From: Paramacrobiotus metropolitanus
Taxonomy: Eukaryota > Tardigrada > Eutardigrada > Parachela > Macrobiotidae
Direction of reading: 5' to 3'
DNA: 64,000 bases
Assembly (NCBI RefSeq): GCF_019649055.1
Contig: NW_026570225.1
Span: 3,286,001 to 3,350,000 of the forward strand
Part shown: positions 1 to 64,000 of the stretch, one piece after another
How the letters are laid out: every line of letters begins with the position of its first letter
Position numbering within the stretch: position 1 is the stretch's first letter
Program-made: the position numbers and the translations under genes
Notes under the pieces: generated by a model
Databases searched by the model: none
What the model was told of the DNA's origin: nothing
What the model saw: the letters and a program-made list of their open reading frames with translations, nothing else

Positions 1-2308
1 TGTGTGAACTTTAATGAGTGCTAGGATTTAGGATTTATTTAGGATTTTGCTGCACAAAATGCTAAATCATTGTGTATGATTTTCTCTTCTGAATCAGTTA
101 TTTTGTGGATTTTCTTTCATTAGCGCTTTTCTATGTTTTCTGTGTTTTCTTGGGTGTATAATTATGCCCCGTACGGTCAGTATATCATTGTAATTTCGTA
201 GGCCAGCTATAAACATGTTAAAAAACAGCTGATGATTGATCATGATTCATTCGGTTTTTCCTCATCAAAGGAAATTCGTGCACAGCAACTACCTAAATGT
301 GGCGGCTAATGGTTTAACTTTAGCCCACCAGCTCCGGTAGAGCCAGCCGCTTCAAGTAGCCCTCCGGTTGGATTTACAATACTGTAATAATTAGCAGATG
401 TGCCAGATCGCGTGCTGCGAAAGCTGTTGTTGCGACAACGCTGTCATTGTTTTGACGGAAGCAGATAAATCCAGTCCGGAAGGCACGTATGTCCAAGCGA
501 ACGCCATTACGCTTGTCAAAACATATCACGTGCCATTGTGGTTTTTTAACATCTCTGGTCGTTATTATGTCGGCATAATCGTGTACGAGATGCGGTATAC
601 CGCCAAAAAATGAGTGTACGCGCAATCACTACCGCCGCACAGGGATGTTTGTTGACCTGTTTAATAATCATGAATACCAGCAGTGTGTAGAGATCAATGG
701 TCATAATACTTTTCATATGATGAGTAATATTGCAAACAAAAAAGCATTACAAAATCCAAGTTAAGAATCGGGAAGTTCCCTCCTACAAAAACAAACACCG
801 CTAGTTGCGCCATAATTTCTGCTCTCTTGCGTGTTGCTGTATTAGCACATTCTAGATCTTCCGTGTCCTTAAGCCACACTGGTGCTCGTAACACTGTAGC
901 CAATACTGTATACGGACCATTCCACGCTCCCGGACTTACAAAATAACGTCGGAACCCCTCGACTGTTTCAAACAGCAATTCAAACCTGCTGGAGCTGGCT
1001 GACCGATGGCCATTCAATATCTTATAATATTATGATATTATGGAATATTACATGGACATTACGCATTATACGTAGATATAATGTATGGAGTGTAAATTGT
1101 AATTACAATAATTTACGGTTGCAAGATCAATGATACAACATAAAAGCTGAATTTAATATTCACCAAGCTGGCATAATAATATGCACCGATATATGTGTAG
1201 AGGTACAGATACATTAAAATTAACACGTATTAAAATTAACACGTTTCTGCAAGTTCGCGTGCGACAGAATCTCTGAATTTGGTTTAGCTACAATATACCG
1301 CAGGATCCGATTACTACCCTAACTTATATTGTAGATATCTATATGTAAGTACTCGTATAATTATGGTGTCAATATACAGACAGTGACCACGCACAAATTG
1401 AAGTACTAATGCGGCATGATAACCACTTCTTGAGATACGTAATTATAATAGGTTTTTGAAACCTAACAATGAAACCTAACTAAGTTATTACTCTTATGAG
1501 TAGTATCGCTGTATATAGATATAATACACGCGATACTTCTCGCACCCATTCGGCGCATTCTACCTAGGGTAGCTAACTTGGTAAGTTTATGTATTGAGCA
1601 CATTCGCTAGCGTGTTAACGCGCTCGAGTTCCATCCAGCGTGATCCAGGCAGCCCCGTCGAATGGTAACAGGAATTTAATAGAACGAAAATAAACAAATC
1701 CGTTTTCACACTTCCAGGGAAAATTGGCCGCATCTTCTCACATGTGGATTCGCGTAGTTCTTCCATCGATTCGGCGACACCTTTGCCAACCTTTTTTTTA
1801 AAACGAGAAGTTTTCTGACATTGTAGGGCTTCCGAAAATGTTGTTATGCGTTTTTCTCACATTACATTACGTAATATAGTTCATTACAACTACACTTATT
1901 ATTACACGCAACTTGCGAGGTTGAAGGAAACTTTTGCTTTTATGTTGCGACTGGTCTAAAACTTATTCGCGAAACGCCGAAGGCGAAACCTACAAATTTG
2001 TCCGTCAGACAATAGTCAGTACTTATACCAAGTGCGTGCCTACCGTAGGCGGTGGCTGAGGCCGACGACAGCAGTCTGATTCTTGCGTGTTACCCACAGT
2101 CGATATTTTTAAAAGTGAATTTATTCCTAAATTCTTGGATGTACTTTCTCTGTTTATGGCATCGTTTTAGAAGAAATCAACGTGTAATCTTGTTACTGAA
2201 ATGTGAACTTTATCTGTCAGTAGACGCAGTTACCCACAAACCACAGTAAGGTTTAAAAATGCTCACAGTTCTGTAGTGTTGTGATCCCAGCGCAGCACAG
2301 GTCCCCAA
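1..2308. other. 5' stretch without a supported gene
   Basis: AT-rich sequence with several short open frames but no domain I recognise. A minus-strand frame at 694-1017 (107 codons) has a rather protein-like composition and contains a GTAAGT donor-like site, and a frame at 374-625 (minus) overlaps another at 398-613 (plus). None has a clear start, splice pattern or family match, so none is called a gene. The last few hundred bases are probably 5' UTR or promoter of the gene that starts at 2309. Confidence 0.4.
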
Positions 2309-4385
2309 ATGGAACGGTTTTATGGTACTTTAACAATTTCTTCCGCGGCACTCGATAATCGCGTCCACTATGACGGCCAAATATGCAACTGCGTCGACTC
2401 TCCCAGCTGTGAAACCGAAGAGCGATCCCAGTCTCAGCTTTCACTCTTTTCAAAAGCTCTGGACGATCTATCGGAATTTGATCCCTTCTGTTCCCGGAAA
2501 CCATCTTCAGGGATGGTGGACTGTTTGGCAAATGACAATCCTCAGATATCTTCCAGTTCGTCTTGCGCAGATCTCATTGACTTGGAAGCGCAGATTCATG
2601 GCGAATCGCACGCCGTACAAATTGTTGATTCACGATCTGCTGCCAGTCCTTTCGATCAGATGTTTCGCGAGGTTGAGGAGCGAATGCATCGGCTGTTTGA
2701 GCGTTACGCTAAGCTGAAATCTGAGCGAAGAACACGCCTTAGAGTATTTCACGGTGGATATCCCCACGAAGTCTCCGTCTCTTCTAGTGAACAATTGCTG
2801 CCGGAATCACTAGGAATAAGGGCTAAAGACCAAAGTGCGTGTCCACAAAAACCTTTGGTGAATGACGATGACTGCAGCATTCCCAGTGAGTATTCTGGCA
2901 GTTCGTATGATGCATTTCCGAGCCCCAAAAGTCATGATCCATGCAAAACATTGACGGAAAGCCACGCCAGCGGTATTGAGCAGGAAAACTGGACATCACG
3001 AGATGGGAATAATTTGCAGGATTTGCTAAGGAGAACTTTACGAATGGGTAAAGAAGCCGATTCTCAGCGCGATCGTCTTCTCAAGGATGCTAATCAGATG
3101 GAAGAAAATATTTCTTCGACGCGCATCACTTCGGCCCATACACCACACAGTGAAACGGTAGGAGATTTGTGTCAGTGTGAAAGAATGTGTTCTTGTTCTG
3201 CGGCGGGAAGTCAGAACACGAATGCAATAAAATCCAAGGATATCGCCACCTCGCCCATTGCGCCGCTGTTGTTAAATTTTCCCGGAGCACAGAACGATGT
3301 TTCTGATTGTGAGCGAGATGCCATTTCGGGGAACGAAGAAGGAGGATTCGCTAATCAGGAATTGTCTCACGATGTAAATGTGCACGATAGCGCCAAAAAG
3401 GACGACCGTAGTGTCTTTGGAGAAAGTGATGGTTCTGACCTTGATAAAGTAATTTCGGCCGAAAAATTTGATGCTAGTCGATCTCTATACGCCGGACCGT
3501 TGATGTTTCCCCCCTCACCAATATCCCTTCAAGTAAGCATATTTACTCGATTAATTTTCTTTGCATTTGCTATAGTTTACGTCTGCAGCTTTTTGTACCT
3601 CGTCTGTACTTTGTTTTTCGTCGTTGCATGCTTAATTATTTAATATTAACTGCTATTTTGTGGTATTTTCTGAACTTTATGTTTATTAGGTTTATTGGAA
3701 TCGTATTATGCACAAAGCAGCCAAAGCGACATGAAGGCTCATTTAGTATTTTTACAGACAGCCTTTCTCTCTCATAAGCAGTTATTTATGCGTCGTTGTC
3801 AAGAAAGACAGATGCAGATTCGGCGAAGACATCAAAAACGGGACGTTCTCTACGATGGTGAAAATGTCCATCCGGATTCTTTGTCAACTTTTAAAACTTC
3901 GAAGACGGATACAAACCGCCAGCACGCAGTGCAAACGCGGAGTCTGCCTGTGCGAGGTGATGAACCTAGAGCTGCACCTTCTGCGAAATCGGAACATGCG
4001 AAGCCCTTGTGGGCGCGTAGCAATGTGATTTCCCTCAAAACTGCGAGGGAAGAAACGGAGAGGTGCGTATGTTTTTTTAATATTTTGACGTGCAGCGCGT
4101 CGTCGACTTGTAGTTCATTCGGTAATTTTCTTTTATTAGACGGTACAGAGCAATCACTAAGCCCCAAAAGGATCCCGATGCTTGGAGAAGGGAGGTGCAG
4201 GGCCGCCGAATTCAGCTTGCAGTCTACTCCAGGGTCAGTTGAATTCAGCATATCTGGTGAAATGTAAAGGAACTTTAGCTATTTGTGTGTGTTTGCAGAA
4301 AATCCGCAATCGTAATTTTTACTTGTATGGACAGAAGGTATTACAGTGCACGTGCCAGTTATCTCGTCCACGGAACTTTGTTTAA
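2309..4385 (+). CDS. ALMS-motif centrosomal-like protein
   Basis: Four exons are read: 2309-3532, 3690-4062, 4140-4233, 4299-4385. The first 400 residues are Ser/Asp-rich and low in domain content. The C-terminal part (exons 2-4) reads as a basic helical stretch containing AFLSHKQLFMRRCQERQ, then QKDPDAWRREVQGRR and a final KIRNRNFYLYGQK. This order resembles the ALMS motif found at the C-terminus of ALMS1, CEP295 and C10orf90, which targets centrosomes and basal bodies (family knowledge; the match is by eye). Problem: exon 1 ends in phase 0 at its only good donor (GTAAGC, 3533) while exon 2 needs two bases to complete a codon, so either another weak donor is used or there is an indel. Exons 2-4 join cleanly. 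The ATG at 2309 is the first in the long frame. Confidence 0.45.
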
Positions 4386-5179
4386 ACAGTTTTTTCTACG
4401 TTTCCGTAGTTTTTGTTGTGTTTTAGTGTGTTACTGGGAGTTATTGCTGGATGTTTTTGTATGATAAATGAATAATTGCTCTTGCCGCTTTCTGATCTTA
4501 TTGTATATAGTACTATGCACTGTGTGAAATATTGCGTCATAATTGGACAATAATCTCGCCTGGTAGCAATCGGACCGCAAATCAACTTCGATGAAAATTT
4601 CTTGTGCTTCTAATTCCACTTCAGTTTTTGGGCTTTGTACGGAGAAGTGTCACTAGTAGTAACTACTTTACTACATATCTACATGTTGTATAAAATAATG
4701 AATCAAATTTTGTGTCATTTTGTAAGGTACCATGGCATAAATTCCTGTCTTGCGAGATGCACAACCGCCTGCAGGACACAGATTTCAGCACAACTTGTAC
4801 TGGGAACACTTGCCAACTCGAAATCGTACGCAATAAACCACAAGGCACAAGCGTATTTTAACACTTAAATTAATTTTTTTATTCACGATTCAGAATTTTG
4901 TTTACTGCTGGACCTCGAATTTCTCAATTTCAGATACTTATTTTACTTTTAAATTGAGTGTTTGCTCATAATTAGCCTAGTTCTGCCTTCCATAATTGTG
5001 GTCTTTCTTTAATTCTGTATTATCGGTTCCAAGTCTAGGTGCGTACTCGTACTTTTGTTGTGAAACGGTCGCTGTCGTACTGTGCTGTGGATTGAATTTG
5101 ATTTCGAGGCTTCGCGCAGTGGTATTTCGTCTACATTAAAGGCTACTTCGCACTGCATTTTGTAGGTCCAAATCCGAAA
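4386..5179. other. Intergenic, ALMS-like to SAC3-like
   Basis: No reading frame with family resemblance. Both strands have only short frames of about 60-80 codons that I judge to be chance. The 120 bases before 5180 should hold the 5' UTR of the SAC3/GANP gene. Confidence 0.5.
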
Positions 5180-8100
5180 ATGGCAGGCCCTCCTGCCATC
5201 GGTGCATTGCACCGCGAATGGATGGACAAGACGAAGAAACTGCATGCGAGTGCCGATGAGAAGTACGACTTGCTTAACGTCCGTGACAAGATCATTCGGC
5301 TCGTATCCAAATCTCAAGGCAGTTCCTACGACGAGGAACTCGACAGTGCTCCCCTTCTCAAGGGAACCTGCATTGAAATGTGTCCCGAGAAAGAACGTTA
5401 CGAACGCATCAAGCAGGAGCGCGTTGGCCTTTTTGAACAAGAAAAATACATGGTGAAGGATTTTTCTCGTCAAGCTGCTGATCAAGAAATGCCCTTGCCC
5501 AGTGAACTGCGCACACAAGAAGCGCTGCAGACCACGATGAATTACCTGTTGCGCGAGATTATCGCCAATCCCATGGATATTCCCGAGGGTTCTTTATGTG
5601 CTGCGGGATGGTACGATTTTATTTGGCGTCGCATCCGCGCCATCCGCAAAGAGATCACGCAGCAGCGCCTGTCGGGAGTGGAAATTGCGAGGATACTGGA
5701 GCAAATGTGCCGTTTCCATATCGTCTCTTTCCACATGTTTTGCGAGGTGGATCGTAATCAGTTCGACAGTAAACTGAATCTGGAGAATCTTAATGACTGT
5801 CTGGCGGGTCTGGAGCGCGTGTACCATCAAATGGAACGAGCAGGCGAAGCGTCGCCCCATCTGGCGGAATTCCGCGCGTACGAAATGTTTTTACGAATCT
5901 GGACGGATCGCATCGATCTGGTGAAGATCACTCTGGATGCTGCCAAGTTTGACAAAAGCCGGGAAGTCGTCTTCGTTAAGAAAGTCATCAGCTCGGTGAA
6001 TAACAAATCTTATACGGATTATATTGCCCTGATGCGGCAGGCGGACTACTGTTTGGCCTGTTTGATGCATCTGTATTTACCGGTGATGCAAGCCAGTGCA
6101 CTGCGCGCACTGTACCGTTCCTGTGGCGGCGGGAGGTCGCGCGATCCGAAATCGGCCATCGGGTTGAAAAAACTGCAGCTGATGTTGGGCATTGAGACGG
6201 ACATAGAAATGCTGCGCTTCTGTACGCATAACAAACTGGAAATCGACCGGGAGAACGGTGTCGTGTCATTTCCCACTGGTTTTCATCCAGCTGATCCCAA
6301 ACTGTACAAACGCACCCTATCCCGACACATCCACGCGCGAGCACCAGGAAACATGGCCGAGGCTGTAGCCAAGCAGAAACTGGAAGAAATTCCCGCACCG
6401 CAGATTGTCGAGATCTGTTCTTTTGATGACAATGGATTGTACATTGGAATCGATCCGTTCGAAGTGATCCCCGGGAAAGAGGAGGAAAATGTTAAGCAGA
6501 CCCCTGCTGCCAGATCTCCGACTACTAAGAACCACGTGGATTTTGGCTTTGACTCACTATCCTCCGGAGCTAAACCTTTATCAGTCAGCCCTATGCGTTT
6601 TGATGTCCCATACGCACAACCTTCGAATGCTTTCCAGTTTTCTGCAAACTTGCTTCCTGTGAGTATTTTAATTAATTTGATAGCCGGATTTCATCGTATT
6701 CTCTCACCGAATTATTTTACGACAGATGAAAATAAGTGTGATAGTTCGGTTTTGAAAAAGTAAGCATTCGTAAACAGTATTAGCATGCAAGTGTAAAAGG
6801 TGAGGGATTTAAAAGGTGAGGGAGGTGGGTGAGGGGTGAGGGAGGGTGAGGGATTTGTAAAAGGTGAGGATTTAGTTGATCTGTATTTGTACTGGTTCCG
6901 CTTTTAGAGTTCCCCGGGGATACGGTTGCCCAGTACGTCGTTACCTACTATTAACTCTTCACTTTCTGGATTTACTCGTGGAAAGCGCGTTTATTCTGAT
7001 TCTGATGGACTGGATGAAGATGTAGTGGAAATTCCGCAGTCTCCGAATGCAAAACGGGTACACGTAAATGACCCTGTCACCGTAACCCCGGCCCGGCGGC
7101 CATCCTTGGAAATTTCCAGGCCGCTGCAGCGCACTCCATCCAGAAAAGTGGAGAGTCCCATTCCTCTTGAAGACGCCATCAAAAAGCCCATAGAGGTGGT
7201 GGAGTTACGAAGATATCCTAATCCCACGCATCCCGTGTTACTGCATGCACGAAGTATATGCCAAGCTCAAGCTGCAATGAAAAATGTTTTTGTTTCCTGG
7301 ATTGATCATATCCGAAAAATTCGATCTCCAACACGACACTTTGCCGACCTTGTTCCCACTGATGATCAGGTGGAATTTGCGGATCGACTACGCTATCACG
7401 AAGAGCGTCAACTGCTATGGTCGCCATTTCCTTTGCGGAATATCTTTTGTTTGCCGCATAATTCTGATTTGGTTGTTTGTACTGTGATGATCATGGTCGT
7501 GTCCATTGACTCTGAACATGAACCAATGTCTCGATGGCTCCATGTGAAATTCGGTCAAGTCACTGGTGATAATGCCGATCCAGTGCATGAACTCACATGC
7601 GAAAGTGAAGGTCGCTCGTTGCGGTTAATTTTTATGGAGGCTATCGGTAACAGTACAGTGGAAAATATTGAACGGTACGCCAAGGAGTTGAATGGTGTCA
7701 TGCTTTTTTGCCGCTCACGTTCTGATCTCGAGTATGGAAAAGAACGAATGGACGAACTGAAAATACTTCGTGCTAATCGTCCCACTCTACCGGTCGTAGT
7801 ATTCTGCTGTGATGCGACAGTAACGCGCAGCGATATTGCAGATTTGACAACAAACGAGGATTTATTGCTAGATTTCTTTGTTCCCCAAGCTAATGCATCC
7901 TTAGTGTTGGCGTGTGCTGTTTGGGAATCGTTTTTATGGGTCATCCAACATCGTGCGCGAAATCCCCATCCTGTGATAACTACACTAAGCAGTGTCCTAA
8001 GTGAAATGTTTGGGCAATTTGTGACAATTTATCGCACCGTAAAACGAGAAATTCAAGATGATTTGTCATTGGGCGATACTGTGTGGATTTGGAACCGAGT

Positions 8101-9501
8101 GGTGGAAGTGTGCCTGGCAAATGTGGAGTTGAACATGTCGAAGGAAAATTGTGGCGAACCTCTACTTCAAATGATTGATGCATCTACAGTGCTGTCTTTC
8201 TTGAAGGTACGATCCCTATGATTCAAGTTATTGTTAGTATGAACGAATGAAAGTATAATCCGCGCCCAATATGTAAAAATATAACAAAAAAGAATAAGGA
8301 GGCCCCATTAGCGTGTATAAGACGGATAAATCAGCCATAATTTACATCCCGTATAATATGATCAATACACGAAAAGGCTAAGGAAATGTCAGAAGAATAA
8401 TGTATGGCTAAGAAAACGCCTCTTAAGATTTGAATTGTTAAACAAGTTCCAAGTATTGAACCAAAGTTTCAAAAGTGTGTAATATTAGAAGGAGCTGGTA
8501 AATCAATTAAGGAAGCATTTAAAGTTTTTAGAATTGGTGTGGTTTTAATTTTCTCATTAGTTTAGTTCTTGCTTTAATGGAGTTTTTATCTTACTTCTGA
8601 TTATTACTGATAAACATATGGCAATTAACAAATAAATTAACAAAAGGCTGAATATTCTAGAAGTATTATTTATGGTTACGGTTAAAATGTTTGTATAATT
8701 TATTAAAGGTATTTTAAAAAAGGGAAATATAACTAATATAAAAAAAAAAGTTGTTAGGGCTATAGAAGTTTTTGTATAAGAGTTTATAATTTCATTGGGA
8801 ATTACGGAGGATAAGTAAACAAAGATAATAATAAGACCCCCTAAATAAATTAAAAATAAGATAAAAGTGATTCAGCTTTCTGGTTGTATAGTTACTGTTT
8901 GTTTACAACTTCTGTTTGTACTGTACAAAAGTATTGCCTGCACCTCTTTTCTGTATAAATTTCGAACTACACTACGTAATGTAATGAAATACTTTTTGCC
9001 GCGATAGGCAAGCTAAATGACATATGTTATCTACTCTACTGTTTGCAGTTGGAGCATGAATCATCATGGACACGTTCACCGTTTAATTCGAAAGTAGTTC
9101 CTTTCGCTGGATTATTTGAAATTGAAAATGAAAAGGAAAGAAACCGGGATGTTTTTGCTGCAGCTTCCGAGAAGGTGGCAGCAGTTATGCCAGCATCAAC
9201 AGGTTCCGATCCTGTAATTTTAAGGTACAGCGACGAATTACCTGATTTTGAATTGCTTTTGCTGGAGTTGTTGGAGAAATTCGAGGAATATGCGCCTGAT
9301 ACTGATGCCACAGAAGTTGCATTCTCCCAGGAAAATACTCCAGACTCTCAACACGGAATGTCCAACACCGGTGCGATGAATGCCGACCGAAGACCTGTAT
9401 TATCTGACAATGAACTGGAAGCATTTCAGCAGAAGAAACTGGAGGTATCCAGGTGGTTAACGGAAGTTACAAATCTATTGGACAACGTCGACATAACATG
9501 A
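5180..9501 (+). CDS. SAC3/GANP (MCM3AP-like) mRNA export protein
   Basis: Three exons (5180-6658, 6908-8206, 9049-9501), all joined in phase 0, give about 1076 residues. The SAC3/GANP domain lies in about residues 65-340 and starts with the family signature [19 protein letters not shown], followed by [15 protein letters not shown] and the helical region with YEMFLRIW. In this family the domain is the scaffold of the TREX-2 complex, which ties transcription to mRNA export at the nuclear pore. The N-terminal FG-like and RRM regions of vertebrate GANP are absent, and the protein begins 60 residues before the domain. The later part (exon 2) has an MCM3AP-like middle region by position only. Intron 1 (6659-6907) holds a G-rich tandem repeat; intron 2 (8207-9048) is mostly a mitochondrial DNA copy. 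Confidence 0.85.
6799..6870 (+). repeat. G-rich GTGAGGG repeat in SAC3 intron 1
   Basis: Irregular tandem copies of GTGAGGG and GGTGAGG fill about 70 bases of the intron, giving five or more runs of three or four G on the coding strand within 50 bases. Such spacing can form a G-quadruplex. The repeat also creates many GTGAGG pseudo-donors inside the intron. Confidence 0.7.
8207..8905 (-). other. Nuclear mitochondrial insertion (ND6 end plus cob start)
   Basis: Read on the minus strand, 8889 down to about 8555 is the C-terminal half of NADH dehydrogenase subunit 6, with [14 protein letters not shown] and [10 protein letters not shown], ending in KQELN and TAA. It is followed directly by the start of cytochrome b, with [18 protein letters not shown], then [32 protein letters not shown] and HIGRG. 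Both frames are open only with TGA=Trp, ATA=Met and AGA=Ser. I see no in-frame stop over about 590 bases, so the copy is recent or the conservation is high. The cob frame still reads into the first bases of the intron (TWIMGIV), so the insertion ends at or within a few bases of the exon border at 8206. The ND6-side limit is fuzzy, about 8890-8915. Confidence 0.92.
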
Positions 9502-10184
9502 TTGATCGATCTTTCATTGCGAATTTTCTTTTTTTACTTTACATTTTGGTGACCCCACGGAGCGATTTGACGATACTAACAGTGTACATACGTTTTGTGG
9601 TTACCACTTGTTTGGTTTTTTACACGATCCCGCCACGCTGCCTCGCTGGTTTATGTATGATTCTTTTCTTAACTTGTTATAATATACATCTATGTTTTTG
9701 TAGCTAATTTTTGTGCATTCACATAATAATTGCCATGTTGCAGTATAAATTTATAAAGTTAAGCTAAGCGAACGCTTGCCGCAGTGTTCATTTATGATTT
9801 AGGGGCTGACAAATGTTAGTATTATGTTGCTCATACGAGTATTATACATCCTGTACTCTATCCAGTGTGATTTACTTATCGCTGAGCTTATCGTTTACGA
9901 GTTCGTTCTTTTGTGTTTCGAGCAAATTCGAAGCAAGTCGGGACCAGGTTATCAGTTGCCGACGTTTCTGTATTTATTAAAGGTGTCACATTATTCGGTA
10001 ATTAGGGCCAAGTGCCTCAAAATTATCTTGTGAGCGTTATGTTTGCAAACAAGGATCGACAAATGGTTCCAGTGTAGTACATACCATTTTACAAGTTGTA
10101 ATAAGCATCGCGAATATTTAACTGTTTGTCAACAATCAATCTTAAGTTTTGTTCATCCTTTTGGCTGGGATCGGTGCATATATC
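9502..10184. other. Intergenic, SAC3-like to mannosidase A
   Basis: Short AT-rich spacer with no frame of interest. It should carry the SAC3 gene 3' UTR and the mannosidase A promoter. I see no clear TATA box or other named element. Confidence 0.5.
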
Positions 10185-13100
10185 ATGCTGGACTCACTAC
10201 GACTACTTTTTTTAACCGGCCTTATACTTGCAGTTGCAAATAGTTTTGTGCTGAAAGATGGAAGATTGAGATCCACTTGTGGATATGCGGTAAGATTTAC
10301 TTGAATTTCCGTACTCGCGGAACTCCTATCGGCGATAAGCAAATCTGGATGCAGGCATGTTCCGAGGGTGTAGAGGATAAAATCAACGTCCACATTGTGG
10401 CTCATACTCACGATGACGTCGGATGGTTGAAAACAGTCGACCAGTACTATTATGGTGCTAAAAACGATATCCAACAAGCCGGGGTTCAGGTAAAAAAGTG
10501 GAATAAATTAGTTACCTTGTTGTGTACAACTACACGTAACACAACTGCCTACCGTATACGCAATAATGTGCACAATAATTATAAAGTAGAGGGATATGGT
10601 AGTAGCTACCGTATAACCAGTACTGAGCCATGCAGTACGTACATGTGCATCAGCAAGCAGTTGCAAATGAATAATTGTTAAAATTTGTTGATTACCAAGA
10701 AAATAATTCCGATTTCCTTTTGGACAGTACATCTTGGATTCCGTTGTTGCATCTCTGATCGAGAATTCAAACAGGAAGTTTACTTATGTCGAAACAGCAT
10801 TTTTCTGGAGATGGTGGCAAGAGCAAGCCGAGTCGACCAAAACAGCGGTCATCAATTTGGTAAACAATGGTGAGAAAGGCATCTTATACAAAGGCAATTT
10901 TGTCACGCATATAGATGTTTTTATGGGAGCGATGCGCAACACACTAATTCTCCATACTGAAAGGTCGCCTTACGTTTACAAACGGAGCTTGGAGTATGAA
11001 TGACGAGGCAACAACTCACTACAGTTCAACAATCGAAAACTTTGCTTGGGGACTGCGGAAGCTAAACGAGACGTTCGGAACTTGCGGGCGGCCGACAATC
11101 GGTTGGCAGGTGAGAACTAAACAGTGCATAGAAAATTTCAGCATCCGACATAGGGGGGACTGGAAGATATGACTGGTTATGATTTATAAATATGAAAATT
11201 AGATATGACCCTATGTGCAGCAAGTTCAAAGTTTTAACACATTCGGAAAAAATTAAATATGAACGCTGTCATTTTGATGCGGGCAGTAAGCAACGCCGGC
11301 CTACTACTACTTGGTACGTAGAAGTCGGTAACAGTAGTATAACAATTGCAAATTTCTTACATTTGGGTCAGTTTTGCTGATATTGGGAAATTGTACTGGG
11401 AATGTTACAATGCAAGCCGAACGCATACGCATAATGGCTTATAATATAGTACAAACTAAAACTATAATCCACTGCGTAAGTTCACGTATCCGAAACTTAT
11501 TAAAGTATACACCGCAGTATATGCGTACAAACAACAATGTACCTGGAGTTCTTCACAGAATAACATGAATTCGATAAATCCGAAATTTGTTCGGCAGAAT
11601 TTTACTATTACTACAGTATATTTACCTAGTGGCTATATTTATTAAGATATGTGGATTGCACTTCCTTTCGGTTTTGGTCAACGTACGTCCCTCTACAGAT
11701 ATAATATGCTGAATGCACTTCCATCCATTCTTTTTCGTCTAGTCTGAAACTTTTGACATCTACTCGTTATCGGAGTAGCGTGTTTTACGTTCTGACCTAT
11801 ATAATCCAATTATTAAAAAAGCGATTTATACTCGTACGGTCGTACACTTACAGAGCAATTTTTAGTAAATTTGAAAGTAGAAAACTGATGTCGCCATTGC
11901 ATAGGTTTGGTTAAAATGTGGGTAAGATGCGAAACCATAATAGTTAAAGCCAATTATCGGGCAAAACTGCGGAACAAAACTGCTGAAAAACAGAAACTTA
12001 AACGCTATTTCGGTATTCGGTATTTCTTTTAAAAGCACGCAAGCGACGGAAATGTCCCCGCTGACTGCCAAGCAGCCAAAGAACTACACCAGTACATTGT
12101 TACTGTTATAGATTGTTATAGATTATTTTTATAGATTATAGATTATTGTTATAGATTATTGTTATAGATTGATCCTTTTGGTCATTCTCGGCAACATGCC
12201 ACTCTGTTATCGGAGGTACGTATAATTCGTACGGTCTACGCTTATGTCACAATCACTTTCCTTTGTGATAGAACTAATTTTGGTATATCTATTTATATAA
12301 GCATTTACAAATTAGTGCAAACTGCAAACTTTACGGCACAACTGCAAAATCGCGGTAACGTATCGTAGATGGCATTCGATGGAATATTTCTGGGCAGAAT
12401 TGATTTTCAAGACAAGGCGCAGCGCGAGGCCAATCGAACTATGGAGGTGATTTGGACGACGAGTCCGAATCTCGGCCAGCGTAGCCAAATATTTGCTGGA
12501 ATTCTTCCCAATGGCTACAGTCCACCTTTGCATTTTTGTTTTGACACACTGTGCCATGATTCTCCTATAATGGTATGTTGCAGTTCTTAAAAGTTTGAAC
12601 CATGAACATGGGCTTACTCTAAGACTTTAGGACGATCCCAGACTAAACGACTACAATGTGGATGAAAAGGTCAAATCATTCGTCGACCAGATGCACAACC
12701 AGGTATGTATGAGTACTGATGACCTCGATACAAAATGTGAAAAACCAAGTAAATACTTAATACAATTTACGCGAAGGCCACAATCTACGCCACCAATCAC
12801 CTTATCGTAACAATGGGAGAGGATTTTAACTACCAAAATGCGGATATGTGGTTTAAGAACCTGGATAAATTAATCTACTATGTGAACGAACAGGTGCGAT
12901 GACAACATACAATTTGTGTCCGACGCAGAAATTAAAATCAAATACTAGTAAATCACGTCTGTAACTGTACATTATTTTTTCACAGCAAAAGAATGGTTCG
13001 GATGTGAATTTGTTATACTCTACTCCGGCATGCTATTTGAACGCACTGAATAAAGCCCACGTTTCGTGGCCGGCGAAGTCCGACGATTTCTTCCCGTACG

Positions 13101-16100
13101 GATCGGGAAGTCATACGTACTGGACCGGGTACTTCACCAGCCGGACGGCTTTAAAACGCTTCGAGCGAGTGGCCTCGGGCTTTCTGCAGACATGCAAGCA
13201 GGTCGATGCCTTGGCAGGTCTGGATCCCGGCGCACTGGAAAAAGTGGCTGTTCTACGCGGACAGCTGGGTATTGCGCAACACCATGATGCGGTAGCGTAT
13301 GTCGAAAAACGATTTACAGAATCGTATTATCCTAGCACAAATAGTGTTAATTCATTTTTTTCTGCAGAGGCACAGAGAAGCAACAGGTGGCATATGATTA
13401 TGCGCAGCGTTTGGATGTGGGAATCAAAGCGTGTCAGGAAGTTGTCGCGGATGGCCTGGCCAAACTAGCCAACATTTCCCAGGCTTCGCAGATTAAATTC
13501 TGTGACCTGTTAAATATCAGCCAATGCGCCGTAACGGAGAATTATAAGAAAGTACGAATAATCCGCATTCCGCAGCAAACGGTTGCAAATTATTGAATAT
13601 ATTTAATTTGCTGCTATTTAATTTCTGACAGTGTGTCTTTATATGTAATCAGGTAGCGCTTCTGGTGTGGAACAGCATTCCCCGACAACTTCAGCAATAC
13701 ATTCATCTGCCAGTGCCGGATGGTGATTATATGATCACTGATTCAGGAGGACAACAGGTGTCCTTTCAAATTACTCCGCTTTTCAAGAATGTTTTGGATA
13801 TTCCCGAAAGAACGAGCACAGCAACTCAGGAACTGGTCTTCTACGCAACCTTGGCCCCAGTGACCTTTTCGACGTATTATGTGTACAGTAAGATGAGTCT
13901 ACTTATTCATGATCCGCTGTTAAAATTTTGTGGGAACCTTGTACAGTTAATCGATACTGTACTGATACCGTAATACTTGAAAAATGTGACAATAGTACCG
14001 TGTTACTGCAACCATGATTTGTAACAGGAACTGTAACTCACAATCGGCCATCCAAGACTAGAGCAGACGTTGAAGTCGTTGATGTGCCAGACCCGCTGGA
14101 CGACGATATCGTATTCCAGAACGACGTATGGCGCGTCATTTGTGCAATTTTTTGTATTATGAACCTTTTCAGTATCCGTGGTATACATATCTGTAGTACC
14201 TGTCGGTGACCTTTGACGTACTGACCGGACTCGTGAAATCTCTAACAAACCTGGAAACCAAAGATACGCTGAATTTCAACCAGACTTTTGCCGTCTACAA
14301 CGGTTTTGCCGGAAATAATTCTTTAGAAAAGTATCGCGCGTCTGGCGCATACATTTTTCGACCGAATTGCACGGGATTAGCGACGCAATGTCGCACTGCT
14401 GTAGCGGGAAATGGCTCATATGAAATCGTTCAGGTATGGGCATTGTTAGTATATATTATTAAAGCCGTGTTGTTGGCCTTCTTAATGTGTTGGGTTAAAT
14501 GCATCCATTGCGATCGTAAAGTAAAAAAACTAATTATCGATTCTTAATTTTGAGAACAAAAATGTGAAAAAATCTCATCGTTTACCTGTTGCACAACATT
14601 TTATGTCTATTTATCTACATTATTATAGCGAGCTTATAAAGGAAAATTATGACTCGTAGGGCTCCGAAGTTCAAGAAATGCGACAGTATTTTGCTCCGTG
14701 GATATCGCAAGTAACTCGTCTGCATCAGGAATCACGTTTTCTGGAATTTGAGTGGCAAATTGGTCCTATCCCTGTAGAGTTCGTATTAATTTTTACTAAG
14801 AAGCATTATTTTTAATTCAAGCGTTTGGAAAAACGTGGATGAAATCTTTTTATTTACAGTGATGGCATTGGCCGTGAAGTCATTTCCGTTTTTTCATCGG
14901 ATTTCATAAACAACGGGGTGTTTTATACCGATTCCAATGGCCGAGAGGATCTGCAGCGGAAGTACGTAGTTCACTACGCGGTGTTTTGCATTTCTTCACT
15001 TTGCGACCGCTTATTAATGAGTGTATCAGATGGTAATAATTGTTCTGCAGACGGGATTTCCGCCCTTCATACAGTGTGAATCTCAGTGAACCGGTTGCGG
15101 GAAATTATTATCCTGTTGCAAATCGGATCTATATACGAGACGAAAAGCAAGGAACGCAGTTGACAGTCCTGACCGAGCGCGCACAAGGAGGTAGCAGTAC
15201 TGTGGATGGACAAATCGAGTTGATGGTCAGTGTGCTAATGATAAAAATTAGCGGACGATAACCAGAAGGCGGACAACATTTTCCGTAATCGATACATGAA
15301 AAAATGTAGTCTGAAAACAGTCTAAAAATACTTTAGCACTCCACTTTAAATCTAATCATAACTGATATTAATTGTGATTTGGGTGTACTCGACTGCATCG
15401 CCTAAATATAGTGAATTACTTTGTACTAGTGCATATGATCAAAACACGAGACAAACGTACCGGAACTGGGAGACCTGTGGACACAGGTCCTTCAACCTCT
15501 CTTACCTTTTAATCAACACCAACCCGGAATGAAACAAAGTAGAGAAAAAGTCATGATCAAAACAATGGAAGTTGGCGGGAGGGAGAAAATATCCGCTTGC
15601 CAAAAAATGCAAGAAACTAAACTTTCACCGGAATACCGAGCAAACACCAACATCTTACAAAAACAAAATAATCAAAATACGAACATATGCTAGCAAACGA
15701 CTATAAAAACAGTAGGGAACTGCTTTTACACTTCAAATGACAAATCAGTAATAGGGGTTCCGTTCACTTTTCGTATTTGAATGTTCAAGTGGTTCCGGTG
15801 AAGAGTGCTCATCAAACTGATGGATGACTTTAGATGCACAGACGTTTATTATACGACGATGCGCTTGGAGTTGGCGAGGCCCTGAACGAGCCGGGATCGG
15901 ATGGGAAAGGGCTGGTCGTCAGAGGCAAACACTATCTGACCTTTACGAAAATTGCCACTGCAGCCAGCATTCAACGTCTGCTAGCGCAGGAAGTGTACTG
16001 GCAACCATCATTCGCCTTTTTGCCGGTTAAGAAGGACAAAGAATTTCCGGTCGTTCAAAAAGTAAACCCATCAGATTGTTCAAGTGTTTTTAAGTCCAGT

Positions 16101-16595
16101 GCGTTCATTATCTGCAGTTAATTCTATTATATTCAAGCACTGAACGTTTAGTTGCGCTCAGTTACATCGTTGGCCCTACCGAGTAACGTCCACCTGCTCA
16201 GCTTGGAACGATGGACCGGCAGCAACATTCTACTACGTCTGGAGCATCTGTTTGAAAAGAATGAAGACCCTGTGATGTCACTGCCGGTTACTCTCGACCT
16301 ACAGCAAGTGATGTCTGCGTTTAAGATTGCCTCCGTGGAAGAAGTCACTTTAGATGGGAATATGCCGGTAACCGCGGTGAATGCGCTTAAATGGAACAAG
16401 GAAGGATATTCTCCTGATAAACAAGGTCAGCGATAATGTGCTTCTTCGCGACAACGGGGATCTTTAGTCTCAGTTTGTGTTTATTTTGTTGCAGGTCGGC
16501 ATTCAGGGAAACATCGTGGTACAGGGCAAAATTTTACAATAACGCTGAATCCTATGGAAATCAAGTCTTTTCGTATTGAAATCGTGGCTAGTTGA
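10185..16595 (+). CDS. Lysosomal alpha-mannosidase, copy A (GH38)
   Basis: Nineteen exons join in frame to about 1010 residues, almost exactly the length of human MAN2B1: 10185-10289, 10355-10489, 10728-10869, 10964-11109, 12168-12215, 12369-12572, 12631-12702, 12777-12893, 12986-13296, 13368-13551, 13653-13887, 14028-14125, 14197-14433, 14660-14778, 14860-14961, 15051-15225, 15834-16061, 16152-16425, 16495-16595. The first 19 residues are a hydrophobic signal peptide. Active-site landmarks are present: [18 protein letters not shown] (zinc ligands His and Asp), IDPFGHS (zinc ligand and nucleophile Asp), [28 protein letters not shown] (zinc ligand His) and VAGNYYPV near the C-terminal half. 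The family trims alpha-mannose from N-glycans in the lysosome and needs zinc. It is head-to-tail with copy B and has one intron (10490-10727) that B lacks. The frame is intact, so this is the likely functional copy. Confidence 0.95.
12106..12170 (+). repeat. TATAGATT tandem repeat at a splice acceptor
   Basis: Seven copies of TATAGATT separated by 0-6 bases of T-rich filler run straight into mannosidase A exon 5. The last TATAG is itself the acceptor (AG at 12166-12167) and the exon begins ATTGAT, so the border falls inside the repeat. Each earlier copy offers a competing AG. Confidence 0.8.
15226..15833. other. Longest late intron of mannosidase A
   Basis: 608 bases between exons 16 and 17. 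Its second half is unusually A-rich on the coding strand compared with neighbouring introns, and it holds a short perfect inverted repeat (GACCTGTG, 2-base gap, CACAGGTC) at about 15472-15489. No reading frame or known element was recognised. Confidence 0.4.
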
Positions 16596-17785
16596 AGCAA
16601 GACCTATGATCTGTGATTGCCAACCCTGCAGCTGTTCCTTTAATTTGATTTGTTCAAACTGTGATACGTGTAAAAGTATGCAGTCAGGTTACATCGGCTT
16701 TGCTTTAAGTACATACACTTGGTCCTGCTTTGGTTTTGCTTTTTTACAATAAAACAGGTAGGGTACTGTACGTACCGCATGCAACACATTGACTGTTACT
16801 GCCTACTACACTAAAAAAATGCACACCAACTTTTATTAAAGAATTGTAGCCCACTATTTGTTAGCATAAATTTTAGACATTTGTGCGCTCTCAAAGCAGT
16901 AATAAAATGCCATGGTTTGTCGGTTCTGCAGCAAGAAACTGCCGCTTAAAATAATTTTAATTGTCAGCAGCTTTAGTGACAGCATTAATATTAATGCAAA
17001 TAAGTGGAATAACATCGACTAACGTAGTCGTAGGCACGTAGACTTACGTAGCCGTAGTCTTTCAGAGTGCCGAATTAATCGCGAAATTTATCGTTGAATA
17101 AGTTTATTATTATAACAGTAAATCAGTATTATCACTACAGGTTTGAATGGAGCACACGCTATATATTAAACACACACTGCACTACTACGGATACAAGATA
17201 CCTTTAATACCATAATTGTTGCGGTATATCGTACGTGCATATGTGTACCATACTACCACCAAGGTGCTACCACAATCATAACAATTTGGACACACTATTC
17301 GACTAGAGTGAAGTTTGACCTTTGGGCGCTGAGTGATAGCTAAATATAATTTATATTGATAAAATCTGTACTGTTTTCGCTTCAAGAGACGATGAACCAC
17401 TCTTGTACTAAAAGAAAATGATGCAGTGCTGCTGGTTTTGTAAACAACTACAGTTTTGGTGACGGATGATGGTTGTTTTGGTGCTGCAGCCGTTTCGCAG
17501 TGCATTTACGCGTATCGCAGGTAACAACAACAATATTAAATACACAAGCAAGTATGTATGTTTGCACTTACGGTAAGAGCGCTTTTTTACGCGCTACACG
17601 AAAGTACTGCAGGTTACATGAGAAAAATTGAATTGGACTGAATTGAAATCAGCTGAGTAAGTACTGTAATCGTATGTAGTAACTGTTTTTGTTTTTAATT
17701 TAGTTTCTAAATCTTTGCACTTAGCAATTCGGCATACGGTTTTTGACCATTTCTTAGTTGTGATATTTTTATTTGCAGTTTTACT
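16596..17785. other. Spacer between the two mannosidases
   Basis: About 1.2 kb without a supportable gene. A minus-strand frame at 17185-17505 has no family resemblance or signal. The duplication that made the mannosidase pair left no recognisable copy of flanking genes here. Confidence 0.5.
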
Positions 17786-18664
17786 ATGCATTCATTATTG
17801 CAAGTACTGCTTTGCTTTATTTTTTGGAGCGTTTGCCACGGAAAACCATATGATGGCAAGAAGGAATTCCACGATGGAGAAAAGTGCGGTTACGAGGTGA
17901 GCCTTTTAATGTCTTAGAGAACCGGCCGTAATCGTATTAAACATTTTACTTGCGTAAATCCTAAGTTTTAACAAGATTATAGAAACTTTTTAAGATGCTG
18001 TGGTGTTATAATCAATCTGTTTAATATGCCCGCAGTTTTGTCCTAAAGGAAAACCAAATATGCTCAATGTTCACATTGTGTCGCACACTCACAACGATCT
18101 CGGGTGGCTGAAAACGGTGGATCAGTATTATTACGGAGCAAAAAGCAGCGTACAGATTGCTGGAGTGCAGTACATTTTGGATTCGGTGGTGGAGGCACTA
18201 TTAGCTGACCGTCGGAGGCGCTTCATTTACGTGGAAACGGGATTTTTCTGGAGATGGTGGCTGCAGCAGGACGATCAGATGCATCACACAGTGCATCGTT
18301 TGGTCAATGAAGGTAGATATGGAAGCATATGTATTTCATATGCTCATGCAGTTATATTGATATACGTACCTAATTCATTTACTTGCACTGAAATACCGGA
18401 TGCGGGTACATAATTGTAATCAATCGGCTAATTGTCCGCTGTATTTGTGTAAAGCTGTAAGCTTTTGTTAAGGACGACTGGAATTTATCAGTGGAGGATG
18501 GAGTATGAACGATGAAGCCGCTTGTCATTATGCTTCGATTGTGGAGAATTTCGCCTGGGGATTGCGAAAATTAAATGATACCTTCAGTTCCTGTGGTAGA
18601 CCGAAAATCGGCTGGCAGGTTTGTATAAGCAATATGCCGACACACTGACGCACTTTTTACCGAT

Positions 18665-18790
18665 CACTTTTAGTTGCGTAAATCAAGTAGCAGGATTAAA
18701 AGACACAGTAGTATTATAATAAAGTCAGTTAATATGCCCGCAGTTTTGTCCTATAGAAAACCAAATATACTCATGATCTCAACCAAAATA
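18665..18790 (+). repeat. Ghost copy of mannosidase B exon 2 start
   Basis: Inside the intron after exon 3 is a second copy of the acceptor and first codons of exon 2. The 25 bases from 18021 (ending in the acceptor and TTTTGTCCTA) recur at about 18729, followed by a slightly diverged copy of the next 20 bases. Weaker similarity continues upstream into the intron 1 tail (about 17955 onward). It ends after about ten codons with no usable donor, so it is not an alternative exon by sequence. Confidence 0.75.
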
Positions 18791-20945
18791 ATCTGCTCAA
18801 CCAAATATGTACAAGGGATGTAATACTAACTACTAAACTTTTACGGGGTTGTCATAAGATCCCTCTCAAAACCGTTTTTCGTTTCCGTTAGATTGACCCG
18901 TTCGGACATTCCAGAGAACATGCATCAATTTCCGCTAAGGTAGATAAATTAATTAATTATGTGTGCGAAGTGCGAAGTGAAAGTACCTGTACTATTTGAC
19001 CCCTGCGATCTGTACATTACAGATGGGCTTCGATGGCCTTTTTCTGGGGCGCATTGATTACCAAGATAAGGAGAAACGACAATTAACAAAAACCATGGAG
19101 CACATCTGGGAAGCGAACCCCGCACTGGGCAGTGATGCCGATATTTTCACCGCTATTTTACCGAACGTCTATTACCCACCGCCCTCCTTCTGCTTCGACC
19201 TCCTTTGCTCAGATCCGCCGATTATGGTACATAGCGGCGAATACAAATATAACACGCGTTGACAATGGAAACAATAAACATGTTTCAATACTATTCCATT
19301 TCTCAACCAGGATGATCCTAGACTGGAAGATTACAACTTGGATGAAAGAGTTAGCACATTTATGAAGCTTATCAACGAGCAGGTTTGTAATAACTTTGCC
19401 AGAAAAAAACAGTCGGCAACCGTTCTAATTCATGGCCTATTTTTAGGCGCAAAACTTTTCCACAAACCATTTGATTGTAACAATGGGGAACGATTTCAAC
19501 TACCAGCAAGCACATGTCTGGTTTAAAAATCTGGACAAGCTTATCAAGTACATAAACGAGAAGGTCAGTTTAATATAATTTTACGGCTTGCCCATTAACG
19601 ATCGTTATTATGATGTGTTTTATGGAATCACTGCAGCAAAATAATGGATCGAATATGAATCTCTTTTACTCGACTCCGTCATGTTATTTGTACGCGCTTA
19701 ATCAAGCCAACGTGACATGGACAACTAAGGCTGACGATTTCTTCCCCTATGCATCCGGAAATCACACCTACTGGACTGGCTACTTCACCAGTCGACCCGC
19801 ACTCAAACGAATGGAAGCGAGAGAGTTCCGCTTTCCTGCAAACCTGCAAACAAATAGATGCTTTGGCGCAGCTTGGTCCTGAAGATCAAAAAGATGTCAA
19901 TATTTTGCGGGAAGCGCTAGGCGTCGCACAGCATCATGATGCAGTAACGTAAGCTAAACAACAATCAGTTATCCGACTAAGTATAAGTACTTTTGTGAGA
20001 GTCATAAATTAGCCGGAGGCAGAGTTTTGTATTTACCGTGGTTTAAAAAAGGCAGTAAGATTTACGGTGCCGCCAGCCGCTGCATAGATATTTACTTAAT
20101 TAAAATATCAAGTAAACAAAAACATACTGCATAGTGGCACCGCCCGACAGGACGTCACGGACGATTATGCCGTGCAGCTTCATCGGGGAATTGTGGAATG
20201 CCACGAAGTGGTCAAAGCCGGCATCAATAAGCTGTCCAACACATCGGCTGATTACAAATTTTGCACGCTGCTGAACATCAGTCAATGCAAGCATACGGAA
20301 AAATTTACCGAGGTAAACCCTGCAGCCGGAAGACATTTCGCTGAAAAACGCGCAAAAAGTGAATGTTATCGAAAATTTCTTTTGCACAACAGACGGTGTA
20401 CAATTGCGGGCTGTGAAATGCCTCAGAATCCGCGTTAATTAATGCTTTCCTTTAGGCTATACTGCATGATACCGTGCGTACATAACAGCGAACTGTAGAG
20501 CTGATATTTTATTATCCATGGCCATTAACTGTCAGCTCCCGCAGCACTAATTCACCGATTTATCTATCGGATGACCGCTGTTTGCAGATTCAAATTTTAG
20601 TATGGAACCCCATTGGTAGAACGCGTAATGCACAGATTCATTTGCCTGTGGAAGATGCAACATACAAAATCAGTGGAGCCGGTGGAGTGGACATCCCGTA
20701 CCAGATCACTCCGTTGTCGAAGGATGTTTTATCCATTCCCGGTCGCAACACCACTGCCACGCACGAGATATCTTTCAGAGCGAGGCTTCCGCCCATTGGC
20801 TACAGCACATGTTTGATTCAAAGTACTTCACAAGATATGCATTTAGCCAGTTCACGATCTTTTTAAGTTTAATGAAACCTCCATATACTTACGTAATTTT
20901 CATAAATAACATAATATGGGTAATATTTTTAAACGTTAAACGCTT

Positions 20946-21034
20946 ATTATCGGGAATAATGCTTGTTTTTTATCGGGAATAATGCGGGATTATTAGGGGA
21001 TTATTAGGATTTTTATCGGGAATAATGCTTGTTG
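20946..21034 (+). repeat. Short direct repeats in a mannosidase B intron
   Basis: Three copies of TTATCGGGAATAATGC, at about 20946, 20970 and 21013. The first and third continue as TTGTT. Between copies 2 and 3 are two copies of a GGATTATTAGG-type unit. This looks like slippage-driven local expansion in the intron between exons 10 and 11. Confidence 0.75.
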
Positions 21035-23586
21035 ACTGACCTGCAGCAGCACCCGTACCCATACATACAATACCATCCATTTTGTGTCGCTGAAAGCTTG
21101 TGTTGACCGTGACATACCCCAGTTTACTTAAAATCTACACTCCTCTGTTCTGTATTCTTTGCGCACGTTTGTCGATTTTCGGAACTATATAATTATTATT
21201 ACAGAACTCGCCAAAAAGGAGAAAGACGAAGCTCGCCGAGCTGAAGTATTTGCAAAAAGGGCGAAGCGATCGGCAGTAGATGACCGCGATTTCACCATCC
21301 AGAATGACGTGCGTTCTTTAATGTAGCACAGTAATTATGACAATTATGATACTATTTGCGGCTCTGCCCGGTCGATTTATGGTGAACTGGTCAATACTGT
21401 ACCGTGTTGCACTGCAGCAGATTTCTGCCGTTACAGTTCATTTCTCTGACCTTTGATCAAGTCACTGGGTCGCTGAAATCACTAACGAACCTAGAGACGC
21501 AGACGACACTTGCCATCAACCAGACATTTGGATATTACGAAGGTTCTGTTGGTAACAACACGAAGGAAGACTGGAGAGCGACCGGCGCATACATATCTCG
21601 CCCGAACTGTGCAACAGGAAAAAAGAATCAAAACAGCGGCGATGATGCAAGCAGTTGTCTGCGACTATTGACCGGAAACGAGACTTACGAGATTGTGAAG
21701 GTACTCGTACACATAAAAACATGATAACTATTATTAAGCAAAAAGAAAACCTACGATGTGTGTGACCAAATGTTTTTCCTTTTTGGTTTCTGTAGGGCAT
21801 TAGAGAACTTTAACCTTGTTTTATTATTTCCAGGGACCTTACGTCCAGGAAGTGCGGCAGTACATCAATACCTGGGTTTCTCAGACAGTTCGGTTGTTGT
21901 CTGGCTCCAGACATGTGGATTTTGAGTGGCAAGTTGGTCCTATACCGCTCAGGTAAATCATGTTATACCCTTAGATATTTAAATTTCAAACCGCAGCAAC
22001 AATCTGGTGCTTGATCCTCAGTGACGGCATTGGAAAGGAAGTTGTATCGCGATTCGAGACATCTCTCAGTTCTAAAGGGACGTTCTATACGGATTCCAAT
22101 GGACGGCAGACTATCAAACGCACGTAAGCCTACTCAAACTTTAAGCTTCTCTCCTGACCACAGAGTAGAAGTTAACTTTTGTAATAGCCGGAATTTTCGC
22201 CCAACGTTTGAGCTCAGTAATACGGAGCCAATCGCAAGCAATTATTATCCAGTCGTGAATTCCATTTTCTTGGAAGATGAGGAGCAAGGAAATCGCTTAA
22301 CAGTTTTGACCGATCGTCCGCAGGGCGGCAGCAGTCTTAAAGATGGTCAACTGGAGTTAATGGTACTAGAGCAAATATTATACAACAATAAATTTTAATA
22401 CATTTTCATTGCATTATATTTTATTTTTCAATATTCTGTCGTGGTAACTACAGCGCAGAGCCGATATGAATTTTAAGTACCAGTGATATTTAAGAATTTG
22501 TTCAGTTTGTGACTGCGGAATTAAATACGGAAATTATTATTATACAAACACTTTTTCATAGATTTGTATGATTAATGGTAAATGTTTAGTTGTCACTCAT
22601 GTGCAAAATAATTATGTATGTTTGTAATACATGGAAATTCCCGTGGCAGGTTCATCGACGCCTGTTAGTGGACGATTGGTTGGGTGTGACGGAACCCTTA
22701 AACGAAACAGGAATGGGGGAAGGGCTGGTCGTTCGCGGGCGGCATCACCTGATATTCACGAAAAGCGCTAAATCTGCCAGAAGACATCGAATGCTTGTGC
22801 ACGATCACTACGCTGCTCCGTCCATTCTTTTCAACACCGTTTCCGACAAACAGGAAAAACAGTCCTCCGTGCGTATTGATTTGCACTCTAAATATACGCA
22901 CAATACAGAAAATACATAATTTTAAATTTATATGTACATTTTATGCAGTAAACACTTGGTTACGCTACTTAATCGGAAATGGGTTCGTTGATTATTTTAA
23001 CATTAACGAAATGTAAAGCGTTTGATTTACTTATTCCATTAACTGCGATGTGTTGATGTAACAGTTTTGAGCAATATTTGCGAGTATTTCTCATTATTCA
23101 CAGTATTCAGCCGTATCGGTTTCGCTGCCGGATAATATCCACTTGTTGAGCTTGGAGCAATGGAAAGGTTCAAGCTTGCTGATCCGTTTAGAACACATTT
23201 TTGAGCCAGATGAAGACCCCGTTCTCTCGCAGCCGGCCACTGTTGACTTACAAAACATTGTACGCGATATGAAGATCACTGCTGTGCAGGAAATGACGAT
23301 CGACGGTAACATTCCCCTCGACAGCGTCCATCGTCTTAACTGGAACAAGGTCGATGAGAGGCAACCAAAAGTGCCGGAAGTAGGAAGTATGTCACGCATC
23401 GTATACAAGCGCAGTTTGTTTTAAGTTGCTATTGTAAATGCCATTGTACTGGAATTTCGCAGTAATTTGTTCTTGTTAAACCATATGTACATTGCAGATT
23501 TCGAGAAAACCGACGCATCCACGACGGTTACATTGAAAGCAATGGAAATTCGCACTTTCCAACTACAAGTACAGACGGCGAACTAA

Positions 23587-26446
23587 AGTTACTGTTTTAT
23601 TCTCACTGACGGCGCGAACTAAAGCTTAGTTTGTTCGCATTGGTGGCCAAGCGCACGGTATGACAAAATTACGATTAAGTATTCTACCTTTACGTGTTTG
23701 AGTGCATTGCGGTAGAAGCCGCAAATTTCGCAGAATGTTTGGTTGATGCGTAACAGCCAGGGTGGTCTGTTTGTTTTACGAAAAATGTCATTAAGGTCAC
23801 TGAATTTGTGTAATTTGTTTTGGTTGTATAAATCGTCAGCTCAGTCAAAAATAAAAGAAAACTGATATTACTGCAGCTCTGAAATTTTTTGGTTTCAAGC
23901 TTTAGACACCTCAGTTCGGTGATTAAATGGCATTTGGAGTCCACGGTATATTGGAAAGTGAATCCCGCATCAGTACGCAGTTGATGGCACAGTGTAAAAT
24001 TTCACAGTAGAAATTCGGGTATACAAGACACATTTACTGTTATATTAAAAAAAGCTCTTTCACACAAGTACATTCTTATGAATCCGCATAAATATTTTAG
24101 ACGCTTTAGCTCTGGCTATTGATTTCTAAAAATTCAACGTTGTTTCGGTTTTCTGATTGATGACGATTTTTGTATCCAATTGACATTGGTAGCGAGAGTG
24201 TAGGGATTTGACTATTCAACAATGGATACTGCCTGATTATGTGCGACTTCTGGAAAGTGGAAACTGAGCTTATAAAGAACGGATTTAAAACAATTTACGG
24301 ATGATGTTGTACTTACATCCAACACCGCAATCAGTAAAATACTCCTTGCGAACGTTTAATTTAAGTTGCTGGCATACTCATTTTGTACCAAGTACGTACG
24401 GTACGTATTTTTGGCATCTTCAGGTAAGTTGATATTCGATCGTGTCCGGCAAGCATATTCACAGGGACAAAAGTCATTGCAAAAGCAACGATACGAATAC
24501 TGCGAGTAGTGCATGGGTAACAAGATTAAGTTGGCTACAAAGGGGAGGATACTTCCCACGTCAAACGAAGTGCATTTCTCTTTGTGACTAAACAAAGACA
24601 ACCTGGTATGCAACCATGGAACTAAACAATTATGAACACCAGACAGGAACGGAACAAAATCCGGAAAGCTTTGCTTATAATTGTACCATTTCCAGTTAGC
24701 GTATACACTGTATATATCACAAAGCATACTGCGTTAGCTTTTAGGAGCTTTTAGAAGATACTGTAGTAATAATTTAATAACCTCGATCATATTGACTTAT
24801 TTTAGATTTTTCTTTCAGTGGCACTTGTAAAAGTGTTTGTTTTATCCACATATTCATAACCGGGATCGACGTATATTATTCCTTTATCTACCAGTCAGAT
24901 GATCATTCTAAACATTTGTTTGTATTTATATTCAGAATTATGGAAGTGTTGTGCCGGATTCTTCCCTTTTTGGCCATAATTATGATTGCGGTTGCAAAGG
25001 TTGTACGCGTTATTACGGAAGAACGACCTTGACCTATAAAACGAAAGCTTCGGCTGAGTTTTTGGCGAAGACGGAAGTGTGGTCCGTACCCAAGAGTTAG
25101 CGTCATTTATCGTACATCGCCAGGTTCGTAGAAGAGTTTATCACCTGTAGCTATATACAGTATGTAGGCACCTTGGCAAACTCATGTGATACTGTGCGTA
25201 ATGTAGCATAACATTATTATTTGTATTTACACTTCAACGTTGAGGTTCATTTTGCCACTGGAAAAGGCACCCACGATATTATAAAATCTGGAACTGCAAA
25301 ATGTTATCAAATAATAAAGACGATATATAGTGTGATAAAGGTCAGACCATTCACTAATGTTAATAAAATTTGTTTTATGCACTATTTTGTTGAACGTGTT
25401 TATGCAACAATGTAAAGAGTGTGTATTTAAGTACCGAAACAAACAGCATGCACGTTTGATGATAGAAGGTGAAAAACTGCACCCTGCCATACCCAAAAAG
25501 TACGTGTGCATTTGTAAGAAGTTTTATACAGCTTCTTGCCGGTCCCATCAACACAAAATTAAATATTTAAATCATCATTCTGTGTTTGACAGTTTCGTGC
25601 AAAATTTTTGAACACATTCTTTGCATACTTGCACTCTAAAATGCCATGCTGGTTAACCAAGGTTAAGTGGACATTCGCAGTTCATGACTTCGCTGCTGTC
25701 GTATTTTGATGACCGTTTACCAAATTTCACATAAAGCGGTTCTGTTCTCAAATTTTTATGTAAGCTGTTTACAGATTTTGTGCTGCAACAGACACAGTTA
25801 ACAGCTGTTACAACTATGGGCAGTAAACCGAGATGATGTATAATAAATTGCTTTACCACTGATCTGAAAGCAAGCTTGAAAAAGCAAGAAGCTACCGTAT
25901 AATAATCGATACTTTGTCAAAGAATTTTTCATCAGATTGCACGAATAATAAATGGCATTTCATCAGGAGGAAACTGGTTCCCATCACGTTGCTAGTCCAG
26001 GGTTATACTTGCCCAGCAGGTATCAGCAGCTGTGACTTTTTACGATAAGTGCAGCATTCACAATACGATACCCGTAATGTTATACAAAAATGACACTACG
26101 TTATAAATGATTGGTATAGCGTCGTCATTTTATAAAACGTGGATGGCGGATTTTTTAGCTGCAGCAACTGTCCATCTGCCATCAACGTCGCATCATTCAT
26201 AGTCGCCGGCCACTACCGACGACGACACACAGTACATTTGTACGAATGATATGCGTACATTGTGCATATGATCGCAACTTGACTTTGCTTGTTGAATCGC
26301 CGTAATATAAGAACTGCCGGCCAGTATTTAAAAACAGGAGTTGCCTTTTCGTCAACTAATATTACTTTTACTTATGTTGAGTTTTATATTTGTAACATTT
26401 TACGATATTATTTGTATATCATTCCAGTGCAGTTCCTGCAGACACA
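23587..26446. other. 2.9 kb stretch, only doubtful exons
   Basis: No recognised gene. Two items are worth noting. A minus-strand frame at 24356-24727 (123 codons, Cys-containing) starts just downstream of a possible acceptor. On the plus strand, an acceptor at about 24932 is followed by an open frame to about 25099 with the Cys cluster DCGCKGCTRYYGR and a basic tail, which could be the last exon of a small unknown protein. Neither has a family match. The last 170 bases should hold the P450 promoter and 5' UTR. Confidence 0.3.
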
Positions 26447-29400
26447 ATGCTTGTCTATTTCGTTAATGTGGCGGTGTTTTCGGCGGTTGCTTTCTACTTC
26501 ATACGGTCTTTGAAGAAAAAATTCCAGAAAGAGGTGGATCATTTTCTCCACTTTTTTTCGGGATTCCAAACTTCCGCCGGGACCATGGGGTGTACCTGGG
26601 CTGGGATATCTGCCCTTTATGGCCGGAAAAAATCCCTACACCGTTTTTAGTACACTTGCGGATCAATATGGAGGAATGGCCTTTGTGGAGCTGGGGCAAA
26701 AGAATATTCTTGTCATAAGTGATCCAGGAATACTCAGAGAAACCTACAAACTAGCCGCATTTTCGGCTCGACCGAATTCAAAGCTGAAAGACGACACGAT
26801 GATTGGGAATAAAGGTTTGTGCATCTATGATTTCCACAGTTTGCGTTTGCATTTTGTTTGTTGTAACCTGTAACCATATTTGCTATATAACTGTAGCTAG
26901 TGTTGTTATAGTCATTAAATTAAAATAAAATGCACTGCATGCAAAAATAAGAACTTAGAATTCGTAATTAAGTATTGCACTCTACTGGTGATTACACGAC
27001 CAGTGTTGTCGATTGTGATCGGCGTAGCACGCAGTACGAGAAGTAAAACAAGTCTGTTCGTTTGTTCCACAACCTTCAAAACGCGGTAGCTCCAGATAAG
27101 GATTGCATAACAGCCGTTAACCACAAGCATCAATATCTGTTTGTCAAATATTCCTGTTCTTGCGGATAACCGACTTGAATATGACTAAGCATAACAATAA
27201 TTTCGCATAAATAACAATATACACCCAAAAGCTTCTGTTTTGCATTGCACAGCCTATGTAACTCGTTTGTGTTCCACTAAGACTATCAAGTGAATTCGGC
27301 GTGTTGTTAACATTTGTGAAGTATCTGTATAAGTGTACACATATTCTAGCTCGTTCTAACCAAAAGTAATCTCCACATTTTACTGACATCCATATCGGAA
27401 AGCAAGTCAGATGGATTCTTGAAATTGTGTTCTTACAGTTAACAAGTAGTTTTAGTACGAATTACAATCAACCGTCTGGGGGCACAGTAATTCTTTAGTT
27501 ATGCACCAGGTGTCTGTTGAAATAGGAAAAAGTATCTTAACATATTATCATATTAATTATAAGTTGATGAAGCGTAATGTTCATTCTTTATTTATTGCTT
27601 TTTATTGGCTTAATTGCTGAATTTGTCTTGCACTAAGGTGCACCGCTGGCTGTAAAATATACCGCTTACAAATCGAGATAAAAGGCAGAATTGACATATC
27701 AGACGAGCGGGCATTTCTGCGAGCTTGAAGGTCATTATCGCGGCACTTGCTTAATGTGTTATATAAAACTGAAGATGCGCCATGAAATATTAACGATAGA
27801 TAACGCAAACCAGACTGTTCGTTTCGCTAACGCACAAACCAGACCGGCAAGTGTTGGGAACTGAACAATAATACCGTTACTTGTCAACCGGGTAAAGAAG
27901 CGAAAATACTGCAGTGTTTATCGAATGCTAAATGGTGATCAACCGGCAAGTAAATTATTTTCTCTACTCGGTTATATTTTTGGATATAAAATATGCTACA
28001 CAGCTACGCACGATTACTTTTCGGCTTAAGATTACAAAGAAACTGCTACGCCATTACGTAATATTCTAATTGTGGTTGCAACATTGTGCACAGCCAGCCA
28101 AACATTCTTACAAAATGTTAATGCTCAGTCTGTTCTCAGAAACGTTTAGGAATTTACAGGAGCAGTTTACTTTAATAATAAGAGATTTCGGTGTAATATT
28201 CACTATTTACCGGATTCGCAAATCGCTACTAGCTGAAGAGCGAAAACTGCGGCGAAATGCCGGGCGACGAAAAAAATTGCAAACGCGATTTTTTATAAGT
28301 AATAGTATGTATTAAACAAAAAATGATTTACAGACAATTGACTACAATACGCATTAGGAAGTGTCAAAACACAAACTTGTTGCATAGGAGACTCGCCCAA
28401 AAACATCTGACCGGAAGAGCGGTTGAATGTATTAGCGGCAGCCAAGCGATGCTGTACTTGTCGGCTGATCAACTCGTGTTTTGTAGCCGATGATAACAAA
28501 TAACAGCTCGAGAGAGAAGTGCGCGCTTTGTCAACGACAGCAGTCAGTAATTGGCATACTGTTTGTCAACAGGTATCATTCAGGCGGTTGGTGATGTATG
28601 GTCCGAGCATCGCCGCTTAATCCTCACGGCATTCCGCACAATCGGCTTGAAGACCGCCGCTCCGACGTCCGTTACGCCCCAAACTTCGCACATTAACGAA
28701 ATCATTCACCGCGATGTCCATGAGTATCTCAAGTTCATTAACCAACTGGTGGTCGGCCGGCGTGATGACGGCGGCGTTATGTTGGAGCGTTTAACGGGTC
28801 GATTGGCCGGATCCTGCATATCGTCCTGCGTGTTCGGTCTGACCAAGAAGTTTGACGATGCGGATTTCGCGGAAAACGTCAAGATTATCGAGGAAGGATT
28901 CCAGGTTGGCGAACTCATCGCGCCCTTTGAATTCTTACCGCTACTGCGCCGCATTCCGGTGTGGTGGAAGAAAGTGGAGAATAAAATGAGGAAAAACCAT
29001 TGCTTTACGTGTCAGTACTTCAGCGGCATGATTGCGGAGAAATCGGAAGAAAAAATCAGCCATGCAGATTCGCTAATTACCATTTACAAAGAGGAGATGG
29101 CCAGAAAAGACTCTATAGCGGCCTCGCATATTCTTTCAGGTAATTTCGCCAACGATATATATACGACGTCGTATACGTAGTTACGAGCACAAAGTTATCT
29201 CAATGAATCTGGAAAACACGATATCTTTAGTTTAACGAAGCCGTTAAAAAAATGAAATAACTTAGACATCCAGATTTTTTTAACATGTACAGCGTGGTAA
29301 CGCCAAGTTGAAGACAGCGCATATTTAATTCGCCCCCTCACTTCCCTGTACTTGTTGGTCCTGCTCAATTATCATGGATAAAACTATGGTTCACGGTTCA

Positions 29401-31097
29401 CCTATTCGAAAAAAAATTTTCGCTGTCTTTTGTATAGATCTCATATTATTTTTATTTTAATTTCATTTCCGGTGAAATTTCGACTGACCAGCGTTTTCAG
29501 GATATTTTGGCTTGAAACTTTTTAACGCTCTTCGTACTTTTCAGTGTTTGTTTTTTTTCTCATGTACTTTTCCTCCTATTTCAAGAAAAAAATAAGGTGG
29601 TTGGCTTTCCTTATCTTCCACAGGAAAGAGGATTTTTTTAAAATATGCTGTTTTCAAAAACCGGCCGGGATTTTTAGGTCGCCGTGGTAAATTCCTGTAC
29701 AGTTGTAAGGCATTATTCGGCTTCTCCGGCCTGTTTTCGCACAGACACAACTGTTAGGTGTCCTAGTTTTGTGTCTGCTCAGGGGTAGTCGCTGTTAACT
29801 ACACTTGTCCAACAAAATCTGGGACCTACTGTGTCATCCAGGAATCTTCCTTTGGGAGACCCTGCAGAATCGGAAACCAATTCGAATATGGAACAATTTT
29901 GTTTTGTTCGTTGGCACAAATATCAGCCTTTACGGTGATAAAAGTACGAAAGAGACCCAGACGATCTGGATTTTTGCGTAATTTTTTGTTGATCCACCTT
30001 TGCATTTTGCAGAAGTGGTCACTGGTCAAATTCAGTGACCACTTCCGAAAAAACCGAAAAATTCAAGAAAGAGTTTATCCACCAAAACAGAGTGTTTTTC
30101 CAGTTCTCCAAACATAGCGTTACTAGTTTTAGCAATAAGAGGGTTAAAAGTACCAAACTCTAAAATTTTAATAATTGGCAACCACTGTCTTCAACTTGGC
30201 GTTACCACGCTGTACACATTTTTGCATTAACAGAGCCGCAGCTGCGTCAAACAATGACGGATTTATTCTGCGCTGGGACGGAAACTGTCAAATACTCACT
30301 CCTCTGGTCATTCCTCTATATGGCTAAATATCCAGAAATCCAGCGAGCTGTGCAGAAGGAAATTGATGCTGTGTACTCTGATAAGGAGCAGCTGGCAGAT
30401 TACGACGATATTATAAACATGCCATTTACGGAAGCCACAATACTGGAGACGATGCGCTTACGTCCAGTACTTCCCATGGGTCACGCCCGTGCAAGTAAGT
30501 TAATTACGCCGGTGCTTTTGCCGCTAAATCATGTTACGTTTTTATCTGTTTAACATGGACACCGAAGCGCTCTTTGTTACTTGTATCGCAATCCAGTTTG
30601 ATTTCAGCGAGAAATCTTTTTCTTTTCGTAGCTCATGAAGCGTACACATCGTACCGAGGCCATCATATTCCTCCAAACACAGTCGTATTGTCGCTGATAT
30701 GGGATATTCATACGAATCCGAAATTCTGGGACAACCCTGATGAATTCCGTCCTTCCCGATTTATCAATTCCGAAGGGAAAACTTTCCGACCAGAAAATTT
30801 TATTCCATTTGGCCTTGGTAAGAAATTAAGAACTTTTAACCACTGCTAGATTTTCCAAACTTTGCCCCAATATATATTTCCGATGAAGCAATGGAGAACC
30901 GCATTTTTTTTGCAGGAAGAAGGTCATGCATGGGCGACCAGATGGCCATGAAGGAGTTGTTTATAACGTTTACATCTTTGCTTAACCGCTACACTATTGT
31001 GCCCACGGATGGAGAGGAAATAGACTTGGGCTGGCGAATTATGTTGAGTTTGCTCGTCCCCAGTAAACTGCCCATCGCGCTCGTACCAAGAGTATGA
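26447..31097 (+). CDS. Cytochrome P450, CYP2 clan, frame break in exon 1
   Basis: Five exons: 26447-26814, 28573-29139, 30234-30494, 30632-30817, 30916-31097. The start gives a classic signal anchor (MLVYFVNVAVFSAVAFYF, then a basic run), but the proline-rich hinge (KLPPGPWGVPGLGYLPF) lies in the next frame, so one extra base is present between, most simply in the run of seven T at about 26550. Without that base every exon phase agrees and the protein is about 520 residues. Key motifs are intact: I-helix CAGTET, ExxR as ETMR in ILETMRLRPV, PERF-like EFRPSRF, and the haem loop FGLGRRSCMG with its Cys ligand. CYP2-clan enzymes are ER-bound monooxygenases; the substrate cannot be told from sequence. 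The gene may be live if the T run is a read error, otherwise a recent pseudogene. Confidence 0.88.
26815..28572. other. Large first intron of the P450 gene
   Basis: 1758 bases, the longest intron in the window. AT-rich, with no open frame I trust and no inverted-repeat element recognised. The short frames in it on both strands look like chance. Confidence 0.5.
29288..30214. mobile_element. Non-autonomous DNA transposon, TA target duplication
   Basis: An element of about 923 bases (29290-30212) lies in P450 intron 2. Its ends are perfect 28-base inverted repeats beginning CAGCGTGGTAACGCC and flanked by TA on both sides (29288-29289, 30213-30214). TA duplication and a CAG start suggest a Tc1/mariner-type element (inference). 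The interior has no transposase frame. It holds a strong hairpin (GAAGTGGTCACTG at 30012 and its complement at 30033). The ends are still identical, so the insertion is recent. It is spliced out with the intron. Confidence 0.85.
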
Positions 31098-31456
31098 ATC
31101 GCCACGATGGGAGATGACCACCTTTAAGCGGTGGGAAATTTGCTCCTGCTTGTATAGTATTGTTAAAATTATTTTTGCACAGATTTCTATACTGTTAGTG
31201 TTGACATTCCATAATTTACAGTCTGCACTACACAAACTCGGCAAGTTTTCGATCATTTTTATTCGTTAATTGGCTATATCGTAAGAGATTATAGCCTTCT
31301 GGCCAGATCTAGCAGTTCTGTTATGTATATTCGTCTTGATAATGAACAAAGAAATAGCCAGAAACCTTGTACATGCAAGTTAAGTCAGCCTTTCATCGCC
31401 GTTGAGAATACCACCGAAATAAACCATTCTAGTCGTCAGTCCTTTCATCCATCTCT
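31098..31456. other. Tail-to-tail spacer, P450 and GPN3
   Basis: 359 bases holding the two 3' UTRs. No gene or element is seen. Confidence 0.5.
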
Positions 31457-33054
31457 TCATTCGTAAGAAATTCCTAAAACCAACAAAAAATTAAAGGCGA
31501 ACTGACCGCTGGTTTGAAAATTGGGTTCGACTTGAATGCAGCGACAAAAGGAAGCCTCGGTTAACAACTTTACCGGAGGTTCTTTATGCTCCAAATCATC
31601 ACCATACTGAATACTGCTATCAATGGTCAACAAAACTTCAGAAATTCCTTCCTCATCCGTCTGATCAAAGGGGAGAAAAGATACGTAATCGAAATCATCG
31701 AACTGAAATGGACAAGCAAGAACATAAAACCAACAGGTTTTGTATGAACCGAATAAGACGCTATACCAGACTGGCAACAGCCTTTGTCAACTTTAGATGC
31801 TTTTTAATCCATGGCTCTTCCTCTTCTTCAATTAAAAGATGCGTATCCATATCCAAAAACCTACAAAGTTCAAAATCCTCGACATTGTCGAATTCAAAAT
31901 ACGCGTGCACGCAAATCAACTTGGAAAAAGATGTTGTACAGTAATTAATCATGAAAAATGCCAAACCCACAAGCCACAACCATCACCTAGGCCGCAAATT
32001 CATGCCTGGTCTTTAATCTTTAAACTGAATAAAATGAGCAGTAAAACTGGAACGGAACTTTTACCTCTGAATAACGTTTCGGTCCTGGTCGTTGAGCAGA
32101 TCCATTTTACTTAGGAGATTCACGTGAGGTATTTCAAGGTTGATCATAGCTGAAAGCGCAACCAATGCTCCGGAGAAAAACTTGGTTGTTTCGTTCAAAT
32201 AATGCGCATCCAACAGAAAGACCCCGCACACGCGAATATCCCAATTTTCCAGCTGTCGGACGACGGCGCGCATGATGGGAAGATGAGTATACAGTTCGAT
32301 CTGACCTGAAAACTTGCCGGCTTTATTTTCCTGATGACGAAGTTTTTGTTCCAAACGTCAAAATAAGGCAAAACAAGTCTCAGTTTTCAATTTATTATAA
32401 TTATTACGAAAACTGTGTTTCGTAGATGTACTGCAATTACCTGGACAATCAAACAAAAAGTAATCATCATCCACATAACCCAATTTTTCTTCCAGCCATT
32501 CCATGTTTTCCACGAGATGTCTGAAATCGATAAGAGTGAATTAACAATGCTTCTGCGCAAATAATCTAAAAATTCTCTAGCTGTGCATCAATGCAATGAA
32601 TGCATACTGTAGACAAAAGACGAGTCCTCCATTCGGACCCAATTGCAGTTCTTCGTCCTCCGTCACATCATCGATCCCAATTAATTCTCGAATATCTCCA
32701 ATTACCGACTCGTAAGCGAAATGCTCTGCTGCCGGATCTAGGTTGATAATGTGCACGTTTCGTCCGATGGCTTTGCAGTGATTCATTATAGTGGCGCAGT
32801 ACGTCGTCTAAAAGAAGCAACTTAATATTATCAACTTACCTTTCACGTACATTTCTTCCGTAAGGCAGAGTTTACGGCCTGATAGGTACATGATTTCCAA
32901 AATGCATCGGTAAGAAATCAGTTAATTTATGCTTCCCAGCTTATTGTTAGTAATAATGTCTTTAGCTTCTGCGCTTAGTCAACTGTCAATCCAAGTAGCG
33001 AAATCTTACCTTTCCGCTCCCAGCGGGGCCCATCACCAATTGTGCGTATCGCAT
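31457..33054 (-). CDS. GPN3: GPN-loop GTPase 3
   Basis: Six exons on the minus strand: 33054-33010, 32807-32608, 32520-32441, 32305-32065, 31860-31767, 31702-31457; about 301 residues. It opens [15 protein letters not shown], the P-loop, completed as GKTTY across the first intron. The family-defining Gly-Pro-Asn loop is in [26 protein letters not shown] (G3) follows, and NLLSKMDLL holds the G4-like site. The near-C-terminal [12 protein letters not shown] and [11 protein letters not shown] match GPN3 rather than GPN1 or GPN2. GPN3 works with GPN1 in assembly and nuclear import of RNA polymerase II (family knowledge). The last 25 residues extend beyond the human end. It starts 427 bases from divergently transcribed UTP25. 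Confidence 0.95.
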
Positions 33055-33480
33055 GCTGTATTTACAATCAGGCCCACTTGCAGCGCACTCTAAAATCCCG
33101 CTAGCTGGAGAAAATTGAAGGAAAATGTAATTGTAAAATTCTAAAACACCAATGCTTACTCAGTTCTGACTTCTGATACTAAAATACCGCACAAAAATAA
33201 AATAACGCACGAAACCGACAAAAAGGTGAATTATGAGTGTGTATTTGGTTTTTCTACCTGTTTGCCATCCTGAAAATGTTAAACTGAAACCGCTCTCATA
33301 GGGGGGTCGCCACCGGAAGTTAGCTCTGATTGACTTTGAACAGCTGAGTCGCCGGCCGTGAGAAACCAACAGTAGTATCGTAGAATTGTAGGATTTAGGT
33401 ACATTTGCTTTAGCTTTGAGGCGTTTGTTATTCTCTCGTAGAACTGATTAATAAGATTCTGTATTATCCAAATCATCATA
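33055..33480. promoter_or_regulatory. Shared head-to-head promoter region, GPN3/UTP25
   Basis: The two starts face away from each other with 426 bases between. This interval must hold both 5' UTRs and both promoters. No TATA box is evident, as usual for divergent housekeeping pairs. That it is one bidirectional promoter is inference from spacing. Confidence 0.45.
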
Positions 33481-36469
33481 ATGACGAAGAGAAGGGTTGG
33501 GGGGGATGAAAAAGAAAGAAGGTTGTGGAAAGAGCCTAAACTGCGAAGGTACACAAGAAGAGCACCCTAAGTGATAAGTCTGCAAGGAATCTGCCATAGA
33601 GCTGTAGATACGAAATATTTCTAATTTTCGATACACGTACGGGTTTTGATTTTTACTTTTCAAAGGAGAATTTATGTGTCTGCACTCATTAGTACATACG
33701 CATGTTTTAATTCCAGTTAAAATTCGTGTCGTTACAGAAAGAAAAAGAAACAAGCAGGTACCGCCGGCACCAGGCCAGAAAATGGAGAACCTGAGAATTC
33801 CCTTCACACAAACTCTGCAGGCAGCGAAGCGGAGGATGACACGGAGTTGCCAGCATCAGTAGCGCTGCGAGACACTTTTGGCTCTTCATCTATAGGTAAG
33901 TTACGTAGACCAATACGTTGTCATTAGTTGTAATCGTGTTTCTTGTACTCAATATTCCCCTTTTCAGATAACAGTGCGCATTATTCCGCTCCGTCGCATT
34001 TGACACCGAAGGAAGAAATTGTTCCTCGGAAGCCAAGCACACAGGCCTCCGCCGCCGATAATGCGGAGCATTTGCGAATTGCAGATGATGTTTCTTTAGA
34101 AGATGTAATATCTGAAGCCAGTGAAAAAGAAGACGAGAGCGATGCCGACGAAGAGCAGCCCAAAGCTGTTGGATTTGAGAATGGTAAACTACTGTTGTGC
34201 ATTGCATCATGTTATTTGCAATCATGAAGCATAAGACTTCGGTTGTTCACCACGCCAGATCCGTTTGGCAAGCACTTGGAACATGTGATACCTGACAGTG
34301 TTGCGGAACGTGCACAACAGCGAAAAGATTTTACTGAGAACGAATATACGGTGAGTCTGGCAAGGATTATAATTACGAGATATTTAGTAATTCCGTATTT
34401 AAATTCGTAGCATTAGAAAATTCATATGATTATGAATCTTTTTTAAAGATCTTGTAGTCATTCATTTTAGTTTTCAGTTTCCGTGTGTGGGGAAATGCAG
34501 CATTCGTCGTCTCGGACCTAATAAACCGGAATTGTACCTTTGTAATTTAAGAAACTCCTTCGTAAGTCATTCGTTCACATTATATTTTGCAATGAAAATA
34601 ATTTCGTATCGTCGGATGTTAAGGAAAATGGCTTTATAGGTGCGAAAAAACCTGTTGAATAATATTTCATCGGGTGACTGCTGGTCTGAAGTGAGCGATG
34701 AATATTTTGGAATCATCAACAGCTACGTCGATTTGTTTCATTTTCACATACATCACGACACCGATTTGGATATAAAGCGCGCTTATTGTTTACATGTCCT
34801 TAACCATGCTTTAAAGTACGTAATCACCATTTTGACTTTGTATCCAGCAACGTTTGAAATGTTTGCGAAATATTTTTTGTAGAACCAGGAACAAAATAAT
34901 CTCTCACAACAGTAAGATTGCAGAAAAGAAAGATAGATCGACAGAATATCGAGACCAGTCTTATCATCGACCGAAAACCCTAATTTTACTCCCTTTTCGG
35001 CATAATGCTTACCGTATTTATCAGATCTTTTGCCAGCTGTTGAATGCCAAAGAAAAAACACAGATTATGAATCGAAAACGCTTTGAGGAGGAATTTGGAT
35101 GGACCAACTCTGATCCAGTGGCCAATGATCCCGATCGCCCGGCAGATTTTAAGGCCAATTTCTCTGGCAATACGGATGATTGTTTTCGCATCGGAATCGC
35201 ATGCTCCAAAAAATCGTTGAAGCTATACACTGAATTCTATGCTGCGGATATTATCATTGCATCGCCTTTGGGGCTTAGAATGATTATTGGAAACGAAGGG
35301 GATAAGAAGTACGAATATGATTTCCTTTCTTCCATAGAATTGCTGATTTTGGACCAAGCAGATGTGTTTTTAATGCAGAACTGGGATCACCTTTCGGTAA
35401 CAATTTTTCTGCAAAGTACCGTATTTGTCCTGTTAACAATAAAATGTTCATCGTGTTTAGCACATTCTTAAGCACATCCATCGTTTACCCGTCAGCACGA
35501 AAGATGTGGATTTTTCTCGTATTCGTCCGTGGCTGCTGAATGGATGGGGCAAAATTTATCGGCAGACGCTGTTGTTTTCGTCGATCCGATTGCCGGAGAT
35601 GCAGGCTGTAATGAACCGACACTGCTTTAGTAAGGAAATAACTGTCAGCTTTATGCCGGTTTATCGATTTCCTTTTGACCTAAAAGCTTGTTTTTTACCT
35701 CTGATAGATTATGAAGGGTCGGTAACTGTTACCTATTCGGATGTCGATCGTTCGCTATCGCGAGTAATGTCTTCTATACCACACGAATTCCATCGAATTC
35801 AGAGTCAAGATCCACAGAAAATGGCGGATATTCGGTTACGATATTTTTTGGATAAGGTAAGTATCTTCAGAGTTCATATAGGTGTGTACAGTAATAATTA
35901 AGCAAATTACTATAACTGAGATGTATCGTTAAATCTGCAGATACTGCAGCCATTGTTGGATACAAACAACGGCCATACCATGATTTTTGTCCCTTCGTAC
36001 TTCGATTTTGTATGCATCCGAAACCATTTCAAGCGCGAAGAACTCAGCTTTGTGCAGATTTGTGAATATTCATCATCAGCAAAAGTGGCCAGAGCCCGTG
36101 ACTTGTTTTTCCATGGCAAAAAGAGATTTTTGCTTTATACCGAGCGCTTCCATTTTTATCGCAGGTATAAACCACGACATTTTTGCTTTTGTGGTAACTT
36201 ATTTTGTCGATTAACATTCTAGATATCGAATCCGAGGAATCCAGCGAATTATTTTCTTCGAACTACCCCACTATCCGCAGTATTATTCTGAAGTGTGCAA
36301 TATGATGACAGCATCAGACAATGCAGCAACCGGAGAGAAAGCCATTGCTTTGTTTTCTAAATTGGATTTTTTAAAACTGGTCCCCGTTGTGGGTGCACCA
36401 AAAGCAAAAGAAATGGTTCAGGGAAACAAATCTCAATACACTTTTGTAACAGGTGGTACGGATTCCTGA
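33481..36469 (+). CDS. UTP25: UTP25 / DEF small-subunit processome protein
   Basis: Ten exons: 33481-33548, 33738-33895, 33968-34183, 34259-34350, 34478-34561, 34640-34815, 34883-35396, 35461-35856, 35941-36164, 36223-36469; about 724 residues. The start MTKRRVGGDEKER and the following Lys-rich and acidic region fit the nucleolar N-terminus. The conserved core has RPKTLILLPFRHNAYR, DDCFRIGIA, IIIASPLGLRMIIG, IELLILDQADVFLMQNWDH, TMIFVPSYFDFV and FLLYTERFHFYRRY. The fold is DEAD-helicase-like, but the usual ATP-binding residues are degenerate: the Walker A position reads LPFRHNA and the DEAD box reads DQAD, as is known for this family. It acts in early 18S pre-rRNA processing in the nucleolus. 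A retrotransposon lies in the spacer downstream. Confidence 0.95.
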
Positions 36470-36833
36470 TTAAGTTATGTGCATTTTCTTTTTGGTAAGG
36501 ATCTGTGCGAAGGGTGCAGAAGTCCAATTAAAAATAAGAAAACTAAAATTAATGTCGGAATGATTATACCACAGTCTGTTATACTCGTGGTTGGTTATGG
36601 TGAGTTGGTGACGGACATTTCGGACAACATGTGGGAGATCGGAAACTGTAAATAAGGCAGGTAATTGTCCTACGGTGGTGGCGACTGTTTACAGGGAAAC
36701 TTTGTAATGAGAATGAAAATAGGTACCACAGACTGCATAGAGGCATTTTATATGGCTGATATTAATTTTTAACTAGTTCGCCTGGTCTGTGGACTCTGTG
36801 CATTTGAATTTATTACATACAACTACGGTCTTT

Positions 36834-37770
36834 TGACGTAGAACATCAGTGGGAAGAATTAACAAGAAAATCCGCCCCGGCGATAGGGGATCGAAGCAAT
36901 CAACGCTTGTGGTCAGACATGTTGACTATCAGGAAACTGGAAGCCTTGAGGGAGAACGCCGACGTTATCGCATCTGCTCGCTTGTTGGCTGTCTCCACTA
37001 AGGATGCCAGTGCCTGGTTGTTGGCTTTGCCTGTTGCTAGCCTTGGCACGCTTTTAGACGATACTGGACTACGAGTCGCAGTCGCTTTACGTATGGGAGC
37101 TCCGATTTGTAAGCAGCACAAGTGTCGATGCGGTGAAACAGTTGACGCCCAAGGTTTGCATGGTTTGTCATGTTTAAAAAGTCAGGGGAGATTCAGGCGT
37201 CACGCAAGCCTGAACAGCCTTATTCAGCGCAGCTTGGGATCGGCAAAAGTCCCGACTATTTTGGAGCCTCCTGGACTGTGCAGGTCAAATGGGAAGCGCC
37301 CAGACGGTTTGTCTCTTTTCCCTTGGAAGAACGGTCTTCCTTTGATTTGGGATGTGACGGTGTGCGACACATTTGCTATATCGTACATCGCCGGCTCATC
37401 AGAAACAGCGGGTTCGGCAGCAGAAGACGCGGAAGAACGAAAGAGGCGCAATTACGAGGAATTGACTGATCGTTATTTTTTTTCCAACCGGTGTCCTTGG
37501 AGACTATGGGAAGTTGCGGCGCCAGTACCCGTCAGTTCATAAATGAAGTTGGCCGACGCATAAAAGATCAAACAGGAGAAGTGCGCGCTACCGATTTTTT
37601 GTGGCAGCGTATTAGTGTTGAAATTCAGCGTGGAAATGCCGCTTCTGTCCTCGGAACTGTTGGTTGTTCAAAAGAGCTTGAAGAGTTGTTTTACTTGTTC
37701 TAGCTATTCGATATTTGAGTTTAAGTGTAAATGGCATTTGCTTGTACAAGTTTAAAATAAAGGAATATAT
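36834..37770 (+). mobile_element. 5'-truncated non-LTR retrotransposon fragment
   Basis: A 937-base insertion flanked by identical 13-base copies of AACTACGGTCTTT (36821-36833 and 37771-37783). It carries the C-terminal end of a reverse transcriptase polyprotein from its first bases (HQWEELTRKSAPAIGDRS). A CCHC knuckle (CRCGETVDAQGLHGLSC) follows, then RRHASLNSLI and KRPDGLSLFP and WDVTVCDT, the arrangement of a restriction-like endonuclease domain. A +1 or -2 frame break in the run of eight T at about 37476-37483 moves the last part (ETMGSCGASTRQFINEVGRR to QRGNAASVLGT) to another frame. There is no promoter or RT domain, so it is dead on arrival. The AATAAA-bearing 3' end abuts the duplicated site. 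It is in the sense direction between UTP25 and ARPC3. Confidence 0.85.
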
Positions 37771-37942
37771 AACTACGGTCTTTAGTACGCCTCCGATGAT
37801 TGTTGTTATTATGAATTTGTTCATTTATTGACAAATCAAGAGTGGATCAGACAATAAATTATTTTTTAGAGTTTTCTGTCGAATGTTTATTTGTTTTTAA
37901 GTTTACGACTCTTTTTTTGTTTGGATCACAATTTTTCGAAGA

Positions 37943-39238
37943 ATGCCAGTAAGGTTTGCCCGTGATTTGCAAGAGAAATGTTGTTTGACGCAATTTTTTG
38001 TTACTTTTTACAGGCTTACCATTCGCAACTTTCAAGTCCTCAAAAAATCGGGAACATGGCATTACTGCCACTCAAAACTAGTTACAAAGGTCCAGCTCCA
38101 AAAATGGTTGCAGAGGGTAAGGATGTTTAGAAAAGTCTTCATCAACTGGCTTCGACATGCAGGTGGTATTAGTGGTAATACCAGGACATCGTAGCACTGC
38201 CAAACGATCCTGCAGTATATGTATATATTAAAGGTTTGAAGTTTGAACCAATTCAAGTGTTTAACGCGCAAAAGGTTTGTGATTTTCTTTAGTAATAATT
38301 TTATAATTTTAACTATAATATAAACGTTTATGACTTTACGATTTTATCGGTCATCTGAATGTTTCTATTGTGACAGGGGATGCTATGGACATCATCGATG
38401 AGGCGTTATATTATTACAAGGCCAACGTTTTTTTCAGGAACTACGAAATCAAAGTACGTTCTTGTGAAGAATGGTGCAGTAGTATTAGTAATAATAATAA
38501 TGGTCTAGCATCAAACATTTTGATGTGTGGAACGGTGCACAAGAAATAAAAACTTCATAATTAGAATAATTATGATTGCAGTCCGAAGCCGATCGTGCCT
38601 TGATATACGTGACACTATACATTAGCGATTGCTTGAAAAAGTTGCAAAAGGTATGGACGTGCTATTGTCTTTTATGTTTTAAAAGCTCTTAACCACGGGG
38701 GAATTTATTTGTGCTAATTGCAGTGCGCTAACCGGGCAGCGGCAACGAAAGAATTGAACACGCTGGCCTTATCCAGCTATCCACTGCCTGGTGAAGTGGG
38801 TTTTCCTCTGTCTTCCATGTATGCGAAACCGAAAGATCGAGCAGAAGAAGGTATTAGAAATGAAACCAGTTCTAATGCGTAGGAGTGCCGATGCTGCTTC
38901 CGTGTAGAAAAATGGCAGCTTGAGTGGTGATTATATTAAGAGCAAAATTCAGCTACGAGTACTGGTTGCTGTAGAAGTACTTCCCTTAGCTGTTTGCGAC
39001 AGATAACATGCGAGCCTACTTTCAACAACTCAGACAAGAAACTGGAATGCGATTACTGGAGAAAGCGATTGATCCTGCAACGGATAAGCCCAGCAAGGTT
39101 GGCGCGAACATTATTTTCAGTGCGAAGTATGCTAATATTCTTTATATATCCACTAACTTGGAATATTTTTGGCAGTGGTGGCTGTGTTTTGCAAAAAGGA
39201 AATTTATGGATAAAAGTATGCAAGTGCCTGGTCAGTAA
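37943..39238 (+). CDS. ARPC3: Arp2/3 complex subunit 3 (p21-Arc)
   Basis: Seven coding exons: 37943-37948, 38014-38116, 38377-38453, 38582-38650, 38724-38850, 39003-39097, 39176-39238; 179 residues, against 178 in human. The first coding exon is only ATGCCA, then [19 protein letters not shown]. Strong matches are [57 protein letters not shown], and the terminal [15 protein letters not shown] with a final PGQ. It is a structural subunit of the actin-nucleating Arp2/3 complex at the cell cortex. The last intron (39098-39175) is 78 bases and has no stop in frame, so its retention would insert 26 residues. Confidence 0.97.
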
Positions 39239-40023
39239 AGTGTTCCTCCACAACTCCTGTTTCCCACCAGCGTTTCGAAAGCTGATCATTTAGCGGTTTT
39301 TTTCTAATACGTGTTGTTGTTTTCTGATATATGTTGCCAGAAGCTATATCGTATCACTCGTATGTCCCATGTTGTTCACGAGTGCCTACGATTGTTTTGG
39401 CGTTTGAAATTTCGATAAAATGTGAAAATGGGCTTTTATAAGTTTTGCAAGCCATATCAAGGGACCCACAAACGTCGGCATTAGGAGAAGCCGTAATAAG
39501 CAGCTTTTAATGAACATGTTTCCTTTTAAAAGTTCCGAAAGTAGACCTACGAACGGTCACCGACTCACCGGCGTACCATGCAGCGTAAAATGATTAAAAC
39601 GTTGAACAAACGAGCATACAGAGTATTGTACATCATTCTTACAGTTGTCAGTGAGGTATGGCGTACAGTACTAAAAAGTAAAAACTGGAAAGTTTCGATT
39701 ATCATGTGAAATATATTACCTACTTACTGTATCTCTATCTCATAAGTTATTATTTTGATATTTATGTTGTACGACAATCTGTAACGAACATCCATAAACG
39801 AGGGCAAAACCACAAACCATAAAAACTTTATCAGCATATAGATATTACAAAATAATGTACACAATAGTTGCGCCAACGAAGGCCAGAAATTACTAGAAAA
39901 TAGTAATTCAACTTGTCGAATGCCCTCATCTGTTCACAACCAGATAATTGTCGGAACAGTTCACTACTTCAAACATCACAGGAAGATGCACTGAAAGCAG
40001 TAATTTTGATTCCCGACCACTGA
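39239..40023. other. Tail-to-tail spacer, ARPC3 and GTPBP6
   Basis: About 785 AT-rich bases that hold two 3' UTRs. I see no gene, repeat or RNA. Confidence 0.5.
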
Positions 40024-42107
40024 CTACAAGGAATCCACGGAGTCTTCCCGGGAAGGAGGCGTATAATGACGGCTGCGTACTTGAATTTTTCGAAATTCAT
40101 GAACAAATCTGGCAAACACCTCAGGAGTAACCGTGCAGTGTACAATCAAATATTCTGAGTCGGAAGGATCAGCTTCGACGCGGTAAATATCTGCTTCTCT
40201 ATATAACCAGCTAAGAACAGCCGAAAAGATTACAATTTCGTAAAGCCGTATTATTTGAGCCCATGACACTGTGCATGCCGATCATATTGCTGTGTATGCC
40301 GTTAAAATTATACCATGCACTCAGAGCCAACGAAACAACGATTTACCTCAGTTCTTTCCCATTTTGTGGAATCCGGAAAACTTTCTCAGACAGGTCAGCA
40401 TTTTTCATGACTGCTTCTTCGACTCTCTGCCTCAGTTCAAAGATCCCAATATTTTGTGTAGCAGACACAAAAATAGCATTGGGATCTGCATCAACTTTGT
40501 CAGATGACCACGATTCTCTAAAACAAAAAAAACCAAACGATAAGAGCCAAGTGAATAACAACCCCATTTAGCGATAACATCTATACATGTACAAAAATAC
40601 AGTCAGGTTAGGCCAGTAAAACGTAAACCCAATGCGATCGCATTCCCGATTATAAAGCTAAAAATCAGACGGCCGCAAATTATAAAAGAGGTTTCACTTT
40701 ACTTCGGTATTTTGTCGCATTTATTGCAAACTTCAATAGCATTTTCTAGAAGTTTTTCTGGTAAGTTGAGATCCTTAAGTTGGTTAAGGACAGTCGCTTT
40801 CTGAGATTTAGCATCCGGATGACTGATATCTCTCACATGCACCACAACATCCGCCAGGGCCACTTCCTCTAATACCGCCCCAAAAGACGCTATCAGCAAA
40901 GTGGGAATATCGGAAATGAACCCGATGGTGTCCGCGTAAAGAACTTTCACGTTATTGGGTAACACTCCGCCATGCGTGGTGACATCTAAAGTGGCGAACA
41001 GTTTATCTTCCGGTATTAAACGATTGTCCTGCGTTAGAGCTTTTATCAGGGAGGTTTTGCCGCCATTCGTGTATCCCACTACTGCAATGGTAGGGGTTTG
41101 GCTTCGCATCCGGTTTTCCCTAATTCGTCGACGATTTTCTTTAACCTTTTCCAAAGCCCCCCGCAATTTGCCTTCCTGATTCTATACACGTACAGGGACA
41201 CTTCACACGTCACGGTCATCTTTCGTAGCAATACTCAATAAAAGTACATTTTCCCTGTGCGGAGTGCGCCATCATCGATTATTTTAATATTAAGATAACG
41301 ACGTACCCGTATGATTTTATTCTGCGCTTCCCTCCAGCTTTCTCCACTGCTTCCGCCTCCACTAGAACCACGCACAGGCAAACCGGCTGTCACACTGGGA
41401 TCACTCCAACCCATAAGACAATGGCGCACGTACGGCAGCTCGGCCAGGGCCACCTGCAGTTTGGCCTCGCGGGTTTTGGCATGCGTCCGGAATATCTCCA
41501 GCACAATGCGATAACGGTCATAAATGGGTAGTTGAAAAGCTTCCCTCATCGCTCGCAGCTGCTTGGCTTTAAGAATATTAATTCCGAAAAAAATTCCCGA
41601 AACCGCGGGGGAATTTCGCACCGCTTGCTCCAGCTTCTCGAAGTTACCACTGCCAAAGACGTAGGAGCTGTCGTATGAGCCCACGTTCAAGGTAATCGTG
41701 TCTTCGACCGTCCATCCCAGGGTAGAAAGCAGTGTTTTGTTCTCGTCCATCTGCAGTTCCAGCGTGGTTAGCTCATTTCGACGATTTTTATCTCGACTGA
41801 ATTTTGTTAGCCTAGGCTGCACCAAAAACAGGCGCTGCTGGGTTCCGGGAATCCGCATGAATTCCCGCGCGTGCGCATAATCCTGATCCAATTCCAGAGG
41901 CAGTGCATCGTCATTATTCGGTTTCGCCTGGGATTTCGGGGCCGATGGGAGAGCACGCGCAGATCGTTGGGAAAAATGGGAAGAATATCGTACACCATGC
42001 GACGCAAAAACAGCGGGGCCAACCGGTCTTAATGTTTTACAAATAAAACCAGAAACGATAGCGGCTGCGCCAAATTGGTGTGCGCTGCTTCGAAATTTCA
42101 GCAGCAT
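40024..42107 (-). CDS. GTPBP6: HflX-family GTPase, GTPBP6 (mitochondrial)
   Basis: Four exons on the minus strand: 42107-41307, 41181-40703, 40517-40347, 40210-40024; about 545 residues. The first 50 residues are basic, free of acidic residues and Ser/Ala-rich, fitting a mitochondrial presequence. The HflX N-terminal domain holds YVFGSGNFEKLEQAV and RYRIVLEIFRTHAKTREAKLQVALAELPY (here given in two parts: RYRIVLEIFRTHAKT, then REAKLQVALAELPY). The glycine-rich GGGSSGESWREA linker follows, then the G domain: VVGYTNGGKTSLIKAL (G1), ATLDVT, YADTIGFIS (G3) and CNKCD (G4). The C-terminal part has WLYREADIYRVE. The family splits and recycles ribosomes; GTPBP6 does so for mitoribosomes. It starts 627 bases from divergent TSEN54. 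Confidence 0.93.
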
Positions 42108-42733
42108 CGTGTTGTTGTCTGGAATAAACTTACGAATAAATAATCAAATTCAACCCCGTATGATCAGGTCAGGCATGGGAATGGCACTAGGCCACTAGCC
42201 AATACCTACTTTCATCACCTTGAAATCCTCTCTTTAAACCTTGAAATTAACTGGCGGTCCGGTCCGATGGGATACGGGATGCCAGAAGAAAAGCACAAGA
42301 CAAACCAGCGGTAAGGGAGTTACATTTTCATAAAATGAGTTCGTTTCATAAAATTTATTTCTTCGACAATTTACTGAGCAAATTAACTATAAGGTTATTT
42401 ACAAGTTAGTAGAAAAAGTACTTATTAGTCAGTATCCAAATGAAAATGAGTAAACATTTGTAATGTGTAGTAAACACTAAACCGCAAACAACATCCAAAA
42501 CTGCTGTTCTCGCGCATTGTTGCGAAAATCGGGATGAAAGCTCAAACTACGTAGCTCGTGGATGCGGTGGTCGCCAACACCGCAGCAAAATGTAAATACA
42601 TCTTTTTCCCAAGTAGATAACTGTAATTTCCCAAGAAATTGCGTTTGAGTTGGATAATAATTTGTAATTTTGTACTGTCATGAAACCTGGTGTAGTTCTT
42701 AACCTTTTTAGACCAAAATAGAAGAATTGGGAC
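42108..42733. promoter_or_regulatory. Head-to-head promoter region, GTPBP6/TSEN54
   Basis: 626 bases between two divergent starts. It must hold both 5' UTRs and promoters. No TATA box or known site is evident. A single shared promoter is inference only. Confidence 0.4.
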
Positions 42734-44275
42734 ATGCATGGAAGCTTTCTGACAGTCAGTCCTTACCAAAGCTCTCGCGTCAAGATCTGGGAATCTCGCC
42801 TAATAAATGCCAAACCCGAAACCATAATGTGGAGTTCTCGTGATGATGCAGTCGATGCTTCTGAAACTGTTTGCAGCTTACTTCAATCGTACGTAAACTT
42901 TACCAAGCAAACTTTCTCATGGACTGTTTTCGTTTTAATTGCGCGAACAAAACTTTTGATAGGGGTGAGGATATGACGAAGCTGAAGACAAATCATTTAT
43001 CGACTGAATTGCTGAAGCTTCCGCGATTTGGAGCGAAATTGAATTCCGCTCCGAAGGATTCCAAAAGACTGCAACAACGACTGGATAAAATATATAGATG
43101 CAAGGAGAAAGCATTCCGGCATCCACGATATCGTGAAGTTTCATTTGAGAAGAGGTACGGTCTCGCGTCGCCTTATCAACGTTTCTCATTTTCAGTATCA
43201 CGGTTCTCCAATTTCAAATTGTTGTTTTCTGGAGCGGCTGTCGTATCTTATTTTTAGTGATGAAACGCGGTACGCGGATGCTGGCAAAGTTGGCGTGTTA
43301 AATACAGCTGATATGACAGTACGCGTGGAAAAATTCCGTGGTTCGTTTAGTCAGTTTTTCGGTGTTAATCGTTTCGACGCAATTTCTGGATCCCAGTACA
43401 CATTGCTCACCCCATTAGAGGCCTTTTTTCTCGCCGATATGGTAATGCAAATCATTTAATAGCTTGCTTTGTGTTTTTCAGTCTTCGTGTTCTGATGACA
43501 GTTTGTTGCACAGGGCATTTTGGAAATCTGCGTTTCCGATTCGTCAGGCGAAACAACAAACCAGCCGACAACACTCAGCATTGAAGATCTACGTGCCATG
43601 TTCGAGAAGCATGTTTCATGTTTTGCGGAACGGTACGGAATATTTTCAGAGATACATCGCACCACTCAGCTTTGTCTTCGTCCGTACGGCGATCTGAAAT
43701 GGAGCAAGGATTGTAACAAACGAACTGCTAAACAAAAATCATGGAGTCAGGGATGTGTGTTGGATGTTGAGTGTAAAACTCAACCGGAAGTATCTCAGTG
43801 TCTGTTACCATCGCCCTACATAGAGGAGTCATCTGCCTGCGGTAGCGCATCGACTGAGTGGTGTCACGGCAGTCACGCTGCATCTTCTAAACCGGAACTA
43901 TCTCTCGAACCTGCCGCTTCGCTCGAGATCCCTCCTTTATTCGAACAACATAATTGGAGGAATATAAATTATGCCACTGCTGTGGAAGATGCGCGGCTTC
44001 CAGCAGGATCCATTCCGTCATCTTTCGATCTGGCGTTCACTGCGTTTGGGAAGAGCGAGCATGCCGGTTCCATGCATTCAGTGTTCGATGTTGCTGTAAC
44101 AGACTATCATAAAACGATACCTTTAGCCGACCTGTTCGCCGCTGTGCGCGGAAGAAGTAATCCTGATCTGCCTCTTTACGTTGCGCGCAGCGACTGCAGC
44201 AGTTCAAGTGGTTTTGCTGTTTTAAAGGCTGATATTCCCAGTGTAGTTTATGAAGACAGAAAAGTCTCGCAGTAA
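42734..44275 (+). CDS. TSEN54: tRNA-splicing endonuclease subunit TSEN54-like
   Basis: Four exons (42734-42888, 42963-43154, 43258-43441, 43514-44275) give 430 residues. Order along the protein fits TSEN54: a basic N-terminal stretch (KLPRFGAKLNSAPKDSKRL), a beta-rich segment, then TPLEAFFLADMGILEICVSD matching the P-E-E-A-L-Y-L-L-E region, LSIEDLRAMF, and an FAERYGIFSEIHRTTQ helix matching the Q-V-F-S-H-L-K-R-L-G-Y segment. After a Ser/Glu-rich linker, the C-terminal domain (SSFDLAFTAF to SGFAVLKADIPSV) matches the family end. TSEN54 is the structural partner of the SEN2/SEN34 nucleases that cut introns from pre-tRNA. Similarity is by eye and moderate; the start could also be the in-frame ATG near 42826. 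Confidence 0.72.
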
Positions 44276-44629
44276 CTGTGTTATTATTATGTGTGGTCAG
44301 TGTGGATAATGGATTTATAGAAATTTTCATGCCCATCACGCTTCAAGAATAAAATCAGAATTTTTGCTAGAATGTTACTTGGCTGAGTAAATTTTGCTCA
44401 GAATGACCGAAAGAGAACAGATTTAGAGTGTTTAATTAACTGATCTTGAACTTGTCCATACAATAACCAGCATGCTAACATGGATATTCTCTAGAAGGTC
44501 ATACTAGAAGGATACTGTAGGGTTGTGCCCAGTTCTCTGTGACCTTAATCAAACCGAATTTACGATTTGCACGTGTTCGTCTTTTTGAAAACTTTCGTCC
44601 AGCCACATCAGTTCTCAGTTTTCGAATCA
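44276..44629. other. Spacer, TSEN54 to CFAP144
   Basis: 354 bases that hold the TSEN54 3' end (an AATAAA near 44349) and the 5' region of the next gene. Nothing else is seen. Confidence 0.5.
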
Positions 44630-45544
44630 ATGGCGACCAAACGGGAAAAAATCCCGCTGACCCCACTACAAATCGATCAGCAGCTAATAGAACGAGTTAA
44701 ACGGTTGGAACCTGACAAGGACATCATAGCTAGAGAATTTCATGACCGTCCACCGCTTCCACGAGGTTAACTATATGCAATAACAATGTCTCGTGAACAA
44801 TTGTAAGCATGCACTGCTTTTCACACTCTTTAGAAAGGGCTATTACAAGAAAACCCATGTCTGACCATGATTATGTGGACGACATCGACCCACCTGGTAC
44901 TAACTGCATACTAAAATTTTAATCAACGTGATATTTACTAAACTCTCCGGGAAGGTAAGTATCTAAGCGATTGTTTTGCGTATTAACTAACTGCATTATC
45001 TGTCAACAAGTGTATGTACTTCATTTATGGAGAATGTAGATAGGTACATACGTAACTATTGCCTATTCTACTGCAAAAAGTAAGTATTGATTTCTCAAGA
45101 ATATTAAAATATAACCATTGGAAAAGATTTTCATTTTTGCCAATTCGTTTAGAAAGGTTGCTTGCATTGTTACGCGAGCAGTTAAAGGCGCCCTACGAAC
45201 GTCTTGAACTTCCTCTAACTACCGCTCAAGAAATTGGGTTTTATGCCACAACAAATTTGGTATGGCCTTCTTAAGCTTCTTCAAAAACATATATGATACT
45301 TTGCCATTAATTTTTACCGTCCGTACGCCATATTTAATTATAGTACGTCAAGTTTAATTAGCCGATCCAAGTTATCGTATTTATAGCCTGTCGTACACCA
45401 TAAATACTGTTAACTGCATGTCTGCAGGTCAACACTGACGGGCGAGACGAACAATTAAATTTTCCTCGGAATGGCACGGAAATCACCATTATTCCAGATT
45501 TGTATGCCAAAGACAAAACAAGGACTTCTTCAAAAAAACCATAA
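44630..45544 (+). CDS. CFAP144/FAM183-like ciliary protein
   Basis: Four exons (44630-44765, 44834-44896, 45153-45259, 45428-45544) give 140 residues, against 134 in human FAM183A. The C-terminal region carries the family pattern: APYERLELPLTTAQEIGFY, then an Asn-rich turn (TNLVNTDGRDEQLNFPRN), then EITIIPDLYAKDK. In vertebrates this is Q-E-I-G-W, a D-E-R/N-H-F block and N-D-I-T-L-Y-K-A-K. CFAP144 is a microtubule inner protein of motile axonemes, so expression in sperm would be expected (inference). The N-terminus (EKIPLTPLQIDQQLIER) has only weak similarity. All phases agree across introns. Confidence 0.65.
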
Positions 45545-46296
45545 AGAAATCATGTTACTACGCAGTCCCCATTAAAAGCTTCGGATTCGTAATATGTAGT
45601 AATACTGTAGTAGAAGCGGATATCCAGTGAAATTGGAAATTTCGTGCTTATCGTACGCAGTTGCACTGCATTTGTATACCGAAAAACTGGTCCGCGCCAA
45701 GACTATTGTACAGGTTGCGAAAGCCTGCGATTTCTTCTATTCGCAAAATATGTTTTATCACAGATTCTTGTGAGCGCATTATCGACAAATAAAATGAGAC
45801 TTTTGGCTGCAGTAGTAGTGACTGAATTCTACAGAAGCTTTACTGGACTTCGAGACTTTTCACATGGACTTGACATATCATGTGAACGCACTTTTCGGTG
45901 CGGGTGTCCCCGCTGACGAGTCAGAAAAAAATAGAGATTTTCATAACAACTCGTGGCCTTACTGATACGGATAATAATGCCGCACAATCCGGCTGTCTCG
46001 ATAAATAATTTGTTTGCGTGGTGGAGAATACGGCGGTGGAATTGCTTGCGCCGGTTGGTGTAGCGAATCCCCTGCTCCGGCCAACAACCTACAACCAATA
46101 TCGTTGATAAACTGATCATGACAAGTGCATACCGCATGAACTGTCATCCAACTCCCAAAACGTACCAAAGAAAGCAGCGAGCTACTGCAAAATGGCCATT
46201 CTTCCAGCGATAAGCGCTATCTTTTCAGCAGTCTGAGGAAAAAGTGGGTAAAGATAAGAAGTCATCTGACGGTGAATACGGCTGCCATATGCATAC
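45545..46296. other. Spacer upstream of cathepsin L1
   Basis: About 750 bases. On the minus strand an ATG at about 46137 opens a hydrophobic leader (MRYALVMISLSTILVVGC). A second minus frame, one base off, runs on through a Pro-rich stretch (AQAIPPPYSPPRKQII) to a stop at 45959. Together they look like a short secreted peptide broken by a frameshift, but this could be chance. No other feature is seen. Confidence 0.25.
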
Positions 46297-46306
46297 CATA
46301 TTTAAA
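46297..46306 (+). promoter_or_regulatory. TATA-like box of cathepsin L1
   Basis: CATATTTAAA lies 84-93 bases before the ATG of cathepsin L1, a fitting distance for a TATA box with a 5' UTR of about 60 bases. Confidence 0.5.
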
Positions 46307-46389
46307 CAGCAGATGGAGGCGGATGAAGGTATCAGTTGCATTCTCCACAGTGCAAATAGCAAGTTCCCAGTCTGTAATACTAATCCATA

Positions 46390-47848
<1,459 letters not shown>

Positions 47849-49622
47849 GTCAGCCAATATCATGGTTGCAAATGATCACCTTGCACTGCGATAAAAGATA
47901 TCTGTGATGAACTTCGTTCAATAATGTTGATGTTCGACGAGAAATTGACGTTTAGACTTTCGTGAACGCTTCAGACATATTGCTTCATTAAGTACTTTAA
48001 TGTGGCTCAGGCCAAATCCATCATGATCTTGCGCTTTTTGATTCGCTTTATAATGTGAACGAAAAGTGACGACAATAAAGTTTGTCGGAAAGCAGACCGA
48101 AAGCTGAACCGTTCTAGTTAAATCAAAATGTTGTAGAAATAATCACCAGTATTAGGTTGATCAAAATATCCAAATGTTGGTTGTGCTTATATTAATGCGC
48201 AAGGAAGCAATAGTTCCAAATGTACAGAGTACATACCTGGTATAGTATAGATATGCACTGGTGTGTTTAACAGCGAATTACATTATTATACTGTATACGT
48301 CATGCACTACTTCGCGATCGTTTACTATTGAAGATCTAGAGTTTAATTAATTTTAATCCTTGCCGTTATTATCACTGTCAGAAGGCTTAATAGTGCCCTG
48401 AGATTGTTTGTTCTGGAATGCATTCTTATCGGAAAAGCCTTACCTGGCCAAAAACGAAGATAACCCTCAGCTAGTTACTCGTCCGTAATTATCAGGAGCG
48501 CTGCAATTTGATAATCTGCGTCTCCGGTTATGGTTTTACAGAAATGTACGATTTACAGGCTTGCACAGGGGCTTACTGTATATAAAATTACTATATGCTA
48601 TAAAATTAAAATTACTATAACACGATGTATACAATAATTATGCACTTGCAGCTCCAGATATTCATGAGATGAAAGCTGAAAAGGTCTGACTGAAGATTTC
48701 ATTCTGTTTTGACCATCGCTTCTTGCAGGTGGTAGAACTGCTTAATTCGGAAAGTAAACTCATATTGCAACTAACAATTCATAATTGCTTTACGTAAAAA
48801 TCCATCCACGTTTATACGCGAATGCCACGATACATTAAATTTCTGCGGCACGTTGTCTTATAATATTAAGTATTATTAGGAGTTCAAATATTTACGTATT
48901 TCAGTTTTAACTTTTAAGTGTTGATTGTGCAAGCTGCGCATGCCGCAGTGTTGTAAGTACAGCTAGTGTGGGCTATTTCTACTCACACCGTTGAGCAACT
49001 CGTGCTCGTACGCGTTCTTTTGTGCTTATTATTTATTTGCTGACCTTTCAGTCGATTTCCCATTTTTACTTAATTGTTTTGTGAGTCGCACCGAAACCAT
49101 TACTGGCGGCTAAACAACTCCTAAATTGAATAACGTGGTCATCAAAACAAAAACAATTTTCGGTTTTTTTGTCGACATTTCTGGTTTCTAAGAACTAATT
49201 AAAGCGCATAATGCATAGTAGTTTAATGGTATATAACTGTTAACTGGTTTTAAATTTAACGTAATTGAGCAATTAACATTTCCGTCTGCCTTCGTGCGTT
49301 TCCTATAAACGCAGCTATAAAAATTTTCATAATGTTGGCGCTTCTGTAGGTCAAATGCGTAGTTCATCTATTCCTAAAGTTAAGCATATTTGCACCTCGA
49401 ACACCGACAAGAAAAAGGTTTGACATAACGCAAACCCGCTGCCAGTGTCCTTTGTTCATTTCTTTATCAGAACAAACAGCTGATAACCTAATGAAAGCGC
49501 GGTTATCTAACGGGGCAATGCTACTGGTTGGCGTTGAGGAGCATGTGAGTAGCGTTATAAAGTGCACCTATGAGCATCACATTTCTCTAATCGCAGTGTT
49601 CTTGTTTGCTTCTTTGGTAGGG
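47849..49622. other. Spacer between the two cathepsin L genes
   Basis: About 1.8 kb of AT-rich DNA. AATAAA at 48074-48079 is a likely poly(A) signal for cathepsin L1. No reading frame of interest and no remnant of a third protease were found. Confidence 0.5.
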
Positions 49623-49630
49623 TATATAAG
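49623..49630 (+). promoter_or_regulatory. TATA box of cathepsin L2
   Basis: TATATAAG sits 79-86 bases before the start codon at 49709, in a good position for a core promoter. Confidence 0.65.
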
Positions 49631-49708
49631 CTAGCCAATTCTATAGTTACAGCCTCCCATAAATCATTTTTCTTTTCCAAACTTCAATCGAGGCTCAATC
49701 GGATCACA

Positions 49709-51159
<1,451 letters not shown>

Positions 51160-51633
51160 GCAAATTCTGTGAATTTGAATCGCTCTGTTTATTGCTTTAT
51201 TTTAAAGCTGTATTAAAAACTATGTCCCGGTTTTTGACTTCTTGTTCTTGATAGTTCAGTAAGAAGTGTTATCTGTTTTGCAATCCATCCACCTGTTGAT
51301 CGTACACTTGTTCACGATTAACACGAAGGGGTATTGTACCGTACTCAATAAAATAAAAGCAGGAATCAACCGCTTCCGCTGGATCCGGTGACGCAAATCA
51401 AAACAATACTTAAATGTTGTTACTGTTACAAGTTCCAACTATTTTAAGTGGAGACACTCACTTTACTAGACACTGATAACAGTGCACAGCGGCCGATAGA
51501 CATTTCTTGAATCGTTCACAAAGATTACAAAAACGCCAATATTAATGACGTAAGTTAAAACAGCAGCATTCAAAATCAAACGACTTTCTACATATTGGTA
51601 CTGAGAACAACTAACAGTAATTGATCAGACTGT
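51160..51633. other. Tail-to-tail spacer, cathepsin L2 and CWF19L2
   Basis: 474 bases that hold two 3' UTRs. Nothing else is supported. Confidence 0.5.
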
Positions 51634-53977
51634 TTATCCATCACTTCTAGCGGTGGTAAAGTCGTACTGCCTCCACATGTTTTCGAACTTATTAACGTTC
51701 TTCAACTGCTCATTAAAATCTTGTGGGATATTTTTCAACCACAATCGAGGCTCCACATCTATCATACCTCCAAGCACTTCCTTTCCAAAGTATACAGGGA
51801 ATTTCTGTTCATTCTCAATCACATGTGCATATCCGCCTTGCATTCCGAAATCTACTGCGAAGTATGGCAAACCTTTCGGAACCTACAATTTAAAGAAAAA
51901 CTCAGCAACTCATTACAAGTTCTATCCACCCACTCTAAAAGATCTCCTAAAAGACTCCTCCTAAATCCCCCAAGAAATCGGAACTAACGCAAATTTTACG
52001 TTACGACATTTCTTCGTGTACACTTACCGATGACCGGATGCCTTTCCGGCTAAGATCGACCAGCTTCTTATTCTGTGTCCATTCTCCTTCCGCTTCGAGA
52101 ATAGCCTTTCTGAAATACATTGGAGCCAAGCTGCCGTTGTCCTTATCCAGCGGAATGCATTCGATCTGCATATGCGGATGCGACTTGAGGCGCGTAGCAG
52201 TTTCCATGAATACGCAATCCATTTCGTGCTCTGCGAACATACGGCAGACAGCTGAGCGGAACTTCTGCATCTCTTCCCAAACATCTTCATCCACCTGTGT
52301 CGCGCAGGAAACATGCTGGATTGGGCAAATGAGACAATGACCTTCTGTTAACGGTGTGTACGGCGGTAACATCAATAACGCTTTGTGACCAATGCTAATC
52401 ACGAGGTGTTTGGCTACTTTCGGCCCTTCCAGGCAATACAGACAAGATGACAACGCGGAACCCAACTGCCGGTGTTCCATAATGGCTCTTTCACGATCTC
52501 GGGTGGACATCTGATCCAGAGTTTCCTTTCCTAAAGCTTTCTTCATCAAGGCATCGTCCACTCCGTAATCATCGTCGGTCTTCTCTTTCGAAGTTCCTGC
52601 CAGTCTGGCAAACATGGCATTCTGGTCGTCGGCACTCTGCATTCGTTCCATGGAGACCAGATCTTGCAAGGAATACTTCTCATCGTCAGCAAAATACCGT
52701 TCTCGCTCGCCTTTGGCGTTGTGGCTGACTGTTTTCGGTTTTTTGCCCTTCAGTGGGAATTCCGGTCCGCTCTGGACGGGATAGCTGAATCCTTTGGCAT
52801 GCGTTCGCGAAAGCATCACTGTTTCCGGTCTTCTCGCTTCACCAAGCGTCGCTTGTGATGATTGCGCCGCGGCGATCTTAGCCTTTAATTGCGCAACTGT
52901 TTCGGAATCCCCCATCATTTCAGCTCTGAGTATTTGTGCGTTCAGTTTGTTCAGATCGGCCTGGCTGATATTTGTGCCAACATCAGTGTTATTTTCCACA
53001 GCATGCGCTACATTCTTCTGAACTTCCGCTGCAAATGAACCACTCGGCATGGTAGGCACTGTATTACTCTGGTCCACCGATTCACTTTTCAGTTTACTTT
53101 TTGATGAATAAGACGAAGAATGGCTTGGCCTATCTCTGTTTTTCCACTCCGCTGACGGCTCTTCACCGGGTTTAATAAATTTAAATTTGGCAGCGGGAGC
53201 AGTGTCGAACGAAGGACGTTCCGGACGCTTCGACCGCGGTGAACGTGTAGAGTCTTCATCTGTCCGGTTTTCCTCTTCAGTCTTCCTGCTGTCACGGTCT
53301 GTGTGACGATGCCTCGGTCGTCCATCCCTGCATTCGTGTCTCTCCGAACGGTAGTCCCGCGGTCTTCTGTGTTCGCTGCGCTCGTTTTTGTCAGCTTCGT
53401 CGATAAGGGACACCAACCGATCAAGCGAACCCCATCGTTCAGCTGCGAGAATCTCCACTGATTCTCCGCTTTCCCGAGCCTGTTCCTTTAAGCGTTCATA
53501 AGAACGCTTCAACCAAGAAGCTCCGCCATCTCCCACAGGTTTCCGTACGACTGGTTCCGCAAGCTTCTCGCTCTTCTCATCCTTTTCCCGCAAGTACGGG
53601 TTCAGTTCACGAGAACGGTAAATCTTGGCTGTCTCCTCCTGCTGCGCGGCTTTGGCAGCTGCTTTCGCATCTCTCGATTGTTGTTTAAGTTCACTAGCAG
53701 ATACAGATGGGAAAAGAAATGCAGATTCGGAGTTTCCCATCCATTCATCGCGTCCCGTTTTGCGGTCCGTGTTCAGCTGTTCCGAAGTGGAAGGCTGCGG
53801 AACATCGACGTCTGGTGTTTTCTCTCTGCTTTCTCGTCGATGCTTCCTTTCCTTCTTGGGCTTCTTTGATTTCTTTTCCTTCTCATGCTTATGCTTTCGC
53901 TTACGGGAAGACCGTTCGGAGTCAGAACTACTAGACGATCCAGTATCCTCCTTTTCTGTCCATTTAAATCCGTCCAT
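51634..53977 (-). CDS. CWF19L2: CWF19-like protein 2 (spliceosome disassembly)
   Basis: Two exons on the minus strand (53977-52028 and 51882-51634) give about 732 residues. The first half is charged and RS/KH-rich. It holds [18 protein letters not shown] and a run of Arg/Asp-rich blocks. The C-terminal third is the CwfJ pair: domain 1 ([27 protein letters not shown], and the HIT-like [12 protein letters not shown]) and domain 2 ([11 protein letters not shown], then [18 protein letters not shown] and MIDVEPRLW). The family relates to Drn1 and Cwf19, which help the debranching enzyme and intron-lariat spliceosome turnover in the nucleus. The large first exon is intronless, unlike neighbouring genes. 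The single intron falls exactly between the two Cwf domains. Confidence 0.95.
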
Positions 53978-54702
53978 AATAAATTAATATGAATTATACG
54001 ATTGATCGATAACGGATAACATACTGAAACGATACTGAAAGGTTGAGACAGATTGAAGTCATCATCCTTGGACTATAAGCGGTAATAAGCCTAGAAAAAA
54101 AGCTCGGTAGAAAGATCTTTGTAGAAAACCCCGGTTCGTAACATATGTATCATTCGTAACATTAGTTTATTACGATACACGCAAGTACATAGTAAATGCT
54201 AACGTAAATGCTAACTACTAGTACAGTAAATGCTAACGTCATATTTCGACTTTAGTTATTACTCGTGTAAATTACGTACGTATTATTTTGCATTCTTCGT
54301 TTTCATTTTTAATACCGTAAAAAGTACTACATAAAGATATAGTTACAATTCCATCAATCCTCAGTCGCAATCCACATTCCAAATTTCGGTCTTAACAGCT
54401 CAAAAACATTTAAAGCAAGTACGTAAACGATAATTAATAAACATACACAGAAACATAAGGCTTTTGGAAAGCAAATCGGCATCCAGTTTGTTCCACGATT
54501 CAAAAGTTGATTTCCGGTCCGCTTTCTAGGACCAACGGAAAAATCCACCTCCGGATTGGCGAGAATATCCGTTATTGGTTTGCGATGCGTGAATTGAATC
54601 TACGTATCGTTTCAGTTAAGTTTAGAGTAAAAGATCTAGTAAATGTTTTACTAGGCTTATGCTATAATAATATTATAAGTCGTATACTTTTGCAGTTTTA
54701 CA
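53978..54702. other. Spacer, CWF19L2 to orphan gene
   Basis: About 725 bases. It holds CWF19L2's 5' region. A minus-strand frame at 54354-54548 has a hydrophobic run (ALCFCVCLLIIVYVLAL) that could be a membrane-spanning exon, but no spliced partner fits it convincingly. Confidence 0.3.
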
Positions 54703-55424
54703 CTAAAAGTGGTTTTTCGGTAGCATGCGCAGCCGGTAGCGAAGCACATACAACTCTGTACAAGTAAGGGCTCAACACTTGATAGTCTATTTTTCAATTA
54801 TTACAGTTGCAATTAAATTTTGTAATGTTTTCGAAATGATAACTTCACAAGGCTGAAACTGAGATGCTTCTCGGCAGCATAAAACGGCATTTATATGACA
54901 TAGGTTTCATTACCTGTATAACATTTGTATTGATTCTCATGGTTTCTTTGCACCATTTCTGCCACTCTTATGGGTCCGGCTCCTCTGATATTGTTATGCT
55001 GCATATAAAGGTGCACATGTCCAGTAGTAAGGCTTTTGGGTGTCGCTGTGGTTGCAGTTTCACTGAAAAAATCAATTATGGAATCACAATAATTTTATTG
55101 TTATTATGTTTTGGTTGGCAACAACAGCCAAACAACAGGTTATGGAATACAGATAGAAGTATGGTAGATTGTGTAAGTACAGTACATTTTTCGGCAGTTG
55201 CACTTGTTGAATTCTTTGCTACTTTGGTTTTGACTTTTCGTCCGAGCTGCATCGGCATCGAATTCCGTTGCATTATTATAAACCGCTTGGAGTACAAAAT
55301 CTAGTGCATCGGGATACGCCGGGTCATGGTACTTCGGCAGATCACGAGAATCCAGCCGGTGATGTTCGGCAAATGGATAATCATGCTTCTTGATGGTGAA
55401 ATCCGTTTCCGCGACTAAAGGCAT
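54703..55424 (-). CDS. Unrecognised small gene, three exons
   Basis: Three minus-strand exons join in frame: 55424-55186, 55062-54914, 54755-54703; 146 residues. The start is MPLVAETDFTIKKHDYPF, and exon 1 goes on with an Asp/His/Tyr-rich stretch (DSRDLPKYHDPAYPDAL). Exon 2 has KSLTTGHVHLYMQHNN and RGAGPIRVAEMVQRN. Evidence for a real gene: canonical acceptors (TTTTTTCAG, GTACAG), a GTAATG donor, agreeing phases and amino-acid usage unlike random sequence. Exon 3 is the weakest part and other acceptors lie nearby. I recognise no family, signal peptide or membrane span. It could be a lineage-specific protein. Confidence 0.42.
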
Positions 55425-56008
55425 TTTACAGTTTCCGATTTGATGTGTATACAATTTCTGATAAGTATGGTATATCTGGATCGAATTTTAATTTTTAGGT
55501 CAATATGGTATCGGTACTCTATATTAAATAGATACTACAATGCGCAAAGTTTTATAAAAATGCAGTGCGAAGTTTCTGTTTATCACAGGATTATGCATCA
55601 TGTTTTTCGTACCGGCATGTCCACCTTAAAAAGTAAGAAAAATATCACAAGGGATCATTTTTCAACCGTTTTGTTACTATGGTTGTACAGAATTTACAAT
55701 TTTTTTCTGCCTAAAGGTCACTCCTGTTAATATTTTGAAAATGCAGTATAAAGGTCATCGAATTGCACCATGCATATGGTTGCCAACTTGCCGTTAGTAA
55801 TCTTTTGTAGATTAGCATCCAGCACACAACAAACTGATTGCATTGTAATCAAAATCACAGTAATAACATCACACTAGCTGTCGGCTGCCGAAAGCCTGAC
55901 AAATAACTATGAAAAGCTGTTCATAGAACAGTCACAATTAGCTTTGTCAAATAATGTAGTTTTCCCGACTATCTGAGAACTGGCAGATGCAAAATTCACA
56001 AAATAATT
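55425..56008. other. Spacer upstream of orphan gene
   Basis: 584 AT-rich bases between the orphan gene's start and the 3' end of the inactive cathepsin. No gene is seen. Confidence 0.5.
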
Positions 56009-57474
56009 TTAACATGAAAAATACGGATACGTCGTAGTGGTAGCAATTCCGCATTGGTTGTTTTTGTTCCTTGACATCAAAATATAGCCCCTAAACGGAA
56101 GGAGAAATATTTTTACATAATATATTTTATGATATTGATGTTGAAACATTTCATCTGACAACATTAAAGAAAGCAATTGAACTCACTTCAGGCCCCAGTC
56201 TGGACCAAAGGAATTCTTCACGATCCAATAGTCACCTGCCGTCGGATCGGTGCCGTAGCCGACAATCAGCACGGCATGATCAAGATTCGTGCTGGAGCAG
56301 TTCGGTTCATTGTACACTCCACCGGCATACGTCATGAATGACGGCTGCGAAGAATCCATAGCCGATGCAATCGGACCAATGCTGGCCACAGCTACTTTCA
56401 GTTGCTTTTCCGTGGCGTCGATGAAGTCGTAACCGCTAAGAGTGGCCGCTCTCTTTTTGGGATCATAGGCGCATTTGCCGGGCTGTGCCGAATCAGGATA
56501 GTCCGAGAGCGTTTCAACACCATTGATTTTTAGGTACTGGTAGGTTTCATCCAGAGTGCACGTTCCGTTAACATAGGTGGAACATTTGGTGGGATCTGCG
56601 AAATTCCAGTAAGGTTGACATTAAAGACATTAACGAATTTCTTTCGAATAGCAAACTCGTTACCTTTTTCACAACAGTCTTTGAGATTCTGTTCACTCAG
56701 TGCGTTCAACTGCCCGGTTTTGCGGAACCATTGACCTTCGAGGGCGCCGTTAATGGCGAAGTACTGGGAACTGATGCAGCCTTGTTCGCTTCGTACCACG
56801 GTCACGTAGCCTTCCGTTCGCCAGTCGACAGCGTCCGGGACGCTCACTTCGTCCAGTAATGTTGGCTTGCAAGCGGCATCGGAATGCTGTTTGTGATGAT
56901 GGCGGCGATGTTTGTGGCGGAGACCGGTACGCGGCGAGGCAGTGAATGTCCGACTTAGTCGAGAGAACTCATCGAGTGTCTGAGTTACAACGAGATTAAC
57001 GTCTATTTTATTTTTCTTCAAATTAAAAATAAATTCCCCAGGTTTACAATATCTTACCAGATCGGTGAACTGGTTGACCCCCATAGTGTAGGTGGTTTTT
57101 CCCAAGCTGTACTGAATGTTATGATGTGTAATTTGTTTGACATTGTTTTCCCACGTTATACGTCGATGGTGTTCCTCTTCGCCGGCGTATGTTTTTCCTG
57201 CAGATAAACCCGGCGTATTAACTTGAAGCCAAGCGCACATCTATGCATTATGAGTCAAATGATATTATATTCTGGTTATAACATTTAGGCACATAAGTTT
57301 GGCTTATTTCCTCGAGTGCGGCTGAATAACCATTGGCTGTAACGTTGAAATCAGTGTCTTACCATGTTGAATTTTCCACGCTTTCCAATCGCTATCTAAA
57401 TCACTGTCCACGGGATGACGGGCATACGCGTGCACCGCCACAAGTAACAATGTAAGAGCAACTCTCGAGTTCAT
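56009..57474 (-). CDS. Cathepsin L-like protein lacking the catalytic Cys
   Basis: Five exons on the minus strand (57474-57363, 57197-57058, 56979-56664, 56595-56187, 56090-56009) give about 352 residues, all in frame. It has a signal peptide (MNSRVALTLLLVAVHAYA), an I29 propeptide with GVNQFTDL, and the mature start VDWRTEGYV. At the active site, the usual CGSCWAF reads CISSQYF: the nucleophile Cys is Ser (codon 56767-56769) and the oxyanion-hole Gln six residues earlier is Glu. His (LDHAVLIVGYG) and Asn (KNSFGPDWG) remain. The usual GCNGG turn is also gone, and a His/Arg-rich insert (RHKHRRHHHKQH) sits between pro- and mature regions. The open frame, splice sites and secretion signal argue for a working non-peptidase rather than a pseudogene. 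A Ser in this place also occurs in silicateins, but there is no other reason to call it one. Confidence 0.9.
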
Positions 57475-58273
57475 GTTAACAATTGAGATTTTTTGCGTTT
57501 AGTACGCTGCTGGTCTGCAAATAAATTAACGAAACCGTTGGGTGAGAACGCACAATCTGCCTGTATGGACCAGAAGTGGAAAACTGAACAACCGGCAGCG
57601 GAGACAGCCCACCTTCGGATCGTTATTATAAGCGCTGATATACTGTAAACTTCTTAATGTCTTATCGCATGTAGTGCTGTTGTACTTTCACCAGAAGCAT
57701 GGGATTAGGTCTTTTTACAGTTATCAGACTGTTTTCATTGCGCCATGTTCATTTCCTAAGCACCTGATCGTGCATACATGTAGCGTAATTTATGTTTGTC
57801 ACTAATAAGTGATAACCTTTTAGTGTGTCAGGTGACTTAACTGAGGGTACCCGTAGACGGTACAGGTAATAATTGATAACTAAATCAAAACTAAAAGCAC
57901 CGAAACGGAAAAAAATAATCAAAATTAGATACAAAACGTGCAACTACTTATGAAGTAACATGCAACTTCTTATTCTACTTATTCTAAGAAACTAAGACTT
58001 ATGCTCTGACACCTGCTTACGTACACGAGTACTGTTTTCACAAACGATCCCATATCTTTATCTGTAGAACATCCCGAAACTCTGAAATTTCTCTAAATTT
58101 GCGTAACTATACAGCCAATAAGCAATTTATAACTGAAACTCAATAAAAACCACTCCGATTAAAAAATGAAGTAGGAAGTATCAGAAAACAGAGTAGAGAA
58201 CTTTAAACAGATATCATAAGCGTAAACACTTGTGCCGACAGCTTCCACCACCATACGCGAGAAATCGGCGATT
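57475..58273. other. Spacer, inactive cathepsin and KLHL20
   Basis: About 800 bases that hold the inactive cathepsin's promoter side and the KLHL20 3' end. No gene or repeat is recognised. Confidence 0.5.
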
Positions 58274-61200
58274 TCAATCCGAATCTTGCTTGATATTTAA
58301 ATTGTTCAACTTATCGACGGCACCGCCAATTTTCTGCTGGTCACCTAGAGGTGTTTTGCCCGTACCAAAAGTGCCAACGACAGCTACACCACCGCCTAGA
58401 CGCCGGTAATTCATGGTTGCACAAGGCCGCCAGACCACGGTTTCGGGATCAAAAACCTCTGCAGATCTCAAATAGTAATTTCCATCAAATCCACCCACAG
58501 CAAACATTAAACCATTAACGATCGCCAATCCGACACCACTGCGCCGGCTGCTCATGGCAATCACAGGATCCCAAGTACAAGTTTTCGGATCGTAGCGCTC
58601 ACAAGAAGATAATTCCATATGGTCATCCCTGCAAAAATGTTATGTATCCGAATGTCCGGAGACCGTTGCTAGTAAAGTTATCTCAGAAGCAGACAAAATA
58701 GAACAGCACAAAAACAAAAATTGTGGAACGGTAGGGACGCGATCATCATAACTTATATGCATAACACGATAATGTGCCCAGTAGCCAGCCAACATAGTAA
58801 AGGTTTAAAATACATTTCTGGTTCTCACCTTCCTCCAACTGCGTACAAATGCCCATTCAAAACCGCACAACCCAAATGTTTCCTTCTGGTCCCCATTGGC
58901 GTCACGGTCTGCCATCGATTCGTCCGCGGATCATAACGCTCTACCGTATTGAGGGGGTTGCTTCCTAAAAATAATCTATGCATTAAGAGATCCGAGGATT
59001 TTAAACAAACAGAAATCTCACCGTCAGATCCACCGCACGCATAGAGATAACCATTAAGAACCGCCACAGCTACTCCCAAACGCTTTGTGCTCATAGAGGC
59101 CACTTTCGCCCACCGGTCAGCTTGAGGATCATATTTTTCAACAAGATTCAAACAAGACACACCATCCTAAAAAGCCCATATCAATAAAGAATCGAGGAAA
59201 GTAAAATAAAGAGTTCAAGAGCCGACCTGTCCTCCAACAGCATAAAGGTGACCATCCATTACGGCAACACCGACACTAGTTCTGCAGGAGCTGGTAGGGG
59301 CTACTTTATCACTCCACTGATTTGTTTGTGGGTCGTATCTACAGATAACAACGGACTATTTGCAAATAAACAGATACGAAATCATGTCTACTCTTACCGC
59401 TCAACGGAGTTCAGGTAGGCCTGGCCATCATGTCCCCCAACAGCATACAATAAATCATTGAGTACCGCCACCCCGACTCCACAACGTCGTTTGGACATGG
59501 GTGCAATCAGTTTCCATTCATTAAGTTGAGGATCATATTTTTCCACGGAATTAATCGCATCTCCACTGCACCATCCACCTGCAAAAACAACAACTCACTT
59601 TTTCAGTTAGTGGGCAAGACCAAACCAAACGATTCATTCATGGTAAGCAAAAAAAACAACCATACAATCGAAAACAACACTGCGCTGCCATTCAAATTAC
59701 GCGAATGAACATAAGCAGCAGCAGGAGCGTTAAAAAAACTTAAAAGTACATTTCAGGAATTAATACCCACCGACAGCGTAGAGCATTTCTCCCCGGACGA
59801 TTGGTCTGCGAGGTTTGGTATGTGGCCCTTGCATTGCAGAGCGCTCGGTGGGTAGCAAAAGATAGTTTTTTGCTTCATCTATCATCTCTCGACAATTTTC
59901 TTCACTCTTAAAAAGAGATTCCGCACTCACGACACTGACCAGGAATTTTGGTGTGACTAGGCACAAACGGATTTTCTCTAAAACCGATGAAACATGTTGC
60001 CGGCGCTCTTTTACATCGTGTCGGATCCAAGATATGGCAGCCTAAAGCAGTGTGAAGAATGAGCCAGCATAAATGCTGAGAAATTATAACCAGAAAATAA
60101 AATACGGTATTTTTAACTACTGCATATACCTGATACACTTGCTCCTCTTTGCTGATATTCAATTCATCACTGGCTAACAAATCCACTAACTGCGCCACAG
60201 GGAGCAAAAGGAATTCCTCACTTAAAACCACTTCCAAAAAATTCAGCTGCGCGAAACGATTGGCAGCTTTAAGAAGATCGCGACAGGAATATGCATCAGC
60301 AAAACTTCTGATTCCCAAGCAATTGGATGGATCAAGCTGCTTTTTTAAGAAATCACAACAATTATCCTGGATTTCTTGCATTTGGAGGAGACAGGCCGCA
60401 GGAAGCAGAGTTTGCACATTTCTCTCCTCGATTGATATCTTCCCGGCGTATGCGAAATCAATTAGATCTGCAGACACTTTTAAATGACGCGCACGTAAAA
60501 AATGTATAAAGATTTAACATACATATTAAGGCAGTGCTTAATCGCTAGACCAAACATTCGTTAGCGCTGATTCTATGCAATACGCTATGCAAAACGTCAT
60601 CGAACTCTGACCAAGATGACACCCTTCATCAGGTCTCATACCTTCCACAGCGGTTTCATCAATATCCTTTAAAGTTATTTCCGCTTGCTTGCTTTCCGAT
60701 AAATCGCCAGTAAACATCGCCCGAAAATAAGGGCTGTAACGAACGCGAAAGAAATTGAGCAGTGAAAAGGGTATCCGTGCAAACCATACAGAATTACGGT
60801 ATGCACTATGCAGCATAATTCTGTCATGTCTCTGTGGTACTCGAACAAGGTACAGCTACACTAAAAACCATCTAATACCAATAAAGATTTACAAAATTAA
60901 GTCTTCTCTAATTAATAAATATTATAATGCCCCTGATTTACGTGAAGACAAGAAAACAGCACGCGAGAAACACGTATTACCGATCATAAGATGTGAGTGC
61001 TCCACTAACCTGCACGCAGCCAGAACAGCACGATGAGCAAAAATGTGCCTGTCGTTTACCACAATGGTTACGTCACACAATTCGCGGCTTTTCCGCAACT
61101 GAAACAACGATTCCAACATATCCCGATGATGCTTTTCGGAGAAATATTCTGCTATAATAGGGGCAGCGGTTCGAGAATCAGCAGACGATACATCGGGAAC

Positions 61201-61284
61201 GGATGTGTTGGGGTTCAGCATTCCAGGAGGAAGCATTCCTCCTCCGGACAGCATGCCAGCCGTTAAATTAAAATTCCCAGACAT
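58274..61284 (-). CDS. KLHL20: Kelch-like protein 20 / diablo (CUL3 adaptor)
   Basis: Nine exons on the minus strand: 61284-61010, 60733-60642, 60476-60130, 60041-59771, 59578-59398, 59338-59227, 59166-59022, 58964-58829, 58628-58274; about 637 residues. Order: a Gly/Pro/Met-rich leader, BTB domain ([34 protein letters not shown]), BACK domain ([33 protein letters not shown]), then six Kelch repeats ([107 protein letters not shown]). The repeat spelling is that of KLHL20 and fly diablo. It is a substrate adaptor of CUL3 ubiquitin ligase. The last 40 residues after the final repeat (from [11 protein letters not shown]) are longer than usual. The ATG at 61284 is the only one in frame after an upstream stop; a 5' UTR exon may lie near 62231-62480. 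Confidence 0.96.
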
Positions 61285-62230
61285 TCTTATCCGGGTCGAT
61301 CGATAACGGTGCACAAGATTAAATCCCCGCAGAAATTTGGGGAATTTAAATTTCTTCGAGGAAGGCACGGTGGATTAATAGCCTGAGCAGGTGATTACAC
61401 AACATGTATGCTCCACTTCATAAACATCATCCGTCTTTCCGAAAGATACCAACAACAACCCATGGTACTAATTATAATATGCTTACTTATGGTTAGTGTA
61501 CTTCTATGTATAAAAGCAAAATACGGACACGGACTTTTCACTTAAGTACTTTACGAAGTACGAGTATGGACTTCACAGATTTCCATTATATAACAATTAC
61601 AGTATCCTGTTAAAAAAAGAAATCCTACCAACTGGGATAATACGGTACTACTACTAACAACTGTGCGCCATAGAGATACTTTAACCCTTTAGAAATGGCA
61701 GCGTATCTTGCAAGGAACATCTTGCAAGGAGATGCTGTACAGCCTGTACTTACTGCGCACTTGCTGCAAGTGACTTGCACAGTAACAGCAGGCACATCGA
61801 TTTTAATCTGTTTCCGAGGAAGGAACTACTGCAGTCTCATCCACACAGAAGGTCGAAGCTAGAGGTAGGATATTTTCAAACACAGAAAAAAGGGACAGAA
61901 AACGTACATACAGAAAGAGCATTCGTCTACACTCTTTACGGTTATAATGATATACAATATCTATATTTTATATAGATACACTGACATGTTATTGTTAATC
62001 GCACAATTACGTATCAATTAACCACCGTATTAGAAAGTAAATAGGAATTAGGAATTATGCAAAAATAATTTTATATTTTAAAATAATAATATCGACGAAT
62101 ATCAAGCGGGAGGGCTCAGTAGCAAAGGATGGTAGCAAGTGGCTTAACCTGGCATTCACAGTGCAGTAGAAAGTTAGAAAGACCGTGCCGTATCGTTAGC
62201 TACTGAAATACACAAAAGACGATTACTTAC
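61285..62230. other. Upstream of KLHL20
   Basis: About 950 bases of 5' flank, AT-rich and with no frame of interest. Presumably 5' UTR, an intron and promoter of KLHL20. Confidence 0.45.
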
Positions 62231-62477
62231 CTGGGAATCGCTGGGCTGGGATTTTGGTGCTCCAAGTTGCAATTTCTAAGGCCTCGTCCCGAATTCGAAG
62301 CGAATCTCGTTGCGATACAGCAACTCCACCTCGCGAGGTGGCTTCGCATACCGTATCTGTAGGCGTGGCCACTGCATACAGCCACCTCGTGCGGTTGAGC
62401 AACGGTACCAAAGCTAGATTCGCTTCAAATTGGAGACGCACCCTAAGTTCCACAGAGTTGGTAGTATGCACTTTCAA
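62231..62477 (-). other. Possible minus-strand exon with strong donor
   Basis: An open frame of about 82 codons ends at a perfect donor (CAG then GTAAGT, border at 62231). Its start codon at 62477 opens MKVHTTNSVELRVRLQFEANL (shown to 20 residues as MKVHTTNSVELRVRLQFEAN), and the composition is protein-like. No downstream exon before KLHL20 continues it in frame with confidence. It may be the 5' exon of KLHL20 or part of an unrelated gene. No family is recognised. Confidence 0.3.
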
Positions 62478-62506
62478 TGGAAGGGAATTTTTAATGTGTT
62501 AAAAAT

Positions 62507-62654
62507 CAGTTAATTTTTTCAGATTAGGGGAATCAGTTAATTTTTTGAAGGGAGACATTTTTGAAGGGAACCAGTTAATTTTTTCAGATTAGTGGCTAAT
62601 CTGCAAAAATTAACTGACTTCAAAACTTCGCGTAATCAAAACAAAAATTAACTG
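62507..62654. repeat. CAGTTAATTTTTT repeat cluster with hairpin
   Basis: Three direct copies of CAGTTAATTTTTT (62507, 62534, 62572) are followed by two inverted copies AAAAATTAACTG (62605, 62643). From 62572 to 62616 the sequence is a near-perfect 21-base-arm hairpin with a 3-base loop (one mismatch). Confidence 0.8.
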
Positions 62655-63455
62655 ATGCTGTGAGCTCTCTGGCCGGCTGCTTATCTGCTACCAGCATTAT
62701 AACGCATCATATTATTTAAAGTTTGTTTTCCATGTTGGGGGATGAAAATTCAAGAATCCTGATCAGATCTGATGAACATGACAATCTATCACTACGAATT
62801 TACGGCCACTGTGAATGTGACGTGAACTCTACGCGATAGCTCACAGTAAGTGTGACTGCGCGAATAAAATATTGTAGCGATAGAAATTAGATGTACCGCC
62901 AGTAGGAGTGTTAATTGCCTTTCTCTACTGTTTATTGGTTGTTGTGTTATGAAGATCAGAATCCTAGTTTTCCTACTTTTACCGACCGCATATCACAGTC
63001 AGAAACATCTTGAAATTAGTCTTGCTGCAACTTTCTCCGAATCTTGCTCCGCGCCTTCCGCGCTTCTTGCCCCACGCTTATGAATTCTTGCTCCTGAGCT
63101 TGCGTTGCTCGCTGATTCTTGCTACGTGTACTTGTTAATAGACACCTGCGATAACCTTGTTTTGTGTAACTTGTGTTGCGTAATCGCTATGGGATGATCT
63201 TGCATCTCCCATCATTTTGTCATCCTGTAAACGGTAGTCAGCATCGTTACCGACCGTGCCAGCCTTTCCCACACTAATAGCCGACAGATCGTGGTAGGTA
63301 GTGTTGCCGCAAGTGCTCGAAATTGCATGCGAAAGAATTCCGATACCAATTCCGAGTACTCGGAATTCAAATTCAAGTATTTGCAATTCCAAGTAATCTA
63401 AATATATTTTTTTAGATTTTCAAATACAATATTTGAAATTTAAAGGCCGCAATTT
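62655..63455. other. Repeat-bearing stretch with possible minus exons
   Basis: Mostly featureless. A minus-strand frame (about 63321 down to 63151) has protein-like content (TYHDLSAISVGKAGTVGND) and a GTGTCT donor-like end, followed on the same strand by a Lys/Arg-rich open stretch at 63010-63125. They could be exons of a gene that starts beyond the window, but the match is weak. Nothing is recognised. Confidence 0.2.
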
Positions 63456-63554
63456 GAATTCCGATTACTCGAAATTCAAAATGGGGCAATATGAATTCCG
63501 AGTATTCGAAATTTAAACTGCGGTAAAATAAAATCCGAATATTCGGAATTTAAA
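63349..63554. repeat. 37-bp palindromic tandem repeat
   Basis: The core ATTCCGAGTACTCGGAAT is a perfect palindrome at 63350. Diverged copies with an AAATTCAAA or AATTTAAA tail start at about 63457, 63494 and 63531, exactly 37 bases apart. The first copy stands 107 bases away from these. It looks like a small satellite array or the edge of one. Confidence 0.75.
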
Positions 63555-63805
63555 CGTGACTTTTCTGGATTTCGATTTCTTTGAAATTTAATTAGTACTA
63601 ACAGAATAGACTGGAATCATGATTATCTTACAGTAGACTGCGAGAGAATATCTTGCAGAATACTTTCGACCACTAGTTATGGCAAAAACTGGAAATTGTA
63701 CGGTTTTTCAGTTCATTTCTCGAACATACGTCTACGTACGTCGAATTCATCATTTCTTGAGATGGTGAATTTAAGAAACAGAACCGACAGTTATTGTATC
63801 GTTTA

Positions 63806-64000
63806 GTAACAGAGCAATATTCACAGCGAAACTGATCTGTATCCGCTGGGCAGATGCAACCGCCGGCGTACTTCCACCGTATCTGCTGCTTTTGCTGTGC
63901 AGTTATGACCTCTCAGCGTGGTTTACATTCACGGATTACGACCCCGCGATCTGGGAGGAGGCGCCAATGTGCCGGTTTCGATCATGGTTAAAAACCAGTG
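63806..64000 (+). other. Possible partial exon at the right edge
   Basis: A plus-strand frame is open for the last 195 bases and runs off the window. Its translation has hydrophobic blocks (TAGVLPPYLLLLCSYDLSAW) followed by DYDPAIWEEAPMC, which is suggestive of a membrane protein. An open run this long has a few percent chance of being random. No start is visible and no family is recognised. Confidence 0.22.

Follow-up and report, generated by a model that had tools for sequence, protein, structure and literature searches.

Proteases devoid of their catalytic residues are encountered repeatedly in animals, commonly raising the question of whether such proteins are rubbish or whether their fold has been put to a new use. 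Among papain-like proteins, one case is that of the SMIPP-Cs of scabies mites, a small lineage-specific family found beside five active paralogs, in which the catalytic Cys is replaced by Ser and the catalytic His by Gln or Leu in 5/5 members, and the Gln by Glu in 3/5 (PMC5956821). These proteins are excreted, and two recombinant members are reported to have bound calcium and promoted clotting (PMC7815109). In flukes, TrCB1.6, an inactive cathepsin B paralog carrying Gly in place of Cys, is described as highly expressed and as forming complexes with chicken cystatin once processed, but not as the proform (PMC7054455). Likewise, Tribolium cathepsin L and B homologs devoid of critical residues are expressed, and the knock-down of the one annotated as TINAG-like led to 20% mortality, the pupae failing to eclose (PMC4727968). 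For tardigrades, cathepsins K, Z and L1 have been reported in Milnesium (PMC2835947). A protein of the kind described below is not mentioned in the titles or abstract openings of the tardigrade cathepsin papers listed, and the part of a spider-mite survey considered here contains nothing on inactive members (PMC3407033).

A gene with a similar pattern of lesions is located in the genome of the tardigrade Paramacrobiotus metropolitanus, in the 64,000-nt stretch of DNA analyzed here (the window; contig C5, 3286001-3350000). Matches to the TPS family (PF00982) number seven in this genome, on three contigs, and matches to the DM domain number five, of which two, at 2.135 and 2.163 Mb of C5, are separated by 28 kb. 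For P. metropolitanus, five DMRT genes have been described, two of which form a complex of more than 30 kb on Parri_scaffold0000005, drawn within 1.96-2.37 Mb (PMC11191345), and the window thus probably belongs to that scaffold. A search for a lipocalin of the tardigrade type led to an ordinary fatty-acid-binding protein, with two further weak lipocalin matches. This target gene (57474-56009, minus strand) comprises five exons, which encode a protein of 352 aa with no internal stops, and its introns are bounded by GT-AG in 4/4 cases. The segment 56664-56979, in which the initial annotation had recognized a cathepsin L homolog with Ser for Cys and a His-rich insert, corresponds to exon 3, with exact boundaries (Table 1). 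Based on the comparisons reported below, we consider it probable (roughly 0.78) that the target is a secreted cathepsin L pseudoprotease belonging to a family of three genes, in which the catalytic Cys was lost once, four Cys were gained and a basic arm precedes the mature domain.

Table 1. Features of the target gene and of the two canonical cathepsin L genes nearby, numbered along the window.
Feature	Positions	Strand	Basis or context
Exon 1: start codon, signal peptide (by eye), propeptide start	57363..57474	-	gene model
Exon 2: I29 propeptide (I29 match spans exon 1 into exon 3)	57058..57197	-	gene model, Pfam
Exon 3: propeptide end, basic His-rich linker, mature N-terminus, active-site region	56664..56979	-	gene model, alignment
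Exon 4: remaining papain domain, including His296 and Asn317	56187..56595	-	gene model
Exon 5: C-terminus and stop codon	56009..56090	-	gene model
His/Arg/Lys-rich block RHKHRRHHHKQH, residues 105-116	56884..56919	-	gene model, codons
Linker Cys121; one linker Cys per clade member, two columns off in C37a and C37b	56869..56871	-	alignment
Ser155 (TCC), at catalytic Cys25 position	56767..56769	-	alignment, codon read
Extra Cys187, second C of DCC; clade-wide, one column	56671..56673	-	alignment
Extra Cys202, small insertion at GCNGG turn; clade-wide, one column	56558..56560	-	alignment
His296, catalytic position, kept in target; Thr in both sister paralogs	56276..56278	-	alignment
Asn317 (KNSFG), catalytic position, kept; next Trp position is Phe	56213..56215	-	alignment
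C-terminal Cys352; clade-wide, one column; not Cys in seven canonical genes	56012..56014	-	alignment
CLA, canonical cathepsin L gene, CGSCWAFS	46390..47848	+	same window as target
CLB, canonical cathepsin L gene, CGSCWAFS	49709..51159	+	same window as target

The resemblance of the target to cathepsins is not due to chance, since its protein matches the Pfam families Inhibitor_I29 (1.8e-19, residues 30-89) and Peptidase_C1 (1.9e-54, residues 131-348). Among solved structures, the top five matches (best E 1.5e-73) were all chains of cathepsin L1 or procathepsin L. Together with the I29 and Peptidase_C1 domains, the six aligned canonical Cys place it in the papain family C1A with a cathepsin-L-like fold; the pairing of these Cys in three disulfides is presumed from the family. 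The signal peptide was called by eye.

Alignment of the target with seven canonical cathepsins L from the same genome indicated that the papain core is conserved and the catalytic site is not: 88 columns do not vary among the canonical genes, and the target agrees with them in 70. As the initial annotation had stated, the nucleophile Cys is replaced by Ser (Ser155, codon TCC, at Cys25), the oxyanion Gln19 by Glu149 in an ungapped alignment, in which a one-residue shift would bring Gln150 near, and the GCNGG turn is missing, both glycines after Cys65 being replaced by Thr196-Tyr197. The I29 match, His296, Asn317, the open frame and the four GT-AG introns also agree with its view that propeptide, His, Asn, frame and splicing all survive, and so does the putative signal peptide with regard to secretion. 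That annotation did not include Cys121, Cys187, Cys202 and Cys352, the loss of two Trp, or the two canonical cathepsin L genes of the window. In fact, the position of Trp26 is occupied by Gln156 and that of the NSWG Trp by Phe319, and Ile153 is found at the position of Gly23. Features of active cysteine peptidases are therefore lacking at Cys25, at Trp26 and, allowing for the possible one-residue shift, at Gln19, and we infer that the target has no protease activity. This secreted protein would have lost the cleavage of peptide bonds while retaining the fold of papain, together with an I29 propeptide and a signal peptide. Nevertheless, because the target retains His and Asn, unlike its sisters, it may display a weak Ser-based activity.

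A search of the genome (169.8 Mb, 533 contigs) with the target protein identified as its next relatives two tandem genes of contig C37, named C37a and C37b. Their identity to the target amounts to 53% in the largest exon; for the active-site exon, the values are 47 and 43%. C37a is an intact gene encoding 341 aa. C37b is open from exon 3 on; in its exon 2, either the reading frame slips or the acceptor has shifted, and the donor that follows reads GC if taken at the usual place, or GT if taken a few bases further on. This damage (locus L001, about 6400-6720) is found in a gene whose later exons show a low dN/dS against C37a; it possibly reflects decay that set in recently, or else alternative splicing, and part of the family may consequently be decaying. 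Both sisters display Ser at position 25 (CAGSIYY and CAPSLYF), encoded in the target, C37a and C37b by three different codons (TCC, TCA and TCG), and the position of the catalytic His is occupied by Thr in C37a and C37b (ACG in each). In trees calculated with C22, a fourth gene with Ser25, left out, the clade formed by the three genes received support of 100/100 with all columns, and of 100/99 after removal of the linker, active-site, extra-Cys, His and C-terminal columns; in these trees of the genes of this genome, CLA was the nearest canonical relative of the clade. The replacement of the catalytic Cys by Ser would have occurred once in this family, and four Cys would have been gained. The models of C2, C36a, C36b, C100 and C292 are automatic, and their ends may be wrong and small exons are possible.

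Upon addition of C22 (locus L004), the three-gene clade formed no resolved group with all columns and received 74/39 with the trait columns removed, and the grouping of all four Ser25 genes obtained 85/85 and 60/57, respectively. Due to its very long branch (3.29 and 3.24) and this weak support, C22 was dropped as a member of the clade. Its Ser25 is encoded by AGC, as opposed to the TCN codons of the clade, and an independent origin is therefore possible; the His is kept, and positions 22 and 65 have no Cys in the alignment. In the automatic model used for C22 in the alignment and trees, small exons placed ahead of the mature domain are spurious, and the first exon was corrected separately. 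The product of this exon (446-557 of the locus) comprises a probable signal peptide together with SADALRRLKHRKHK; the exon is spliced in phase to the mature domain (1027 onward) and ends in LRRLKHRKHK, so that KHRKHK is joined directly to the Ser25 papain domain. The I29 propeptide is absent from this model; however, a stretch upstream of the first exon weakly matches the propeptide part of the search profile (E 3.8e-4), and the loss of the propeptide is consequently to be read as a result of the model. The basic tail beside the mature domain of C22 weakly suggests that such a tail is part of the working protein.

The gain of Cys is a further trait of the clade. From the linker onward, ten Cys are present in the target, C37a and C37b (the latter counted from exon 3 on), nine in the mature part and one in the linker, corresponding to the six of the canonical disulfides and four more, whereas each of the seven canonical genes has seven in its mature part; C100 has one further Cys, in the propeptide as modelled. 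In addition, 16 residues are common in column to the target, C37a and C37b and absent from the seven canonical genes. The four gained Cys could form two extra disulfides, and the predicted full pairing of the ten Cys would give a stable extracellular protein with no free thiol. A shared ancestry is less certain for the linker Cys, which lies in different columns in the target and in the C37 pair, than for the three others.

Another putative structural feature of the family is the basic segment that precedes the mature domain. In the target, the block RHKHRRHHHKQH comprises 6 His and is encoded by mixed codons (CAC, CAT, CGC, AAA, CAG), a plain trinucleotide repeat being ruled out; the basic segments of the sisters read KNHLRHHRNG in C37a and KAHTRHHKNN in C37b. 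All three contain an R-H-H that continues with His or with a basic residue, again with mixed codons; it precedes the linker Cys by nine residues in C37a and C37b, and by eleven in the target. Of the target His block, in which the initial annotation saw a possible metal binder, only this R-H-H recurs in C37a and C37b, and in different alignment columns; therefore, it is a recurring motif not proved homologous, and its common origin is less sure. Given its location between propeptide and mature domain, the block might be a processing site, at which the linker would be cut in trans by a proprotein convertase or a neighboring cathepsin, freeing the mature domain; cleavage in trans would be needed, as the protein would be unable to activate itself. 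Dibasic pairs are indeed found in the target (RR), C37b (RK) and C22 (RR, RK), and C37a displays R-H-H-R, with KK further upstream. However, no single cleavage motif is common to all four genes, and C22 has the basic tail without a propeptide in its model, which indicates that there the tail is not needed for propeptide removal. We thus regard a role as processing site as rather unlikely.

The loss of the catalytic Cys, the further losses specific to each copy, the conserved core and the new Cys together fit a binding protein and not an enzyme. The function that we favor for the target is that of a putative extracellular binding protein anchored to matrix or polyanions. More specifically, though tentatively, we hypothesize that the papain domain would bind a partner without cutting it, and that the His/Arg/Lys arm, with a positive charge that increases as the pH becomes acid, would hold the protein to polyanions or matrix. 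A bolder version, to which we give less credence, is that the catalytic thiol gave way to ten Cys that are all paired with one another, and that a disulfide between linker and C-terminus would tie the His-rich arm permanently to the papain domain, creating a pH- or metal-responsive matrix binder; C22, as a distant member, would have dropped its propeptide, the basic arm becoming the N-terminus of the secreted protein. The initial annotation had proposed an inhibitor, a matrix protein or a binding protein, and this proposal holds in part: its general reading, a non-catalytic protein of one of these types derived from cathepsin L, is the best supported.

A different kind of binding may be considered, in which the mature pseudoprotease acts as a decoy for cystatin-like inhibitors or propeptides and thereby shields the active cathepsins L next door. 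CLB and CLA, with intact active-site motifs, lie about 5 and 8 kb from the target gene, respectively, the papain core of the target is conserved, and the complexes of TrCB1.6 with cystatin offer a precedent (PMC7054455). On the other hand, the cleft of the target is altered (G23I, W26Q, GG to TY, and the NSWG Trp to Phe), and a search of the genome for cystatins, performed exon by exon and hence giving lower bounds, returned few and weak matches (3 places up to E 0.1, the best at 1.4e-4). The NSWG Trp is a residue that contacts cystatins. A decoy role therefore seems doubtful to us, and a protein that binds its partner while anchored to matrix or polyanions remains the reading we prefer.

In order to assess constraint, dN/dS was estimated for nine pairs by NG86, YN00 and ML, finite whole-length values being obtained by all three methods in 3/9. 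Over 257 codons, the values for C37a-C37b were 0.124 (NG86), 0.179 (YN00) and 0.143 (ML), and 0.134 (YN00) in the mature part. C36a-C36b displayed 0.18-0.23, the young pair C100-C292 displayed 0.50-0.55, and CLA-CLB gave 0.178 by NG86 and no YN00 value. In five pairs, namely the target against four relatives and C2-C36a, synonymous change was saturated, so that NG86 and YN00 gave no value, and the ML values were not relied on; a dN/dS of the target itself is consequently not obtainable. In a neutral simulation, 19, 3, 0 and 0 of 1000 copies stayed free of stops at 0.1, 0.2, 0.35 and 0.7 substitutions per site, respectively, and long-term constraint is thus well supported; a very recent loss of function would still be compatible with these results. 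Absence of the Ser from orthologs, along with missing transcripts or a neutral dN/dS, had been named as a sign of pseudogene decay in the initial annotation. Among paralogs, on which alone this was followed up, both nearest genes keep the Ser and C37a-C37b shows a dN/dS of 0.12-0.18, so that decay was not borne out. Judging from these sequences, C37a, C37b and the target constitute a maintained pseudoprotease family and not one in decay.

The low dN/dS of two sisters that are both without the catalytic His indicates that the family is maintained and that Ser chemistry is probably not what it is maintained for. A Ser-nucleophile hydrolase or a silicatein-like polymerizing protein, with Ser155-His296-Asn317 as triad, is accordingly very improbable in our view. 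The target does possess Ser, His and Asn, and, like silicateins, it is a relative of cathepsin L with Ser25 and both other residues kept (PMC6233156). However, its sisters have Thr for His under purifying selection, and the target itself has Glu for the oxyanion Gln and has lost two Trp. Moreover, silicateins are proteins of sponge spicules, and the silicatein of that study displays GAS followed by Tyr (Ala-Ser-Tyr) where the target has ISS followed by Gln (Ser-Ser-Gln); its triad alanine mutants still made silica (PMC6233156). The silicatein-like chemistry suggested initially is therefore weakened, by the Thr of the sisters as well as by the absence of Trp26, the cleft glycines and the NSWG Trp from the target, and owing to the Thr in both paralogs it was abandoned as the leading reading. 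Least probable of all is a pseudogene on its way out, which would account for the lost catalytic residues and for the frame slip or shifted acceptor of C37b exon 2, but not for the intact exons, splice sites and frame of the target, its 70/88 invariant columns, the dN/dS of 0.12-0.18 between C37a and C37b, or the stops that a neutral simulation puts into copies.

Comparison with the described systems places the target family close to the SMIPP-Cs in its pattern of sequence, both combining the change of Cys to Ser with further catalytic losses in lineage-specific copies that exist beside active ones. In contrast to SMIPP-Cs, whose closest homologs are described as mite group 1 allergens and which occur in a parasite, the closest relatives found for the target are the tardigrade's own cathepsins L. 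The descriptions of SMIPP-Cs considered here, compared as descriptions and not as sequences, hold nothing on extra Cys or on a His/basic segment before the mature domain. Consequently, the statement of the initial annotation that no named family shows this combination is to be narrowed: SMIPP-Cs, as described, display nearly the same set of lesions, and it is the extra Cys and the His/basic segment that are absent from their descriptions. Likewise, the inactive cathepsins of fluke and beetle are C1 proteins without catalytic residues found beside active ones (PMC7054455, PMC4727968). They differ from the target in that TrCB1.6 is a cathepsin B with Gly for Cys, and for the beetle proteins the description goes no further than a lack of conserved or critical residues. 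Two other groups of proteins share the Ser with the target. TINAG and TINAG-like proteins are secreted and matrix-associated, and have Ser at position 25 in a cathepsin-B-like domain without I29; membership of the target in this group was rejected, as it has an I29 propeptide and a cathepsin-L-like sequence. Testin is a relative of cathepsin L with Ser for the catalytic Cys, encoded by a rodent gene.

Dead cathepsins are thus a kind of protein already known from the SMIPP-Cs, the new parts being the extra Cys, the basic arm and the phylum, and the target family represents a modest addition, not a new kind of system. The Ser shared via different codons, the shared new Cys and the low dN/dS of the pair without His point to re-use of the fold, here among tardigrades, a phylum noted for its tolerance of stress. 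Since the set of lesions closely repeats that of the scabies-mite proteins, convergence becomes testable.

Ser at position 25 is shared by few papain-like genes of this genome. Pfam returned 66 matches, a lower bound, all of them inside the window or the loci fetched for reading, and the active-site stretch was readable in 35 genes, with Cys in 29 and Ser in 6. The latter are the target, C37a, C37b, C22 and two genes that we name TINAG-like on account of their active-site motif. In at least six further genes, the active-site exon was not readable with the cut-off applied (one in locus L007, two in L016, and others in L009, L021 and L022). The two TINAG-like genes (L024 and L025) display CAVSWAFS and CAASWAFS, with the Ser codons TCA and TCC. 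Among the remaining genes, C36b (L003) shows an insertion just ahead of the active-site Cys, NQASDWGSRCGSCW in comparison with NQGQCGSCW, which may be an artefact of the splice model. C100 and C292 (L005 and L006) form a young, divergent cathepsin-L-like pair with 89% identity and a dN/dS of about 0.5. Beside the target gene, minus-strand frames with Kelch repeats and a BTB-like part (window about 58270-61290) probably belong to a kelch-like gene, named from the look of its sequence.
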